This document shows positions 1 through 64,000 of a stretch of DNA of 64,000 nucleotides, piece by piece. The translations under genes and the position numbers were made by a program. Every line of letters starts with the position of its first letter. Position 1 is the first letter of the stretch. Origin of the DNA: Rossellomorea aquimaris (GTDB lineage: Bacteria; Bacillota; Bacilli; Bacillales; Bacillaceae_B); contig NZ_VTEX01000001.1 in the NCBI RefSeq assembly GCF_008180865.1, positions 767,261-831,260 on the forward strand, read 5' to 3'. The notes under the pieces were generated by a model that was given only the letters and a program-made list of their open reading frames with translations, was not told where the DNA came from and made no database searches.

Positions 1-284
1 AGAAAATGAAGGAAGCTGCTGCTGCATCAGCAACTGAATCTGCTAAAGCGGTAGAAGGACTGCAGATCCCTGAAGGTCTTGGTGATCAAGAGGACGCGGT
101 GGAATCATTCCGATCGACTTTGACAGAATCATATAATATGAAAGCTGAAGCACTCTCAAAAGAAGGCGAAACTGATTTAACGGCAGCCAATGAAAAATTA
201 AACGAAGCAGAAAACCAAATCAAAGAAATTCTTGATGAGGCTGGCTTAGTTAGCTCAAGCTTAATCAGTGACTTAAACGGTTAA
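1..284 (+). CDS. C-terminal part of an unknown protein (5' end outside window)
   Basis: The reading frame is open from the first bases of the window to TAA at 282-284, so only the C-terminal 93 or so residues are seen; an internal ATG at 6 is probably not the start. The visible part is Ala/Glu/Lys-rich, very hydrophilic and predicted mainly helical (e.g. the segment DLTAANEKLNEAENQIKEIL), with no cysteine and no membrane segment. It resembles the helical tail of a Bacillus extracytoplasmic or lipoprotein-type hypothetical, but I do not recognise a family. A strong terminator follows directly, so it ends its transcription unit. Confidence 0.6.
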   Translation, partial: KMKEAAAASATESAKAVEGLQIPEGLGDQEDAVESFRSTLTESYNMKAEALSKEGETDLTAANEKLNEAENQIKEILDEAGLVSSSLISDLNG

Positions 285-288
285 TCAA

Positions 289-324
289 AAAAGCGAATCC
301 AGAAGCTTATGGATTCGCTTTTTT
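289..324 (+). terminator. Rho-independent terminator
   Basis: The inverted repeat AGCGAATCC / GGATTCGCT with a short loop is followed by TTTTTT. It closes the gene ending at 284. Confidence 0.85.
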
Positions 325-391
325 ACTATAAACAATAACGTAACCTTTTTCTTATAAATTCCCTATATTAATGTCGAGAGGAGGGAATAGG

Positions 392-529
392 ATGGAGACC
401 ATTATCGCTTTTGTGTCTGAGGTGGGTTTTCCGATAGTTGTCACAATGTATCTCCTGTATCGTATTGAGACAAAGCTGGATGCCGTGATTACATCGATCC
501 AAACACTGCCACAGCAGTTAAAAGAATAA
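392..529 (+). CDS. YvrJ family small membrane protein
   Basis: This 45-residue protein begins METIIAFVSEVGFPIVVTMY and ends with LPQQLKE. It is preceded by a strong GAGGAGGG ribosome binding site at about 379-386 and followed by a perfect terminator hairpin. One N-terminal hydrophobic helix (residues 4-22, with the FP-I pattern) followed by a short amphipathic tail containing YRIETKLD is the layout of the YvrJ family, short membrane peptides common in Bacillaceae and their phages. Function is unknown; in B. subtilis yvrJ lies beside an extracytoplasmic sigma system, but nothing of that kind is next to this copy. Confidence 0.8.
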   Translation: METIIAFVSEVGFPIVVTMYLLYRIETKLDAVITSIQTLPQQLKE

Positions 530-533
530 TTGA

Positions 534-570
534 AGGATACCCCTCATTATTGAGGGGTATCCTTTCTTAT
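534..570 (+). terminator. Rho-independent terminator
   Basis: A perfect 13-bp stem (AGGATACCCCTCA / TGAGGGGTATCCT) with loop TTAT is followed by a short T-rich tract. It terminates the yvrJ-type gene. Confidence 0.85.
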
Positions 571-603
571 TTCTGGAGGTTCACTTTGCCTTAGGGTGAA
601 ATA

Positions 604-617
604 AGAACAAACGTTCC
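604..617 (+). promoter_or_regulatory. LexA/DinR-box-like site upstream of sbcDC
   Basis: AGAACAAACGTTCC agrees with the Bacillus LexA consensus CGAACRNRYGTTYC at 13 of 14 positions (the first base differs). It lies about 45 bases upstream of a likely -10 box (TATAAT, 660-665) and about 100 bases before sbcD. Regulation by LexA is an inference. Confidence 0.45.
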
Positions 618-635
618 TGGAAAGTGACATTTCCA

Positions 636-665
636 TTCACTTATAACTTATTAGTTTGATATAAT
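636..665 (+). promoter_or_regulatory. Probable sigma-A promoter of sbcDC
   Basis: TTCACT (636-641) and TATAAT (660-665) are separated by 18 bases. It sits just upstream of the sbcD ribosome binding site. Confidence 0.5.
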
Positions 666-704
666 TTAAGGAGATACTCATTGACCGGAGAGGAGACAAC
701 AGTG

Positions 705-1850
705 ATGAAATTCATTCACACCGCCGATTGGCATTTAGGTAAATTGGTTCATGGCATATATATGACAGAAGAACAGCGATACATATTAGAGGAGTTTATA
801 GAACTTGTAAAAAAGGAAGAACCTGATGCAGTCATCATTGCGGGTGATCTTTATGACCGGTCCGTTCCTCCTACAGAAGCTGTAGAGTTGTTGGACGAAG
901 TTTTATACCGGATTAACGTAGAATTAAAGACACCGATTGTAGCTGTTTCTGGAAATCATGACAGTGCGGAGCGACTATCATTCGGTTCATCATGGTACAA
1001 GCATAGTCAATTCCACTTGAAAGGAAAACTGACAAATGACTTTACCCCAATCACCATTAAAGGGGTTCATTTCCACTGTGTTCCTTATGCTGAACCTGGT
1101 AATGTCAGACAAATACTAGAAGACGATTCGATTAACTCCCATCATGCGGCGATGGAGGCCATTGTGAAGAGAATCGAAGAGAAAATGAATCCAGATGAGC
1201 CGCATGTTTTTGTTGGTCATGCGTTTGTGCTTGGGGGGAAAACCACAGATTCAGAACGAACCCTTTCTGTTGGGGGATCCGGCTGTGTCGGTGCAGATGT
1301 GTTTAAGTCCTTCCATTATTCAGCACTGGGTCATCTTCATAGTCCAGATGCTATTAAGCATGAAACGATTCGATATTCAGGGTCTCTATTAAAATACTCA
1401 TTTTCTGAAGCGAGTCAGCGAAAGTCAGTGAGCATCGTAGAAATGGATGGGGATGGATCCTTCCGTTTACGGGAAGAAGTACTAAAGCCGAAGCAGGATA
1501 TGAGAGAACTCCAGGGTTTGATGGAAGAGCTTCTGGACCCTGCATTCTATCAATCCCAGAAAGTCGATGACTATCTAAAGATCACGTTACATGATGAAGG
1601 TACGTTAATCGATCCCATTAATCAATTGCGACAAGTCTATCCGAACGTTTTACATCTGGAGAGGAAAATGGACCTCACCGATGCCAAAAAGAAAAATACT
1701 TTCAAAGTATTGGAGGATAAGAAAAGGTCGGAACTGGATTTGTTTAAAGATTTCTACGGAGATATGACCACAGGTGAATTTACCAATGAAAAGGAAGAAG
1801 TCCTTAAGAACGTTATTGATAAAGCCAGAAAGGAGGTCGATCAAGCATGA
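705..1850 (+). CDS. sbcD: Exonuclease SbcCD, subunit D (Mre11-type nuclease)
   Basis: SbcD is the Mn-dependent nuclease subunit of the SbcCD complex, which cuts hairpins and protein-blocked DNA ends. The 381-residue protein has the ordered phosphoesterase motifs: DWHLGK near the N-terminus, AGDLYDRS, SGNHDSAERL, a GHAF motif and GHLHSP. The length is normal. I chose ATG 705 because AGGAG at 691-695 is correctly spaced and the product then starts MKFIHTADWH; GTG 702 is possible, and a longer TTG start at 681 has no ribosome binding site. The stop overlaps the sbcC start by four bases (ATGA), which indicates translational coupling. Confidence 0.96.
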   Translation: MKFIHTADWHLGKLVHGIYMTEEQRYILEEFIELVKKEEPDAVIIAGDLYDRSVPPTEAVELLDEVLYRINVELKTPIVAVSGNHDSAERLSFGSSWYKHSQFHLKGKLTNDFTPITIKGVHFHCVPYAEPGNVRQILEDDSINSHHAAMEAIVKRIEEKMNPDEPHVFVGHAFVLGGKTTDSERTLSVGGSGCVGADVFKSFHYSALGHLHSPDAIKHETIRYSGSLLKYSFSEASQRKSVSIVEMDGDGSFRLREEVLKPKQDMRELQGLMEELLDPAFYQSQKVDDYLKITLHDEGTLIDPINQLRQVYPNVLHLERKMDLTDAKKKNTFKVLEDKKRSELDLFKDFYGDMTTGEFTNEKEEVLKNVIDKARKEVDQA

Positions 1851-4800
1851 AGCCCCTTCAACTAGTGATGCAAGCCTTTGGACCCTATGCAGCAAGAGAA
1901 ACGGTTGACTTTCGCTCGTTGGGGAACCGCACAATGTTCGTGATATCAGGGAAGACAGGTTCTGGTAAGACGACTATTTTTGATGGAATATCCTATGCGA
2001 TTTACGGGAAGGCAAGTGGGGAGGATCGCAGTCCGACTGAACTGAGAAGTCAGTTTGCAAGTAATGATGTTATTACGGAGGTAGAACTTACATTCAGTTT
2101 AAGAGGCAGATCGTATCGCATTTGGCGCTCCCCTCAGCAGGACAAAAAGAAAGCAAGAGGAGAAGGCTACACAACCATAAATGCCCGTTCTGAATTATAC
2201 GTATATGATGAAGATGGAAAAGAACAGTTACTGGCGGCTAACGTCAGAGACGTGGATGAGAAGATCAAAGGTTTAATTCAACTGGATGCCAATCAATTCA
2301 GGCAGATTCTTATGATTCCCCAAGGAGAGTTTAGAAAGCTCTTAACTTCAGACAGTAAAGATAAGGAGCTTATCCTTCAACGTCTATTCCATACAGAACT
2401 CTATAAGTCCATCCAGGAAAAACTGAAATCGGAGGCAGACGATTTAAAGAAGTCAGTAGAAACCTCTATTGAAGAACGAACAAGGGAATTACTTAGAATT
2501 CATTTTGAAGAAAATGAAGAGCTTCAGTCACTTTTATTAGAAAATCCATTGAATGACCATCATATTCTTCAACTTCTTCCAGCTCACATAGAAAGCATGG
2601 AAATTAGGGAGAATGAAATGCAGCTTAATTATGAAAGTGTGCAGAAGAAACGAGATGCCCTCAAGAAGCAGCTTCAAGAGGCGGAAGGGTTGGTCAATCA
2701 GTACGAGCTTCAAGAAAAACTAAGGGCTGAGAAAGAATCCCTTTTAAAATTAAAGCCTGAAATCGAATCAATCGATCGAGACATAATATTAGCTCAGCGA
2801 GCATCCCGTTTAGTTCCACAAGATGAGTATTGCCATAAACTAAATCGAAACTTGAAGGAACTGAAGGGTCAATTAGCTCAACTTATAGAAGAAAAGAATG
2901 AAATTTCAGAAAAGCTTATAGTAGCTAAAGAAACATTTAAGGAAGAAAAAAATAACGAAAATCTCAGGGACGACGTTTCAAAGAAAATCACTCAACTCGA
3001 AGAAATGGAAAAAGATATAGATTCGCTGGATTTGTTGATGAAAGATACTAAAGAAATGAAAGAAAGATATGAGCAGCAGCAAGAAATTGTCAAAAAACAA
3101 ACAGAACAGATTTCATTTTTACAAGAAGGCATAAAATCCCGGGAAAAACGACTTGAAGAAGGTGAAAATGGTCAAGCAGATTTATTTCAATTAGAAAAAT
3201 CGTTACAAAAGAATCAATCCTTTTTAGAACAGATAAACGAAATAGAGAAGATGGATCAAAAATTTCAACTTGTCCTTAAGCAAGAGCAAATATTAAAAGA
3301 ACAGTATAGTCACCTTCAGAGACAATGTTTGGACGCGTCTGAAACTCTTGCCCATTTAGAAGAGAAGTTGCACTCTGCTCAAGCAGCACACCTTGCAAAA
3401 GGACTGGTTGATCACGTTCCTTGTCCCGTTTGTGGCTCAGAGCATCATCCACATCCGGCCACTGGTGTTGATTCACTACCCTCTCAGGAAGATTTGAAAG
3501 CTGCGAAGGAAAAGCAGGAGGAACTCAACCAGGAAGAGAAAAGGATGAGCCTTGCGATTGCTCAAGAGGAAACAAAAATGCAGGGGATTCAGGATCAGAT
3601 AGACGGTATCGTTAGGAAAATTCGTGAAAAGAAAAGCGACTTTAAACGGAACGAAATAGATGATACTCTTTCTCAAGTGACATCAGAGGTTGAAGCCTTG
3701 AAACGTACAATGGCTGAAAAGAAAAGGGAAGTCGAACAAGCAAAGCTAATGAGGGAAGAAGTAAGAAAAGGAAGGGAAAAGCTAGAAGAACTGGACGGCT
3801 CAAGATTGAAAGATTTGGATAAGCTACAGGAGCTTAATACTCATTTCCTTACGAAGGATACTACCCTTCAAAAGGTGAAGGAAGATATTCCCTATGAGCT
3901 CAGATCAAAATTTCAATTTAATAAAGTGTTAAAAGAGCAAAAGCAAAAAAGAGAAGAGTTGAAGACGGCATACGAGCGTGCCCAGAAGCAATACTATGAG
4001 CTCGAGAACTTGTATAGCGTAAAAGAGTCACAAGTGAGTGACAAAGAAACCCATATTGAAAAAGTTAATGCAGAGTTGAAAACAGAACGTGAAGCATTTC
4101 TTACGCTTCTTACAGAACAAGGTTTTTCTCACTATAGAGCATTCCAGGAAGCTAAAAAGTCTGAAGCAGAAATACTTGGTCTTCAAGAAAAAGTGAAGGA
4201 GTATGGTGAAGACCTGCGTTCCGTTTCCGATCGTCTATATGACATTGAAAAGCACTTACAGGAAAAACATAAGCCTGATGTGAAAAGCATAGAAGAAAAC
4301 GTAGCACGGGTTACCGAGGAACTTAGGCTTGTAAATGATAAACTTAATAAAATCATGACAAATACGAAAGAGAATAAGTTAATTCTTGCAAGGGTGACAT
4401 CCATTAATGAAGGAGTAAAGCATTTAGAATCCAGATATCAAATGGTCGGGCATCTGGCAGAAGTATCCCGGGGTCAGAATGCAAATCGCATAACATTTGA
4501 AAGATATGTGCTTGCATCATTCCTTGAAGATATTCTTCAAGTGGCAAATGAACGATTAATCAAAATGACGTCAGGGCGCTATCAGCTGATTCGAAAAACG
4601 GATAGAAGCAAAGGTAACGTCCAGAGCGGTTTAGAGCTTCTCATATTTGATCAATACACAGGACAGGAACGACACGTTAAAACGTTATCCGGAGGGGAGA
4701 GCTTCAAGGCATCGTTAGCACTTGCCCTCGGACTTGCAGATGTCGTGCAGCAGTATGCAGGTGGCGTCTCACTTGAAACAATGTTTATTGATGAAGGATT

Positions 4801-4981
4801 TGGAACATTGGACCCAGAATCCCTGGATCATGCCATTGAAGCACTGATGGATATTCAAAGCAGTGGCCGACTAGTAGGGTTAATTTCACATGTTCCAGAG
4901 TTAAAAGAGAGAATCGACGCCAGATTAGAGGTCATATCCTCTCAAAACGGAAGCAGGACTGAATTTCAATTTCTTGCTTAG
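1847..4981 (+). CDS. sbcC: Exonuclease SbcCD, subunit C (Rad50-type SMC ATPase)
   Basis: SbcC is the coiled-coil ATPase partner of SbcD. The 1044-residue protein has Walker A (GKTGSGKTTIFD, about residue 35), the Q-loop segment MIPQGEFRKLL, two very long Glu/Lys/Gln-rich coiled coils, a central zinc hook CPVC (about residues 526-529) that dimerises two SbcC arms, the ABC signature LSGGESFKASLALALGLADV and Walker B MFIDEGFGTLD near the C-terminus. It is complete and typical in size. It starts inside the sbcD stop region, so the two subunits are made together. A clear terminator follows. Confidence 0.97.
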   Translation: MKPLQLVMQAFGPYAARETVDFRSLGNRTMFVISGKTGSGKTTIFDGISYAIYGKASGEDRSPTELRSQFASNDVITEVELTFSLRGRSYRIWRSPQQDKKKARGEGYTTINARSELYVYDEDGKEQLLAANVRDVDEKIKGLIQLDANQFRQILMIPQGEFRKLLTSDSKDKELILQRLFHTELYKSIQEKLKSEADDLKKSVETSIEERTRELLRIHFEENEELQSLLLENPLNDHHILQLLPAHIESMEIRENEMQLNYESVQKKRDALKKQLQEAEGLVNQYELQEKLRAEKESLLKLKPEIESIDRDIILAQRASRLVPQDEYCHKLNRNLKELKGQLAQLIEEKNEISEKLIVAKETFKEEKNNENLRDDVSKKITQLEEMEKDIDSLDLLMKDTKEMKERYEQQQEIVKKQTEQISFLQEGIKSREKRLEEGENGQADLFQLEKSLQKNQSFLEQINEIEKMDQKFQLVLKQEQILKEQYSHLQRQCLDASETLAHLEEKLHSAQAAHLAKGLVDHVPCPVCGSEHHPHPATGVDSLPSQEDLKAAKEKQEELNQEEKRMSLAIAQEETKMQGIQDQIDGIVRKIREKKSDFKRNEIDDTLSQVTSEVEALKRTMAEKKREVEQAKLMREEVRKGREKLEELDGSRLKDLDKLQELNTHFLTKDTTLQKVKEDIPYELRSKFQFNKVLKEQKQKREELKTAYERAQKQYYELENLYSVKESQVSDKETHIEKVNAELKTEREAFLTLLTEQGFSHYRAFQEAKKSEAEILGLQEKVKEYGEDLRSVSDRLYDIEKHLQEKHKPDVKSIEENVARVTEELRLVNDKLNKIMTNTKENKLILARVTSINEGVKHLESRYQMVGHLAEVSRGQNANRITFERYVLASFLEDILQVANERLIKMTSGRYQLIRKTDRSKGNVQSGLELLIFDQYTGQERHVKTLSGGESFKASLALALGLADVVQQYAGGVSLETMFIDEGFGTLDPESLDHAIEALMDIQSSGRLVGLISHVPELKERIDARLEVISSQNGSRTEFQFLA

Positions 4982-5017
4982 GCTTATTAATACTTTGAAT
5001 CTTCACAATTCCATCTG

Positions 5018-5053
5018 AAAAGGTCAAAGAGAATAGCTCTTTGACCTTTTTTT
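5018..5053 (+). terminator. Rho-independent terminator after sbcC
   Basis: The 14-bp stem AAAAGGTCAAAGAG / CTCTTTGACCTTTT with loop AATAG is followed by a T tract. Confidence 0.9.
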
Positions 5054-5188
5054 CTAATTAAGGAAAGATGCGATTCATTGTTCAGATTTGATTCGGTCAT
5101 GAAAGGTCCTTAATTGGATTAGGAGGTTTGATTTCTTTTATGTAGGACATAAATAGAGATAAAACAATCAGAAATTTGGAGATAACTT

Positions 5189-6268
5189 ATGAAAAGCATT
5201 CGTCCCATTTTAATTCCCCGACAATTAATCCTATTGCTCATCCTTTCAACCGGTTTATTAAATCATGTCATGCTTATCCCAAGTATCCTGAATGCTGCCG
5301 GGAGAGATGGATGGATCAGTATTATCTTAACCTACCCAATATTATTTATCGTCACATTGTTAATCTATTACATAGTAAAGAATTCCCCACAGGAAGGGTT
5401 CTATCATCTACTTAACCAAAAGTGGAACAAATGGTTTGTTTTCCTTTTCTCACTGCCAATGTGTTTATTTTTATTATCAAGTGCATATATAACCTTTGTT
5501 GATTTAATAATATGGTTAAGTGCATATTTCTTAGCAGATGTCCCATCACTATTAGTGGTAGGTAGCATCTTCCTTATCTGCTTCCTAATCAGTTGGTCAG
5601 GGATCAAACATATGGCAATCGCGAGTGGTATCTTATTGCCATTGGTTATGTTATTTGGCTTTTTTATTGCTTTTACAAACACCAATATGAAAGATCCCAG
5701 TCTATTGTTTCCAATTTTCAGTGATGGATATGAGCCTGTCTTTAAAGGGATGATTTATGTATTATCCGGGTTACTGGAATTATATTTGATTGTATTAATA
5801 CAGCCTTATAGTGAAGGGAGAATTAAATTTCACCATTTAATCGTTCTTGGGCTAATTATAATGGGCTTGATGTTGGGGCCATTATCCGCTTCCATCATGG
5901 AATTTGGACATATAGAATCAGCAAATATGAGGTATCCAGCATATGAACAATGGAGAATTTTATCCATCGGTGAATTTATTACTCATTTAGATTTCTTTGC
6001 TCTCTATCAATGGTTATGTGGTGCCCTTATCAGGATTAGTTTATTCATGTTTCTGTTGGCTGTTTTTTTTACAAAAAAGAAGGATTGTTATCAAATTTCT
6101 CTAAAAGTGATGGTGCCCATTTTTCTAATACTACTGGTACTTATTTTTATAGATGTTGATACGTATTTTTTTTATAAGTTCTTATATGTGTATTTTTTTC
6201 CCGCAACCGTTGTCCTTTTCACCGTACAAATTATTTCGTCAGCAGTGGTCCTCCGATTTATTAAGTAA
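5189..6268 (+). CDS. Spore germinant receptor subunit B (GerB/GerKB permease family)
   Basis: GerB-type subunits are inner-spore-membrane proteins of the amino acid/polyamine transporter superfamily that help bind germinants. This 359-residue protein has about ten hydrophobic segments and opens with the family hallmark of an I-x-x-RQL first helix (ILIPRQLILLL), followed by LLNHVMLIPSILNAAGRDGW. Length fits GerKB/GerAB (about 360-370). The start is ATG 5189 with GGAGA upstream. It is the first gene of a three-gene receptor operon with GerA- and GerC-type genes, only 12 bases before the next gene. The germinant cannot be read from sequence. Confidence 0.93.
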   Translation: MKSIRPILIPRQLILLLILSTGLLNHVMLIPSILNAAGRDGWISIILTYPILFIVTLLIYYIVKNSPQEGFYHLLNQKWNKWFVFLFSLPMCLFLLSSAYITFVDLIIWLSAYFLADVPSLLVVGSIFLICFLISWSGIKHMAIASGILLPLVMLFGFFIAFTNTNMKDPSLLFPIFSDGYEPVFKGMIYVLSGLLELYLIVLIQPYSEGRIKFHHLIVLGLIIMGLMLGPLSASIMEFGHIESANMRYPAYEQWRILSIGEFITHLDFFALYQWLCGALIRISLFMFLLAVFFTKKKDCYQISLKVMVPIFLILLVLIFIDVDTYFFYKFLYVYFFPATVVLFTVQIISSAVVLRFIK

Positions 6269-6280
6269 AGGATGTTCAAA

Positions 6281-7756
6281 ATGAAGAAGCCTTCGAAAGA
6301 AAAGCGGATAGAGGAAGAAAAAGAGGACACTTTGAAAGAGTTAAAACAATTATTTTCAAAGAGTCATGATTTACTTATTCGAGAACATTTTTTTCACGAT
6401 GAAGTCGTCACCCTGGTATATTTTGAGAGCTTGGTCGATCGACATTACCTCGATCAATTCATTCTCCCAAAATTAGAAGAAGGTCCTGAAAAGTCCTATT
6501 CAAAAAAGATGGAAGGGAATTTCCAAGCCGTAGATGAAACGGGAAAGACCCTGGATATGCTATCTACTGCTCTATTTAATGGGTATATTTTGTTTTTTAT
6601 CGATGAAAAAATCATCTCATTACATGCAGGTAACTTTCCTAAACGGCTGCCCGAAGAATCCTCGCTTGAAACATCTATCCGCGGGCCAAAAGATGGATTC
6701 GTGGAAGATTTGAATACAAATATATCTTTAATTAGGAGAAGACTTTTCACTCCGACTCTTTCAGTGGAAAAATTCAAGATAGGTACCCGCGGTCATACAG
6801 AAATTGCCATTATGTATATGAATGATGTAATCGATGAACGTATTCTCAATGAGTTATATACAAGATTGGAAAAAGTGGATATTGATGTTTTAACCAGCAA
6901 TCAACAGTTGGAATCGATGCTGGACGACAACCCTAATTCCATTTTCACTAATTTCGATTTCACAGGTCGACCCGATTTTATCGTTGATTCATTGGTTCAG
7001 GGAAGATTTGCCCTCTTGGTGGATGGCTATCCTACAGTTTCCATTGCGCCAATAAATCTCTTGTTACAAACTAAGTCACCAGAAGACTCAAGTATCAACT
7101 ATGTATATGTATCTTTGGAAAGGATCCTGCGAGTAAGCGGGGTTTTGATTTCAGCTTATTTACCGGGATTATGGGTTGCATTTTCGGCTTATAATATTGA
7201 ACAAATTCCCTATCTGCTCGTGGCGACGATCTCGATTTCCAGGTTCGGCTTGCCACTTTCCGCTCCTGTTGAGATGTTTATCGTTCTATTCTTGTTTGAG
7301 TTTTTTAATGAGGCAGGTGTCCGTCTACCCAGGGCGATTGGTCAGACGGTTTCTGTGCTTGGTGGCCTGATTGTCGGAGATGCCGCCATACGTGCCGGGT
7401 TGACATCCCCGACCATGCTGGTCATTGGAGCCATTACTTATATTTCCTCATTTACACTCGTTAATCAAACCTTGAAGTATGGGACGACGATATTAAGGTT
7501 CGTTGTATTGCTCATTAGCACTTTTTTTGGATTATTCGGTGTTGTAATGAGTTTTATTTTGACGGTTCTATATTTAGCGACAAAATCTTCCTTTGGTACC
7601 CCATTTCTTGGGTCAGTAGCCCCCATCAGTTGGAATGAAATCATTCGGTCATTTTTCCGTTTGCCTATTCAATTTTATAAAAACCGTACCCCTTCAACCA
7701 GTCCGGATGACAGTACAAGGAAAGGAATAAATCAGCGTGATCAACAAGACAGGTAG
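6281..7756 (+). CDS. Spore germinant receptor subunit A (GerA/GerKA family)
   Basis: GerA-type subunits form the core of the germinant receptor; the family is reported to act as an ion channel. The 491-residue protein has a soluble N-terminal half (to about residue 285) containing the family segments FINLNTNISLIRRRL-like (here DLNTNISLIRRRLF) and KFKIGTRGHTEIAIMYM, the linker SPEDSSINY, then about five membrane helices and a short cytoplasmic tail. ATG 6281 is preferred because AAGG at 6268-6271 is then well spaced; ATG 6272 is also in frame. The end overlaps gerC by 20 bases, supporting coupled translation. Confidence 0.95.
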   Translation: MKKPSKEKRIEEEKEDTLKELKQLFSKSHDLLIREHFFHDEVVTLVYFESLVDRHYLDQFILPKLEEGPEKSYSKKMEGNFQAVDETGKTLDMLSTALFNGYILFFIDEKIISLHAGNFPKRLPEESSLETSIRGPKDGFVEDLNTNISLIRRRLFTPTLSVEKFKIGTRGHTEIAIMYMNDVIDERILNELYTRLEKVDIDVLTSNQQLESMLDDNPNSIFTNFDFTGRPDFIVDSLVQGRFALLVDGYPTVSIAPINLLLQTKSPEDSSINYVYVSLERILRVSGVLISAYLPGLWVAFSAYNIEQIPYLLVATISISRFGLPLSAPVEMFIVLFLFEFFNEAGVRLPRAIGQTVSVLGGLIVGDAAIRAGLTSPTMLVIGAITYISSFTLVNQTLKYGTTILRFVVLLISTFFGLFGVVMSFILTVLYLATKSSFGTPFLGSVAPISWNEIIRSFFRLPIQFYKNRTPSTSPDDSTRKGINQRDQQDR

Positions 7757-8897
7757 ACTCATTTTCATTTCTTTGATCCTCTTATTGACAGGATGTACCG
7801 GTTCAAAAAACATTCAGGATCTAACGTATATTGTTTCGATCGGACTGGATTACAATGAAGAAAATCAGGAATACACTGCTTATCTTCAAGGTTTGAATTT
7901 TGCCAATGTAGCAAAACAGGAGGGAAGTAAGCCTACAGAACCTGTGCCGGCGTTTATTGGTTCTGCTTCTGGAAAAACACTGAATTTGGCTGTAAGACAC
8001 TTATATAAAGCATCAAGGCCATCATTATTTTTTGGACATACAAAAACTCTTGTCCTTTCAAAAAATGTGTTGAAGTACAAATTTAAAGAGGTCCTGGAGG
8101 ATGTGGGAAGAAATCGTTCATTGAGACCAAATCTGCAGATATTTACAACTGATGAGAGCATTGAAGAAATCTTTAAGGTGAACGGCTTATTTAATTATCC
8201 TCCCGTTTATACAGTTTTGCTGACAGAAGAAACTATAGAGTCTTTACAAGATGATATCGGGGCTACAAGTTTAATGCATTTCTTAAGGGAATACTATGAA
8301 CCGATGGGCACGGCTTTCATTCCAAATATCAGTATTGATAAAAAATCCTGGAAGGCGGATCAACCGTATCCTGTACTTTACTTGAACGGGTATAGTCTGT
8401 TTCAACAATCACAATTCAAAGGAGACCTTCCTGCTAAACCCTCAATCATCGTTGATTGGTTGTTTACCAAAAAAAATCAAATAGATTATCCTTTGTATAT
8501 TGATGATGAATTGGTATCTACATTTAAACTATTGACGAAGGAGCCAAAAGTAAAATATATGAAAGAAAAAGGTGATTTTCCCACATTTTCACTTGAAGTC
8601 AGCGTGAAAGCAGAGCTAATTGAAAAATTACAGGATGCGCCATATAAAGAAGTGAAAAGTACACTTGAAAAGTCTTTGGAAAATGAAATTGAAAAAGTAT
8701 ACAACATTGGGTTGGACAAACAAGTGGATCTACTAAATGTAGGTGAAAAATGGTATAGATACCATCCACTAAAGTTTAACAAACTTGAAGAACAGCCTTC
8801 ATTTTATTTAACAGACAATTCATTGGATGAAGTGAAAGTAAAGGTGGATATCACTCATTTCAACGCCTATCGTTATGATCATAAAAGCTTGGAATAG
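7737..8897 (+). CDS. Spore germinant receptor subunit C, Ger(x)C lipoprotein
   Basis: GerC-type proteins are lipid-anchored subunits on the outer face of the inner spore membrane. The 386-residue product starts at GTG 7737 (AAGGAA upstream) with a lipoprotein signal peptide ending in the lipobox LLTGC. It then has the family sequence DLTYIVSIGLDYNEENQEYTAYLQGL-type first domain and a C-terminal domain rich in Lys/Glu. Length matches GerKC/GerAC. It overlaps the GerA-type gene by 20 bases and is followed by a terminator, so it ends the B-A-C operon. Confidence 0.94.
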   Translation: MINKTGRLIFISLILLLTGCTGSKNIQDLTYIVSIGLDYNEENQEYTAYLQGLNFANVAKQEGSKPTEPVPAFIGSASGKTLNLAVRHLYKASRPSLFFGHTKTLVLSKNVLKYKFKEVLEDVGRNRSLRPNLQIFTTDESIEEIFKVNGLFNYPPVYTVLLTEETIESLQDDIGATSLMHFLREYYEPMGTAFIPNISIDKKSWKADQPYPVLYLNGYSLFQQSQFKGDLPAKPSIIVDWLFTKKNQIDYPLYIDDELVSTFKLLTKEPKVKYMKEKGDFPTFSLEVSVKAELIEKLQDAPYKEVKSTLEKSLENEIEKVYNIGLDKQVDLLNVGEKWYRYHPLKFNKLEEQPSFYLTDNSLDEVKVKVDITHFNAYRYDHKSLE

Positions 8898-8908
8898 GAT
8901 TAAGGCGG

Positions 8909-8937
8909 AAAAACACCAAATAAATTGGTGTTTTTCC
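8909..8937 (+). terminator. Rho-independent terminator of the ger operon
   Basis: AAAAACACCAA / TTGGTGTTTTT form an 11-bp stem with a 5-base loop. The T tract is the stem's 3' arm. Confidence 0.85.
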
Positions 8938-9009
8938 CATTTTCTCTTTCATTTTCCAGATCAATTGAATACCATGGAACTAGTAAGAATTAGATTGGAG
9001 GCATCATTG

Positions 9010-9306
9010 ATGAAAATAAGTATCTACATATTATTATTGTTAGTATCAGCCGTAGTTGCAATTGGATGGAGCTGGAAGAGACTGTTGGATTTCAATACCT
9101 ATAAAAAACCATTCTTGGAGGGAGTCGCTCTTCAATTTCTATTTCTTCTTTTTGCATCGGTATGGTGGCTCATTACAGAGGATACTTCAGATGGGGTCAT
9201 AGGTGTTTTCTATTATTTTCTTGCTTTCCTTACGATAATGGTCGTTCACGGCTTTACCCTGCACTATTTATTTTCCAAGAAAAAAATGAAGGAACGGGAA
9301 GAATGA
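9010..9306 (+). CDS. Small three-helix membrane protein of unknown function
   Basis: The 98-residue product has three hydrophobic helices (about residues 3-21, 37-54 and 66-88) and a charged end (KKKMKEREE). I chose ATG 9010 because TTGGAGG at 8995-9001 is correctly placed; an in-frame extension up to 8875 would run through the ger terminator and is unlikely. The stop overlaps the coaW start by four bases (ATGA), so it is co-translated with pantothenate kinase. No family is recognised and the coaW link may be only genomic. Confidence 0.7.
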   Translation: MKISIYILLLLVSAVVAIGWSWKRLLDFNTYKKPFLEGVALQFLFLLFASVWWLITEDTSDGVIGVFYYFLAFLTIMVVHGFTLHYLFSKKKMKEREE

Positions 9307-10124
9307 GTGTGGTCGGGGTCGATGCTGGCGGCACGTTAACCAAGATCGTGTATAAGGAAAATGGCCGGCTGCATTTTAAAACATTTTCAAGTGAGCAGCA
9401 AGAGAATGTGCTGCAGTGGCTTACACTCTTGGCCAAACACCATAAACTTTACATTACGGGAGGAAAAGCAGAGAAGTGGGGAGAGACCTTTCCACAGGCA
9501 CATATTGTTGGAGAATTCATAGCGGTATGCAGTGGAGCTAAACTGCTCCTTAAAGAGGAAAAAAGTGACCTGAAACAGTTCATCCTTATAAATATAGGTA
9601 CGGGGACGTCTATCTTTAAGGTTGATGAAAACGGATGTGAAAGGTTGCTTGGTAGTGGGTTAGGGGGAGGAACCTTTATGGGATTGGGAGGTTTACTGAC
9701 TGGAGAATCTGACTATTACGAGCTGGTACGGTTATCAAAAGAAGGCAAACGAGAACTAGTTGATTTATCAGTGAGAGACGTCTATGAGGCAATGAATTCT
9801 CCGGTTCCTGAACATTTGACAGCTTCTAATTTTGCTAAAGGAGATTCATCTTCTAAGAAAGAAGACAAACTGCGGGCTCTAACGAATATGATTGCAGAAA
9901 CCATTATTCTGCTTGCGTCTCAAGCGTCTCAAGCCCATAAGTTAGAGCATTTCGTATTTATTGGAAGTACGTTGAAATCAAATCCTGCTTTAAAAGAAGA
10001 CCTTACACAATTTCAAGAGTTGTTATCCTACACCCCTATTTTTCCAGAGAAAGGTGCATACGCTGGAAGTCTGGGAGCGTTTGAAATTGGAAGGGAAGCA
10101 GAGCATTCACAAAATAGACAATGA
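9303..10124 (+). CDS. coaW: Type II pantothenate kinase
   Basis: CoaW phosphorylates pantothenate in the first committed step of coenzyme A synthesis; the type II enzyme of Staphylococcus and some bacilli is not feedback-inhibited by CoA. The 273-residue product has the ASKHA-fold phosphate-1 motif VGVDAGGTLTKIVY at the N-terminus, the glycine-rich segment GSGLGGGTFMGLGGLLTG in the middle, and a C-terminal FIGSTLKSNPALKEDL block. This matches type II PanK, not CoaA or CoaX. It starts at ATG 9303 overlapping the preceding membrane-protein gene by four bases. Confidence 0.9.
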   Translation: MSVVGVDAGGTLTKIVYKENGRLHFKTFSSEQQENVLQWLTLLAKHHKLYITGGKAEKWGETFPQAHIVGEFIAVCSGAKLLLKEEKSDLKQFILINIGTGTSIFKVDENGCERLLGSGLGGGTFMGLGGLLTGESDYYELVRLSKEGKRELVDLSVRDVYEAMNSPVPEHLTASNFAKGDSSSKKEDKLRALTNMIAETIILLASQASQAHKLEHFVFIGSTLKSNPALKEDLTQFQELLSYTPIFPEKGAYAGSLGAFEIGREAEHSQNRQ

Positions 10125-10206
10125 ATATTGCCTCTGCTGATTGTTTTTTTATCGCCTTTTTACTAACATAGAATGGGAGAGATAGATAAAGTCGGAGGAG
10201 ATAAAG

Positions 10207-10803
10207 ATGTCAAAAACCAAACCATTCCTAGTGGTGATGACCATCATCGGTATTCTCCTTGCAGGTTGCAGTAATAGTAACTTTCAAGCAGAAACAGATT
10301 ATGAAGTGAAAGAATTTTCTTATACGAATCAAAATAATCAAGAAGTCGGTTTGAATGATTTGAAAGGACAAGTCTGGATCGCAGATTTCATATTCACTAA
10401 TTGTGAAACCGTTTGTCCACCAATGACATTTAATTTATCGAAGCTTCAAGAAAAGCTGAAAAAAGAAGGAGTAGAGGATTACAAAATCGTTTCCTTCAGC
10501 GTAGATCCTGAAAATGATACACCGGACGCATTAAAAGAGTATATTTCAAACTTTGAAGCAGATACAAGTAAATGGGAACTGCTTACAGGCTATGAATTTG
10601 ACGAGGTAAAGGATCTTGCGGAACATTCCTTCCGCTCGATAGTAGCCGACGATCCTAAATCCGATCAGATGATTCATGGTACCAGCTTCTACTTGGTGAA
10701 TCAAAAAGGGACAGTCGTAAAAACGTATAGTGGTAATAGTGACGTCCCTTACGATGAAATTGTCCAAGATATGAAAACATTGATTGAAGAGGGATCTGAA
10801 TAG
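10207..10803 (+). CDS. Sco1/SenC family copper chaperone lipoprotein (BsSco/YpmQ-like)
   Basis: Sco proteins deliver copper to the CuA centre of cytochrome c oxidase and have a thioredoxin fold. The 198-residue protein has a lipoprotein signal ending LLAGC (Cys about 21), then the copper site CETVCP (Cys66 and Cys70) and the third ligand His in MIHGTSFYLV (about His157). All three ligands are present, so it should bind copper. Length is typical of BsSco. It has GGAGGAG just before ATG 10207 and its own terminator, so it is probably transcribed alone. No oxidase genes are in the window. Confidence 0.93.
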   Translation: MSKTKPFLVVMTIIGILLAGCSNSNFQAETDYEVKEFSYTNQNNQEVGLNDLKGQVWIADFIFTNCETVCPPMTFNLSKLQEKLKKEGVEDYKIVSFSVDPENDTPDALKEYISNFEADTSKWELLTGYEFDEVKDLAEHSFRSIVADDPKSDQMIHGTSFYLVNQKGTVVKTYSGNSDVPYDEIVQDMKTLIEEGSE

Positions 10804-10815
10804 ACTTTATAGGAG

Positions 10816-10850
10816 GGAGAATCACAGAATGTCAGGTGATTCTCCTTTTT
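10816..10850 (+). terminator. Rho-independent terminator after the sco gene
   Basis: GGAGAATCAC / GTGATTCTCC make a 10-bp stem with a 10-base loop, followed by TTTTT. Confidence 0.88.
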
Positions 10851-11046
10851 ACTATTGAAATTTCATTCCAACATCAAGGTTTCAAGGATTATCATGATAA
10901 AAAAGGGAGCTGCTATGTCGGGAATACAGTATGGCAGGGTTTAGACTTAATGGAACGTTGAGGCAGGATTATGATAAAGTAAAAGAATCGCAACTAAACT
11001 AAAGGGCAGCAGGTGAAGAAACATTCGAAACTCAAAAGGTATGATG

Positions 11047-11193
11047 ATGATTGATATAGCCATAACGTTATTTATATTGATATGGGTATTGAAATCTTTT
11101 TCAGATGGAGATGTATGGAAGGGAATCTTATTTGCCATTTGTTTTGCCATAATGGCAGGCGTCCTATTTTTCCGGTTCAAAAAGAAAAGATAA
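11047..11193 (+). CDS. Small membrane protein just upstream of the selB-like gene
   Basis: The 48-residue peptide (MIDIAITLFILIWVLKSF...) has two hydrophobic helices separated by a short polar SDGDVWKG loop and ends in FRFKKKR. Three ATGs in a row occur at 11041, 11044 and 11047; AAAAGG at 11033-11039 best fits the third. It ends 16 bases before the SelB-like GTPase gene, so the two are probably co-transcribed. I know no family. Support comes only from composition, ribosome binding site and position. Confidence 0.5.
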   Translation: MIDIAITLFILIWVLKSFSDGDVWKGILFAICFAIMAGVLFFRFKKKR

Positions 11194-11209
11194 AAGAGAG
11201 GGAGAGAGG

Positions 11210-13096
11210 ATGGGGAAAAAATATTATACGATTGGAATGGCCGGACATATTGATCATGGAAAAACCACTCTCACAAAGGCCCTTACTTCTGTCGATACTG
11301 ATCGATTAAAGGAGGAAAAGGAGCGCAGCATCTCGATTGAACCCGGATTTGCCCCATTATATAATGATGCAGATATGGAGATTTCTGTAGTGGATGTTCC
11401 TGGTCATGAGCGGTTTATTCGTCAGATGATCGCAGGTGTGGCAGGGATCGATCTCGTTGTGTTGGTGGTAGCGGCAGATGAAGGGGTAATGCCGCAAACG
11501 AAGGAACATCTTGATATACTGGCGCTACTAGGAATCACTCAAGGCATTGTCGTGCTGACGAAAATATCGAAAGTTGAAGAAGAACTAAGGGATTTGGCTC
11601 TTGAAGAAGTGATAGATGAGTTGAAGGGAACAGTATTTGAAGGTGCTACTATCTTGATGGCAGATAGTCTATCAGGTGAAGGTGTCGAGAGGTTAAAACA
11701 AATAGTCATTACTACACTAAAGGGAATGGCTTCGAAAAGTGTCAGAGGCGATTTTCGTTTGCCGATTGATCAAGTTTTTACTGTAAAGGGTCAGGGAACA
11801 GTCGTAAGAGGGACTGTTTTTGAAGGAGCCTTGGACACTGGAGAGGAAATAATCATATTACCTCAAGGAATACATACGAAAGCGAAACAAATTCAAGCCC
11901 ACCATAGGAAAGAGAATAGTGTTTTTGCCGGTCAGCGTGCAGCGATAAACCTTTCTGGAGTGGATTACAAAGAAATAAAAAGAGGAAACGTACTCGTCAC
12001 ATCCACACATTTTACCGTGACCAACACGATTGACGTGTGTCTCAAAGTATTACGTGCAGTAAACCATCCTATAAAACAAAGAATGCCAATTGTGGCTCAT
12101 GTAGGAACTTCCGAAGTGATGGGGAAGCTTGTATTTTTTGATCGAAATAAAGTCGATTCGGAATCCGACGATATTTTATGTCAAATCCGGCTTAATGAAA
12201 CGATTGTGGCCAAAAGAGGTGATCGTTTTATACTAAGAAGACCCACTCCAATGGAAACGATCGGGGGAGGCTGGATTATTCAGCCGAATGGTGGGAAATA
12301 CAAATTCGGAGAGGAAACGATTGCCCTTCTTCAGTCTGAACGGCACGGTTCACCTCAGGAAAGAGTTCTAAGGCTGGTTGAACAATACAAATGTGTGGAT
12401 GAAGGTTTCATCATTAGAGAAGCATCAATAACTCATAAAGATCTGCGTGATATTCTGGAGGGTGAGGATCAATGGATTGTATTTTCACAATCCAATGTTA
12501 CTCATATGAAAATAGTGGATGAATGCGTGAATTCGATCGAACATATTCTTCGAGGATTCCATGAGGAGTTTCCTTTATTACTAGGGATCAATATTGGTGA
12601 GTTAAAGCAATCTTTAAAAAGGTACTCAGGAGCTTTAGTGGACTTTGCGATTGAGCAAAAACATTGGAAAAGAAACAATGGTTTTCTTAGTTTAGAGGAA
12701 TTCATTCCTCATTTACCTCCTGAATGGGAGAAACGATGCAATCAGCTCATTACATTAATGGAGGCTGATGGTACACAAGTAAAAGACATGGAGAAGTATT
12801 TCCATCAAGTAGGTATACCTGAAAAATGGCAGTCTGATTTTTATCATTTTTTTATCCAGGAAAAGAAAATCGTTTCATTGGATGATAAAAAATCATATTC
12901 CTATCAAGTTTTTTTGAAAACTGTTGAAGAATTAAAAGAAAAAACCGGAGAAAGATTCGATATAGCAGATGCCAAAGCCGCACTAGGATTATCCAGAAAA
13001 TACTTGATCCCCTTTTTAGAAAAGCTGGATAAGGATGGTCTGACTTTAAGGACCGAGGGTATTCGTAAATGGATTGGAACTAGTATAAAGGGATGA
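11210..13096 (+). CDS. selB: SelB-like elongation factor GTPase (orphan; altered G4 motif)
   Basis: SelB is the EF-Tu-like factor that delivers selenocysteyl-tRNA. The 628-residue protein has the SelB layout: GTPase with G1 GHIDHGKT and G3 DVPGHE, a [20 protein letters not shown] switch region where standard SelB has RGITID-LGFA, beta-barrel domains with [13 protein letters not shown], and C-terminal winged-helix repeats. The G4 motif reads T117-K-I-S120 where the guanine-reading Asp is expected. No selA, selD or Sec-tRNA gene is in the window, and many Bacillaceae lack selenocysteine, so this may be a repurposed paralogue. GAGAGGA precedes ATG 11210. Confidence 0.85.
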
Positions 13097-13103
13097 GGAA
13101 TGA

Positions 13104-13577
13104 ATGAAGATAGAAACAGTGATGTATTCGTTAGTAATGATACAGCGAGGGGACAAAGTGCTGTTATTAAATAGGCCGGAGAAGAAAGACTATCCCGGTT
13201 ACATAGCACCGGGAGGTAAAATTGACTTCCCCGAAAGTCCTGCAGCAGGTGCAATCCGAGAGGTAAGAGAGGAGACAGGTTTACAGGTAGAAAAATTAAG
13301 GTATAAAGGGTTAGATGAATACGTTGTACCAGAAAAGGGATTTCGATATATCGTATATAATTACCTTGCCTATGAAACCACAGGTGAGCTCCTCGAAAAC
13401 CCTCCTGAAGGTGAATTGGTTTGGGTCTCAAAGTCAGAAGCCTTAGATTTACCAATGCAGCATTTTTTTCAGCGAAAATTCCCTTTGTTTTTCGAAGAAG
13501 GTACTTTTGAAATCCACACTTCCTGGAATGGAATGGATAAAGAGACTGCTGAGGTGATGATTCGCACCTTGTCATAA
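13104..13577 (+). CDS. Nudix hydrolase (MutT/8-oxo-dGTPase-like)
   Basis: Nudix enzymes hydrolyse nucleoside diphosphates linked to another moiety. The 157-residue protein has a complete Nudix box from about residue 35: GGKIDFPES, then REVREETGL, with the Glu residues that bind the metal all present. The opening VMYSLVMIQRGDKVLLLNRP is typical of the 8-oxo-dGTP diphosphatase-like subgroup, but the substrate cannot be read from sequence. It starts 7 bases after the selB-like stop and is probably in the same transcript. Confidence 0.88.
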   Translation: MKIETVMYSLVMIQRGDKVLLLNRPEKKDYPGYIAPGGKIDFPESPAAGAIREVREETGLQVEKLRYKGLDEYVVPEKGFRYIVYNYLAYETTGELLENPPEGELVWVSKSEALDLPMQHFFQRKFPLFFEEGTFEIHTSWNGMDKETAEVMIRTLS

Positions 13578-13655
13578 TGCGTCGCCTTCAAACATATATC
13601 ATCGTAAATAAACTAAATCATCGTTGTAGCTTAAAGGAAAGTAGGAAAAGGAATC

Positions 13656-14213
13656 ATGAAAGAATTATGGAGCGCATTTGGTTGGGTTCTTCCGATTATT
13701 GTGGTTGTGACGATTTCCCTTATCTTTGCGGTCTCCTTTTGGAAGAAAAGAAAAGGGAAAGGCAGATGGATGAATTTACTGCCTGTTCTGTTTACATGTA
13801 TAACGATTGGAGCGATTTGTTTAATCACAATGACCCCATTGACGGGTGGAAATGTTTCAGAGGGATCTGTGAATTTTGATCCATTTTCTAACTTGAAGTT
13901 GAATTTAATTTACCGGAATCATTTAGATGTGCCCATTCGAAACTTGATGGCTAATATAATATTGTTTATTCCATTAACCTTTTTTATTGCTTGGTGGATG
14001 AGGCAGTCGAAACAGATTATTCTGATGGTGACATTTATCGGAGCACTTTTCTCCTTTGGAATTGAGTTTGCTCAATACTATCTTCCATTAGGAAGAGCAA
14101 CAGATATTGATGATTGGATAATGAATACATTGGGTTCATTTATTGGTGGCCTTCTTTTTGTGTTCGCACGCTTAATCAATAATCTATTGAGAATCAACAA
14201 GAAGATAAACTGA
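13656..14213 (+). CDS. VanZ-like family membrane protein
   Basis: The 185-residue protein has about five membrane helices. The family block FGIEFAQYYLPLGRATDIDD, followed by W-I-x-N-T-L-G-S-F-I-G-G, is the hallmark of the VanZ-like family, which includes teicoplanin-resistance VanZ and many Bacillus proteins of unknown role. ATG 13656 follows GGAAAAGG. It ends in a terminator. No glycopeptide-resistance genes are near, so it should not be read as a resistance gene on this evidence. Confidence 0.88.
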   Translation: MKELWSAFGWVLPIIVVVTISLIFAVSFWKKRKGKGRWMNLLPVLFTCITIGAICLITMTPLTGGNVSEGSVNFDPFSNLKLNLIYRNHLDVPIRNLMANIILFIPLTFFIAWWMRQSKQIILMVTFIGALFSFGIEFAQYYLPLGRATDIDDWIMNTLGSFIGGLLFVFARLINNLLRINKKIN

Positions 14214-14247
14214 GAGTATTAACGTTATGTTAATGCTCTTTTTTTCT
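14213..14247 (+). terminator. Rho-independent terminator after the vanZ-like gene
   Basis: AGAGTATTAAC / GTTAATGCTCT (one G-U pair) with loop GTTAT is followed by seven T. Confidence 0.88.
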
Positions 14248-14362
14248 GTGAATAATAAAAACGGCACAAAAGATGCCTGGAACTTAGATATATTTTGAAT
14301 GGAAATGTATAGTCCTTCTCCTTAAACAAAAGCTAACACTACATAAAAGGAGGTGAGTTCTC

Positions 14363-15577
14363 TTGCTGAAAAAAGTACTTAAAGCAATCCTGATCACGGT
14401 TGCTTGCATCGTGATTTTGTTCCTCATCATGCACTGGGATGTGAAACAAGGTGTGAAGAACTATGCGAGAACTCACCCCATTACGGAAACCCTCTCTCAT
14501 AAAGCCGCAATCGACGTCTACAATACCGGGAAGGACTTGTATGAAAAGTTGTTTGAGGATATTAAAACAGCAGATGAGTTTGTTTGGATTCATTTTTTCA
14601 TTATCAGGGACGATCAGATTTCCAACGAGTTTTTTGATTTGCTGATTGAAAAGGCTAAGGAAGGGGCAGATGTTCGATTGTCTGTCGACTTCCTTGGTTC
14701 AGATATTAAGAAGGAAAGTATAAAGAGGATGGAAGAAGGAGGGGTGAAGATTGTTAAAAGCAGGCCACTATCCCTAAAAAATATCTTCTATTCCCTTCAT
14801 CATCGGAATCATCGCAGGCTCGTTTCCATTGATCAAAGAATTGCCTATATTGGAGGCTTCAATATGGGGGACGAATATTTAGGCAAAGACCCGAAGCTTG
14901 GTTACTGGAGGGACTATCATATACGGTTGGAGGGTGAGGCAGGAATTGAAGTGGCCCAGCAGTTTAAAAGGGACTGGATCGAGGATGGGGCAGAAAGTAT
15001 GGTGAGCGCAGATCCTACTCGTACTTCAAATGAAGATGAGGAGAGCAGCGTTCAATTCTTGTTCTCAACAGGAGACAGTATTGTAGATAAGACTGTAAGC
15101 TGGATTAACAGTTCGGAAGAGAGTGTCACAATTACAACACCATATTTTCTGCCTAATAGGAAACTTATATCAGCCTTAAAGAAGGCAGTGAAGCGTGGGG
15201 TAAAAGTGAAGATCCTCATCCCGAACGATACAGATGCATGGTTCACGAAGCCGCCAAGTTACAGAATTGAGAAAACTTTGTTAGAGAGCGGAGTGGATAT
15301 CTATTTGTATGAAAAAGGATTTTTCCACGGTAAAGTGCTGGTCATTGATCATAAATGGGCTGATATTGGTACAGCCAATTGGGATCCACGGAGCTTCTAC
15401 TTAAATGATGAAAGCAACTGCATCATTCGGGATGCAAAAGTTGCCGGCGAATTAGAATCACTCATCCATAAAGACATAAGTGATAGTAAAAAACTGACAA
15501 TGAGGGCTTTTAATGAACTCCCTGCCTGGGAAAAAGCGCTCCGTAAAACGCCTGAATGGATATATTATTATTTCTAA
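14363..15577 (+). CDS. Phospholipase D superfamily cardiolipin synthase-like protein
   Basis: The 404-residue protein has an N-terminal membrane anchor (about residues 8-24), then two PLD/HKD halves. The second motif is canonical, HGKVLVID (about residue 322). The first reads HRRLVSID (about residue 152), with Arg where the catalytic motif normally has Lys. Both are followed by the family segments AYIGGFNMGDEYLG and GTANWDPRSFYLNDESN, as in bacterial cardiolipin synthases that join two phosphatidylglycerols. Start is TTG 14363 with a perfect AAAGGAGGTG at 14347-14355. It stands alone in the region. Confidence 0.85.
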   Translation: MLKKVLKAILITVACIVILFLIMHWDVKQGVKNYARTHPITETLSHKAAIDVYNTGKDLYEKLFEDIKTADEFVWIHFFIIRDDQISNEFFDLLIEKAKEGADVRLSVDFLGSDIKKESIKRMEEGGVKIVKSRPLSLKNIFYSLHHRNHRRLVSIDQRIAYIGGFNMGDEYLGKDPKLGYWRDYHIRLEGEAGIEVAQQFKRDWIEDGAESMVSADPTRTSNEDEESSVQFLFSTGDSIVDKTVSWINSSEESVTITTPYFLPNRKLISALKKAVKRGVKVKILIPNDTDAWFTKPPSYRIEKTLLESGVDIYLYEKGFFHGKVLVIDHKWADIGTANWDPRSFYLNDESNCIIRDAKVAGELESLIHKDISDSKKLTMRAFNELPAWEKALRKTPEWIYYYF

Positions 15578-15665
15578 GAATAAATAATTTTATTGAATAA
15601 GAAAATATGGTAAAGTGATTTCATATCTTATAAAGAATACACCTTACTGAAGAAAGGGATTGTCC

Positions 15666-15845
15666 ATGAGCGAGCTCTTGTTTGTATCTTTGTTTATTCT
15701 TTCGTTATTGGCTTTTAAGTTTTTTAACGTGTTAAAGAAGAAACATGTATCAAAGTCTCACAAGTCTGTAGCAGTTAGTATCGTGATCTTCTCTGTTATC
15801 GGCATGATGTTGACGGTCCTCTTTTATCTTCCAAATGCATCTTAA
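15666..15845 (+). CDS. Small two-helix membrane protein
   Basis: The 59-residue peptide (MSELLFVSLFILSLLAFKFF...) has two hydrophobic helices separated by a basic loop KKKHVSKSHKS. AAAGGG at 15653-15659 is properly spaced from ATG 15666. A hairpin terminator lies 40 bases downstream. No family recognised; composition, ribosome binding site and terminator make it a credible gene. Confidence 0.6.
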   Translation: MSELLFVSLFILSLLAFKFFNVLKKKHVSKSHKSVAVSIVIFSVIGMMLTVLFYLPNAS

Positions 15846-15885
15846 AGAAAGCAACGTCTATACACTGATTTAAGATATAAGGATT

Positions 15886-15919
15886 AAACACACGGGAGAA
15901 AGGTTCTTGTGTGTTTTTT
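15886..15919 (+). terminator. Rho-independent terminator
   Basis: AAACACACGGGAG pairs with TTCTTGTGTGTTT using G-U pairs in the upper stem, and is followed by T residues. It closes the small gene ending at 15845. Confidence 0.7.
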
Positions 15920-16111
15920 GTTATAAAAGAATTGGTTGTCACTAATGGACAGCTATACTCAGTATGAAGTTGTTCATCTATACGTAGCTGCTTTCTTTCG
16001 GCAGTGAATTTGGTATGATAAGAGAAGGTTTATTTGATGTAAGCAAGATTATGATTTAAGCATAAATCGTCGAACGTATAAATGTACGAAAGGCAATAAA
16101 GGAGAATATAG

Positions 16112-16768
16112 ATGAAAGCTGCTATGATTTTTGACATGGATGGAACGTTATTTCAAACGGATCGTATTCTTGAAGCTTCACTTCATGATACCTTTCAACT
16201 ACTTAGAGATGAAGGAATGTGGAAAGGAGATACACCTCTTGAAATATACAGAGAAATAATGGGTGTCCCTCTTTCTGTCGTGTGGAAAACACTTTTACCT
16301 CATCATTCCTTACATGAACATGGTAAAGTGAATGATGTATTTCATGAAAAACTGATTGATAATATTCAGAATGGAAATGGGGCTCTCTATCCACATACGG
16401 AGGAACTATTAACTTATTTATCAGGGAGAGGGTTTTCAATCTTTGTGGCAAGCAATGGATATCCTCAGTATTTAAAGACGATTGTGGAGTACTTTCGTTT
16501 GGATAAATGGATCATGGACTGCTACAGCATTCAGGAAATACATTCAGATGACAAAGGGGAGTTGATTCGAAAAATCAAAGAGGATCATAATCTGACACAT
16601 GGGGTTGTGATTGGAGATAGATTGTCTGACTTTAAAGGAGCAGAGGCAAATCACTTTCTTTCGATAGGTTGTGCCTTTGACTTTTCTCAGGAAAATGAAT
16701 TAAGTGAAGCAGATATTGTGGTTGAAAATCTCTTGGAGGTTAAAGAGTATCTGGAGGAAATGAAATAA
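16112..16768 (+). CDS. HAD-superfamily hydrolase (phosphoglycolate phosphatase-like)
   Basis: The 218-residue protein has HAD motif I FDMDGTLFQTD at residues 7-17, a helical cap domain, motif II VASNGYP, a conserved Lys region, and motif IV GDRLSDFKGAEANH. This is the layout of PGP/beta-phosphoglucomutase-like phosphatases. The substrate is unknown. AAAGGAG precedes ATG 16112. A Nudix gene follows after 13 bases, so the two are likely co-transcribed and may serve metabolite clean-up, which is an inference. Confidence 0.9.
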   Translation: MKAAMIFDMDGTLFQTDRILEASLHDTFQLLRDEGMWKGDTPLEIYREIMGVPLSVVWKTLLPHHSLHEHGKVNDVFHEKLIDNIQNGNGALYPHTEELLTYLSGRGFSIFVASNGYPQYLKTIVEYFRLDKWIMDCYSIQEIHSDDKGELIRKIKEDHNLTHGVVIGDRLSDFKGAEANHFLSIGCAFDFSQENELSEADIVVENLLEVKEYLEEMK

Positions 16769-16781
16769 AGGAGGGATCCGG

Positions 16782-17408
16782 GTGGAGGATGAACAACTAG
16801 CCGTCTTTGATGAACACGGTAATAGAATTGGTGTAGCCAGTCGTTCCGAGGTGCATACAAAGGGATATTGGCATGAAACCTTTCATTGCTGGCTTGCGCA
16901 TTTTGATGAAAGTAGGGGAGAGACCATTATTTATTTCCAACTGAGAAGTGATGAGAAAAAGGATTTCCCCCGCTTACTTGATATTACCGCAGCTGGACAT
17001 ATCCTGTCACAGGAGAATATTGAAGACGGTGTGAGAGAAGTTCATGAAGAGCTTGGACTACTTATTACCATAGATGAACTGCAATCATTAGGGATTGTAA
17101 AAGGTCAGTTATTTCAACGGAATATGATCGATCGGGAACTCACTCACGTATTTCTTTATTCAAAGCCGGTTGAATATGACGAGTTTCAACTTCAGTTAGA
17201 AGAAGTGTCCGGTATTTTTCATTGTACTCTTCAAAACTTTAAGGCACTCGTTCAACAAACGAAAGAGGAAATCGACATAGAAGGATTTCTTGTTAATGAA
17301 ACAGGGAAAAAGGATTTTATTAAGCAAAGGGTGAGTTACCATCACTTTGTTCCACATGAAAGGTCCTATCTTTTTGAAATTATTGAGCGCATATCGGCTC
17401 ATCTTTAG
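16782..17408 (+). CDS. Nudix hydrolase (IDI-like / YfcD-type)
   Basis: The 208-residue protein begins VEDEQLAVFDEHGNRIGVASR and then YWHETFHCWL, the opening typical of the isopentenyl-diphosphate-isomerase-like Nudix subgroup. The Nudix helix follows as AAGHILS then REVHEELGL, with the metal-binding Glu residues present. It starts at GTG 16782 behind GGAGGGATCC. It lies directly after the HAD gene. The substrate is unknown, and it is a hydrolase family member rather than a proven isomerase. Confidence 0.88.
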   Translation: MEDEQLAVFDEHGNRIGVASRSEVHTKGYWHETFHCWLAHFDESRGETIIYFQLRSDEKKDFPRLLDITAAGHILSQENIEDGVREVHEELGLLITIDELQSLGIVKGQLFQRNMIDRELTHVFLYSKPVEYDEFQLQLEEVSGIFHCTLQNFKALVQQTKEEIDIEGFLVNETGKKDFIKQRVSYHHFVPHERSYLFEIIERISAHL

Positions 17409-17504
17409 AAATTAATTCGTACTTCCCATAGTCAATATGGTTAATAAAGGCTATTATAGTAATCTAGTACATACATAATGTGATAAGAGAGTAGGAGGAC
17501 ACAC

Positions 17505-18131
17505 TTGAACGGCACAGCACATATGGCGATTGGAGCAGCAACAGGGTTTATTGTGGCCAACTCATTTGGATCTGGTCCTGACATAACGGCCGCACTTGTG
17601 GCAATAGGTGGGATATCCGGACTCATGCCTGATATGGATATTGACGGAAAACTTAGTAACAAGGTTACTTTTTCACCTAAAATGATCAGAGCAGTAGCAC
17701 AAATCATTGGGTTTCTAATGATGGTATACAGCTATCTGGAAGGAATCGGGAAAGAACGATGGCTAGGTATTGGATATGGTGCAGGAATGATGATTCTCTC
17801 AAGTTTCATTACTCAGAGAAGAATGCTGATGATTACGGGCATTGGTGTGACAGCATGCGGTTGGCAGTTGAATGAAACATGGTTATGGTTGTTAGGTATC
17901 TATATTTTCTTTGCCTCATTCGTTTCACATCGAAGTTATACTCACTCTGTACTAGGAATCCTATATTATGGCGTGATTGCTCATTATCTAGAGTCATCTT
18001 TAATGATTGATGGGGTATTTGAAGCATGTGTAATCGGATATGCCAGTCATCTGATCGCCGATATGAAATTTCTTCCATTCAATAAGAGAGGCATAAAGCT
18101 TTTCCTTCCCCTTTCATCCAAAGAAATCTAA
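17505..18131 (+). CDS. Membrane-bound metal-dependent hydrolase (YdjM/DUF457 family)
   Basis: The 208-residue protein has about five hydrophobic segments and the conserved polar residues of the family: H6 (THMAIGAATG), the acidic loop PDMDID, the motif SHRSYTHS, and HLIADM near the C-terminus. These His/Asp residues are thought to bind a metal at the membrane. Start is TTG 17505 behind TAGGAGG. The biological substrate is unknown. It is transcribed just before the trpS leader, which has its own promoter. Confidence 0.85.
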   Translation: MNGTAHMAIGAATGFIVANSFGSGPDITAALVAIGGISGLMPDMDIDGKLSNKVTFSPKMIRAVAQIIGFLMMVYSYLEGIGKERWLGIGYGAGMMILSSFITQRRMLMITGIGVTACGWQLNETWLWLLGIYIFFASFVSHRSYTHSVLGILYYGVIAHYLESSLMIDGVFEACVIGYASHLIADMKFLPFNKRGIKLFLPLSSKEI

Positions 18132-18149
18132 AATGTGTTTACACCCACT

Positions 18150-18178
18150 TGACCATTATTTCCCTATACATTAAAATA
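18150..18178 (+). promoter_or_regulatory. Sigma-A promoter of the trpS leader
   Basis: TTGACC (18150-18155) and TAAAAT (18173-18178) are separated by exactly 17 bases, immediately upstream of the T-box leader. Confidence 0.75.
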
Positions 18179-18189
18179 ATGGAAAAACT

Positions 18190-18462
18190 TTAAATATGAA
18201 ATGCGATGAGGAAGAAGAGTAGACGAACGAAACATTTCAGAGAGCTGATGGCTGGTGAGAATCAGTATGGTGAAATCGTTGAATGGGCTTTTGAGCATCC
18301 AGGCTGAAAATAAGTAGGTTATGGCGGAAGTCTCACCGATAAAAGGGACGATGTATCGAAGGCGACTTCTGTACAGATGAGTGCGTTTACTAAAGTGTAA
18401 GCGAATGAAGGTGGCACCACGGGTTTCCCGTCCTTTTTTAGAGGATGGGAAGCCCTTTTTGT
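18190..18462 (+). promoter_or_regulatory. T-box riboswitch (tRNA-Trp) upstream of trpS
   Basis: The conserved T-box sequence AAGGTGGCACCACG is at 18408-18421. The leader contains the AGTAGA-type motif near 18219 and a specifier-loop context GAATGGGCTTTTGAGC, with UGG (Trp) at 18284-18286. A terminator (GGGTTTCCCGTCCT / AGGATGGGAAGCCC plus T tract) ends at about 18460. Uncharged tRNA-Trp should stabilise the antiterminator and switch on trpS. Confidence 0.95.
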
Positions 18463-18498
18463 GTTTATTTTTATTATTTTTCATCGGAGGGAATTGTT

Positions 18499-19497
18499 AT
18501 GAAAAGACAAGTTCTGACTGGTATTAAACCAACAGGCCGTATTCATTTGGGGAATTATATTGGTGCAATCAAACCGGCATTACAATTGGCTGAGAACCAA
18601 TCCTACAACACAGCTTATTTTGTTGCGGATTATCATGGTTTAACGAAGATACACGATAAGCATGAAATGAAAGAACTTTCTTATGGAGTGGCAGCAGCTT
18701 GGTTAGCACTAGGTTTGAATCCTGATCGAGCGATCTTTTATCGTCAATCTGATGTACCTGAAATCTTTGAATTGAGTTGGATTCTGTCTTGTTTTGCACC
18801 GAAAGGATTAATGAACCGTGCCCACGCATATAAATCATGGGTCGAAGAAAATAAAGAAAGCGGCAAAGATGTTGATGCTGGAGTCAATATGGGATTATTC
18901 ACCTATCCAATTTTAATGGCAGCTGATATCCTCCTTTTTCAAACCGAGATGGTACCTGTCGGAAAAGATCAGATACAGCATGTTGAAATTGCACGGGACA
19001 TAGCTGAAAGCTTTAACAAACAATATGGAGAAATATTTGTCATCCCTGAATATGTCATCCAAGAAGAAACGGCTGTTCTACCGGGATTAGACGGACGTAA
19101 AATGAGTAAAAGTTATAACAACACCATTCCATTATTTGAAGAATCAAAAAAGCTTCAAAAATTAATTAATAAAATCAAAACAGATTCATCACCCCCTGAG
19201 GAGCCCAAGGATCCTGACTCCTCCGTCATTTTTGCGTTATATAAAGAATTTGCAACTTCCGATCAAGTTGAAGAAATGAGAAGGAGATTTCAAGAAGGAA
19301 TAGGCTGGGGAGATGCCAAAAAAGGGCTATTCCAAGTAATGAACTCTTTTATCGAAGAACCAAGATCGAAATATGAAGAACTGATGGCGAGTCCCCATAT
19401 GCTTGATACCATCTTACAAACTGGAGCAAAAAAAGCACGGGAAAAAACAATCCCATTCATGAAAGAGATTAAAAGGAAAATAGGAATTTATCATTGA
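18499..19497 (+). CDS. trpS: Tryptophanyl-tRNA synthetase (non-B. subtilis type)
   Basis: This class I synthetase charges tRNA-Trp. The 332-residue protein has the HIGH-equivalent GRIHLGNYIGAIKP at residues 13-26 and the KMSKS loop GRKMSKSYNNTIPLF. It lacks the KMSKSDPN sequence of the B. subtilis housekeeping enzyme; the SYxNTIPLF form is the one found in proteobacterial-type TrpRS. It may therefore be a second TrpRS, such as one that tolerates a Trp-analogue inhibitor. The start ATG 18499 has GGAGGG upstream. The T-box leader controls it. Confidence 0.94.
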   Translation: MKRQVLTGIKPTGRIHLGNYIGAIKPALQLAENQSYNTAYFVADYHGLTKIHDKHEMKELSYGVAAAWLALGLNPDRAIFYRQSDVPEIFELSWILSCFAPKGLMNRAHAYKSWVEENKESGKDVDAGVNMGLFTYPILMAADILLFQTEMVPVGKDQIQHVEIARDIAESFNKQYGEIFVIPEYVIQEETAVLPGLDGRKMSKSYNNTIPLFEESKKLQKLINKIKTDSSPPEEPKDPDSSVIFALYKEFATSDQVEEMRRRFQEGIGWGDAKKGLFQVMNSFIEEPRSKYEELMASPHMLDTILQTGAKKAREKTIPFMKEIKRKIGIYH

Positions 19498-19621
19498 AAT
19501 AGAACAGGGTGATGAAGTGCAGGGATCATTTTGTTTTTCAGATAATTCATAATTCTCATTGACATTTCTTCTTCTTTGTTATAAGTTATGGGAAAGTTAT
19601 TTTTCACAAAATCATATAGTT

Positions 19622-19778
19622 TCTTATCAAGAGAGGTAGAGGGACTGGCCCGAAGACACCTCAGCAACCAGCCAAAGTTTTAGGTATGGTGCTAATTCCA
19701 GCAAGTTGATGTCAACTTGGACGATAAGAGGGAGAACGAACGTACAAAACCTTCTTATTTTCATTAAGAAGGTTTTTT
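19622..19778 (+). promoter_or_regulatory. SAM-I riboswitch (S-box) upstream of the met operon
   Basis: The S-box core is visible: CTTATCAAGAGAGGTAGAGG, then GACTGGCCC, CAGCAACC, and GATAAGAGGG closing the P1 helix. It ends with the terminator AAAACCTTCTTA / TAAGAAGGTTTT and T7 (19746-19779). High S-adenosylmethionine should stop transcription before metI. Confidence 0.96.
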
Positions 19779-19821
19779 TGTTTTTTCCCTTTTCGTATTC
19801 AAGATAGAAAAGGAGAGAAGA

Positions 19822-20946
19822 ATGTTGAAAAAACATATTGATACAATGCTTGTCCAGGCGGGAAATCGAAAAGATCCTGCCACGGGTGCTGTGAGCTTAC
19901 CCATTCATTTAGCGACTGCCTATGAACATAAGGGAGTTGGGCAATCGACAGGTTATGATTACACAAGAACAGGTAATCCAACCCGCGCCACCTTAGAAGA
20001 CATCCTCACTCAATTGGAGGAAGGGCACAGAGGATTTGCCTTCAGCTCGGGGATGGCAGCGATTCAGGCTATCCTTAGCTTATTTTCCAGCGGGGATGAA
20101 TTGATTGTTTCAAAAGACCTATACGGCGGTAGCTACCGATTATTCGTACAGTATGAAGCACAATATAGGATCAAATTTCATTTCGTCGATACAAGTGATG
20201 CCGGCTCCATAGAAGAACAAATTTCTAAGAGAACAAAGGCCATCTTCCTTGAAACACCAACCAATCCATTAATGAATGAAGCAAGTATTTCTGAGGTCGC
20301 CGGGCTCGCTAATCATAACGGATTGCTTTTAATTGTAGATAATACCTTCTACACACCTATTCTGCAGAAGCCACTTACTGAAGGAGCAGACATCGTTATT
20401 CACAGCGCTACGAAATACTTAGGGGGACATAATGACGTGCTGGCAGGTGTTGTGATTGTAAACACAGAGGTGTTGGCAGAAAAAATCTACACCATTCAAA
20501 ATTCAATCGGTGCGGTTCTCGCCCCTTTTGATTGTTGGCTCTTATTAAGAGGAATGAAGACCCTTAGTCTCAGAATGGCACAGCACGAAAAAAACGCAAG
20601 AACGTTAGCGAAGTATCTTGATGCCCATGAATGTGTAACAGACGTATTATATCCGGGAAAAGGTGGCATGCTTTCCTTTCGTATCGCAAAGGAAGAATGG
20701 GTTTCTCCCTTTCTCCAACACTTAAAAGTTATAACGTTTGCTGAAAGTTTAGGAGGGGTCGAAAGCTTTATCACCTATCCCGCCACTCAAACACACGCAG
20801 ACATTCCTGAAGAAGAAAGAAAGAGTTTGGGTATCTGCAACAGACTCCTGCGGTTCTCTGTAGGAATTGAATTTATTGATGACCTGATAGAAGATCTGGA
20901 GAATGTTTTTCAACAATTGGAAAAAGAGGTGTTTACGTATGAGTAA
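19822..20946 (+). CDS. metI: Cystathionine gamma-synthase / O-acetylhomoserine thiolyase
   Basis: MetI is a PLP enzyme that joins an activated homoserine to cysteine (or sulfide) in methionine synthesis. The 374-residue protein has the family segments GNPTRATLEDIL and [12 protein letters not shown], the PLP-binding lysine in SATKYLGGHND, and RFSVGIEFIDDLIEDLE near the end. The first of four genes after the S-box, as in Bacillus metI-metC, it is assigned by order and length. Its stop overlaps metC by eight bases. Confidence 0.93.
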   Translation: MLKKHIDTMLVQAGNRKDPATGAVSLPIHLATAYEHKGVGQSTGYDYTRTGNPTRATLEDILTQLEEGHRGFAFSSGMAAIQAILSLFSSGDELIVSKDLYGGSYRLFVQYEAQYRIKFHFVDTSDAGSIEEQISKRTKAIFLETPTNPLMNEASISEVAGLANHNGLLLIVDNTFYTPILQKPLTEGADIVIHSATKYLGGHNDVLAGVVIVNTEVLAEKIYTIQNSIGAVLAPFDCWLLLRGMKTLSLRMAQHEKNARTLAKYLDAHECVTDVLYPGKGGMLSFRIAKEEWVSPFLQHLKVITFAESLGGVESFITYPATQTHADIPEEERKSLGICNRLLRFSVGIEFIDDLIEDLENVFQQLEKEVFTYE

Positions 20947-22123
20947 AAAACCATTTTCACTTCAAACGTCACTCATTCATTCTCACGGATTTGATAAAGA
21001 AACAGGAGCGGTCTCTACACCGATTCATCATGCTACGACCTTTCATCAACAGGATTTTGATCAATATGGAACGTATGATTACAGCCGTTCGGGAAATCCG
21101 ACGAGGGAAACCGTTGAAGAAACGATCGCGGAATTGGAAGGTGGAGTAAGAGGCTTTGCCTTTTCATCAGGGATGGCGGCAATCTCCACTAGCTTCTTAT
21201 TATTGTCGAGTGGAGATCATGTTCTCGTATCAGAAGAAGTGTACGGTGGGACATATAGAATGATTACCGAGGTCCTCACTAAATTTGGAATTGAATATTC
21301 ATTTGTGAATATGAAAGATTTACATGAAGTGGCTTGTTCAATTAAGCACAATACGAAAGTGATTTATATGGAGACACCATCCAATCCGCTTCTGAATATC
21401 ACCGATATTGAAGGAGTCGTAAAGCTTGCCAAGGCTAATGGATGTTTAACTTTTCTTGATAATACATTTATGACTCCCCTGCTGCAAAGGCCGATCAGCC
21501 TGGGTGTGGATGTTGTGCTACACAGTGCCACGAAGTTTCTTGCGGGACATAGTGATGTTTTGGCAGGACTTGCCGTAACGGGAAATGAAGAGATTGCCGG
21601 GAAACTTGCTTTCTTGCAGAATTCGTTTGGTGCTGTCCTCGGTGTTCAGGATTGCTGGCTGCTCTTAAGAGGACTAAAAACACTGCACGTTCGATTGAAG
21701 GAATCATCAGAATCGGCATATAAGATTGCGGCCTTCTTAGAAAAGAGAACGGAAGTAGAAGAAGTGTATTACCCGGGATTGAGCTATCATCCCGGTCGTG
21801 AAATTCAAGTTCGACAAGCAGAGGGTCCTGGGGCGGTTCTTTCCTTCCGGTTAAAAGGGGCAGAGGAAGTGAAGCAACTCATTCAAAATGTAAACATTCC
21901 TGTATTCGCCGTCAGTTTAGGAGCTGTTGAATCAATTCTATCCTATCCGTCAAGGATGTCACATGCTTCCATGCCAAAAGCAGAACGGGAAAGAAGAGGG
22001 ATTACAGATGGTTTATTACGATTATCAGTAGGACTTGAAAACGTGGACGAATTGATTAAGGATCTTCAAAAAGGTTTAGATAGTATACAAAAGATCAAAA
22101 GAAATAACGTGATAAATTTATAA
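20939..22123 (+). CDS. metC: Cystathionine beta-lyase
   Basis: MetC cleaves cystathionine to homocysteine, pyruvate and ammonia. The 394-residue PLP protein is a close relative of MetI with [11 protein letters not shown] as the PLP-lysine site, [12 protein letters not shown], and [20 protein letters not shown] at the C-terminus. ATG 20939 has AAAGAGGTG upstream and overlaps the metI stop; a longer in-frame start at 20903 lies inside metI and is unlikely. Assignment as beta-lyase rather than gamma-synthase rests mainly on the conserved metI-metC order. Confidence 0.92.
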
Positions 22124-22139
22124 AAAAGGAGGGAATGTC

Positions 22140-23990
22140 ATGAAGCCGTTGCTGGAAGCACTGAAAGAGAGAATCTTAATTGCAGATGGTGCGATTGGAA
22201 CGTTGTTGTATTCATATGGAGTGGACAGATGCTTTGAAGAGCTGAATCTTTCTCACCCAAATGAAGTGTTGAAAGTCCATAAAGAGTATATTGATGCAGG
22301 AGCAGATATCATTCAGACCAATACGTATGGAGCCAATTATCAAAAGCTTTCCAGATACGGATTGGAGGATTCGGTTAAAGAAATAAATACAGCTGCAGTG
22401 CGTCTGGCAAGAAAAGCAGCGGGTGAAAACACCTATATTCTGGGCACCATCGGGGGAATCAGGGGCATTAAACAAAATGTGTCGCTGGAAGAAATCAAAA
22501 GAAGCTTTCGGGAACAGCTATACTGTTTATTATTAGAGGGTGTAGATGGCATTCTGCTTGAAACCTATTATGATTTCGAAGAATTAACCACTGTATTGAA
22601 CATTACAAAACGTGAAGCAGACATTCCTGTCATTGCTCAAGTTTCTCTACATGAAACGGGAGTTCTTCAAAATGGAATGGAGATAAAAGATGCTCTTCAA
22701 CAATTAGAGTTATTGGGAGCCGATGTTGTCGGCATCAATTGCCGCATGGGTCCCTTTCATTTGGTGAACTCATTAGAGGAAGTTCCATTACCTAAAAGGG
22801 CATTTCTATCCGTCTATCCCAATGCCAGTCTGCCAAACTATGAAGAAGGTCGATTCTATTACTCTGCTGAGCCTGATTACTTTGGAGATATAAGCAACGA
22901 ATTGCGACTGCAAGGTGCAAGGATCATTGGGGGATGCTGTGGGACGACACCTGATCACATTCGTTCTGTAGCAAGCAGGTTAAAAAGCCGGGAGCCAGTG
23001 AAAGAAAAAGTGGTGAAAACAAAAAAGGTTGTTCAGTTATCGTCACCTTCTATCAAGGGAAGCTTGCTGCATGAGCAAGTAAGGAAAAAGAAAACGATCA
23101 TTGTTGAACTCGATCCACCTAAGCATCTCGACACGAAGCTGTTCTTCCAAGGGGCTGAGGCATTAAAGGAAGCTGGAATTGACGCACTCACGCTTGCAGA
23201 CAACCCGTTAGCATCGCCTCGTATTAGTAATGACGCCATTGGCAGCCTGGTAAGCTCAAAATTTGATCTTACCCCTTTAGTTCACATCACTTGTCGGGAT
23301 CGAAACCTGATTGGACTTCAATCCCATTTAATGGGATTACACACGTTAGGGATACACAATATATTAGCCATTACTGGGGATCCGGCCAAGATTGGAGATT
23401 TCCCTGGTGCAGCATCCGTTTATGATTTATCTTCTCTTGAACTCATTGAATTGATAAAACAGAACAATGAGGGGATATCCTTCTCAGGAAAATCACTCCG
23501 GGAACGCACTCAATTTTCAGTAGGTGCAGCCTTTAATCCGAATTTCCGTCATTTAGACGCTTCTGTAAAAAGGCTTGAAAAGAAAAAGAAAGTCGGTGCT
23601 GACTATTTCATTTCTCAACCGATCTTTGGGAAAGAACAGCTGATTCAAGTACATGAAGCTACGAAGCATTTAGATGTTCCGATCTTTATCGGAATCATGC
23701 CATTAATCAGCTCAAGAAATGCAGAGTTTCTCCATCATGAAGTACCGGGAATCAATGTGCCGGAAGAAACAAGACAAAGGATGAAGGAAGCGGGAAGAGA
23801 TCCCGTAGTTGCAAGAGCAGTTGGAATGGAGATAGCAAAAGGCTTACTTGATACAGCAATAGATCTCTTTAATGGGATTTATCTTATCACGCCTTTTGTC
23901 AGGTACGATATGAGCATTGAACTGATTCATCATATTCAAGAGAAAAACATCACAGAAAGAGAGGTTCCCTATGGCCATCACTTTGTTTGA
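22140..23990 (+). CDS. yitJ: Bifunctional homocysteine S-methyltransferase / methylenetetrahydrofolate reductase (YitJ)
   Basis: The 616-residue protein joins two domains. The N-terminal half (about 1-290) is a zinc-dependent homocysteine methyltransferase fold with [22 protein letters not shown] and the zinc cysteines [11 protein letters not shown]. The C-terminal half (about 320-616) is a MetF-like reductase with [32 protein letters not shown] and YFISQPIF. In Bacillus, YitJ provides 5-methyl-THF and is S-box regulated. It overlaps metH by 20 bases, so methyl donor and methyl user are made together. Confidence 0.94.
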
Positions 23991-26900
23991 AGAACAGCTA
24001 AGGAAAAAAATACTCGTACTCGATGGAGCAATGGGAACGATGCTTCAACAAGCGAATTTATCCCCGGATGATTTTGGTGGAGAGGAGCTTGAGGGCTGTA
24101 ATGAAAATCTGGTATTGACAGCGCCGGAGGTCATCTATCAGATCCATCTGGAATATTTGAAAGCCGGAGCTGATGTAATTGAAACAAATACCTTTGGTGC
24201 AACCCCCGTCGTACTGGACGAATATGATATAGGCTATCAAGCATACGAAATCAATAAAGTAGCAGCTGAAATTGCCAAAAAAGCAGTTGAAGATGTCTCA
24301 ACTTCCGAGTGGCCCAGGTTTGTTGCAGGATCTCTAGGTCCCACTACCAAAACCTTATCTGTTACTGGAGGGATAAGCTTTGATGCGTTGGTAGACAACT
24401 ATCGTGTTCAAGCAGAAGGCCTTCTCGATGGAGGAGTTGATGTACTGCTGCTTGAAACGAGTCAGGATGCTTTAAATGTAAAAGCAGCAAACCTTGGAAT
24501 TAGATCTGCTTTTGAATCCAGAGGGAAAGAGATACCCATTTTGTTATCCGGTACCATTGAGCCGATGGGTACTACACTCGCAGGGCAAACAATTGAAGCA
24601 TTTTATTTATCCCTTGAACATTTAAACCCTTTGGTCGTTGGTCTAAACTGCGCAACCGGACCTGAATTTATGCGTGATCATATACGTTCTTTATCAAGTC
24701 TGGCAACTACCTATGTCAGCTGTTATCCGAATGCAGGCCTTCCTGATGAGGAGGGGAATTACAATGAGACGGCTGATTCACTCAGTGTAAAGATGAAAGG
24801 CTTTGCTGAGAAAGGCTGGCTGAATCTTGTTGGAGGGTGCTGTGGAACCACACCGGAGCATATCCGTGCCCTTTCAGAAGTTGTGAAGGGATTACCGCCT
24901 CGTAAACCTAATGAGTCTCATCCTCATGCAGTGTCAGGAATTGAAGCGTTCGTCTATGAGGATGCAGACAGAAGACCGATTCTGGTCGGAGAACGGACGA
25001 ATGTCATCGGTTCACGTAAATTCAAACGATTGATTGCAGAGAATAAGATAGAAGAAGCTTCAGAGATTGCGAGAGCACAAGTGAAAAATGGAGCTCAGGT
25101 GATCGATATCTGCCTTGCAGATCCCGATCGTGAAGAAGTTGAAGATATGAATGTATTTATCCAGGAAGTAGTGAAAAAAGTAAAAGTTCCACTAGTCATT
25201 GATTCTACGGATGAGAAAGTTCTTGAGACCGCATTAAAATATTCTCAAGGAAAGGTGATCATTAACTCGATCAATCTTGAAGACGGAGAAGAGCGGTTTG
25301 AGAAGATAACAAAGCTTATGAAGGAGTACGGAGCGGCGGTTGTAGTAGGAACGATTGATGAAAAAGGAATGGGAGTGTCTGTAGAGCGTAAGGTAGACAT
25401 TGCGATCCGCTCACATAAACTGTTAACAGAGAAATATGGGATAGCATCAGAAGACATCATCTTTGACCCTCTCGTCTTCCCTGTGGGAACAGGGGATCAG
25501 CAATATATCGGTTCAGCCAATGCCACCGTTGAAGGGATAAGACAGATTAAGGAAGCCTTACCTGAATGCCCTCATATCTTAGGGGTTAGTAACGTTTCTT
25601 TTGGACTGCCTCCTGTTGGGAGAGAAGTCCTGAATGCGGTATATCTTTACCATTGTACCAAAGCGGGGCTGGATTACGCCATAGTCAATACGGAAAAATT
25701 AGAGCGTTTTGCCTCAATTCCTGAAGAAGAAGTTCGAATGGCGGAGAAACTCTTATTTGAGACGACTGATGAAACACTGGCTGAATTCACTGCATTTTAC
25801 AGAGGGAAGAAGAAAGAAGTAAAGGTACCTGTCAACACTATGACGCTGGAAGAAAGACTGGCTCATTATGTGGTGGAAGGGACGAAGGAAGGGCTGATTG
25901 CCGATTTAAATATCGCTTTGGAAAAATATGACGCTCCACTTGAAATCATTAATGGTCCCCTTATGGCCGGCATGAGTGAAGTCGGAAGGTTATTTAATGA
26001 TAACCAGCTGATTGTAGCGGAAGTATTACAAAGTGCCGAAGTCATGAAAGCATCCGTTGCTCATTTGGAACCGCATATGGAACAAACGGAAAGTTCATCT
26101 TCGAAGGGAAAAGTGATATTAGCTACGGTTAAGGGGGATGTCCATGATATTGGTAAGAATCTCGTTGATATTATCCTCAGTAATAATGGATATGAAGTGA
26201 TTGATTTAGGTATTAAAGTAACACCTCAGGAACTGATCGGAGTCATTCGGGAGGAAAAACCCGATATCGTAGGTTTGTCCGGACTCCTTGTGAAGTCTGC
26301 CCAACAAATGGTCATTACTGCTCAAGATTTAAAACAGTCTGATATTTCAGTTCCCCTTGTAGTAGGAGGTGCGGCCCTGACTCGAAAATTTACTACAAAT
26401 AAAATCGGTCGGGAATATGACGGACTGGTACTCTATGCGAAGGACGCAATGGATGGACTGGACATCATGAATGGGATTCAACATGAGGAAACGAGGCTGC
26501 GGCTGGAAGAGGAGAGTCGTGAAAAGTTAAGTAAGATCGTTTCGACTGAAGACTCACCGAGACTAAATACATCTTCTGTTGCGGTGAAAGTACGTTCTAC
26601 AGTTGCGAAAGATGTAAAAGTCCATGTTCCTTCTGATTTAATTCCACACACCATTAAAGAATTTTCACTTGATCAAATTCATCCCTACATTAATCAGCAA
26701 ATGCTGCTCGGACATCATTTGGGGATTAAAGGGAAAATTTCGAGATTACTGGAAGAAGAGGACGAGAGGACGGTCGGCCTTAAAGCAGTGACTGATGAAT
26801 TGTTCCAAAGAGCAAAAAGGGAAGGGATGATTCAGGCATCTGCAAGATATCAATTTTTTCCTGCTCAATCAGATGGAGATGATGTTGTTATTTATCATCC

Positions 26901-27417
26901 GGAGGATTTTTCCATAGAGATAGAACGATTTCACTTTCCAAGACAAGCAGGAAATCAGCATTTATGTTTAGCAGATTACTTGCGTTCTGTAGAAAACGGA
27001 GAAATGGATTATGTCGGTTTCTTTGCCGTAACGGCAGGTGTGAAAATCAGGCAGTGGGCAAGAGAGATGAAGGAAGAAGGCAGATTCCTTGAAAGTCACG
27101 CCCTGCAGGCTATTGCCTTAGAAACAGCTGAAGGACTGGCTGAAAGAGTACATGAAATGATGAGAAGCAGATGGGGGTTCCCAGATCCCGTTGATTTTAC
27201 GATGCAGGACCGGTTCCGGACTCATTATCAAGGACAACGTTTTTCATTTGGGTATCCCGCCTGTCCCGAACTTGAAGATCAGAAGAAACTGTTTAAGCTT
27301 ATTCAACCTGAAAGAATTGGAATCCAATTAACAGACGGATGTATGATGGAACCGGAAGCATCGGTAACAGCGATGGTCTTCGCTCATCCGGAAGCAAGAT
27401 ATTTTAATGTATTATAA
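23971..27417 (+). CDS. metH: Cobalamin-dependent methionine synthase
   Basis: MetH transfers a methyl group from 5-methyl-THF to homocysteine by way of methylcobalamin. All four modules are visible in 1148 residues: the homocysteine domain ([28 protein letters not shown]), the pterin-binding domain ([14 protein letters not shown]), the B12 cap and Rossmann domain with the cobalt-ligand motif DVHDIGKN, and the C-terminal activation domain with [19 protein letters not shown]. subtilis uses MetE instead, so this organism must obtain or make B12 for this route. It overlaps yitJ by 20 bases and is followed by a terminator. Confidence 0.97.
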
Positions 27418-27427
27418 ATACCATACT

Positions 27428-27464
27428 AAAAAGGCAACTCCCCAAAGTGGAGTTGCCTTTTTTG
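27428..27464 (+). terminator. Rho-independent terminator of the met operon
   Basis: AAAAAGGCAACTCC / GGAGTTGCCTTTTT with a 7-base loop, followed by T. It is the first strong terminator after the S-box, so the operon spans about 7.8 kb. Confidence 0.92.
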
Positions 27465-28118
27465 CTTTTGTGGCGAAAAGCTTAGCAGTCTATTCCTATT
27501 AATCTCTTGGAAAGACGAGCAGTGGTCCATTAATTTAAAATAAATATGGAAATTTAGAAAATGAAAGAATTTAATGGTTAGGGGATGAAGGATAATCGGC
27601 TTGTAGAGTAATAAAGGGGAAACACAGAGTCAAAAAGAGTGATCTTCTGTTTTAACACTTTGATTACTAAACTTGGTTTCGAGTATTTCCAGTATTCTTT
27701 CTTCTGAGAATCCTGTGACCATTGATAGATTGAGTAAACTGGGCTTAATTCCTATAGACACGCAGAAATGATAGGCACTTTGGATAGCGAGTGTTTCTAT
27801 ACACCTTCTTGTCAGATTATTTTTCATTCTCTCATCAGCTCCCAACTATTTTGACAAATGATTAAGTAGTAGGATTACGACATCATATTAAGATTTGCGG
27901 TTGGATTCTAGTAGGAGATTCATATACATCAAAATAGTATATCGAGAAATACCCGCTGTCTGTTTCTCAGTTAATACCCTCATTATACACTTTATATTGT
28001 GAATTGTAGAGTTGTTTTACAAAAAAATGTAATGTTTTTAGAATATACTAATAATTTTTCTGGATTTTTAAATATAATCTAAAGAGTGTAGTAAATGGTA
28101 TTACTTAGGGGGAAAGTG
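27465..28118. other. Intergenic interval between metH and the lipoprotein gene
   Basis: Apart from the doubtful small minus-strand frame at 27630-27827, the interval is AT-rich and holds no clear gene, RNA motif or repeat. The last 150 bases (AT-rich, including TATAAT-like stretches) probably carry the promoter of the lipoprotein gene at 28119. Confidence 0.4.
27630..27827 (-). CDS. Possible small hypothetical protein
   Basis: An open frame of 65 residues from ATG 27827 (or 71 from TTG 27845) encodes MKNNLTRRCIETLAIQSAYH, followed by a predicted helical chain containing MVTGFSEERILEILETKF. No membrane segment and no family recognised. The ribosome binding site is weak (GATGAGAG) and the frame is not obviously conserved in kind, so this could be chance. 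It lies alone in a 700-base interval. Confidence 0.35.
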   Translation of the reverse strand: MKNNLTRRCIETLAIQSAYHFCVSIGIKPSLLNLSMVTGFSEERILEILETKFSNQSVKTEDHSF

Positions 28119-28559
28119 ATGAAATTTTTAAGTTTGTGCTTGATGTTGATTTTGTTTCTTTCTGCGTGTACTGGAATAGACGAAACTCTCCCGCATCAGG
28201 AACTGGATTTGAGGGAAGATTCTAAAGCACTTCAGGAATCTATTTCAGATTATGGAAATGGAATCTTTCTGTATGAAAATGAAAACGGAAGTTCACTTGT
28301 GGTGTTAAATGGAAGTGTGGTAGATCAAAATGCTAAAAAAGCTCCCTATTATAAAAACATTGATTTTGAAGTAAGAGAAGGCACATTATGGATTTCATTT
28401 ACTGAACACTTCGAAAAAAACTATTTGCAAAAAGAGCTGACTAATCAATTAATATATCGCATTAACCGAAATGAATTCAAAGGGAGCTATGATACGATTA
28501 AAGTGTTGAAAAATGATAAGGAAATTCCCCTTACCGGTGTAATAATCGGAGAATTTTAG
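28119..28559 (+). CDS. Hypothetical lipoprotein
   Basis: The 146-residue product begins MKFLSLCLMLILFLSAC, a lipoprotein signal peptide with lipobox LSAC (Cys about 17). The mature part is polar and mixed alpha/beta, with no recognised domain. ATG 28119 is preferred over the longer frame from 28095 because AGGGGGAAAG lies 5-12 bases upstream. It appears to be transcribed alone and has no clear terminator. Confidence 0.75.
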   Translation: MKFLSLCLMLILFLSACTGIDETLPHQELDLREDSKALQESISDYGNGIFLYENENGSSLVVLNGSVVDQNAKKAPYYKNIDFEVREGTLWISFTEHFEKNYLQKELTNQLIYRINRNEFKGSYDTIKVLKNDKEIPLTGVIIGEF

Positions 28560-28886
28560 ATGAGCAGTTTAAAGGGTGGATAGAGTAACTATACCAGAGC
28601 AAATGAAAGTGTGTGATGTTCGTTTAGGATGCGGGTGTTGACAGGGGGGCGGACCTGTAATGCTCATAATGAAGTGTGTCTGAATGGAAATTATGTATGA
28701 ATGTGATATATAATGGGGATTGGTATAGGAAAATGTCGAAAGCGGATTGATCGACACAACTTTAAAACCAGAATCAATAATAAAGAAGAACCAGAGAAAA
28801 GGGTATGATTTCCCAACTAATCATTGTGTCAGACAGGGAAGAAGAAATTGATATAAATTTGTTGGATATCATAGGAGGAATCATAC
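28560..28886. other. Intergenic interval before the rsbR-like gene
   Basis: No credible gene. A degenerate copy of the dispersed repeat (GGGGGGCGGACCTG, 28644-28657, with flanking ACAGG/CCTGT symmetry) is the only notable element. The last 40 bases hold the ribosome binding site AGGAGG of the next gene. Confidence 0.5.
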
Positions 28887-29732
28887 ATGCATAGAAATCA
28901 GGAACTATATACATTTTTATTAAGTAAGGCTCGTCAATTAACGGAAGATTGGTATAACTCCCTGGATAAAAACACAACAAATGGTGTTTATTCTTCCTCA
29001 GATCCCAAGGTGATAGAAACTTTAAAAAATCAAAACTTTGAGTTTCACGGCATTCTTTGTAATTTGTTTGCTGAGGATAAAGAAACATTTAATCAGAAGA
29101 TCGATGAATGGGTCTTGACCATTGCAGAGGATAAGGAACATCTAGAAACCCCAAATCACTATATTCTAAGAGAATTCATGAGGGTTAGACATCAATACCT
29201 GGAATTCTTGAAAGAATACGCCGAATCTCATATGGAAGAAAATATCTTTGAACAATTCAGCCGTTGGAATCAAGTCATCATTGAAGCATTTGACCGGGTT
29301 ATGCTGCGATTTGTTGAGCTGCAAACGGAAGTTGTGGAGCAGCAGATCCAATCCCAGCAGGAAGTGATCAACGAATTAAGTTCACCTGTCATATCCTTGA
29401 ATAGACATACTGCGCTTTTACCCCTTGTAGGTAATATCGATCCTACACGTGCGGAATTAATTTTAGAGAATGCGTTGGAACAATGTGTTAATAAGGAAGT
29501 TTCTCAATTGTTCATCGACTTATCAGGTGTTGTATTAATAGATACGATGGTAGCTCATCAAATCTTTCAGCTAATTGATGCACTTCAATTGATCGGTGTG
29601 AAGCCGATTCTATCTGGGCTACGCCCTGAAATCGCACAAACAGCTGTTCAACTGGGATTGAATTTTGACAACCTGACGATTACTTCTACCTTGTCACAAG
29701 CACTGACTATTAAAAATAATGAAGTTGAATAA
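28887..29732 (+). CDS. RsbR-type stressosome protein (RsbT co-antagonist, STAS domain)
   Basis: RsbR paralogues build the stressosome with RsbS and release RsbT to activate sigma-B. The 281-residue protein has an N-terminal helical, non-haem-globin-like sensor (about 1-150), a linker EVVEQQIQSQQEVINELSSP, and a C-terminal STAS domain with LIDTMVAHQIFQLIDALQL and KPILSGLRPEIAQTAVQLG. The first phosphorylatable Thr (DTMVAHQ) is conserved; the second position, usually ILTG, is ILSG. It resembles RsbRD and is a stand-alone paralogue, since no rsbS or rsbT is nearby. Confidence 0.9.
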   Translation: MHRNQELYTFLLSKARQLTEDWYNSLDKNTTNGVYSSSDPKVIETLKNQNFEFHGILCNLFAEDKETFNQKIDEWVLTIAEDKEHLETPNHYILREFMRVRHQYLEFLKEYAESHMEENIFEQFSRWNQVIIEAFDRVMLRFVELQTEVVEQQIQSQQEVINELSSPVISLNRHTALLPLVGNIDPTRAELILENALEQCVNKEVSQLFIDLSGVVLIDTMVAHQIFQLIDALQLIGVKPILSGLRPEIAQTAVQLGLNFDNLTITSTLSQALTIKNNEVE

Positions 29733-29746
29733 TCGATTATTTTAAA

Positions 29747-29783
29747 ACATTCGTACTTGGTTGTACGGATGTTTTTTTTTTGT
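29747..29783 (+). terminator. Rho-independent terminator after the rsbR-like gene
   Basis: AACATTCGTAC / GTACGGATGTT with a 6-base loop and a run of T residues. Confidence 0.9.
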
Positions 29784-29828
29784 GGAGATATTAGAGTATA
29801 TATAAGTGAAAAACATTTCGAAGTAAAA

Positions 29829-29861
29829 TATCTTGAATTAAAGATAATTTTCGTGTATGAT
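29829..29861 (+). promoter_or_regulatory. MhqR-box-like operator over the mhqO promoter
   Basis: TATCTTGAATTAAAGATA (29829-29846) closely matches the B. subtilis MhqR box TATCTCGAATTCGAGATA and is an inverted repeat. It overlaps a -35 TTGAAT (29833-29838) followed after 17 bases by TATGAT (29856-29861). Binding of an MhqR-type MarR repressor would block this promoter. Confidence 0.75.
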
Positions 29862-29906
29862 GAAGATAGAAATTAAGCAAGAATAATACTAAGGAGTGAA
29901 TCAATT

Positions 29907-30887
29907 ATGAACTTAAAACCACTTAAAGGGCAGCATCACGTTTCTGCCATTACAGCAAATGCAAAGAAGAATTATGAATTCTACACAAAAACACTGGGAC
30001 TTCGACTCGTGAAAAAATCAATCAACCAGGACGATACATCCGTCTACCATCTTTTCTATGCAGATGAAAGAGGAAATCCAGGGACGGACCTCACATTCTT
30101 CGAAATTCCACATGCGGGGAATACGTATAAAGGGACAAATAGTATTTCATTAACAGCACTGCGGGTAAACTCGGATGAGTCGTTAGCTTATTGGAAAAAT
30201 CGCTTTGAAGAGATGAGTGTTGAGCATGACGAAATTTCTCACCATAGTGGGCGGGCAACACTAAGCTTCCGTGATTTTGAAGGACAGCGACTCATGCTTG
30301 TGTCAGATGAAAAGAACGAAGGAGTTCCTGGAGGGAAGCCTTGGGACAAGAGTCCGGTACCCGTCCAGCATGGGATAGTTGGTCTCGGTCCGATTACGCT
30401 GACGGTTGCCCGTGGGGAAAACACGGCAATGGTACTGAAAGACGTATTAGGTTTTAGAGAAACAAGGACTTTTCCTTCAGATGTAGATGGACAACCGGAT
30501 ATCCGTGTGTTCGAAACGGGGGAAGGCGGTACTGGTGGAGAGGTATATCTTGAAGAAAGAAATGATCTTCCACAAGAAAGACCGGGAAGAGGAAGTGTTC
30601 ATCATGTAGCCTTCCGTGTGGAAGATGAAGATGAATTACGTAAATGGGTAGATTGGGTCACACAAAACCGCTTGCCGAATTCAGGTTTTGTTGAAAGATA
30701 CTATTTCCGTTCCCTCTACTTCCGTGAACCAAATGGCATTCTTTTCGAACTGGCTACAGACGGACCAGGCTTTGAGACCGATGAAGATTTTGATAATTTA
30801 GGTGAAAATTTATCACTTCCACCATATTTTGAAGCGCAAAGAGATTCCATAGAAGCGAAATTAAAACCACTAGATACAAAAGAATAA
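29907..30887 (+). CDS. mhqO: Ring-cleaving dioxygenase / glyoxalase-family protein MhqO
   Basis: MhqO is a two-domain vicinal-oxygen-chelate dioxygenase thought to cleave hydroquinone-type rings during quinone stress. The 326-residue protein has two glyoxalase-like halves: one with GQHHVSAITANAKKNYEFY and LTFFEIPHAG, the other with VHHVAFRVEDEDEL and FREPNGILFELATDGPGF. The His and Glu residues expected to hold the metal are present. Length is typical. It begins an operon with mhqD, 14 bases downstream, under an MhqR-box-like operator. Confidence 0.92.
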   Translation: MNLKPLKGQHHVSAITANAKKNYEFYTKTLGLRLVKKSINQDDTSVYHLFYADERGNPGTDLTFFEIPHAGNTYKGTNSISLTALRVNSDESLAYWKNRFEEMSVEHDEISHHSGRATLSFRDFEGQRLMLVSDEKNEGVPGGKPWDKSPVPVQHGIVGLGPITLTVARGENTAMVLKDVLGFRETRTFPSDVDGQPDIRVFETGEGGTGGEVYLEERNDLPQERPGRGSVHHVAFRVEDEDELRKWVDWVTQNRLPNSGFVERYYFRSLYFREPNGILFELATDGPGFETDEDFDNLGENLSLPPYFEAQRDSIEAKLKPLDTKE

Positions 30888-30901
30888 AGGAGGAAGTCAG
30901 C

Positions 30902-31507
30902 TTGAAACATATATTTAAACAAGGAAATAAAGACTTACCCACACTTCTGCTCCTTCATGGAACTGGTGGAGATGAGCGTGACCTATTACCGCTGGCTGAT
31001 ATGATTGAGCCGGATGCTTCTGTATTAAGTGTAAAAGGGAACGTGGATGAAAATGGAATGGCCCGTTTTTTTGCACGGTTACGGGAAGGTGTCTTTGATG
31101 AAGAGGATTTAGTATTCCGAACGAAGGAATTGAATGAGTTCATTGATGAGAGTGCTAATAACTACGGTTTCGATCGTCAAAATATTGTTGCGTTAGGATA
31201 CTCCAATGGAGCGAATATCGCGGCTAGTTTAATGTATCATTATAAGGATGCATTAAAAGGTGGAATCCTGTTCCACGCTATGGTTCCTAGACGAAATGTC
31301 AAGCTTCCAGACTTAAGTGACGCACTTGTATTCATAGGTGCAGGAAAGCGAGATCCACTCATCCCCATGCAAGAAACAATGGAACTCGTTAAAAATCTTC
31401 AAGACGCCCGAGCCCAGGTAACAGAGTTCTGGACAGAAGGTGGGCATGAGCTTCGTCGTGAGGAAGTAGATGAAGCAAAAAGATGGTTTGAAGCGAATTT
31501 TAAATAA
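30902..31507 (+). CDS. mhqD: Alpha/beta hydrolase (carboxylesterase) MhqD
   Basis: MhqD-type hydrolases are induced with the ring-cleaving dioxygenase by hydroquinones and catechols. The 201-residue protein has LLLHGTGGDERDLLPLADMI (oxyanion region), the nucleophile elbow GYSNGAN, the Asp region in GKRDPLIP, and the catalytic His in GGHELR. It starts at TTG 30902 behind AAAGGAGG. It lies directly after mhqO and shares the downstream terminator. Confidence 0.91.
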   Translation: MKHIFKQGNKDLPTLLLLHGTGGDERDLLPLADMIEPDASVLSVKGNVDENGMARFFARLREGVFDEEDLVFRTKELNEFIDESANNYGFDRQNIVALGYSNGANIAASLMYHYKDALKGGILFHAMVPRRNVKLPDLSDALVFIGAGKRDPLIPMQETMELVKNLQDARAQVTEFWTEGGHELRREEVDEAKRWFEANFK

Positions 31508-31512
31508 TTTTT

Positions 31513-31546
31513 AGAATCCGGAAGGGAAGTCTTCCGGATTCTTTAT
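31513..31546 (+). terminator. Terminator between convergent genes
   Basis: AGAATCCGGAAG / CTTCCGGATTCT is a perfect 12-bp stem, loop GGAAGT, followed by TTTATT. It ends the mhq operon and may also serve the minus-strand gene ending at 31550. Confidence 0.85.
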
Positions 31547-31549
31547 TAA

Positions 31550-32464
31550 TTAATTTTCTACTCTCTGATAGGCCTCTAGAATCCGTAGCTTTCCTAGGGT
31601 CAAAATCCCTCTCCATTCCTTTTCAGCAATTGGCCAGGTCTCGTCATATTGACCGAACCAGGACCAATTCGGCTGCCAATAACCTTCCTGGTGTTGTGTT
31701 TCAATCTCGACATTCAATTGCATATGTACCTCCTCTTTTAAGGCTTCATAAAACGGTGAAGAAGGATGACTGGCTACCTGCAATGGTTTGGCTATATATT
31801 CATTCCAGCGTGATGGATCGGTACAAACAGTTTTTCGTAAGGAAGAAGAAAGAAATCTATAAAGAATGGATTCCGTTTTCCCTTTCACCTCAGAAAGGAG
31901 TCGGTCATAACAGAGAAAATCATGCATCTCTATTGGGTGTGAAAGATTCTTTAGCTCTGTGATCGCTCTCTCAGTCCATTCTTTTAATCGAGGGTGTTCC
32001 GGACTAAATAAATGAAAATAACCTACTATTTCAGCGTTAGGGTTAGCCCAAGTTGTTTGAACGCCGCTATGTCCCTTTTCAGAATCAAAATGCCACCATG
32101 GTGCATGGGGAACAAAGTTAACCTCTTCAGACACAGCATGCCAGCCGTTGATTTTCTCATCGTATGTGTTTTGCAGGTAGCTCATCGCCTTTTGAACGAT
32201 ATGGTGTTCGGCTGAAAGCTTTAAGTCCTTTGCATACTGTAATCCAATAGTTGTTGCCATTGAAGATGAACTGTCCAATCGAAAATCGGGCTCTATACAG
32301 TTGCCGAATCCTCCGTCCATATTTTGAAAATTTGCTAGTTCTTTGATTGCTTCCTCTTTACTCCCTTCTTCAAAAAAAAAGCTGAATAGCTTTTGTTCAA
32401 TTGGTCTTGCATTGGTTTTGATATACGTAGCTGCTGTATTCCATTGTTGAGATGTCATTTTCAT
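31550..32464 (-). CDS. Terpenoid cyclase/prenyltransferase-fold protein of unknown function
   Basis: The 304-residue protein has alpha-helical repeat character with the QW-like segments NFQNMDGGFGNCIEPDFR and YWQPNWSWFGQYDE, typical of the alpha/alpha-toroid fold of squalene cyclases and prenyltransferase beta subunits. It lacks the DXDD acid motif of squalene-hopene cyclases, so catalysis is doubtful. AAAGGAGC precedes ATG 32464. It is transcribed alone, divergent from ada. Similar stand-alone proteins occur in Bacillus without assigned function. Confidence 0.72.
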   Translation of the reverse strand: MKMTSQQWNTAATYIKTNARPIEQKLFSFFFEEGSKEEAIKELANFQNMDGGFGNCIEPDFRLDSSSSMATTIGLQYAKDLKLSAEHHIVQKAMSYLQNTYDEKINGWHAVSEEVNFVPHAPWWHFDSEKGHSGVQTTWANPNAEIVGYFHLFSPEHPRLKEWTERAITELKNLSHPIEMHDFLCYDRLLSEVKGKTESILYRFLSSSLRKTVCTDPSRWNEYIAKPLQVASHPSSPFYEALKEEVHMQLNVEIETQHQEGYWQPNWSWFGQYDETWPIAEKEWRGILTLGKLRILEAYQRVEN

Positions 32465-32563
32465 AAGAGATGCTCCTTTATCGTAGTTTTGATATTCGCT
32501 ATCTTAATACATTATCCATTGGGTGAGAGATTCCCTGCTTGTTACGATAATTAGTTGTAATAC

Positions 32564-32578
32564 AAAGGTCCGTCCCTC
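32564..32578 (+). repeat. Half copy of the dispersed repeat
   Basis: AAAGGTCCGTCCCTC in the intergenic space between the cyclase-fold gene and ada, matching the arm of the palindrome at 35344-35389. Confidence 0.75.
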
Positions 32579-32618
32579 AAAAAGGGAGAAGAATAGAAAC
32601 TTCTAATATAATAAAAAT

Positions 32619-32664
32619 CGATGCCTGATTTTCGGCGGCATCGTTGTTTTATTGAGGTTATAAT
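32619..32664 (+). promoter_or_regulatory. Hairpin and promoter region of ada
   Basis: A perfect -10 (TATAAT, 32659-32664) lacks a recognisable -35; instead the 7-bp inverted repeat CGATGCC / GGCATCG (32619-32625, 32637-32643) followed by TTGTTTT sits there. A weak -35 fits an activator-dependent promoter such as an Ada-activated one, but the hairpin could equally be a small terminator. Confidence 0.4.
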
Positions 32665-32695
32665 AAAGGAAGAATGAAATTGTGGAGGAATGAGG

Positions 32696-33769
32696 ATGAT
32701 ATCAGTCGAACTACAAAGGGAGTATTATCAAGCGTTAGTGGAAAAAAGATCGGATTATGAAGGGATTTTTTATGTAGGGGTTAAAACGACAGGTGTGTTT
32801 TGTCGCCCGACTTGTCCCGCTAGAAAACCTAAATTTGAAAACTGTGAATTCTTTGGAACAGCTCAACAAGCCCTTCTGGCGTCGTTTCGACCTTGTAAAA
32901 GGTGTAAACCCTTATCGCACCCGAATAGTATCTCAGATGTTGTAAAGATGCTGGTAGAGGCTGTGGAAGAAAATCCTGAAAAACGTTGGAAGGATAAGGA
33001 TTTTCAGGAGCTATCCATAGATGCATCTACTGCACGGCGTCAATTTAAGAGGCGGTTCGGTATGACCTTTGTAGAATATGCCAGAGCACGGAGGATGGGA
33101 ATTGCCATGAAGCACATCAGATCAGGCTCGATGGTGATGGACGCTCAACTTGCAACGGGATATGAATCAAGCAGCGGATTCAGAGATGCTTTTTCGAGAA
33201 TTATGGGAACGCCGCCAGCATTGTCTCATCACCAGCACATACTAAAAGCAGCTTGGATTGATACGAAACTTGGTCCGATGATTGGAATTTCAGATGAAGA
33301 GTCTTTATACCTGCTGGAATTTGTTGACCGACGCGGTCTGGAGAATGAAGTGAAGAGATTGAGGGAGAAAACAAAGGCGGCAATCGTTCCCGGTTCTACG
33401 GAGCCACTTCGTTCTGTCGAAAAGGAATTGAACGCCTACTTTGAGGGCTCTTTATCACGTTTCCAAACCAAGTTAAAAATCAACGGAACACCTTTTCAAC
33501 AAAACGTTTGGAGCGAATTGCAAAGAATACCTTTTGGACAAACCAGGTCCTACACTGAGATTGCTCAAAGTATTTCCAGTCCAGCAGCTGTTCGAGCAGT
33601 GGCAAGGGCCAACGGGTGTAATCAGCTTGCCATCATCATTCCATGTCATCGAGTAATACGAGCGAATGGAGATCTTGCCGGCTATGCAGGCGGTCTTAAC
33701 CGGAAGAAATGGTTGATTGAACATGAATGTAAGATGAATGAGGGAATGAAGGGATCATTCACCAACTAA
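32696..33769 (+). CDS. ada: Bifunctional Ada: methylphosphotriester sensor/AraC activator plus O6-methylguanine-DNA methyltransferase
   Basis: The protein senses and repairs DNA methylation and activates its own regulon. The N-terminal zinc domain has TTGVFCRPTCPARKP and FRPCKRCKP (four Cys ligands), followed by an AraC-type HTH (about residues 80-180; FGMTFVEYARARRMGIAM). The C-terminal methyltransferase has the acceptor motif IIPCHRVI. B. subtilis has these functions split into AdaA and AdaB; here they are fused as in E. coli. ATG 32696 fits GGAGG at 32684-32688 better than ATG 32690. An AlkD-like gene follows after 51 bases. Confidence 0.94.
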   Translation: MISVELQREYYQALVEKRSDYEGIFYVGVKTTGVFCRPTCPARKPKFENCEFFGTAQQALLASFRPCKRCKPLSHPNSISDVVKMLVEAVEENPEKRWKDKDFQELSIDASTARRQFKRRFGMTFVEYARARRMGIAMKHIRSGSMVMDAQLATGYESSSGFRDAFSRIMGTPPALSHHQHILKAAWIDTKLGPMIGISDEESLYLLEFVDRRGLENEVKRLREKTKAAIVPGSTEPLRSVEKELNAYFEGSLSRFQTKLKINGTPFQQNVWSELQRIPFGQTRSYTEIAQSISSPAAVRAVARANGCNQLAIIIPCHRVIRANGDLAGYAGGLNRKKWLIEHECKMNEGMKGSFTN

Positions 33770-33820
33770 CTCTATAGAGAAGAATACAATTGAACTAATA
33801 TGATGAAGGGGTGGTCAAAC

Positions 33821-34528
33821 ATGAAATATGATGAAGTAATGGCAGCACTTGAAGAGATGGGTAACGAACAGACCAAGAATACATATTTACGTCACGGTGC
33901 ACATGAACCATTATTCGGAGTGAAAATTGGGAATTTGAAAAAACTGGTGAAACATGTAAAAAAAGAGCAAGGTCTTGCATTAAGCCTGTACGAATCGGGA
34001 AATTTCGATGCCATGTACCTGGCAGGATTATCTGTAAATCCTAAAGAAATGAATAAAGGAATTTTACAGGAATGGGTCAATAAAGCAGATTGGTATATGC
34101 TGGCTGAATACACTGTTGCTAATATAACCGCAGAGAGCGACTACGCTATTGAATTAGCGAATGAGTGGATTAAATCGGAAAATGAAATGACGGCAACGGC
34201 TGGCTGGAGTGCCTATGCAGGGTATATTAGTATAACCCCAGACCACGAAATCTATATTGACGAAATCAAACAGTATCTGAAACATATTGAAAAAACGATT
34301 CATGAAGAGAGAAATAGAGTACGTTACGTAATGAATGGATTCGTCATTTCTGTAGGAGCACATGTAGCTCCATTGCTAGGTGAGGCAAAACAAGTGGCGA
34401 ATAAAATTGGGAAAGTACATGTCGATGTTGGAAATACAGCATGTAAAGTACCGGTAGCGGCTACCTATATAAAAAAGATAGAGGATAAAGACAGAGTCGG
34501 AGTGAAAAGAAAGACATGCATTTGTTAA
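33821..34528 (+). CDS. DNA alkylation repair protein (AlkD-like HEAT-repeat glycosylase)
   Basis: AlkD-type enzymes remove positively charged alkylated bases using stacked HEAT-like repeats. The 235-residue protein begins with YDEVMAALEEMGNEQTK, has the family segment FGVKIGNLKKLVKHVKK and VANITAESDYAIELANEWIK, and repeats of hydrophobic helical pairs. The second half (VRYVMNGFVISVGAHVAPL, DVGNTACKVP) matches the DNA alkylation repair family in Bacillus. ATG 33821 is preferred, with AGGGGTGG upstream. Location behind ada suggests a joint alkylation response. Confidence 0.85.
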   Translation: MKYDEVMAALEEMGNEQTKNTYLRHGAHEPLFGVKIGNLKKLVKHVKKEQGLALSLYESGNFDAMYLAGLSVNPKEMNKGILQEWVNKADWYMLAEYTVANITAESDYAIELANEWIKSENEMTATAGWSAYAGYISITPDHEIYIDEIKQYLKHIEKTIHEERNRVRYVMNGFVISVGAHVAPLLGEAKQVANKIGKVHVDVGNTACKVPVAATYIKKIEDKDRVGVKRKTCIC

Positions 34529-34741
34529 ATAGGTAAAGGGAGATCGGAAATGAGCTCATATTGAATTTATTAGGCCGGGATGACAGTACAATAACCATAT
34601 TTTCAATGAATTTATACTACAGATGTTTGTAGAATTTCAATTAGGCCACAACCAGTCATTTTCATTTCTCTGTTGCAGAAGAAGTGTATAGCTACTAGAC
34701 TATGAAATAGAGTCCTTTATAGAATCGGGAGCAATGTACAG

Positions 34742-35347
34742 ATGAATGTAGTAAGAAAGGGTACTATTTTAGGTATAGCAGCAAGCATACAAGGATTGGC
34801 CATGGCTATCTTTTTGTTTCCCCATTTTATCCCTTCAGGTGGCGCTGCAAGTGTGAGTGTGCTATTAAACTATTTGTTGCATGTCCCATTTGCCATTACT
34901 CTATGGGTGTTAAATGCTTCTCTTTTATTAGCTGCGGTTAAATGGTTAGGAAAAGAGAATGCACTTTGGACCATGTATTGTGTGACAGTCACGTCGTTTG
35001 TAGTTAATTTCTTGAATTCCCATTTAATCGGAACTGTTTCTTTTATTTTCGTCGATCTATTGATTGGCAGCATCCTTTTCGGAATTGGAATAGGCATTCT
35101 TTTCAGAATGGGAGCATCCTCTGGAGGGATGGACATTTTAGCACTTATTATTTCAAAGCTAAAAGGGTACACCCCAGGGAAGACTTTATTCTTCATTAAT
35201 GGCAGTGTGTTACTACTAACAGGAATCGTAGTCGATTTAAAAATCATTCTTTTTGCCTTAGCCTGCCAATTCATAGGTACAAGAATCCTTGATATCATTT
35301 GTCAGGTGGAATTCAAACGAAGCCTCAACCGCCTTGAAAATCAGTAA
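34742..35347 (+). CDS. YitT-family membrane protein lacking the C-terminal DUF2179 domain
   Basis: The 201-residue protein has about six hydrophobic helices with the family motifs FLFPHFIPSGGAASVSVLL and GIGILFRMGASSGGMDILAL. Typical YitT proteins are about 280-300 residues and have a cytoplasmic DUF2179 domain; this one stops after the membrane part (ending FKRSLNRLENQ), so it is a short form. A second, full-length paralogue lies at 47715. Function of the family is unknown. GGGAG lies 8 bases before ATG 34742. Confidence 0.85.
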   Translation: MNVVRKGTILGIAASIQGLAMAIFLFPHFIPSGGAASVSVLLNYLLHVPFAITLWVLNASLLLAAVKWLGKENALWTMYCVTVTSFVVNFLNSHLIGTVSFIFVDLLIGSILFGIGIGILFRMGASSGGMDILALIISKLKGYTPGKTLFFINGSVLLLTGIVVDLKIILFALACQFIGTRILDIICQVEFKRSLNRLENQ

Positions 35348-35389
35348 ACAGAAGGTCCGTCCCTATTGAGGGACGGACCTTCTGTTTAC
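35344..35389. repeat. Perfect 46-base palindrome, full copy of the GGTCCGTCCCT repeat
   Basis: Two 21-base arms (35344-35364 and 35369-35389) are exact inverted copies around loop ATTG. The arm is GTAAACAGAAGGTCCGTCCC plus T. It lies between convergent genes, 4 bases from the end of the YitT-like gene's stop region, so it may also act as a bidirectional terminator although T tracts are short. The GGTCCGTCCCT core recurs elsewhere in the window. Confidence 0.9.
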
Positions 35390-36162
35390 GATATTTCTTT
35401 GATGATGGATTTGACTGTGTGTTCTGGTGAGTTTTCGAAAAGTGAAATATATTGAAAAAGTTTATTTTTTGGAAGCAGGTGTTTTCTAATTTCTTTAGCG
35501 GTTTTTCCCTCCTGGTGTGCTTTCATAACGGCTTCTTGAAGGTTCTGAAGATAGGTTAGTTTCTTCTCTAAAAGCTTTCTTCCTTGCTTCAAGTATCCTT
35601 GATGTGAACAATACACTTCTTGAAAGGAATACTGCAGGGTCCTGTCAATTGAGCGAATGAGCTCAGGTACAGATTCAAATGAAAAATTAGAAGTAGGAGA
35701 ATGGAATAAGTATAAATCACCTGAAAAGCAAATGCCCTTTTCTTCATCGATGAGAACGATGTGATCATCAGCGTGCCCTGGTGTATGAACAATTTGAAAC
35801 GAATGCCCGACCGTTTTAAATACGTCTTCTTTAAGTGGCAACGCGTGAAATGCCTTACGGTTATGCCAGAACATAGCTCTGTAAAAAGGCAGTTTAGTGC
35901 TGTGAGCGCACTTTTGTACCCCTAACGGATGAATCCATTGTGGAAATGAGTAAAACCTTTCGATCCATGAACTGTTACCCGTGTGATCCTCATGATGATG
36001 AGTATGAATCACTCGTTGGATTGGAAGCTCTTTTACAATTTTCCGCACTTCGTTTTTCATACTATAAGGTCCTGTATCAATAAGGACATCGTCGACTCGA
36101 AAAATGTAAACCGGCATTTTCTGACCCATTGTTTGAACGTTTAATTTAAATGATTGTATCAA
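35386..36162 (-). CDS. MBL-fold metallo-hydrolase
   Basis: The 258-residue protein has the metallo-beta-lactamase motif HTHHHEDHTGN (about residue 54), the second metal ligand in HTPGHADDHIVLID, the bridging Asp in CFSGDLYLF, and a distal His in CSHQGY. This is the glyoxalase II/hydrolase branch, not an antibiotic-degrading beta-lactamase on this evidence. TTG 36162 is the start, with AGGGG eight bases upstream. It converges on the YitT-like gene. Confidence 0.87.
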   Translation of the reverse strand: MIQSFKLNVQTMGQKMPVYIFRVDDVLIDTGPYSMKNEVRKIVKELPIQRVIHTHHHEDHTGNSSWIERFYSFPQWIHPLGVQKCAHSTKLPFYRAMFWHNRKAFHALPLKEDVFKTVGHSFQIVHTPGHADDHIVLIDEEKGICFSGDLYLFHSPTSNFSFESVPELIRSIDRTLQYSFQEVYCSHQGYLKQGRKLLEKKLTYLQNLQEAVMKAHQEGKTAKEIRKHLLPKNKLFQYISLFENSPEHTVKSIIKEIS

Positions 36163-36336
36163 TTTAGTTACCCCTTATGAATTAGTGTTATAGTACATAG
36201 TTCGGATGAAAGTTGAAAAATCCTGCATGAAGACATTTTTTTGAGGGGAATATCGTTAACCTAGTTAACTGAATGGATGTATATGGTATAATTTACTAAT
36301 ACTAATGTATCAAACGATATTAAAGGGGTTTTTAGT

Positions 36337-36513
36337 ATGAAAGGGAAGCAGAAGTCTTTGCTCTTAATCCTGACCATCATGATGGTCATCACCATCATAC
36401 TGCTGGATAAAATGGGTTTGAAACAAGCGATTGAGTCTTGTGAGAACCATGGCAGTGTAGCAGAGGTGGAAGAAGGAATCTTGTCATGGAATGTATCGTG
36501 TGAGGAAAAGTAA
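36337..36513 (+). CDS. Small secreted or membrane-anchored protein
   Basis: The 58-residue product has an N-terminal hydrophobic helix (residues 8-23, LLLILTIMMVITIILL) after a basic MKGKQKS, then a short polar tail with two cysteines (IESCENHGS and WNVSCEEK) that could form a disulfide outside the cell. AAAGGGG at 36322-36328 is well placed. It is too short for most gene finders. No family recognised; a real gene is likely from the ribosome binding site and composition. Confidence 0.6.
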   Translation: MKGKQKSLLLILTIMMVITIILLDKMGLKQAIESCENHGSVAEVEEGILSWNVSCEEK

Positions 36514-36585
36514 TAGTGATAGTGAATTTAAATAGTGTTTAATTTTTAAAAATGGGTATGCGTTTGCGGACACTGCAATGAATAC

Positions 36586-36599
36586 GGGGGACGGACCTC
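36586..36599 (+). repeat. Half copy of the dispersed repeat
   Basis: GGGGGACGGACCTC matches one arm (AGGGACGGACCTT) of the palindrome at 35344-35389, with one extra base change at each end. Confidence 0.7.
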
Positions 36600-36675
36600 A
36601 TTAACTTCTACTCCTGACAGACTTATAATGGTAAACTAGAGAAAAGAGTAGATGATTTACATAGGGGGAAGTACT

Positions 36676-36972
36676 TTGCAAAAGTGTGATGTATGTAAGA
36701 ATCAGTTTCAATGGAAAGAGTTATTATTCTCCATTTGGAGGTCTTATAAACCAATAGAATGCAGTCAATGTGGTAAAAAACATACGATTAATTTCACCTC
36801 GAAATTTATTGTTTCTTTTCTCATAATTGTTCCAGCGGTAGTATTCGGATTATTGATTGCACCCGAACAGGGTTTATCAAAGCCGCTCACCTTTGGATTA
36901 ATCGTTTTGTTGGCCATTATTATTTCACTATTTCTTCCGTTATTTGTGAAATATGAATATAAGAACAGATAA
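36676..36972 (+). CDS. Cysteine-rich zinc-ribbon membrane protein (TIGR04104-like)
   Basis: The 98-residue protein begins with a four-cysteine ribbon, CDVCKNQFQW and then CSQCGKKHTI, followed by two hydrophobic helices (about residues 46-65 and 71-90) and a basic tail. This CxxC-CxxC plus two-helix layout matches a small Bacillus family sometimes listed as cysteine-rich KTR proteins. It starts at TTG 36676 behind AGGGGGA. Role unknown. A terminator follows. Confidence 0.75.
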   Translation: MQKCDVCKNQFQWKELLFSIWRSYKPIECSQCGKKHTINFTSKFIVSFLIIVPAVVFGLLIAPEQGLSKPLTFGLIVLLAIIISLFLPLFVKYEYKNR

Positions 36973-36977
36973 GAAAG

Positions 36978-37006
36978 AGAGCTGCCGATCACTGGCAGCT
37001 CTTTTC
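36978..37006 (+). terminator. Rho-independent terminator
   Basis: AGAGCTGCC / GGCAGCTCT with a 7-base loop, then TTTTC. Confidence 0.82.
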
Positions 37007-37079
37007 ATTTACCATAAATCATCCGGAATAATTTACAAGATTAGGAAAACACTAAGAGAAAAAGAAAAGGAGTCGAAAG

Positions 37080-38081
37080 ATGGAGGAAAAAAACATAAGG
37101 TTGACTACTGCAGAAATCTCCGCTTTGTGGACGACTTATATTAAATGCTCGGCGTTAAATTGTTTTTACACACATTTCCTTACTTACCTGAAAGACGAAG
37201 GAATCAAATTCATCATCGAAGAAAGTCTACAGACAAACGTAGAGATAATGAGTAAGATTAAGTCTTTTTTTATATCCGAAGAATTTCCTGTACCAAAGGG
37301 CTTTACTGATAGGGACATAGATACAACCGCACCACCCTTATATACTGATTTGTTTGCTCTTAGTTTTGTTTACCGCGGAGGTCAGGTCACGAGCGGTCAT
37401 TACACTACTATAGTGGGGGCCGTTGCCCGTAAAGATGTATATGATCTTTTTGAAGAAGCGTTGACGAAATCATTATCACTATATAAGCAATCATTACAAT
37501 TAATGTTGGAAAAAGGGATCTATGATCGTCCACCTAAAATGAATTATCCTCATTCCATAGAATACATCTCAGAGCAGCCATCTTTGTTGGAGAGTTGGTT
37601 AGGTGAAACAAGGCCGCTTAATGCATTGGAATTGAGCGAATTATTCTTTGTAATTGAGAGAAATTGCATCGGAATCATTCTATTGAAAGGATTTATACAA
37701 GTTTCGAAAGATATCGAAGTGAAGAACTATCTTAAAAAAGGAAAAAAATTAAGTGAAAAGCAGATTACCACTTTTAATCAAGTCCTGATAAAAGATGATT
37801 CATTTCCCACTTATCCTGTATCCATGGAGGTAACAGATTCAAATGTGGCGCCATTTTCAGAAAAATTGATGCTTTTTTTTATCGCTTCTTCAAACTCAGT
37901 GGGGCTGTCAACACTTTGTCACGCCATCACGATGTCTACAAGGAAGGATTTAGCTGTTCATTATACACTTTTTGTGACAGAAATCATGAAGTATGGTGCG
38001 GATGGTCTTAAACTGTTAGTTGAACGTGGATGGATGGAGCAGCCACCACAGCAGAAAAGTCGTGGGGATTTATGCGAATGA
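37080..38081 (+). CDS. DUF3231 family protein (two-domain)
   Basis: The 333-residue protein is made of two similar helical halves (about residues 1-165 and 170-333). Both have the family theme of an LTxxE(I/L)xxLW-type start, and the segments QTNVEIMSKIKSFFISEEFPVPKGF and KKGKKLSEKQITTFNQVLIK-like are equivalent. DUF3231 proteins are ferritin-like in shape and common in Bacillus, sometimes linked to spores, but their function is unknown. AAAAGGAG precedes ATG 37080. It is followed at once by a tiny membrane-protein gene. Confidence 0.85.
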   Translation: MEEKNIRLTTAEISALWTTYIKCSALNCFYTHFLTYLKDEGIKFIIEESLQTNVEIMSKIKSFFISEEFPVPKGFTDRDIDTTAPPLYTDLFALSFVYRGGQVTSGHYTTIVGAVARKDVYDLFEEALTKSLSLYKQSLQLMLEKGIYDRPPKMNYPHSIEYISEQPSLLESWLGETRPLNALELSELFFVIERNCIGIILLKGFIQVSKDIEVKNYLKKGKKLSEKQITTFNQVLIKDDSFPTYPVSMEVTDSNVAPFSEKLMLFFIASSNSVGLSTLCHAITMSTRKDLAVHYTLFVTEIMKYGADGLKLLVERGWMEQPPQQKSRGDLCE

Positions 38082-38108
38082 TATCGATATGATTGGAGGT
38101 ATATAGAA

Positions 38109-38246
38109 ATGGTTTCGAAGATTCTTATTATTTTTCTAATTGGAATGATTACGCTGATGAAAGTTGATTTAATAAAAAATCGGGTTAAGAATGCAGTGAG
38201 GTATAAGTTCTCTAGTGTTGTATCGGCATTTTATATAGTGCGGTAG
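38109..38246 (+). CDS. Small membrane protein
   Basis: The 45-residue peptide (MVSKILIIFLIGMITLMKVD...) has one N-terminal hydrophobic helix and a basic tail (LIKNRVKNAVRYKFSS). GGAGG at 38095-38099 is nine bases upstream. It starts 27 bases after the DUF3231 gene and is probably in the same transcript. No family known. Confidence 0.5.
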   Translation: MVSKILIIFLIGMITLMKVDLIKNRVKNAVRYKFSSVVSAFYIVR

Positions 38247-38390
38247 TATGAAATATGAAAGATAATGTATCCAAATCTTATTTTTAGGTTTGGATCTTTT
38301 ATTTTCTTGTGGGTGAATTTGTTCATAAGTTACACTGTTAATGAGGAAAGCGTGTGCAAAGTAAAGCCCAACTGGAAAGCGGGAGATAAA

Positions 38391-39215
38391 ATGTCCATTA
38401 CATACAAATATTTTGAAGGAGAAAACGATTTAGCTCTTCAATATGATTTCTGGAGAAAAATAACATCCACGCTTCCCTTTGCCTGGAAACCGACAATGTC
38501 TCCAATATTATTTAAAGAACAAAAGGGATTTGACCCGAGATCACTCTGCTTTGCCTATGAAGGTGATGATCTTATTGGATACATGAGCTTTACAGGGAAA
38601 GGTGATTTTGTTTCTCTTGGTTACCCTTGGGTCTTATCAGGATATGAAGGGATTCAGGATGGATTATTTGAGCGGGTGAATGGTTTTGCTGTAAGCGATG
38701 AGTACGGAGGGAAGATTTTGGCTCAACGTTTTCGTGAACAGTGGAAGGATCAAATTCTTTATTTTGAAGCAAATGGATTTGAAATCACCAATGAATCCAA
38801 ATTAATTGGCAAATATCTTTCGAAAGTAGAATCGACAGAAGATAATATAGAGTTCTCATGGAAGGTCTCCAATGAGTTTATTTTTGAAGATTGGCGTTCC
38901 ATCATGGAGGAAAATGATGAAGTGAATGAAGCCCAAATCAAAATGATGGAAGAATACTATTCGTCCGTTGATTTTGACTTTTCCATTTCGTTTTTTAACG
39001 AGGAACAGATGATTGGCGTCATGGGAGTAACATTACGTGAAGATACAAGTTATAGTGAAGTATTGTCTTTTGGGATACTACAAGAATTCAAGATTCATAA
39101 GGGTAAAATGATTTGTGTGTTGATGAATGAGGCAAGGTCACGAGGAGCCGAAACAATTACATTTCATGCATCAGATATTCCTGAAGGGGATATCCAAAAG
39201 GAATTGGGTTTGTGA
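38391..39215 (+). CDS. GNAT-like N-acetyltransferase, possibly C-terminally shortened
   Basis: The 274-residue protein has two GNAT-like halves; FAYEGDDLIGYMSFTGKGDF and SFFNEEQMIGVMGVTLRED look like the beta4 strands, but the pyrophosphate-binding Q/R-x-x-G-x-G/A loop is poorly preserved. It ends soon after GAETITFHASDIPEGDIQKE, where a full GNAT would usually have another strand, so the end may be truncated. ATG 38391 with GGGAG upstream is preferred over the longer frame from 38265. Substrate unknown. Confidence 0.55.
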   Translation: MSITYKYFEGENDLALQYDFWRKITSTLPFAWKPTMSPILFKEQKGFDPRSLCFAYEGDDLIGYMSFTGKGDFVSLGYPWVLSGYEGIQDGLFERVNGFAVSDEYGGKILAQRFREQWKDQILYFEANGFEITNESKLIGKYLSKVESTEDNIEFSWKVSNEFIFEDWRSIMEENDEVNEAQIKMMEEYYSSVDFDFSISFFNEEQMIGVMGVTLREDTSYSEVLSFGILQEFKIHKGKMICVLMNEARSRGAETITFHASDIPEGDIQKELGL

Positions 39216-39568
39216 GCTTACGAAAGATGTCATGATGGTGAAGGAAGTATAGGCATCTTGAAATCTATTTGGAAATCATATTGATAGCAGTGCTGTAAAT
39301 GTAAGGGATTACTATTATGGCAGGTGATCTGCCATTCATCACAAAATGTTCGGAATTTCTTCAGCTATTATATGACAAAGTGACTTCAGATAGTATAGAA
39401 TGAAAGATAATTAAGGTAAGGCTTCAAGAGCATAGAGTGAATCATGCAATTGTTTTGAATATCGATTTTCACATTAATGATGGTTAATTGAAGTAAAACG
39501 GTTCTCAAATAATTCGCCTGATTCACTTCATTCTTTTGGTAGGTTGTGCTGTTTTAAGGAGAGAATTG
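39216..39568. other. Intergenic interval
   Basis: No clear gene is present. A 28-codon frame (39317-39403) behind AAGGGA is noted but too weak to call. The last 30 bases hold the AAGGAGA site of the next gene. The interval could hold remains of the GNAT gene's 3' end. Confidence 0.4.
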
Positions 39569-40366
39569 ATGCTAGAATACAACGTTCATCAAGGAGTCGG
39601 CAAAGAGTATGTGGTGTTTCTCCATGGAATTGGGGGAAACTCAAGAATTTTCGGCAAGCAGCTCGATATATTCAAGAAATCTTATAATGTGATAACGATT
39701 CATTTGCCAGGGCATGGAGAGTCCCCAAGTGTAGAATCATATAATGAAAAATTCACAATTGATTTAAATGTTCGTGAGGTTCTTAAAGTACTTGATCATC
39801 TGAAAGTGGAAAGAGCCCATTTTATAGGCATATCCCTTGGCTCGGTTCTGATTCACGCTTTGCTCCAAACTGCTCCAAATCGGGTGAAAAGTGCCGTTTT
39901 AGGAGGGGGGATAACAAGGTTTAATTTATTATCCAATACACTTCTAAAAATCGGTGACGCAGTAAAAAATATCATTCCATTTATGTGGTTATATAAAATT
40001 TTCGCCTATATCATGATGCCTAAGAGCAATCACAAAGTTTCACGAAAATTATTCATCCGTGAAGCAAAGAAAATGAACCGTAATGATTTTCTCGGGTGGT
40101 ATCGCCTCACCCCTTATGTGAAATCAACATACGCTTCTGTACAAGAAAGGGCTTCTCATATTCCCAAGCTTTACATATCCGGGAAAGAAGATCACCTATT
40201 TGTACAGTCTCTTGATCAGGATACAAAAGGAGACCCATCTGCTACGAAAGTGTTCATTGAAGATTGCGGCCATGTTTGTAATGTAGAGAAGCCAAGGGAA
40301 TTTAATCGACTGGCACTTGATTTTATTTATAAGAACCAGGGTGTACCATTACGCAAGGTTCAATAA
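39569..40366 (+). CDS. Alpha/beta hydrolase
   Basis: The 265-residue protein has the typical order: VVFLHGIGGNSRIF (oxyanion region), HLPGHGES, the nucleophile elbow GISLGS (about residue 95), an Asp in SGKEDHLF and the catalytic His in DCGHVCNVEKP. This is a small esterase/hydrolase of unknown substrate. ATG 39569 is supported by AAGGAGA. Terminator-like hairpins follow. Confidence 0.87.
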   Translation: MLEYNVHQGVGKEYVVFLHGIGGNSRIFGKQLDIFKKSYNVITIHLPGHGESPSVESYNEKFTIDLNVREVLKVLDHLKVERAHFIGISLGSVLIHALLQTAPNRVKSAVLGGGITRFNLLSNTLLKIGDAVKNIIPFMWLYKIFAYIMMPKSNHKVSRKLFIREAKKMNRNDFLGWYRLTPYVKSTYASVQERASHIPKLYISGKEDHLFVQSLDQDTKGDPSATKVFIEDCGHVCNVEKPREFNRLALDFIYKNQGVPLRKVQ

Positions 40367-40378
40367 AAACAGATGTTA

Positions 40379-40409
40379 CCCATTTCTTTATCGAGATGGG
40401 AATTTTTTT
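40379..40409 (+). terminator. Rho-independent terminator
   Basis: CCCATTTC / GAGATGGG (one G-U pair) with a 6-base loop, then AA and seven T. It follows the hydrolase gene. Confidence 0.75.
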
Positions 40410-40452
40410 GTTAATGTCTGTATTCCCATGGAATGAATATGAGAGAGTAGAG

Positions 40453-40500
40453 AAATCTCTGTTAAGTAATCTGATGGTTCTTAACAGGGATTTTTTTGTT
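40453..40500 (+). terminator. Second terminator-like hairpin
   Basis: AAATCTCTGTTAAG / CTTAACAGGGATTT (one G-U pair) with a 13-base loop and seven T. There is no open reading frame between this and the terminator at 40379. Confidence 0.75.
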
Positions 40501-40617
40501 CTCTGGTTAAGGAATTAGAGAAAGGGAATAGGGAGGGAGGGCGATGATTAGGTGATATTTCTTTTGATAGTTCCGTCCCTTAAAGGATTTATGAAACATT
40601 AAGAGAATATAGTACCT

Positions 40618-41382
40618 ATGGGTGTGCTAAAGGCGGGTGAGGGTTTCTTGAAAGAGATGATGAATTTCAGGTATGAGGAGTATCCTTTTGTGTTGTTTTC
40701 CGTATCCCATGTAGCAGCGATGATTGTCTCGTTGGGATGTATGATCGGTTTGTATGTGCTCAGAAATAGATTAAGCTGCAGAGGTAAGGCTGTTTTAAAA
40801 TGGCTTCTCATGGTGCTCCTGGTTTTGAGTGAAGCATTATTTCAAATTTGGTACATTATCAATGATCATTGGGATGTAGCCATAAATTTGCCGTTTCAAT
40901 TATGTTCCATCTCATTGTATTTGTGCACGATCATGCTTATTACGAAAAACTATAAAATCTTTGAAATCAGTTTTTTTGCCAGTATGACAGGTGCTATTAT
41001 AGCCATCGTGACGCCAGAGTTATTTTTTGGTTTTCCCCACTTTCGTTATTTTCAATTCTTCTTAGCACATTTGGGGATTGTATTATCCTGTTTGTACATG
41101 GTATGGATCGAAGGCTTCACATTGACGTTCCGGTCAATGGTGAGGGCATTCATTGCTTTAAATCTAATCGCTGTCATCGTGTTCATGGTGAACAGATTGG
41201 TAGGAGCAAATTATATGTTTCTTTCTCATAAACCGTATAATGCAAGTCCCATAGACTATTTAGGCGAGTATCCCTACTATCTCCTGGCTCTTGAAGGTGT
41301 CGCCATTATATTATTCAGCCTTCTTTATTTACCGTTTTATCTCTTAGAAAATAGGAAAAGTGGAAGAAATGTAAATACATGA
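40618..41382 (+). CDS. TIGR02206-family integral membrane protein (YwaF-like)
   Basis: The 254-residue protein has about six to seven hydrophobic helices and the family blocks YPFVLFSVSHVAAMI, INLPFQLCSISLYL and YMFLSHKPYNASPIDYLG, then GEYPYYLLALEG. It fits the TIGR02206 family of Bacillus integral membrane proteins (B. subtilis YwaF) of unknown function. The start is uncertain: ATG 40618 has a poor ribosome binding site, and TTG 40648 behind GGGTGAGGG is an alternative that shortens it by ten residues. Confidence 0.82.
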   Translation: MGVLKAGEGFLKEMMNFRYEEYPFVLFSVSHVAAMIVSLGCMIGLYVLRNRLSCRGKAVLKWLLMVLLVLSEALFQIWYIINDHWDVAINLPFQLCSISLYLCTIMLITKNYKIFEISFFASMTGAIIAIVTPELFFGFPHFRYFQFFLAHLGIVLSCLYMVWIEGFTLTFRSMVRAFIALNLIAVIVFMVNRLVGANYMFLSHKPYNASPIDYLGEYPYYLLALEGVAIILFSLLYLPFYLLENRKSGRNVNT

Positions 41383-41436
41383 AACTTTCCTGGGTTTCAA
41401 TTCGTCTATTACATATAAGAAAAGTCAGGTGTAGGA

Positions 41437-41991
41437 ATGATGAGTAATAGTATAATCATAAGTATTATCATTTTGGTTTCTTACAGTCTAGGGAGTATGA
41501 CGGGTGCTTATTATATAGTGAAAATGTTTACCGGTGAAGATATCCGTTTACTTGGAAGCGGAAATGTCGGAGCGACGAATGCAGGTCGAGCTATAGGGAA
41601 AAAAGGTTTTCTTCTGACGTTGCTGATAGATGCCGGGAAAGTGATTCTTGCATTAATGATAACGGCACAACTGGCAGAAGGTGAGGGTTATTTTGTTCTC
41701 AGTTCTATATTTGTCATGATCGGACATCTGTTTCCAATCCAGCTTGGGCTTCACGGGGGAAAGGGAGTAGTTGCTTATTTAGCAACTGCATTATTTCTTA
41801 ATCCCCTTACAATTGGGGTTTTCGCCATCACTATGGGAATCTCATATATGATTTTGAGAAAATACACCATTGCAGGTTTTCTTTCAATGGCAACCATTCC
41901 GATTACGGCATATGTGATTGAGGGTTCATTCACCATTTTTATCGGATTATTGTCACTTTTTGTGACGGTTCTGTTGGTCCATAAACGATAA
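41437..41991 (+). CDS. plsY: Glycerol-3-phosphate acyltransferase PlsY (paralogue)
   Basis: PlsY transfers an acyl group from acyl-phosphate to glycerol-3-phosphate. The 184-residue, five-helix protein has the three conserved motifs: GSGNVGATNAGRAIG, the HGGKGVVAYLA block, and the third segment near the C-terminus. The family's conserved Gly and His residues are present. The start is ATG 41437 or 41440. It precedes the GNAT-aminotransferase gene by 35 bases, and no housekeeping neighbours (parEC) are here, so it may be a dedicated copy. Confidence 0.9.
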   Translation: MMSNSIIISIIILVSYSLGSMTGAYYIVKMFTGEDIRLLGSGNVGATNAGRAIGKKGFLLTLLIDAGKVILALMITAQLAEGEGYFVLSSIFVMIGHLFPIQLGLHGGKGVVAYLATALFLNPLTIGVFAITMGISYMILRKYTIAGFLSMATIPITAYVIEGSFTIFIGLLSLFVTVLLVHKR

Positions 41992-42026
41992 CTGATGCAA
42001 TCTGCGGATACATAGGAGGTACGAGA

Positions 42027-42920
42027 ATGGAAAACCTTTCTCTTCATTATAAAATTGCAAGTGAATCAAATGAGTTTCAACAAATCTATACATTAAATTA
42101 TCAGACCTTTGTAGAAGAAATACCCCAGCACGAAGGAAATCCAGAACGCAAATTGATTGATAAGTTTCACGATGAAAATACATACGTTATTGCTAAAGAT
42201 GAAGATGAAGTCGTGGGCATGATCGCGGTTCGTGCCAAGCGTCCCTTCTCTTTGGATTTAAAACTGAGTGATCTGAATGAATATTTGCCGGCCAGTGCCG
42301 TTCCTTGTGAAATTCGCTTATTATCTGTAAAAGAAGCATATAGAAGTACAAGGGTATTTTATCAATTATGTGAGCGTTTAGTATCTTTTTGCTTGGAGAA
42401 AGGATATACGATGGCTCTCATTTCAGGAACGGTTCGTCAGCTAAAGTTGTATAAACGAATCGGCTTTCAGCCTTTTGCTGATCTCGTGGGGGAGAAAGGG
42501 GCAAAATTTCAGCCAATGTATTTAACCCGTTATAGCTTCGAAAATTCGACGAAAGCCTTTCAGCGATTAATGATTCGCAAAACAGAAAGTTCAGTTCCGC
42601 TTTCCTTCCTCCCAGGTCCGGTTCAACCTCATGAAAACGTAGAAAAAGCTTTCAAAGGTGAAGCCATTTCTCATAGAAGCAGCTCGTTTATTCATGAAAT
42701 GGAAGAAGTAAGAAGATCATTATGCGAAATAACAAACGCAAACTATGCAGAAGTTGCAGTGGGAACGGGCACCCTATCTAATGATATGGTTGCGGCTCAG
42801 CTGAAATCTTTGTCAGGCAGCGGTCTAATTCTTGCAAACGGAGAATTTGGGTTCAGGTTGATTGATCATGCAAACAGATTTGATTTACATTTTCATACGT
42901 TAGAAAGGGGACTGGAATGA
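42027..42920 (+). pseudogene. GNAT-aminotransferase fusion, 5' part (frameshifted gene)
   Basis: This frame encodes 297 residues: an N-terminal N-acyltransferase-like GNAT domain (about 1-180, with YQTFVEEIPQHEGNPERKLI, EIRLLSVKEAYR and LISGTVRQLKLYKRIGFQP), then the start of a fold-type I, class V aminotransferase (LPGPVQPHENVEKAF, HRSSSFIHEME, EVAVGTGTLSNDM). It stops at TGA 42918. Removing one G from GGGG at 42907-42910 restores the frame as ERDWNEAISLGEVESLL and joins it to the next entry. It may be a true mutation, a sequencing error or recoding. Confidence 0.85.
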
Positions 42921-43638
42921 AGCGATTTCATTAGGCGAAGTGGAAAGTTTACTCCGGGAAAATCAAAATATTAAATGGCTTTGGACGGTTCATTGTGAAA
43001 CGTCGACAGGCTACTTGTATGATCTGAAAGGCCTACTTTCTCTGTGCAAAAGGTATGGAGTGGAGCTATGCGTCGATGCCTGTAGTTCGGTTGGGACCAT
43101 TCCGGTGGACTTTAAGGAAGTGTACTTTGCCACAACGGTCAGTGGGAAGGGGTTAGGCTCTTATCCCGGCCTCGCCATTGTATTTCATCGAGATGAAATA
43201 CAGCCCAGCCCATCAATTCCAAGGTATCTGGACATGGGAATGTACGAGGTGAATGCAAGCATCCCATATACCCACTCATCTAATCTAGTAAGGGCGCTAA
43301 AGGAGGCACTGCATTTTATTCAGTTTGAAATGCATGAAAATTTAGCTCAAAGAGTAAGGTATGTGCTAACTCAAGGAGGATTTCATATATTAGGGGATGA
43401 AAACTATTCTCCTGGAGTGATTACAATTGCACTGGAGAGGGAACAGTGTAGTAGGCAGTTTGGTGATGTTTGTAAAGATAGAGGTATTTTATTAAGCTAC
43501 GAAAGTGACTATTTAGTAAAGAGAAATTGGGTTCAGGTAGCACTTATGGGAAGAAAAAACGAACGAAAGGTTTTGGAAGCAATGAACATACTCAACAAAG
43601 AATATCAAAGCAATGTCGATTCAAGGGTTGTGAAATGA
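42913..43638 (+). pseudogene. GNAT-aminotransferase fusion, 3' part (frameshifted gene)
   Basis: In the +1 frame, from about 42913, the sequence continues WNEAISLGEVESLLREN and carries the rest of a class V aminotransferase: LWTVHCETSTGYLYDLKGL, ELCVDACSSVGTIPVDF (PLP-binding Asp), the PLP-lysine candidate in TTVSGKGLGSYPGLAIVF, and the C-terminal small domain. It resembles 2-aminoethylphosphonate/alanine-glyoxylate transaminase-like enzymes. A late ATG at 42940 could only give a truncated protein. It overlaps the LtaS-like start by four bases. Confidence 0.85.
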
Positions 43639-45494
43639 ACAGGTTATCCCGTTTTATTTCTCGCTTTAAGACATATAAATTAATTGGGTTTGCACTCATA
43701 ACCTTATGGTTGAAGACCGTATTAGTTTCTTTTATTGGGTTTAATTTACATATCGAATCCTTATTGGACTTATTACTCATCATATTCAATCCTCTTGGTT
43801 CGTTAATGCTATTAATTGGTTTCAGTTTTTACTTCTCTAAGAAGATAAAACCCGCTGTTGTCATCCTTGTTATGGGGATTGCAACCGGGCTTTTATACGG
43901 TGATCTTTTATATTTTCGATTTTACTCAGATTTTGTTACTGTTCCGATTTTATTTCAGTTTAAAAATGTGGGGGGGATCGGACCAAGTACCTTTGAACTG
44001 ATGAGTCCCTGGGATCTCCTTTTAATTGTAGATTTCCTGATTGTCGGGTGGTTATTAAAAAGAAAGTGGACGGCTACCTCTTCCATTAAGGTCTCAAAGA
44101 GGTGGAAACTTTCATATATCGGGTTGAGTCTAGTGTTACTACTTGTAACCGTAGGATTAGGGCTGATGAAATCCCCATATTTATTTGCTGAATCATATGA
44201 TAGAGAGCAAATGGTCAAATCAGTGGGACCATACAATTATCACCTATATGATATTGGGGTTGAAGCTACGGTACCCTTCACCAAGATGCTTGCCAGTAAA
44301 TCAGACACAGAAGCGTCCATTAAATATACACAATCCAAGAAACATAACAACTCCGATTTGTACGGTGTTGCCGATGGAAAAAATGTTGTACTGATCAGTA
44401 TGGAATCTACCCAAAATTTTGTCATCAACCAAAAAGTCGATGGGGAAGAAATCACACCTTTCTTAAATTCATTAATCAAGGATAGCTTTTATTTCAATCA
44501 AATTTATGACCAGACAGCTCAAGGGAAAACCTCAGATTCTGAATTCATGATCGATACTGGTTTATACCCATTAGCAAGCGGTTCAGCATTTGTTCGCAAA
44601 CCGGATAACCGTTATAAAAGTATGCCTCATATTTTGGAAAAGAAAGAAGATTATTATGCGGCAGTTTTTCATGGGAATGATCGCACTTTTTGGAATCGTG
44701 AAATTATGTACGAATCGTTAGGCTACGACCGCTATTTTTCAAAGAGAGATTTCAATGTTACGGAAGAAAACTCTGTTAACTACGGATTAAAGGATATCCC
44801 GTTCTTTGAGCAATCCATTTCGTATCTTGAGAATTTACCTCAACCGTTTTACACCCGTTTGATTACGCTGACCAATCACTTTCCTTTTTTATTGGAAGAA
44901 GAGGATAAACTTATTCCAGAGGCTTCAACAAATGAGGATGTTGTGAACCGTTACGTAACAACCGTACGTTATGAGGATGAAGCGATTAAATCATTGTTTA
45001 ACAGGCTTAAGAAAAATGGTTTATATAAGGACACGATTTTTGTACTATATGGAGACCATTATGGCATCTCCGAAAAATATGAAAATGGAGTGTTCGAACT
45101 TTTAGGGCAGGAAGACACCCCGGTGAATCATGTAAAACTTCAACAAGTACCACTCATTATCCATGTACCTGGTGAAAAGGGAAAAACAATCAAAACGATA
45201 GGTGGAGAAATCGATATTCGTCCAACCATTCTCCATTTATTGGGGATTAAAACGAAGGATAATCTTTCCTTTGGACATAATCTGTTCACACGAAAAGAAG
45301 ATCACCCAGTCATTTTCAGGGATGGTGACTTTGTAACTGAAAAGTACGTCTTTAAAGACAATGTTTGCTATGATAAGAGCAGTGAAGCAACGACTTCTGA
45401 ATCATCATGTGAGCCATTTAAAGAAACCGTAAGAAAAGAATTAGGCATGTCTGATGATATTATTTATGGAGATTTGTTGAGGTTTTTAGATTAG
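43635..45494 (+). CDS. LtaS-family sulfatase-fold phosphoglycerol transferase
   Basis: LtaS enzymes build the polyglycerol-phosphate chain of lipoteichoic acid from phosphatidylglycerol. The 619-residue protein has five N-terminal membrane helices and an extracellular sulfatase-like domain with SMESTQNF (metal-binding Glu), the catalytic threonine in QGKTSDSEFM, LTNHFPFL and LYGDHYGIS (metal-binding Asp/His). All key residues are present. ATG 43635 overlaps the aminotransferase stop (ATGA). B. subtilis has four such paralogues, so the exact role is open. A terminator follows. Confidence 0.93.
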   Translation: MNRLSRFISRFKTYKLIGFALITLWLKTVLVSFIGFNLHIESLLDLLLIIFNPLGSLMLLIGFSFYFSKKIKPAVVILVMGIATGLLYGDLLYFRFYSDFVTVPILFQFKNVGGIGPSTFELMSPWDLLLIVDFLIVGWLLKRKWTATSSIKVSKRWKLSYIGLSLVLLLVTVGLGLMKSPYLFAESYDREQMVKSVGPYNYHLYDIGVEATVPFTKMLASKSDTEASIKYTQSKKHNNSDLYGVADGKNVVLISMESTQNFVINQKVDGEEITPFLNSLIKDSFYFNQIYDQTAQGKTSDSEFMIDTGLYPLASGSAFVRKPDNRYKSMPHILEKKEDYYAAVFHGNDRTFWNREIMYESLGYDRYFSKRDFNVTEENSVNYGLKDIPFFEQSISYLENLPQPFYTRLITLTNHFPFLLEEEDKLIPEASTNEDVVNRYVTTVRYEDEAIKSLFNRLKKNGLYKDTIFVLYGDHYGISEKYENGVFELLGQEDTPVNHVKLQQVPLIIHVPGEKGKTIKTIGGEIDIRPTILHLLGIKTKDNLSFGHNLFTRKEDHPVIFRDGDFVTEKYVFKDNVCYDKSSEATTSESSCEPFKETVRKELGMSDDIIYGDLLRFLD

Positions 45495-45500
45495 ACGAAG

Positions 45501-45535
45501 AAAACCCGGCTCTATTGTAGAGTCGGGTTTTGGAT
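45501..45535 (+). terminator. Rho-independent terminator after the ltaS-like gene
   Basis: AAAACCCGGCTCTA / TAGAGTCGGGTTTT (one G-U pair) with loop TTG. Confidence 0.9.
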
Positions 45536-45542
45536 TGGTCAT

Positions 45543-45920
45543 TTAATTATCGATAATATTATTATGTAAACTTAAGTCATTCCTTTTAGAATTCATTTCA
45601 TAGAATCTTCCATTAAACCCGATCACTTCTAGACTAAATATACGGTTCGGGTCATTTAGGCTTATGTAGTGTCTATTTATACGTAATGTAAATAGTCCAG
45701 GAGAATAGGCTCCGTTTCCATTTGCAAGTTTAATTCTCTCAGTAATGTTCCCATTACCATTTTCCAATTCAATGATAGAGCAGTCTTTATTGCAATCCAT
45801 ATTGTATTCTTCATGCAGCCAAAGGGTAAAATCTTTTTCTGTAGGCTTATTGAGAATGGTTATTATGCAAAGGGTTACGATTACACCTATTAGAAATAGG
45901 AATGTCCATTTTTTACTCAT
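45543..45920 (-). CDS. Hypothetical membrane-anchored protein
   Basis: The 125-residue product has a single N-terminal helix (about residues 5-23, FLFLIGVIVTLCIITIL) and a soluble part with two close cysteines (MDCNKDCSII). The rest is polar with mixed beta character. No family recognised. GGAGG lies nine bases before ATG 45920. It ends just after the terminator of the ltaS-like gene on the other strand. Confidence 0.65.
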   Translation of the reverse strand: MSKKWTFLFLIGVIVTLCIITILNKPTEKDFTLWLHEEYNMDCNKDCSIIELENGNGNITERIKLANGNGAYSPGLFTLRINRHYISLNDPNRIFSLEVIGFNGRFYEMNSKRNDLSLHNNIIDN

Positions 45921-46012
45921 TGTATTTAGCCTCCCACCAGGTTGTAAAGCCCTGGAAAATCTTGATAAATTAAGTGTATCACAGATTAAGAGAGATGAGA
46001 TTACTCTAATAT

Positions 46013-46043
46013 AAAAGCTTAGGATAAAATATCCTAAGCTTTT
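46013..46043. terminator. Hairpin downstream of the kinase gene
   Basis: AAAAGCTTAGGAT / ATCCTAAGCTTTT is a perfect 13-bp stem with loop AAAAT. It lies 9 bases after the stop of the minus-strand kinase and is T-rich on both strands, so it could work in both directions. Confidence 0.8.
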
Positions 46044-46051
46044 GGTTATGT

Positions 46052-47305
46052 TTATTGTTTGGTTGTGAGAGGGAGAAGAATTTTCACAATGGTACCCTTA
46101 TTCAACTCACTTTCGTACTCAATCATTCCACCCATTTCACGAATGATTTTATTCGTCACCATGCTTCCAAGGCCGGTGCCCTTTGTTTTCGTGGTGTAAA
46201 AAGGTAAGCCGATCTTTTTTAACTCATCCCCAGTCATTCCTTTTCCCGTGTCTGAAATATTGATTACCACATTGTCCCTGAAAGAGTCTTCTTTTATAAA
46301 GATGGTGATTTCTCCATGTTCCTCAATGGATTCAATTCCGTTTTTGATGACGTTCATAATCGCTTGCTTCATATGATGTTCATCACCCTTAATATAATGG
46401 TTGTCGTTTTGCTGGAATAGTATCGTTGTATTCGAATAGGAGGCAAATGGTCTTAGTAAATCGACACAGTCCTGAATCACTCTTTCCAGGTTGAGTGTAG
46501 ACAGTTGAAATTCACTAGGCCTTGCTACGCTAAGATAGTCTGTGATGATTTTATTCGTACGATCTAATTCATTCAGAATAAGAGGGGAGTACCTTTTAAA
46601 CTGTTCATCCTCGGTGTCCTCGCTTAGATGCTGTATGAATCCTCTTACGGTTGCAAGGGGATTGCGAATCTCATGGGCAATTGAAGCCGCCATCTGTCCC
46701 ACCATATTCAATTTGTCGAGATACACCATTTCTTCGATCTGTCTGTTCGTGTGAATCAAATGTTCAATAATGAATACAAGAGCCACAAAAGTAAAATAGA
46801 AAACGGTGAAATAAATAAAATAAAAAGTCAAATGAAGAATAGGAATAAAGCTGTTGATAATCGTGATATAAAACAATGAATGAACCAGGAAAATAATTGT
46901 ACTGCCTAATAATTTATATTGTGTATTTAAAAGCATCCTACGAAAGAGAATGCCTATTACAAACGCAAGGACCGAGACCGTTATTCCAACCATGACATAT
47001 GGACCGCCTATTAAATAGCGGAAGATGATCACGCAACCTAAAACGATCGATCCTGATAATAATCCGGCGTAGATCGTTGCTATTAAAATGGCGATCATGC
47101 GTAAGTCAAAATGAGTTTTTCCAAGGGTTTCAATCGGATAAAGCATACACAATAAAGCCCCAAAGGATGCTATAAGACCATAAGTGAGTTTATGTTTAAA
47201 ATGTGGAACTTGTTTTTCTTTAAATGGAAATAATACGTTAGCATTATACGTAAATGAAAACAAAATTGTAATATTGACCAACAAAGTTTTGATTAATGTA
47301 ATCAA
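46052..47305 (-). CDS. KinB-like sensor histidine kinase
   Basis: The 417-residue protein has six or so N-terminal membrane helices (about 1-195, 5TMR-LYT-like), then the phosphoacceptor box AASIAHEIRNPLATVRGFIQHL (split here: AHEIRNPLATVRGF), and an HATPase domain with NGIESIEEHGEI (N box), DTGKGM (G1) and GTGLGSMV (G2). This is the layout of sporulation kinase KinB. No response regulator is adjacent, which fits an orphan kinase feeding a phosphorelay. Start is TTG 47305 with GGAGG upstream. Confidence 0.9.
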   Translation of the reverse strand: MITLIKTLLVNITILFSFTYNANVLFPFKEKQVPHFKHKLTYGLIASFGALLCMLYPIETLGKTHFDLRMIAILIATIYAGLLSGSIVLGCVIIFRYLIGGPYVMVGITVSVLAFVIGILFRRMLLNTQYKLLGSTIIFLVHSLFYITIINSFIPILHLTFYFIYFTVFYFTFVALVFIIEHLIHTNRQIEEMVYLDKLNMVGQMAASIAHEIRNPLATVRGFIQHLSEDTEDEQFKRYSPLILNELDRTNKIITDYLSVARPSEFQLSTLNLERVIQDCVDLLRPFASYSNTTILFQQNDNHYIKGDEHHMKQAIMNVIKNGIESIEEHGEITIFIKEDSFRDNVVINISDTGKGMTGDELKKIGLPFYTTKTKGTGLGSMVTNKIIREMGGMIEYESELNKGTIVKILLPLTTKQ

Positions 47306-47714
47306 AGAAAAGCCTCCAAAACCTAATTTACCTGGAAACAGAAAACAGTTCCAGCTTATCCAAAATATGAATATACAAGTATTAAAAATACTTCATTTTC
47401 CCCTTTGAGTCAAATATAATTGGCTGAGGGACGGACCTTGAAATGATAAATAGAAAATGGCTGGATAACTTGATTAGCATGATTAAAACAAGGTATTCGT
47501 TAAGCCAATGGAAGTTGGGCTGTGCTCATTTAGAGGTCCGTCCCTCACTATAAGCAGGTATTTTGGAGGGGATAATAGAATATATAAGTTATACAAGCTT
47601 GTTTTAGGGAGCTTTAGGGTATTGGTTTTCTGTTTGTTACATAGATCATTTTGATTCCAGTGAGATGAGTTCAGAAGTTGTCGCGGGATGTTTATCTTTG
47701 GAGGAGGAATGAAG
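47306..47714. other. Intergenic interval with an inverted pair of dispersed repeats
   Basis: No gene is seen. TGAGGGACGGACCT (47425-47438) and AGGTCCGTCCCTCA (47534-47547) are exact inverted copies that bracket 95 bases. The interval probably also holds the divergent promoters of the kinase and the YitT-family gene. Confidence 0.6.
47425..47547. repeat. Inverted pair of GGTCCGTCCCT repeats around 95 bases
   Basis: The 14-base arms at 47425-47438 and 47534-47547 are exact reverse complements. The bracketed DNA has no recognisable gene. Confidence 0.85.
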
Positions 47715-48617
47715 ATGATTGAAGGACAGGTAATAAATCAATTGCAGCAAGTGAAAGTAAAGCATAAGAAGATTCCCCTTAAAGAGGTAGTGAAAAGAGC
47801 TGTCCTCATTACCATCGGGGCGATGATCATGGCGGTTGGCCTTGAAATATTCCTAGTCCCAAACCAGGTCATTGATGGAGGAATCGTTGGTGTCTCGATT
47901 ATGCTCTCCCATATTACAGGCGTTAAGCTTGGTCTTTTCATCTTTATCCTTAATATCCCCTTTTTCTTCATCGGATATAAACAAATCGGAAAAACCTTCG
48001 CATTCTCTACACTATACGGAATTATCATATTATCGATTTCAACTACATTTCTTCATCCGGTAGCTGCCTTCACCCAAGATATTCTGCTGGCTTCTTTATT
48101 CGGAGGGATCGTCCTTGGAATAGGAGTGGGTATGGTCATTCGTTACGGCGGATCACTTGATGGAACGGAAATCCTTGCTATTTTATCAAGTAAAAAGCTG
48201 CCCTTTTCTGTCGGTGAAATCATCATGTTTGTCAATCTGTTCATTTTGGCTTCCGCCGGATTTGTATTTAGCTGGGATAGAGCCATGTATTCACTTCTGG
48301 CCTATTACGTAGCTTTTAAAATGATAGATATTACGATTAAAGGACTGGATGAATCCAAATCGGTTTGGATCATAAGTGAAAATTACAAGGAAATCGGTGA
48401 TGCCCTCTTACACCGACTGGGGAGAGGAGTGACGTATTTGAAGGGAGAAGGTGCTTTTTCAGGAGATGATAAGAAAGTGATATTCTGCGTCATCACTCGT
48501 CTGGAGGAAGCGAAACTTAAAGACATCGTTGCAGAACATGATCCATCCGCCTTTCTAGCCATTGCTGATATAGCAGAGGTAAGAGGTGGAAGGTTTAAGA
48601 AGAAAGATATTCATTAG
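47715..48617 (+). CDS. YitT-family membrane protein (with DUF2179)
   Basis: The 300-residue protein has about six membrane helices with the family segments LEIFLVPNQVIDGGIVGVSI and GVGMVIRYGGSLDGTEILAI, followed by a cytoplasmic DUF2179 domain (about 215-300; YLKGEGAFSGDDKKVIFCVI). Length is typical. ATG 47715 fits GGAGGAGG at 47700-47706; ATG 47709 is too close. Function is unknown. It is a full-length relative of the short protein at 34742. Confidence 0.88.
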   Translation: MIEGQVINQLQQVKVKHKKIPLKEVVKRAVLITIGAMIMAVGLEIFLVPNQVIDGGIVGVSIMLSHITGVKLGLFIFILNIPFFFIGYKQIGKTFAFSTLYGIIILSISTTFLHPVAAFTQDILLASLFGGIVLGIGVGMVIRYGGSLDGTEILAILSSKKLPFSVGEIIMFVNLFILASAGFVFSWDRAMYSLLAYYVAFKMIDITIKGLDESKSVWIISENYKEIGDALLHRLGRGVTYLKGEGAFSGDDKKVIFCVITRLEEAKLKDIVAEHDPSAFLAIADIAEVRGGRFKKKDIH

Positions 48618-48822
48618 ACATGAGAGAAAGCGCCGTAGAGGGGAGCCCTTTACTGTGCTTTTTATTGATTTAAACTGAAAATTGATCGATTATGCTCTTT
48701 TCGTGACCATTCAGGCTAATGATTCATTGGAAGTGCTCTGTTCGGTAGCGTCCAATCTCTTATTGTCGTCCCCTTTCCGTTATAGTATGATAAGCTAGAT
48801 TATCTCGAGAGGGGGGAAGAGA

Positions 48823-49134
48823 GTGAAGAAAATTATGCTGCTTGTGCTATTTTGCTCTTTTGAATTTTTCCAGCAGATGAACGATATTCAGGCTCATAGG
48901 GGAGATGAAGTCATTCAGGATCAAGCTCAGATTGCCTATCTTGACGATGATTCTTTCTCATTAAATCCTTCTCTTGTGATGAAGAAAATAGAAGATAAAG
49001 GCAGGATTCCTTTTAAAAGAATTCTGCCTCTAATTCCTCTGACTCTTTCCTATGAAGGACTATATGCCCGTTATCGTGGTGATTCAACCGGGTTTGGGGT
49101 CATCGTGAAATATCACTCCAACTATCTTTCATAA
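48823..49134 (+). CDS. Hypothetical secreted or membrane-anchored protein
   Basis: The 103-residue product starts at GTG 48823 behind GAGGGGGGAAG. A short hydrophobic N-terminus (KKIMLLVLFCSFEFF) looks like a weak signal peptide, then a polar part (HRGDEVIQDQAQIAYLDDD) and a C-terminal segment with LIPLTLSYEGLYARYRG. No family is recognised. It ends 45 bases before uppP. Confidence 0.6.
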   Translation: MKKIMLLVLFCSFEFFQQMNDIQAHRGDEVIQDQAQIAYLDDDSFSLNPSLVMKKIEDKGRIPFKRILPLIPLTLSYEGLYARYRGDSTGFGVIVKYHSNYLS

Positions 49135-49179
49135 CTGTCATATTCACAGCATGATTAAAAGATAGAGGAGAAATGATAA

Positions 49180-50001
49180 ATGGACGTCATCATGTTAATA
49201 AAAGCATTTATATTGGGAATGGTCGAAGGGTTAACGGAGTTTGCTCCTGTATCTTCCACTGGCCATATGATAGTAGTAGACGATTTATGGATCCAATCGA
49301 AAGAAGTATTGGGTAAATATCCAGCAAATACGTTCAAAGTTGTGATCCAACTAGGCTCAATTTTAGCAGTTGTCATTGTATTTAGAGAAAGATTTAAAGA
49401 TTTACTCGGATTTAAACACCGTACCGCAAATAAATCATCCAACTTAAAATTAACACATATACTGGCTGGATTAATTCCTGCTGTGATTCTAGGCTTGTTA
49501 TTTGAGGATTATATCGATGAGCATCTTTTTTCGCTTAATACGGTCATGGCTGGTTTAACAATCGGTGCATTCCTCATGATTGCAGCGGATTTGTTTCGTC
49601 CCAAGATTGTCACAGTGGAGAACGTCGATCAGATAACACATAAAAAAGCGCTGGTGATCGGGCTTATTCAATGCTTATCATTATGGCCAGGTTTTTCGCG
49701 GTCTGGATCGACCATTTCTGGAGGAGTTTTACTTGGATTAAGCTACCGGGCAGCATCAGATTTCACATTCATTATGGCGGTTCCGATTATGTTGGGAGCA
49801 AGTTCGCTTTCTCTTATGAAGAACTGGATGTATTTTACCCCTGAGTTTTTACCGTTTCTATTGGTTGGGTTCTTAAGTGCATTTCTATTTGCCTATCTGT
49901 CGATACACTTTTTTCTGAAGGTGATTAATAAAATCAAGCTAATTCCTTTTGCGATCTACCGACTTGTTCTAGTCGCAATTATTTTTCTTGTTTTTATTTA
50001 A
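49180..50001 (+). CDS. uppP: Undecaprenyl-diphosphatase (BacA family)
   Basis: UppP recycles the undecaprenyl carrier used for peptidoglycan and teichoic acid and can confer bacitracin tolerance. The 273-residue protein has about eight membrane helices and both signature motifs: EGLTEFAPVSSTGHMIVV (about residue 15) and WPGFSRSGSTISGGVLLG (about residue 168). The usual FLPVSSTGH is FAPVSSTGH here. GAGGAGA precedes ATG 49180. Many bacilli carry more than one copy. Confidence 0.94.
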   Translation: MDVIMLIKAFILGMVEGLTEFAPVSSTGHMIVVDDLWIQSKEVLGKYPANTFKVVIQLGSILAVVIVFRERFKDLLGFKHRTANKSSNLKLTHILAGLIPAVILGLLFEDYIDEHLFSLNTVMAGLTIGAFLMIAADLFRPKIVTVENVDQITHKKALVIGLIQCLSLWPGFSRSGSTISGGVLLGLSYRAASDFTFIMAVPIMLGASSLSLMKNWMYFTPEFLPFLLVGFLSAFLFAYLSIHFFLKVINKIKLIPFAIYRLVLVAIIFLVFI

Positions 50002-50084
50002 ACACTCTTGACAGTTAGAAAATACTACCATATAATTTCAATAACAAATTTATTCTAAATTGAATATACTATACGAAAGCAAAG

Positions 50085-50318
50085 ATGAGGACATGATTCA
50101 TTCCGTTTTTCTTGATCAGAGAGCAGGGTCACCGGCTGAGAGCCCTGAAGAGAAAAGAATGATTTACCACCTCGGAGCTATTATGGTGAAATGTCAGTAT
50201 CCATAATCGGGAAAACCGTTATCTTACTTAAGCGAAGAGTAATATTTTACACTTCTGAATTAGGGTGGAACCACGACCGCACTCGTCCCTTGGTTAGGGA
50301 TGGGTGCGGTTTTTTATT
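50085..50318 (+). promoter_or_regulatory. T-box riboswitch 1 (tRNA-Thr), first of two in tandem
   Basis: The specifier context GATTTACCACCTCGGAGC carries ACC (Thr) at 50166-50168. The T-box sequence AGGGTGGAACCACG is at 50262-50275, followed by the terminator CCGCACTCGTCCCT / AGGGATGGGTGCGG and T7. Confidence 0.94.
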
Positions 50319-50334
50319 AATTGAATAATAAAGT

Positions 50335-50574
50335 GATGAAGAGGACACGAATCATTTGCTGTTTTTCTTACCAGAGAACAGGGTCACATGGCTGAGAGCC
50401 CTGAAGAAAAGGAAAGGATTTACCACCTCGGAGCTATTATGGTGAAACGTCAGTATCCATAATCGGGAAAACCGTTATCAACTTTGAGCGGAGGGCTTTT
50501 GTTTAGCACTCCGGAATTAGGGTGGTACCACGACCGCATTCGTCCCTTGACAGGGATGAATGCGGTTTTTTATA
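50335..50574 (+). promoter_or_regulatory. T-box riboswitch 2 (tRNA-Thr), second of two in tandem
   Basis: This near-copy of the first leader has ACC at 50422-50424, T-box AGGGTGGTACCACG near 50519-50532, and terminator ACCGCATTCGTCCCT / AGGGATGAATGCGGT with T5. Most of the stem I and stem III sequence is identical to leader 1, which indicates tandem duplication. Confidence 0.94.
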
Positions 50575-50601
50575 TATATAAAATGATTAGGAGGAAACAA
50601 A

Positions 50602-51825
50602 ATGTCAATTCAATCTGAAGTGGAAAAACGAAATCACAGGAAATTAGGTCAGGAGTTGGAGCTGTTTGTATCGATGGAGGAGGCACCCGGGATGCCCTTT
50701 TATTTACCGAAAGGGATGCTATTACGAAATGAGTTAGAAGAATTTTGGAAGAGGGAACATCGGAAAGCTGGATACCAGGAGATTAGAACTCCCATTATGA
50801 TGAAGCAGGAGCTATGGGAAAAGTCAGGTCACTGGGATCATTACCATGAGAATATGTATTTCTCAGAGGTAGATGATCAGAAATATGCGATCAAACCAAT
50901 GAGTTGTCCAGGGGCAGTATTAATCTATAAAAGCAAGAGAAAAAGTTATCGGGAGTTACCCCTTCGATACGGTGAACTGGGATTGGTTCATCGACATGAG
51001 CTATCGGGTTCATTAAGTGGATTATTGAGAGTCCGTTCCTTCACTCAGGATGATGCTCATCTATTTGTTAGGGAAGATCAAATTCGGTCGGAGCTTCATA
51101 AAGTATTGGATCTGATCGATCTTTTCTATAGTAAATTCGGATTTGACTATAAGGTTGAGCTTTCGACTCGTCCGGAAGATTTTATGGGCTCCGTTGCATT
51201 ATGGGATCAAGCTGAAGGAGATTTGGAAGATGTGCTGAAAGAGAGAGGTGTCAATTATCATGTTAATAAAGGAGACGGTGCTTTCTACGGGCCAAAAATA
51301 GATTTTCATATATTGGACGTCATTGGTCGAAGCTGGCAATGTGGAACAGTTCAACTTGATTTTCAAATGCCTGAAAAATTCGAGTGTGAATATATTGGGG
51401 AAGATAATCGAACAGTCAGACCGATTATGATTCATCGAGCGATATACGGTTCAATCGAACGCTTTATGGCAATCATCATTGAACATTTCGGAGGAGATTT
51501 TCCGCTTTGGTTAGCCCCACACCAGGTCAAAATCCTTCCGATCTCCGACGCACATTTCCAATATGCTCAAGATGTGAAGTCTCATTTAGAAAGAGAAGGG
51601 TTTAGGGTAGAAATCGATGATCGTATAGAAAAAGTCGGTATGAAAATCAGAGAAGCAGAGATGCAAAAAGTTCCTTATATGATGGTAATAGGAGATAAGG
51701 AGGTCGAGAGTGATACTATTTCGTTACGTAAGAGGAAGGAAGGAAACATAGGTATGTTGAAGATAAAAGAGGTTATGTTGAAATTACAAGAAGAGGTAAA
51801 GGGCTTGGGTGGTAAGGAGAACTAA
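50602..51825 (+). CDS. Short threonyl-tRNA synthetase without TGS and editing domains
   Basis: ThrRS charges tRNA-Thr. Normal bacterial ThrRS is about 640 residues with N-terminal TGS and second editing domains. This protein is 407 residues and starts directly at the catalytic core (GQELELFVSMEEAPGMPFYLPKG). Class II motifs and zinc ligands are present: MSCPGA, HRHELSGSLSGLLRVRSFTQ, QDDAHLF and MIHRAIYGSIERF, followed by the anticodon domain. AGGAGG precedes ATG 50602 and two T-boxes control it. It should lack hydrolysis of mischarged Ser-tRNA-Thr. Confidence 0.93.
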   Translation: MSIQSEVEKRNHRKLGQELELFVSMEEAPGMPFYLPKGMLLRNELEEFWKREHRKAGYQEIRTPIMMKQELWEKSGHWDHYHENMYFSEVDDQKYAIKPMSCPGAVLIYKSKRKSYRELPLRYGELGLVHRHELSGSLSGLLRVRSFTQDDAHLFVREDQIRSELHKVLDLIDLFYSKFGFDYKVELSTRPEDFMGSVALWDQAEGDLEDVLKERGVNYHVNKGDGAFYGPKIDFHILDVIGRSWQCGTVQLDFQMPEKFECEYIGEDNRTVRPIMIHRAIYGSIERFMAIIIEHFGGDFPLWLAPHQVKILPISDAHFQYAQDVKSHLEREGFRVEIDDRIEKVGMKIREAEMQKVPYMMVIGDKEVESDTISLRKRKEGNIGMLKIKEVMLKLQEEVKGLGGKEN

Positions 51826-51954
51826 ATGAAAAATCCACTTGAACATTTCCTGTATTTTCTATACAATGAGAGAAGGAAAATTCTGAATAGTGCGAGAGGG
51901 GGAGAAGGTATGTTAATCAATCGTCAATCATATTTCAGCATTTCTTCCCCTATA

Positions 51955-51998
51955 AAAAGAACTAAAAGGGTATTCATTCCCTTTTTAGTTCTTTTTTT
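51955..51998 (+). terminator. Rho-independent terminator between the thrS-like gene and the pyrH paralogue
   Basis: AAAAGAACTAAAAGGG pairs with CCCTTTTTAGTTCTTTT (one bulged T) around loop TATTCATT, with a long T run. Partial read-through would allow co-expression of the next gene. Confidence 0.85.
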
Positions 51999-52019
51999 AT
52001 GTCCAGGGGAGGAATATAG

Positions 52020-52748
52020 ATGAGATACAAGCGTGTATTAATTAAATTAAGTGGTGGAGCGTTGGCGGATAAGGAAGGAAATAATTTTGGCACTGAAGAG
52101 CTTGATCACATTGCGGGCGAAATCATGTCGATCGTCAATATGGGGATTGAAGTTTCCATAGTTGTGGGCGGTGGCAATATATTTCGAGGAAGTCTGGCAG
52201 ATACTTGGGGAATAGAGCGGGTAGAAGCGGATAGTATCGGAACTCTCGGAACCATCATCAACAGTTTGATGCTTAGAGGTGTGTTGAAAAGTAAGACCGA
52301 CAAAGAAGTTCGGGTGATGACTTCAATCCCTGTTTCAACGGTTGCAGAACCGTATATTCGCCTTCGCGCCGTTCACCATCTTGACAAAGGATACATTGTC
52401 ATATTCGGTGGAGGAAACGGTCAACCCTTTGTGACGACGGATTACCCCAGCGTTCAGCGAGCCATCGAAACGAATAGTGAGGCTATCCTGGTAGCAAAGC
52501 AGGGAGTCGATGGTGTTTTCACAAGTGACCCTAAACAGGATAAAAAGGCGAAGATGTACCATAATTTAAATTATGATGACGTTGTAACGAATAATATTAA
52601 AGTCATGGATCAATCAGCTCTGCTTTTAGCAAGGGACTATAAACTCCCTGTACACATTTTTAATTTCGACCAGGCAGGAATCATGTTGGAAATTTGCTCC
52701 GGTCAGAAGCGGGGGACGCTAATCAACCATGAAGAGACGAGACTTTGA
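52020..52748 (+). CDS. pyrH: Uridylate (UMP) kinase paralogue
   Basis: PyrH phosphorylates UMP to UDP. The 242-residue protein has the amino acid kinase fold motifs: LIKLSGGALAD (canonical LKLSGEAL), VVGGGNIFRG, the DSIGTLGTIINS block, and DGVFTSDP. The housekeeping pyrH normally lies in the rpsB-tsf-pyrH-frr cluster, so this stand-alone gene is probably a second copy. The LSGG variation and its position behind a T-box-regulated ThrRS are unusual. GGGGAGG precedes ATG 52020. Confidence 0.88.
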   Translation: MRYKRVLIKLSGGALADKEGNNFGTEELDHIAGEIMSIVNMGIEVSIVVGGGNIFRGSLADTWGIERVEADSIGTLGTIINSLMLRGVLKSKTDKEVRVMTSIPVSTVAEPYIRLRAVHHLDKGYIVIFGGGNGQPFVTTDYPSVQRAIETNSEAILVAKQGVDGVFTSDPKQDKKAKMYHNLNYDDVVTNNIKVMDQSALLLARDYKLPVHIFNFDQAGIMLEICSGQKRGTLINHEETRL

Positions 52749-52793
52749 GAATGGCCATTTTATTTACATAAACAAAGATGGGGGCAGTAAAAG

Positions 52794-53282
52794 ATGGATT
52801 TCTCTTTTCAAATCATAACTCAGGAGCAAGCTGAGGATATTGCCTACAACTGGAAATATGATGGGGAATATGCATTTTATGATCTTACAGCAGATGAAGA
52901 GGATTTGGCAGAATTCTTAGATGGTGATCAACGTGGAAACACAACCTATGCTGTACTTGATCAAGGGGAAATGATTGGTTTTTACACATTTAATGAATTA
53001 ATTGAGTCGACTATTGATATCGGTTTAGGCATGCATCCGAATCGTACAGGAAAGGGAAAGGGAGAAGCGTTCACGAGGGCGGGAGTTGATTTCTCAATCG
53101 CGAGGTATGCTCCTGAAACCTTGACTTTGTCCGTAGCAGCCTTCAATAATCGTGCGATCAAGGTGTATAAAAAAGTCGGCTTCGTTCCCATAGGAGCATT
53201 CATTCAAGAAACAAATGGAAGTTGCTATGAATTTATTAAAATGAGTTATCCCCTTAGTAAACAAAGAATAGGGAGAGCATAA
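52794..53282 (+). CDS. GNAT family N-acetyltransferase
   Basis: The 162-residue protein has the GNAT core: YAVLDQGEMIGFYTFNE (beta4), IDIGLGMHPNRTGKGKGEAF (the CoA-binding RxGxG/A-type loop, here RTGKGKG), and LSVAAFNNRAIKVYKKVGF (the family's C-terminal block). It resembles ribosomal-protein-type acetyltransferases. Acceptor is unknown. It follows the pyrH paralogue by 45 bases. Confidence 0.87.
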   Translation: MDFSFQIITQEQAEDIAYNWKYDGEYAFYDLTADEEDLAEFLDGDQRGNTTYAVLDQGEMIGFYTFNELIESTIDIGLGMHPNRTGKGKGEAFTRAGVDFSIARYAPETLTLSVAAFNNRAIKVYKKVGFVPIGAFIQETNGSCYEFIKMSYPLSKQRIGRA

Positions 53283-53371
53283 TGGATATCAAGATTCATA
53301 ACAGATTTGATCCGGAAAAGCTAGATGAGATATGTGCTGTGTACCAGTCAAAACTCAAGTGTGACGGATGA
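53282..53371 (+). pseudogene. Short frame, possible gene remnant
   Basis: A 29-residue frame (MDIKIHNRFDPEKLDEICAV...) begins on the last base of the GNAT stop codon and ends quickly at TGA. The sequence reads like the amino-terminal end of a larger protein, so it may be a truncated remnant. It may also be chance. Confidence 0.25.
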
Positions 53372-53396
53372 GTATTTAGAATAAGGTCCTATAAAC

Positions 53397-53430
53397 AAAA
53401 GAGACAGCCGCTTGGGACCGTCTCTTTTGA
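53397..53430. terminator. Terminator between convergent units
   Basis: AAAAGAGAC / GTCTCTTTT is a 9-bp stem with a 14-base loop. It is T-rich on both strands and lies just beyond the phhB stop and the GNAT unit. Confidence 0.75.
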
Positions 53431-53724
53431 TTACACCATTTCCTTATAGAGCTTTTCATACTGATTGGCCATTTCAAAGTCCAAATCTGTCAGACCATTT
53501 TCACTCCAGGAAGTCAACTCTACAATAACCAATTTGTATTGAATCGTTAGAAAAGGATGGTGATTCCTTTCCTCGGCTGCCTCTGCGAGTTTGTTGACGA
53601 ACCGTATTCCTTCAAGGTAATCTCTGAACCGGTAGCGCCGTTCAATCCATTTCTCTTCTTTAATGCGCCATTTCTCAAGAGTTTCAAGTTTATGAGAAAT
53701 GGCAGCTTCACTTAACTTCTTCAT
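53431..53724 (-). CDS. phhB: Pterin-4-alpha-carbinolamine dehydratase
   Basis: PhhB regenerates the pterin cofactor used by phenylalanine hydroxylase. The 97-residue protein has the family block AEERNHHPFLTIQYKLVIVE, in which the conserved His pair (HH) and the following aromatic strand give the DCoH/PCD active site. Size is right. It overlaps the phhA stop by four bases (ATGA), which fits coupled production of hydroxylase and dehydratase. Confidence 0.93.
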   Translation of the reverse strand: MKKLSEAAISHKLETLEKWRIKEEKWIERRYRFRDYLEGIRFVNKLAEAAEERNHHPFLTIQYKLVIVELTSWSENGLTDLDFEMANQYEKLYKEMV

Positions 53725-55448
53725 ACCATTACTCCTTTCCTTCCATAAATGACATCAAGGCCATTTTGAATGAGACGTGCAAACCGATCCTGCTTACTTA
53801 AAGCATATAAGTCTTTCAGAATCTCTTCCTTTAACTGAGATCCTGGCTCGTGAATCTGCAGTAATTCAATAATTTCAAGTCTAAGCAGCCACTCTTCAGG
53901 GAAATCATCTTTCAGCCTGCCTACTATACTATGAATAAGATCTCTAGAAAAGGCTACTTCTCTCAGTTCTCTTACCTCTCTGAAGAGACTGTCCAATGGC
54001 GTAAAATCATGAGATCCGCCATCCTTTTCTTCGATAAGAGGTGTGTCCCCGAAGAAAGCATCATAATCTGCCGCATGTGGCCGTGCTGAAACGATTTCAC
54101 TGCCTACTGCCAAATCGTAAGTTCCCCATGAAGGGTGGAATAAAACGTGTTCACCCAAAGTCACCATACATTCATCAATTGATATGAGAACAAGATGATG
54201 ATGGTGAAAGACGATATTCGTCACATGTCCAGAAACTTCAATCTCACCATCAAATGTGATTTGCACCATTTTATTCATCTCAATGCCAAGCTTCCTTAAA
54301 TCCGCTTCGGTCTGGTTCTCAAGAATGGTACCATCCTGAAGGATACCAATTGGTGCACCGAAGCCATCAGCATGATGATCTGTCCCGTGATGATCCAGTT
54401 GCTCGTTTTGGATGGAAAGTGAAGTAGGTCCTACGGTTTTGACGTAGATAGCTTCACCATGCTCATTTTTTATGACTTCTTTGAAGATGCCGGTGACTTG
54501 TAATCCTGAATTGTATTCGATATGAGCAAGTTGATTAGAATGAATCGCTTTATCTATAGCTTCTGTTCCACCTTTACGGAAAGCCATGGTCTCTCCGAAT
54601 TTCTCGACTTCTTCAATGAGTTGTTCGAAACTTTCACAAACAAATAATTGAGTTTGCATGGAGGTAACATCATAGCTGGTATGGATGGCGTCTTCGATGG
54701 AGAACGGCCTTTTGATCACTTCACTTGATAAACAGTGCTTGCTTTCTCCAACCGATGAAAGCAGTCCTGCACCGAAGATCTTCGGTTGATGAAAATCACC
54801 AATTAATCCGAATTCGACAGTCCACCAAAAGATTCGTGAAATTTGTTCTGCTTCAGAAAGACCGGAAACGGCCTCTTGCTTTTCAATTAACACCTGCTTT
54901 GCTTCTTCAATTTCTTTCTCAGTGGAGCATGGATCCTCCATCACAATGGATAAATGCCTGGTTGCTTCAAATGCTTCGTGTTCTTCTTCAGTGGCAAAAG
55001 CGTTCGCTCCGATATTGCCGATTATCTTTACAAATCGGGAATAGGTTTCATCAAACAGAATGGGGGCGTGTCCGGCTGCTTCATGCAATATATCAGGAGC
55101 AGGGGTGTATTCGATATTCGATTTTTGACGAATATCTGTTGCTATTGGGAGAATACCGTGAGCTTGGAAATCAAAGAACGCTGTACCAGGGATCAAACCG
55201 TCTACAATTGCAGCGCCCCAGCCAATTTTCGCTAAGTGCCGGTTCATATCACTTACCTTAGGAATTTCGTGTATGTTAATACCGGAGGCTTTTAATCCTT
55301 CAGTGAAAGCTTCATGTGCGGTATCTTCAAGAAAGTGATGATTCTGTCTCATCACATAACGCCACACGGCATGATCGATAGGGGTATATGAATGATAATG
55401 TTGTTCAGCTACAAATTGGCGTAAATGACTTGGAATGGTTTGGTTCAT
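53721..55448 (-). CDS. phhA: Phenylalanine 4-monooxygenase (aromatic amino acid hydroxylase), long form
   Basis: The enzyme hydroxylates phenylalanine to tyrosine with O2 and tetrahydropterin. The 575-residue protein carries the iron-binding facial triad HEAAGH (His122 and His127) and Glu212 in WWTVEFGLIG, within an otherwise recognisable catalytic domain (about 1-300). The second half (about 310-575) is an extra region of unknown function; proteobacterial PhhA is only about 260-300 residues, and B. cereus-type enzymes are long. AAGGAG precedes ATG 55448. It is controlled by a T-box. Confidence 0.93.
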   Translation of the reverse strand: MNQTIPSHLRQFVAEQHYHSYTPIDHAVWRYVMRQNHHFLEDTAHEAFTEGLKASGINIHEIPKVSDMNRHLAKIGWGAAIVDGLIPGTAFFDFQAHGILPIATDIRQKSNIEYTPAPDILHEAAGHAPILFDETYSRFVKIIGNIGANAFATEEEHEAFEATRHLSIVMEDPCSTEKEIEEAKQVLIEKQEAVSGLSEAEQISRIFWWTVEFGLIGDFHQPKIFGAGLLSSVGESKHCLSSEVIKRPFSIEDAIHTSYDVTSMQTQLFVCESFEQLIEEVEKFGETMAFRKGGTEAIDKAIHSNQLAHIEYNSGLQVTGIFKEVIKNEHGEAIYVKTVGPTSLSIQNEQLDHHGTDHHADGFGAPIGILQDGTILENQTEADLRKLGIEMNKMVQITFDGEIEVSGHVTNIVFHHHHLVLISIDECMVTLGEHVLFHPSWGTYDLAVGSEIVSARPHAADYDAFFGDTPLIEEKDGGSHDFTPLDSLFREVRELREVAFSRDLIHSIVGRLKDDFPEEWLLRLEIIELLQIHEPGSQLKEEILKDLYALSKQDRFARLIQNGLDVIYGRKGVMV

Positions 55449-55483
55449 ATTAAATTCTCCTTATTTCAAGATATTGTTTAGTG

Positions 55484-55501
55484 CTTAAACGCTTTTATGC
55501 G
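55484..55501 (-). repeat. 18-base direct repeat, downstream copy (operator candidate)
   Basis: CTTAAACGCTTTTATGCG on the + strand is identical to 55781-55798. It lies between the T-box terminator and the phhA start. Confidence 0.7.
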
Positions 55502-55518
55502 CGAAAGTAGATACATAC

Positions 55519-55765
55519 AAAAAATCCCTGCTGAATAAATCAGCAGGGACGAAAAAGATCGCGGTACCACCCTTGTTGTAAGCAAATTGCCTACCACTCG
55601 AATTGATAACGGACAATAACCGTCTTGTTCCACTACAGAACAAGAAGCTCAAGAAACGTAATTCATGATTTTCCTATGTACTAGTTCCCAGCACCACTAG
55701 CTCTCTATAACAGGGAGGAGATCACTACTTCAAATCCATCACAGCTCTTCACAAATATGTATGAT
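55519..55765 (-). promoter_or_regulatory. T-box riboswitch, probable tRNA-Tyr, upstream of phhA
   Basis: On the minus strand the T-box sequence AGGGTGGTACCGCG is at 55573-55560 and the terminator TCCCTGCTGA / TCAGCAGGGA (loop TTTAT) with six T is at 55549-55519. The specifier region reads GAATTACGTTTCTTGAGC; by alignment with the trpS leader (GAATGGGCTTTTGAGC), UAC (Tyr, 55660-55658) is the specifier. This makes tyrosine shortage the signal. Confidence 0.9.
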
Positions 55766-55778
55766 CAAGATGCTTTAT

Positions 55779-55808
55779 ATCTTAAACGCTTTTATGCGTT
55801 AAAGTCAA
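55779..55808 (-). promoter_or_regulatory. Promoter of the phhA leader with embedded repeat
   Basis: On the minus strand TTGACT (55808-55803) and TAAGAT (55784-55779) are separated by 18 bases. The upstream copy of the 18-base repeat (55781-55798), containing the inverted AACGC / GCGTT, fills the spacer and the -10. Confidence 0.65.
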
Positions 55809-55930
55809 GGGGGTTTTTTACGTGTATATGATGTTTATTTATGAATGAATAAAGGTGCTGGTAATTTCAATTAAAGGAATATGTCAGAAATAAAACTGAA
55901 GTTAACGTGCTTAAAAATAGCCCCTCAGAT

Positions 55931-55956
55931 AAAAAACGCCAGAAAAACCTGGCGCT
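55931..55956 (-). terminator. Rho-independent terminator (minus strand)
   Basis: On the minus strand GCGCCAG / CTGGCG with loop GTTTTT is followed by TTTTTTAT. It follows the small gene ending at 55962. Confidence 0.78.
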
Positions 55957-55961
55957 ATTAG

Positions 55962-56186
55962 TTATAAAATTTGTGTTTTTTCCTGGTGATCCTGAAGTTT
56001 CATCTGTTCTAATTCCAGTCTCATTTTCTGGGTTTCAATCACAAAATTTTCGTGTTTCAGTTTTTCCAGTTCGAGTTGGTCTTCTATCATTTTTTGTTTC
56101 AGCTTGGATTGTTTTTGGAAATGGTCCGTTATGATTCCGAGGATGGGTATTGAAAAGATCATGATAACAGCAATGGTTCCAGTCAT
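55962..56186 (-). CDS. Small membrane protein with coiled coil
   Basis: The 74-residue protein has an N-terminal hydrophobic helix (about residues 3-22, TGTIAVIMIFSIPILGIITD) followed by a charged heptad-like coil (KLKQKMIEDQLELEKLKHEN ...). This is the shape of small Bacillus envelope-associated proteins, but I do not assign a family. AGGAGG lies six bases before ATG 56186 and a terminator follows. Confidence 0.7.
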   Translation of the reverse strand: MTGTIAVIMIFSIPILGIITDHFQKQSKLKQKMIEDQLELEKLKHENFVIETQKMRLELEQMKLQDHQEKTQIL

Positions 56187-56412
56187 GACAATCCTCCTTT
56201 TTCTCCTAATCGTATTCGTTACTTAATAGTTAAATTATAACAAAACACGAGGTGGATTAGTATATAGTGTGGTAATGTTAAGATAGAATCTTCTTAGAAG
56301 AATATACGAATAAAAACATAAAAGAGTTTCATGTTTTCTAAATAAAGAGGAGAGTTTCAGTAACAATTATTTTTTCGCAGAGAATATCTGGACAAAGACA
56401 AAGTGGAATAAA

Positions 56413-56895
56413 CTATAAGTTCCACTTCTTATGCACATACGTAAGCATCGTCTCCCGGTATTTTCTAACTATTGAATTCATGATGAAGTACGTGAGGATG
56501 CCGAAAATGGGGAGATTGATGAACATCCCGATAAAAAATGCTTTCCCCAATTGCAGCCCTACATCTACTGCTTCACTGGAGTAGTCTATTGACGGATCGA
56601 TTACATCAATGGGGTAGAAGAGATATCCTACAACAAGATTCAAGTAAAAGAAAAAAGGGAAAGCCCAAATCAAGGAAACCCCTCCTACTAATCCAGCGAA
56701 TGAGTTGCCTTTAAACACCTTTGCAATTGCTGTGGAAATGAATGGACCTATGCCAAAAGAGGGGACGAAGTTGATTAATAATCCAAACGTGAATCCTAAT
56801 GCAATACTGTGGGAGTTATCTTTAAGACGCAATAGTTTAAGAGTAAGACATTTACATTGACGAAGCTTTTTTCTAATCATGAGATCAACACCCAT
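56413..56895 (-). CDS. DUF2062 family membrane protein
   Basis: The 160-residue protein has four or so hydrophobic segments with the family pattern ALGFTFGLLINFVPSFGIGP near residue 32 and GGVSLIWAFPFFFYLNLVVG. DUF2062 proteins are small membrane proteins of unknown function, sometimes fused to glycosyltransferases. The ribosome binding site at ATG 56895 is weak; ATG 56880 (MIRKKLRQ) is an alternative. Confidence 0.8.
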   Translation of the reverse strand: MGVDLMIRKKLRQCKCLTLKLLRLKDNSHSIALGFTFGLLINFVPSFGIGPFISTAIAKVFKGNSFAGLVGGVSLIWAFPFFFYLNLVVGYLFYPIDVIDPSIDYSSEAVDVGLQLGKAFFIGMFINLPIFGILTYFIMNSIVRKYRETMLTYVHKKWNL

Positions 56896-57059
56896 TATCG
56901 TTTACTTTCATACTCAGTAAATAGTATGGTCAACATTCTGTTTTCTAAATATAAAATTTCATAAGGTTTTTTAGAAGTTTTTTCACAACATTTCTTTAAG
57001 AAAATCTGTAACATGGTATCCTAGAAGTAATAGAATTTTTGGTAGAGTGAGGATAAAAG

Positions 57060-57734
57060 ATGAAACTAACGAAAAAAATACCCAATATGGTCACGTTGGG
57101 AAATCTGTACTGCGGTTTCTTATCAATTGGGTTTGCCGCTAGCGGACAATTTAAAAACGCAGCGATACTAATTATTATTGGCATGATGCTTGATAGCATG
57201 GACGGCAGACTGGCGAGGATGCTGCAAGCGGATAGTGTACTAGGAAAGGAATTGGATTCATTAGCCGATATTGTCACGTTCGGAGTCGCACCTTCTTTTC
57301 TTGTGTATTATACATATTTCTTTCAATTTGGATTATTAGGATTTATCGTGGCAGGGTTATTTCCATTATTCGGAGCCTATCGCCTGGCAAGGTTCAATAC
57401 CAGTCCGCCAAAATCGTCTCTTCATTATTTTGTAGGGGTTCCGATTACGGCAGCAGGTGGGATCCTGGCGCTCCTCACCCTGTTTGGAGACTTTATACCG
57501 AATATCGTAACAACGGTCATTTTCACAGCAATGTGCTTTCTCATGGTGAGCCGTATTCGAATCCCGAGTCTCAAGGAAGTGCCTTTACCTAAGTACGGAA
57601 CGATCGTGACTCTCTTCATTGGAGCATTGCTATTTGTCATCTACAAAGGGACCTATGAGCAGTTTCCCTATTTGATTTACATTGCCACACCCCTGTATAT
57701 CGCATATCTGACGTATCGATTCATAAAAAGATAA
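57060..57734 (+). CDS. pssA: CDP-diacylglycerol--serine O-phosphatidyltransferase
   Basis: PssA makes phosphatidylserine, the precursor of phosphatidylethanolamine. The 224-residue protein has the full CDP-alcohol phosphatidyltransferase signature from about residue 45: D-G-R-L-A-R, eight residues, G-K-E-L-D-S-L-A-D. Six to eight membrane helices follow. In B. subtilis pssA is followed by psd and ybfM; here it stands alone with a terminator directly behind. GAGGATAAAAG precedes ATG 57060. Confidence 0.94.
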   Translation: MKLTKKIPNMVTLGNLYCGFLSIGFAASGQFKNAAILIIIGMMLDSMDGRLARMLQADSVLGKELDSLADIVTFGVAPSFLVYYTYFFQFGLLGFIVAGLFPLFGAYRLARFNTSPPKSSLHYFVGVPITAAGGILALLTLFGDFIPNIVTTVIFTAMCFLMVSRIRIPSLKEVPLPKYGTIVTLFIGALLFVIYKGTYEQFPYLIYIATPLYIAYLTYRFIKR

Positions 57735-57739
57735 AAATA

Positions 57740-57777
57740 AAAATGATCCAGGCATTCATTGCCCGGATCATTTTTTA
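57740..57777 (+). terminator. Rho-independent terminator after pssA
   Basis: AAAATGATCC / GGATCATTTT with an inner GGC/GCC step and six T. Confidence 0.88.
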
Positions 57778-57861
57778 TTTTCCACTATGCAAAACCGTTT
57801 CCTTAAAATTCATAATATCAAAATGCAAGGACCAGGTCCCTTACAAAGTCAACTTAACGAC

Positions 57862-59046
57862 TTATATAAAACCCATAACGAGTCCACCCACTGCTCCTGT
57901 CATCACGACGATCCAAGGTGGAAGTTTCCAAAAGACCAGCATGCTAAACAAAACTGAAGCAAAGGCAAAATCCAGTGGAGCAAGGATGGATGAAGTCCAA
58001 ATGGGGTGGTAAAAAGCTGCTATCAGAATTCCAACGACAGCGGCATTGACTCCCATCAGCGCGCCTTTTATCTTAGGATTTCTACGGAGGGAATCCCAGA
58101 ATGGAAGCGTCCCTAAAATGAGTAGAAAGGCTGGAAGGAAAATCGCGAAAGTCGCAAGCAATCCTCCCTGCCACCCATCAATCACAGCACCAATATAAGC
58201 TGCAAAGGTGAAGAGAGGACCTGGAACCGCCTGGGCTGCACCATACCCTGCCAAAAACGCTTCTTCCGTTAACCATCCGGTAGGAACAAACTCCCGTTCA
58301 AGCAGAGGCAAGACAACATGACCTCCACCAAAAACCAATGACCCGGAACGATAGAAGCTATCGAATAAAGCGATCCATTCAAGGGAGGTCAATTCCCTTA
58401 AGAACGGAAGAAGAAATAGTAAGCCGAAGAATATAACTAAACAAATCACTGCGAATCTACGAGAAATCGGGAAGTCAATTCGGGCTTCATCGTCGGGTTT
58501 ATGTTGTTTAAAGAGTAGAAATCCAATGAAAGCTGAAAGAAGAATGACCCCAATTTGTGAAAACGCTGTCTGCCATAATGAAATGACCACTAAAGCAAAC
58601 AATGCAATCGCTTTTCGTTTTAAATCAGGCGTCAACTTTTTTGCCATTCCTAAAATAGCATGAGCAACGACTGCAACTGCGACAATCTTTAACCCGTGGA
58701 TCCACCCGGCATCTGCCACATCCAATCCTTGAAGAATAATGGCGAAAAGAATCAATGCAATGACAGAAGGGAGTGTAAAGCCTATAAATGAAACAATTCC
58801 TCCAAGAACTCCTGCCCGCATGATACCAATGCCCATTCCGACTTGAGAGCTTGCAGGACCGGGGAGAAATTGGCAAAGAGCGACCAAATCTGCGTAACTT
58901 TTTTCATCCATCCATTTTCGTCTCCGAACATATTCTTCATGAAAGTATCCTAAATGGGCAACCGGCCCACCGAAAGATGTTAGCCCCAACCTTGTTGAAA
59001 TAAACAGTATTTCAATCAGGGACTTTAAACTTCTAGATGTTTTCAT
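57862..59046 (-). CDS. chrA: Chromate transporter ChrA (two-domain)
   Basis: ChrA (CHR family) expels chromate. The 394-residue protein has two homologous halves, each with a CHR signature: FGGPVAHLGYFHEEYVRRRKW / QFLPGPASSQVGMGIG in the first, and GGGHVVLPLLEREFV / AAQAVPGPLFTFAAYIGA in the second. About ten helices are predicted. ATG 59046 behind AAGGTG is used, since an in-frame extension to 59115 would overlap padR. It follows the padR gene by 19 bases, so the regulator probably controls it. Confidence 0.92.
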   Translation of the reverse strand: MKTSRSLKSLIEILFISTRLGLTSFGGPVAHLGYFHEEYVRRRKWMDEKSYADLVALCQFLPGPASSQVGMGIGIMRAGVLGGIVSFIGFTLPSVIALILFAIILQGLDVADAGWIHGLKIVAVAVVAHAILGMAKKLTPDLKRKAIALFALVVISLWQTAFSQIGVILLSAFIGFLLFKQHKPDDEARIDFPISRRFAVICLVIFFGLLFLLPFLRELTSLEWIALFDSFYRSGSLVFGGGHVVLPLLEREFVPTGWLTEEAFLAGYGAAQAVPGPLFTFAAYIGAVIDGWQGGLLATFAIFLPAFLLILGTLPFWDSLRRNPKIKGALMGVNAAVVGILIAAFYHPIWTSSILAPLDFAFASVLFSMLVFWKLPPWIVVMTGAVGGLVMGFI

Positions 59047-59065
59047 TATAATTTCACCTTCTTTG

Positions 59066-59374
59066 TTAGTCTTTGATTTCTTTAAATAGCTCATAGGCTT
59101 TATCACGTGCTTCACTGAGTACTTTATTGCCTTTATCTGTAGTCGAATAATACTTCCTGATCTTTCCCTCCACGTTTTTCTCTTCTTTTGTTAGTAGTCC
59201 GTCAGTCTCCATTGAGTGAAGAATAGGGTACAGTGTACCGGAGCTTATGCTATATCCATGTTCTCTTAATTCTTCTAACATCCACGTACCATAAATTGGC
59301 TCTTCTTTGGCATGATGGAGTATATGGATCTGGATAAACCCCAGAAAGAGTTTCCGTAATACTTTGTCTTCCAA
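59066..59374 (-). CDS. PadR family transcriptional regulator
   Basis: The 102-residue winged-helix protein begins at TTG 59374 (LEDKVLRKLF read from Met) with GGGAGGTG upstream. It carries IYGTWMLEELREHGYSISSGTLYPILHSME, the typical PadR recognition helix, then TKEEKNVEGKIRKYYSTTDKG, the family wing and start of the dimer helix. It sits just upstream of chrA on the same strand, so it likely represses the padR-chrA operon. The effector may be chromate or another stress, which is an inference. Confidence 0.9.
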   Translation of the reverse strand: MEDKVLRKLFLGFIQIHILHHAKEEPIYGTWMLEELREHGYSISSGTLYPILHSMETDGLLTKEEKNVEGKIRKYYSTTDKGNKVLSEARDKAYELFKEIKD

Positions 59375-59407
59375 ATAAACACCTCCCAATATTCAAATCG
59401 AAATCCA

Positions 59408-59424
59408 ATATCGAAAGTCGATAT
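59408..59424. promoter_or_regulatory. Palindromic operator candidate for PadR
   Basis: ATATCGA-AAG-TCGATAT is a perfect 7-bp inverted repeat with a 3-base spacer, about 35 bases before the padR start. It overlaps a possible -10 on the minus strand. Confidence 0.55.
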
Positions 59425-59548
59425 CAAAATATGATACAAAGACTGTAACATGAAAAGTGTGCTGATTCAAAGGTTTGACGGCAAATTTACAAACTCTTAA
59501 CAAAAGGTATTTACGAATGTAAAAAAGCCATATCCGCAATGGATACAG

Positions 59549-61327
59549 CTACCGTTCATCAATATCTATATCTTGATAAAAAAATGAATAGGTTTTGACT
59601 AAGCCAATCAAAAATAAGCCAATGGCAAAGTAGGCGGGCAGAAGATGGATAAACGAGGTGTACCCGATAGCAAAATGAATATATATCCCCGAAATAAAGG
59701 CAGGAAGCCCCCCTATCAGAAGGGTCCGCCATACCCACTTATTTCCTTGCTGAAAGCCCCAAAGTGAGAGAGTTAAGACTAGTAATCCCACACTTAGTAA
59801 AGCACTGCCGAATCCCGCTCGATCATGTGCAATTACGGGAATGAGGTTCTGATTGAACTCATGAAGAATCTCCGGTGGCATACAGAGGTAAAGAAGATCT
59901 GTCGGAACAAAAACAGAAGTAACCCCAAAGTAAGAAATGACAAGACCTCCAAGAACAAAAGAAAATCCAAGTACGACAAATGCAAGTTGACCATACAGGG
60001 ATTGCATCCATATGTTATGATTTCTTCGATTTCGAGATGAGGGAGTTCCTTTTATGCCCCTTGTATGAATCCAGCCATATACGTAAAAGGGTAGCAATAT
60101 GAGCCAAAATAAAAGATGAAGCCAGTCAAAATAGCCATACCCGATAAATAAGAAAATTCCCAGAAATCCTGTAATAGCGGCAATATCTATGGACTGTTTG
60201 GCCCATAGGAGACCTCTCCTGACACCATGGAAGGAGAGCTGCATATACACAATCCCTCCTGAAATCATAGTTCCTGCTAACGTCATCCGATCATGAGCCA
60301 TAAATTTTACAATACGGTCGTTGAATCCAGCAATCGATTCCCTCTTCATCCCCAAATAATGTTCATCATAGGGCAGAATCACCGACGTTAAACTAAATAG
60401 GAAGGCCAAGAGTCCTCCTATAAAAATAAATAAACCAAAATACCAGTAAGATTTCCATCCTTTTTGAGGGGGGAGCTGATCGTTCAAATCATCCAGTAAT
60501 GCTTCGTTAATGCGTTTGGTTAAACCAGGACCCGAAAAAACATAACCATCTGAAAGAAGAAGGAGGTCTGCACCCGCACTTAGTAGAGATAGTGCCTGAC
60601 TTGGTTCACGAACTCCACCTGAAGTGATGATTGATAGAGCCGGGATTGCTTTTTTGTATGAACGAACAGTTGAAAGGAGGTCGTTGAATTCATCTTCTTC
60701 TACAACGATTCCTGTAATATCCTCGACGTTTAATTCGTAAAGAAGTTCTAACGTTGGATTTAAGATGAAAATCGGTTTGTCACTATGTATAGTAGCGGGG
60801 ATTTCTTCACTTTCAACAATATAACCATCTGAAAATCCATCTAATTTTTCAATCATAATAGATATTTCCTGGGGTGTCCCCGACAGTCTTATGATGAAGG
60901 GCTGTTTTTTTCTAATCTTCTTTAATTTCTTCAGAGTCCTCTCTAACCCAATAGATTCAAGTGGGTCCGAGAACTGTATACGCTGCTCATTATGATCTGC
61001 ATTAGGGTAAGCGAATTCTGATGGTGTCTGTAAAGTCACCGGACCAATTTCTATAAAGCCAAAGCCTAAATGAATAAAGGCAGAGGTTCCGGTCAGTAAG
61101 GGATCAATTTTACCGGAGAGACCAACAGGGTTGGTAAATTCCATCCGTTTGATTTGTCGATACAGGAGAGGGGAACACTCTTCTCTTCCTAGGAAATGGA
61201 TGATGTTAGGACCCAGAGGGAGAGAAGCGATCGTCCCCATTCCTCTATGTATAAGCTCTCTCGACATGTAAGCAGGGAGTTTGGATAAAGCGGGTTTAAA
61301 TATTCCGTGATAGGACCAATCAGGCAT
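59549..61327 (-). CDS. DHODH-like TIM-barrel protein fused to a polytopic membrane domain
   Basis: The 592-residue protein has an N-terminal half (about 1-285) resembling dihydroorotate dehydrogenase: TNPVGLSGKID, FGFIEIGPVTLQTP, and the FMN-site-like segment IITSGGVREPSQALSLLSAG followed by ADLLLLSDGYVFSGPGL. The catalytic base region is not clear, so it may not reduce dihydroorotate. The second half (about 295-592) has eight or so membrane helices and repeated HDR motifs (AHDRMTLAG, AHDRAGFG). GAGGA precedes ATG 61327. I do not know its function. Confidence 0.75.
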   Translation of the reverse strand: MPDWSYHGIFKPALSKLPAYMSRELIHRGMGTIASLPLGPNIIHFLGREECSPLLYRQIKRMEFTNPVGLSGKIDPLLTGTSAFIHLGFGFIEIGPVTLQTPSEFAYPNADHNEQRIQFSDPLESIGLERTLKKLKKIRKKQPFIIRLSGTPQEISIMIEKLDGFSDGYIVESEEIPATIHSDKPIFILNPTLELLYELNVEDITGIVVEEDEFNDLLSTVRSYKKAIPALSIITSGGVREPSQALSLLSAGADLLLLSDGYVFSGPGLTKRINEALLDDLNDQLPPQKGWKSYWYFGLFIFIGGLLAFLFSLTSVILPYDEHYLGMKRESIAGFNDRIVKFMAHDRMTLAGTMISGGIVYMQLSFHGVRRGLLWAKQSIDIAAITGFLGIFLFIGYGYFDWLHLLFWLILLPFYVYGWIHTRGIKGTPSSRNRRNHNIWMQSLYGQLAFVVLGFSFVLGGLVISYFGVTSVFVPTDLLYLCMPPEILHEFNQNLIPVIAHDRAGFGSALLSVGLLVLTLSLWGFQQGNKWVWRTLLIGGLPAFISGIYIHFAIGYTSFIHLLPAYFAIGLFLIGLVKTYSFFYQDIDIDER

Positions 61328-61614
61328 AGCACATTCCTCGCAATATATTGTAATACCATCATTCTATCAGGGATTTTGATAGAGTGGGTGGTGAATTTAA
61401 AGTAGGAGTCAGTTACGTGAACAATTGAATTACTTTTTTGAAGAAAGAACGTGATATAAATAATATTGTGAATAAAGATTTCATAATGATTGTTTATGGG
61501 AAAGACCAGAACATTTTTTAGTTCTTTCTTCCTTAATTCCATTAGAGCGGTTATATCTTCTGATTTCCGTCGATATACTTTACAGGTTTATTTCAATGGA
61601 AAAGGAGAGAGTGT

Positions 61615-63096
61615 ATGATTAAAAAGATTTGCATGACCGTTTTTGCACTATTATTATTGCTGCCGTCGTGGGGCCATGCAGGTTCATTCGGTAAGGATGA
61701 TCCTTCTGGAGTTCCCGGGCAGTGGTATGTAGGTACAACTCCCTCGTATGTAGCCCCTTCCAAGCATCCTATCCTCTTTGTACACGGATTAAATAGCTCT
61801 TCTAACACATGGTGGAATGAAAATAATATGTATGACACAGCCTATCAAAATGGTTATGAAACCGCTTTTATCGATCTGTATCCAACAAAGAATATGTGGG
61901 ATAACGGTGCCCTACTTGCCCAGAAAATTTGCGACATATACAATTACTACGGTGAAAAGGTAGTGGTTGTGGCCCACAGTAAAGGGGGAATCGATACGCA
62001 ATCAGCACTTGTACACTATGGTGCTTATCCGTATGTCTCAAGGGTGATCACCCTTTCCACACCCCATTATGGTTCCCAACTGGCAGATCTTGCTTATAGC
62101 AGCTGGGCAGGGTGGTTGACAGGCATTTTGGGAAGTAAGAATGATGCCACCTATTCACTGCAAACAGGGTATATGAGTTATTTCCGCTCTGAAACGGATC
62201 ATCATTCGAATGTAAATGGAAATCCAATCTATACGTTTGGCGGGACCAAATGGGGAAGCTTCGGAAGCTCACTATATTGGGGAGGATTGTACCTGGGTAC
62301 TTATGGAAGCAACGATGGTGCCGTTACGGTCAATAGTTCAAGACTTCCCTATGGAACAGAGCTGAGAGTGGGGGATTGGAATCATTCGACCATCAAAGAA
62401 GGTTCCTCTACCTTTAATTTGTTCAGAAATTATTTGAATGAAGCGACCAATACCTCGGGGTTTAACCCGCAAAGTGAGGTCGAGACAAATGTTGCAGAGA
62501 ACGCTGCCTCTTTTGTTAGAGGAGGAGAATATATTGGAAAGAAACATGAAAAGGTCTTTGTAGAACAAGGGGCTCTGTCCGTAACATTTGACTGGATTAG
62601 TAATAAGCCTTCGTCACAATTAATCCTAAGAGATCCTGGTCAAAAAACAAGTTCAATCTTCAAGGTGAAAAAGGATGAAAGTGAATACTTTAACGGTGCG
62701 TATCACCATACGGTAACCGTAAATGATCCTGCACCAGGGCAGTGGACGGTTGATGCATCGTCGTCTTCAGAAGAAAAATATCTCTTACACGTGTCTTTTG
62801 AAAGCACGATGAATGATGTAATGAGCATCCAATTAGCACAGGATGAAATCAATTTGAAAGTTAAGGACAGTAAGGTAAAGCATAAAACTGACATGACAAT
62901 TGAATATTACAAGAATGGTAAGTTGAAGAAAAGTAAGGTGAAACCAAAAAATGACTCATTAAATCTTCCGAAGCTTGGAGAAGGAATTTATAACGTGACC
63001 ATTGATGTAGAAGGAAGCAAGGACAAAAATACGTTCCAAAGAACCTTCATTAAAACGATTTACGTTAATGATTCTGGGAAGATTTATGGACAGTAG
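61615..63096 (+). CDS. Secreted lipase (alpha/beta hydrolase, Bacillus AHSxG type)
   Basis: The 493-residue protein has a signal peptide (MIKKICMTVFALLLLLPSWG, cleavage about residue 23), then HPILFVHGLNSSSNTWW (oxyanion region), the nucleophile pentapeptide AHSKG (Ser about 122), YGSNDGAV (Asp region) and GDWNHSTIKEG (His). The Ala in place of the first Gly is typical of Bacillus lipases. A C-terminal part (about 285-493) looks like beta-rich repeats (QWTVDASSSSEEKYLLHVSF). It is preceded by GGAGAG. Confidence 0.87.
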   Translation: MIKKICMTVFALLLLLPSWGHAGSFGKDDPSGVPGQWYVGTTPSYVAPSKHPILFVHGLNSSSNTWWNENNMYDTAYQNGYETAFIDLYPTKNMWDNGALLAQKICDIYNYYGEKVVVVAHSKGGIDTQSALVHYGAYPYVSRVITLSTPHYGSQLADLAYSSWAGWLTGILGSKNDATYSLQTGYMSYFRSETDHHSNVNGNPIYTFGGTKWGSFGSSLYWGGLYLGTYGSNDGAVTVNSSRLPYGTELRVGDWNHSTIKEGSSTFNLFRNYLNEATNTSGFNPQSEVETNVAENAASFVRGGEYIGKKHEKVFVEQGALSVTFDWISNKPSSQLILRDPGQKTSSIFKVKKDESEYFNGAYHHTVTVNDPAPGQWTVDASSSSEEKYLLHVSFESTMNDVMSIQLAQDEINLKVKDSKVKHKTDMTIEYYKNGKLKKSKVKPKNDSLNLPKLGEGIYNVTIDVEGSKDKNTFQRTFIKTIYVNDSGKIYGQ

Positions 63097-63117
63097 GATA
63101 GGTTGGGATTTTTTGGT

Positions 63118-63153
63118 GAGAAGCTGATATTTCATTAGCTTCTCTTTTTTTAT
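63118..63153 (+). terminator. Rho-independent terminator after the lipase gene
   Basis: GAGAAGCT / AGCTTCTC with an 11-base middle that can extend the stem, followed by seven T. Confidence 0.82.
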
Positions 63154-63350
63154 AGAGGATAGGGACTGAATAATTAGTCTCCTGCTATTAGTTTGACAAA
63201 ACTCAACCATTTCCGAAATGTCATAGGAACTTATATTCACACTCAGTTCCATAATTCGGTACCATAGTTTCATTTTTGCAAATGGAAAAGGGTTTCAATC
63301 CTTTTATCTCTAAATAGATTAGGGAGTCGAAATAAAAGGAGGAATACATA

Positions 63351-64000
63351 ATGAAGAATAAATTAATGGTTGGAGCACTTTCGGGTGTGCTGGTAGCTTC
63401 AGGGATCGCTTTCTCTGCACCGGGTGCATCTGTACTTGCAAATGGTCCAGGATATAATGGGAACGAGACGATCAAAAACGAGCGATTACATAATTATGAA
63501 GAAATGGTGAGTATGCTTCAACATTTAGATCAGAAATCGGATGCTCTTTCCTTAGAAGTGTATGGTCAATCCGTCAAGGGACGAGATATTTACCTTGCGA
63601 AGTTTGGAACAAATGAAAACAATCCTACGATCCTTTATTTAACTCAGCAGCACGGAAATGAAACATTGACGACTGAAGGGGCTCTTCAGTTCATCAAGCA
63701 CCTTACATCGAACTCAAAAGAAGTAAAAGAAATGCTCGAGAATGTGAATATTTTGGTTGCTCCGAGATTAAATGTGGATGGAGCAGAAGGAGACGTTAAT
63801 TTCTCCCTTGAGGATTATGTTTCGGGGACTCACACCCGCTACAATGCGAATGAAGTCGATTTAAATCGTGATCACGTGGACCGCTTACAACCAGAAACAC
63901 AAGCTCTTCATGGTAACGTCCTCCAAAAGTACAAACCTGATTATATGATCGATCTTCATCATCAAGGAGCCGAAACAACGCTTGGAGATACCGATGAACT
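63351..64000 (+). CDS. Secreted M14 family carboxypeptidase, N-terminal part (runs off window)
   Basis: The frame is open from ATG 63351 (AAAGGAGG upstream) to the end of the window, giving 216 residues of a larger protein. A signal peptide (KNKLMVGALSGVLVASGIAF) is followed by the M14 zinc site: QQHGNET with HxxE (His, Glu), APRLNVDGAE, NEVDLNRDH with the substrate-binding Asn-Arg, and DLHHQG with the third ligand His. This is a zinc metallocarboxypeptidase-like enzyme. The general-base Glu lies beyond the window. Confidence 0.9.
   Translation, partial: MKNKLMVGALSGVLVASGIAFSAPGASVLANGPGYNGNETIKNERLHNYEEMVSMLQHLDQKSDALSLEVYGQSVKGRDIYLAKFGTNENNPTILYLTQQHGNETLTTEGALQFIKHLTSNSKEVKEMLENVNILVAPRLNVDGAEGDVNFSLEDYVSGTHTRYNANEVDLNRDHVDRLQPETQALHGNVLQKYKPDYMIDLHHQGAETTLGDTDE

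Follow-up and report, generated by a model that had tools for sequence, protein, structure and literature searches.

In Escherichia coli, TrpR binds DNA in tandem at adjoining sites 8 bp apart, the inner half-sites being common to adjacent dimers, and controls the DAHP synthase gene aroH. The met boxes of MetJ, found at methionine genes, are tandem palindromic 8-bp boxes (AGACGTCT) in variable number. An ARO box was reportedly described in Streptococcus and Lactococcus in a study of 2003. In the portions of PMC9413887 consulted, the half-site of E. coli TrpR is given as GNACT with an 8-bp spacer, and the sites of the TrpR-family protein HisR (YerC) are represented by the consensus cacTTTAnnnnnnTAAAgtg. 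The same portions name histidine as the effector of YerC/HisR in Ruminococcus gnavus, predict a regulon of his genes and yuiF, and link hisR2 paralogs to tyrosine genes, with tdcP-tdcA-tyrT; a search of the paper counted no mention of aroA (PMC9413887). At the RNA level, the parts of PMC2494555 consulted report Tyr T-boxes at NhaC-type genes and, for the Bacillus cereus group, a phhA T-box. According to a reconstruction of regulation in Bacillus subtilis from 2008, information on how aroA is transcribed is lacking (PMC2311275); neither yerC nor aroA occurs in PMC13170310. The titles and abstract beginnings searched, which lie mostly outside the subscription literature, describe no DNA operator for aroA, phhA, or NhaC-type genes of Bacilli; the shared control switch in front of aromatic genes presented here is apparently undescribed so far.

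The phhA locus examined here resides in a window, i.e., the whole stretch of DNA analyzed, of 64,000 nucleotides, and comprises the features below.

53431-53724, minus strand: 4a-hydroxytetrahydrobiopterin dehydratase gene, overlapping the phhA stop and presumably in the same operon (NCBIfam NF002017, 94 bits, cut-off 80)
53721-55448, minus strand: phhA, aromatic amino acid hydroxylase, 575 aa (NCBIfam NF010657, 761 bits, cut-off 346)
55457-55462, minus strand: phhA ribosome binding site AAGGAG (from the sequence)
55476-55507, minus strand: downstream array, CTTTCGCG CATAAAAG CGTTTAAG CACTAAAC on the gene strand, containing the 55484-55501 copy of the repeat and ending in a degenerate unit (array score 23/28)
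55524-55550, minus strand: leader terminator hairpin, then a U-run (terminator scan)
55542-55751, minus strand: T-box leader RF00230 with the specifier loop GAAUUACG (cmscan 129.9 bits, gathering score 93)
55773-55804, minus strand: promoter array of four 8-bp units, CTTTAACG CATAAAAG CGTTTAAG ATATAAAG on the gene strand, containing the repeat copy 55781-55798 (array score 25/28)
55779-55784, minus strand: -10 hexamer TAAGAT within the promoter array, spacer 18 (consensus scan)
55803-55808, minus strand: -35 hexamer TTGACT of the leader promoter, retained in the two-copy relatives among those listed (consensus scan)

The T-box specifier is UAC (Tyr) if the codon register, set by eye, starts one base past GAA. 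The promoter-like element TTGACT-18-TAAGAT spans 55808-55779, and both of its hexamers call for caution, as the 2 promoter-like sites of the consensus scan are no excess over the shuffles, which averaged 1.7. T-box leaders occur elsewhere in the window as well. At 50073-50550 and 50602-51825, two in tandem precede a 407-aa ORF that by eye resembles threonyl-tRNA synthetase with an apparently short N-terminus and is followed by a 242-aa UMP-kinase-like ORF (52020-52748). Another T-box precedes an ORF that by eye is tryptophanyl-tRNA-synthetase-like, with a SAM riboswitch soon after that ORF (18197-18438 and 19621-19730).

A sequence-only reading of this region had reported an 18-base direct repeat, CTTAAACGCTTTTATGCG, at 55484-55501 and 55781-55798, and both copies are indeed exact and on the same strand. 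With up to 3 mismatches allowed, the two copies were the only matches in the window, far beyond the expectation from 100 dinucleotide shuffles (mean 0.07, never 2). As phhA is encoded on the minus strand, the copy upstream with respect to the gene is 55781-55798. That reading had this copy fill both the spacer and the -10 of the leader promoter; the spacer is filled, but the -10 only in part. The other copy was correctly placed before the phhA ribosome binding site: it lies between the leader terminator and AAGGAG, and the array containing it ends 13 bp from the ribosome binding site. The same reading had taken the dyad AACGC-N6-GCGTT as part of the 18-mer, but the dyad (55785-55800) extends two bases past it and exists in the upstream copy only. 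Nor does the dyad hold as a recognition element, since the downstream copy reads CGCGC-N6-GCGTT and AACGCATAAAAGCGTT is matched exactly at a single place in the genome of 4.74 Mb. The dyad is not conserved; most loci of the second group of relatives (see below for the two groups) carry AACAC or AATAC in place of AACGC in their promoter copy. The dyad operator was dropped.

The predicted operator is instead an array spanning 32 bp and built of four 8-bp units, CTTTAnnn, CWTAAAAG, CGTTTAAK, and nnnTAAAG in consensus, each repeat copy being the core of an array rather than a dyad. The number of units differs between sites in 8-bp steps; related sites have one or two additional 8-mers behind the CTTT unit, and arrays of five to seven units are present at other phhA loci. 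The unit counts per site step by 8 by construction, but a register-free check of 106 distinct anchors is independent of that: CTTT lies 16, 24, or 32 bases ahead of the CGTTTAA unit in 104 of them and exclusively off register in 0. The CTTT offset is -16 in 91/106 anchors, a count partly circular because some loci were found via that spacing, and -24 in 14/106. AAAG occurs at +12 in 62/106 anchors, with at most 3 for any other single offset; neither this count nor that at -24 is circular. The inner units deviate from the CTTTA/TAAAG half-site by at least one base and read as half-sites in both directions, and the array as a whole consists of tandem palindromic 8-bp boxes of the MetJ kind. At first we took the core for a palindrome of 16 bp, CTTAAAAGCGTTTAAG, and gave this up for the 8-bp array because insertions of both 8 and 16 bp were seen. 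The cre site of CcpA, WTGNNARCGNWWWCAWW in consensus, was also considered and rejected, as it needs TG/CA at the outer positions, where the conserved core has TA/AG by eye. Scoring the window for the array recovered both arrays and one more place, 56293-56324 on the plus strand (23/28). The units there, CTTAGAAG AATATACG AATAAAAA CATAAAAG, are unlike those of the true arrays, and the site is probably a chance match.

The same element stands before a coherent set of genes, namely aroA (DAHP synthase), phhA, and NhaC-type and TrpX-like transporter genes. When a 24-bp pattern was searched allowing a single mismatch, it was found in 240 of the 397 genomes of the order, against 0 for the reversed control among the matches listed. 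Thirty loci among the matches listed were assigned by eye to aroA (20), phhA (5), NhaC-type genes (2), and TrpX-type genes (2), with 1 unassigned. Four of them were profile-checked: L148, L139, and L142 scored above the family cut-offs, and L145 matched TrpX below the cut-off. A second set of 30 loci, 29 of which were listed (L297 is absent; L292 and L308 denote a single site), gave by eye 16 aroA (two being that one site), 7 NhaC-type genes, and 2 phhA from one genome, besides an amino acid permease, a hisC, one match apparently inside a coding region, and one unassigned; L299 exceeded the hisC cut-off, and L300 and L288 matched below theirs. In the genome under study, an array matching 26/27 positions precedes aroA, which encodes a bifunctional DAHP synthase and chorismate mutase. 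Beyond the window, this genome matches best at C1:338384, where a perfect CTTAAAAGCGTTTAAG directly follows the promoter belonging to a T-box leader (81.8 bits, under the gathering score of 93); behind that leader comes an NhaC-type transporter gene (fragment, 310 bits, cut-off 370). The exact core is located 211-299 bp ahead of a T-box signature outside phhA in 17 more genomes of this genus, 14 of which gave no phhA match. We are highly confident that the arrays serve as DNA operators in one common aromatic regulon. That the repeat arose as a duplicated promoter or by chance, with no regulatory protein, is barely credible: the upstream copy does overlap the -35 and -10, but no promoter was scored at the downstream copy, the place of the array relative to the promoter differs between genes, and a chance repeat is at odds with the pattern counts above.

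The array is by no means universal at aroA. Among 30 aroA upstream regions, drawn mostly from genomes chosen for the absence of the strict pattern, 12 matched at 23/27 or better, 4 in part (19-22, including the diverged array of L204 with 22/27), and 13 not at all, while 1 had no match in the ~230 nt readable. At L224, the ~230 nt ahead of aroA that were searched held neither an array nor a T-box. Shorter or looser patterns were not clearly enriched over controls (a 14-mer with 1 mismatch; a 16-mer with 3 mismatches, 44 and 35 matches against 32 and 31), and single weak matches therefore mean little. Separately, array-less aroA genes lie behind one or two T-box signatures (L277, L280, L282, and L283) in 2 of 4 genomes of family f23 (G057 and G415, the latter with YerC) and 2 of 5 of family f44 (G289 and G404); no T-box signature was detected at array-less aroA in G397, G100 (~230 nt only), G116, G078, and G196. 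Judging from these upstream regions, it is possible that the DNA operator was exchanged for an RNA switch at aroA of G289, G404, G415, and G057.

The array takes up different positions relative to promoters, as judged by eye. It covers the spacer and -10 at the phhA promoters of two-copy loci, lies directly past the -10 at NhaC-type genes and other phhA genes, and ends 2-10 bp ahead of a GTGACA-like -35 at aroA. Such a change of position between genes points to a DNA-bound protein. In two of the three settings (the two-copy phhA promoter and aroA), the array is outside the transcript of its own promoter, which suggests that it is read as DNA and argues against an RNA element shared by all settings. 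From the arrays over a promoter or directly past the -10, we infer that the sign of regulation is repression. Taken alone, aroA would equally allow activation, because the array lies ahead of the -35.

As for the protein, the earlier reading had proposed an unknown repressor, which can tentatively be narrowed to a TrpR-family protein. CTTTA and TAAAG, with CTTT-N8-AAAG, are present in the first and last units of the array, and the HisR consensus, as given in the portions consulted, equals these two units with nothing between (PMC9413887). The genome under study has a single PF01371 match, yerC (122.8 bits; 166.6 bits for TIGR02531), and the solved chain nearest to its product is 3kor. The PF01371 cut-off was passed by 381 of the 397 genomes of the order, and 14 of the remaining 16 belong to family f23. 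Arrays were found in 1 of the 16 genomes without YerC against 239 of the 381 with it (Fisher 6e-6, naive), and phhA arrays in 0 of 11 phhA genomes without YerC against 16 of 37 with it (Fisher 0.006, naive); both values are inflated because the genomes are related. The latter comparison covers 48 of 68 loci, and 15 of the 20 omitted, many of them near-duplicates, carry arrays. The sole genome with an array and without YerC, G091, is a draft that is 94% complete. Conversely, 142 of the 381 YerC-bearing genomes had no strict-pattern match, and YerC is present in the sampled genomes of families f7, f14, and f44 whose aroA is without an array. The co-occurrence is thus one-sided, with YerC persisting where aroA has no array, and rests on few losses. 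The histidine effector of YerC/HisR named above also counts against YerC as the protein at these arrays.

We also looked for HisR-like sites proper. Three, each with 2 mismatches, occur within 94 bp before the yuiF-like gene of the genome under study (L238, ~1500; gene assigned by eye) and are not in 8-bp register. The HisR pattern, with a half-site that is short and A+T-rich, showed no enrichment genome-wide (25 and 25 matches against 36 and 36 for the reversed control). One histidine gene, the hisC of L299, is among the array targets. YerC-family paralogs were observed directly downstream of an NhaC-type gene, beside an hmgA-like ORF, in three genomes of family f39 and near an NhaC-type gene in G382 (L262-L265 in all); L262 and L264 are 41-42% identical to the YerC of the genome under study. 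This linkage resembles that of hisR2 in the portions of PMC9413887 consulted. No array was found upstream of the paralog operons (L266-L269), and the genomes of family f39 have the usual aroA array (L311-L313), so these paralogs, considered as a specific aromatic regulator, are unlikely to be the general regulator of aroA. By eye, two adjacent YerC-family genes in G345 (L270) are flanked by an MFS-type ORF on one side and, on the other side and the opposite strand, by an ORF resembling amino acid dehydrogenases.

On balance, we consider it fairly probable that the protein binding the arrays belongs to the TrpR family, and our confidence is evenly split as to whether it is YerC itself. In the mechanism that we propose, the operator is the array of 8-bp units, with CTTT opening the first and AAAG closing the last. 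Dimers of a TrpR-family protein, most likely YerC (HisR), would sit side by side with a step of 8 bp, each inner unit serving two neighboring dimers. When an aromatic amino acid is plentiful, a filled promoter array would stop RNA polymerase at phhA. This co-repressor is probably tyrosine, because phhA makes tyrosine and NhaC-type genes can carry Tyr T-boxes. The downstream array would act as a roadblock for polymerases past the T-box terminator, charged tRNA would work separately via the T-box, and the same switch would turn down aroA, the entry to aromatic synthesis, and the NhaC-type transporters. Taken as a whole, the explanation that we favor by a little is that TrpR-family dimers, probably of YerC, repress cooperatively from tandem units together with an aromatic co-repressor, in addition to the T-box.

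The strongest competitor keeps the aromatic regulon and replaces the protein by one outside the TrpR family, such as a MetJ-like ribbon-helix-helix repressor with one dimer per palindromic 8-bp unit. Tandem palindromic 8-mers in variable number also build the met boxes, and YerC occurs in genomes without aroA arrays, as this alternative would have it. On the other hand, the half-site is the same as that of HisR and arrays are rare in genomes without YerC, and we regard such a protein as somewhat unlikely, though a serious contender.

The remaining two alternatives concern the pair of copies and are best weighed against the conservation at phhA loci, the check on T-box-keeping relatives that the earlier reading had called for. 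phhA was found in seven more genomes of the same genus with protein identities of 77-95%, and the closest among the 70 loci from named records include Rossellomorea aquimaris at 95%. We retained 78 phhA loci after removing L023-L027 (the same genomes as L011, L012, L014, L015, and L016) and L022 (a fragment). The four-unit score reached at least 22 in 41 of the 78 upstream regions against 1 of 468 shuffles; since many loci are near kin, these counts do not represent independent events. Of the 51 loci with a T-box signature, 37 are among these 41, and 13 of the 37 come from Exiguobacterium and are near relatives of one another; the 27 loci lacking the signature contribute the other 4. The pair of copies is complete in 18 of the 51, 8 from the same genus and 10 others, most labelled Cytobacillus. 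With the same element present at other genes, the proposal of an operator pair on top of T-box control has fared well. At L164, in addition, an array just past a T-box-like terminator has no recognized gene behind it and is perhaps a remnant of a phhA leader.

In the alignment of 17 leaders, cross-group identity is 0.944 in the promoter array against 0.219 in the 60 nt before it. The downstream array shows 0.776 (0.859 in its first three units, 24 bases), with 0.487 and 0.262 in the flanks. These figures exclude L028, the leader of which contains an insertion. The array head is CTTTA in 18/18 promoter copies and CTTTC in 15/18 downstream copies. Because the heads are copy-specific, the two copies appear to have been kept distinct for long rather than to stem from a fresh duplication. 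These data bear on whether the downstream copy is a leftover ancestral operator under little selection, with the promoter copy alone at work. The last downstream unit is degenerate, and phhA loci without a T-box signature carry an array near the start codon, so the leader may have inserted between the two. Nevertheless, both the identity of the first three units relative to the flanks (0.26-0.49) and the copy-specific heads stand against a leftover, which we judge improbable.

Looping of the leader DNA, by which the earlier reading had the two copies possibly cooperate, fares worse. That 18 loci have two copies accords with it, but the spacing of their centers wanders (287, 288, 289, 292, 293, 296, 297, 298, and 301 bp over 17 loci, and 537 bp in the 18th) without helical phasing, and a single array is found at other phhA loci and at the aroA and NhaC-type sites read. 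Looping is therefore very improbable. The 18th locus, L028, has an insertion of ~250 bp in the T-box leader with both arrays retained; its record is labelled Pseudomonas, and its leader is like those of Cytobacillus.

The arrays thus provide a concrete and widely conserved predicted operator for aroA, phhA, and NhaC-type transporters, along with a named candidate protein. We tentatively suggest that YerC (HisR) may also be the long-missing repressor of DAHP synthase and tyrosine supply in much of Bacilli, the regulons being separated by a single palindrome for histidine and tandem 8-bp arrays for aromatic amino acids. If YerC binds the arrays, one small repressor would connect histidine and aromatic supply and would tell its targets apart by how many 8-bp units they carry. 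If the proposed mechanism is true, a DNA repressor and a tRNA-sensing riboswitch would be stacked on one tyrosine-making gene.

Compared with the known systems, the arrays share with the met boxes of MetJ the tandem palindromic 8-bp boxes in variable number, a likeness in the DNA boxes alone, and differ from them in the box itself and in the methionine genes that MetJ serves. They resemble the sites of E. coli TrpR in the 8-bp step, the shared inner half-sites, and a DAHP synthase gene as a target, although the half-site is GNACT there and CTTTA here, and the units are fewer there. The sites of HisR (YerC) at his and yuiF genes in Firmicutes, as given in the portions consulted, have in common with the arrays the CTTTA/TAAAG half-sites, CTTT and AAAG eight bases apart, and the presence of a TrpR-family gene (PMC9413887). 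In contrast to the arrays of four to seven tandem units at aroA, phhA, and NhaC-type genes, the HisR site in those portions is one 20-bp palindrome at histidine genes (PMC9413887). Finally, the T-box control of phhA and NhaC-type genes, in the parts of PMC2494555 consulted, is exerted by an RNA switch, while the arrays would constitute a second, DNA-level layer.
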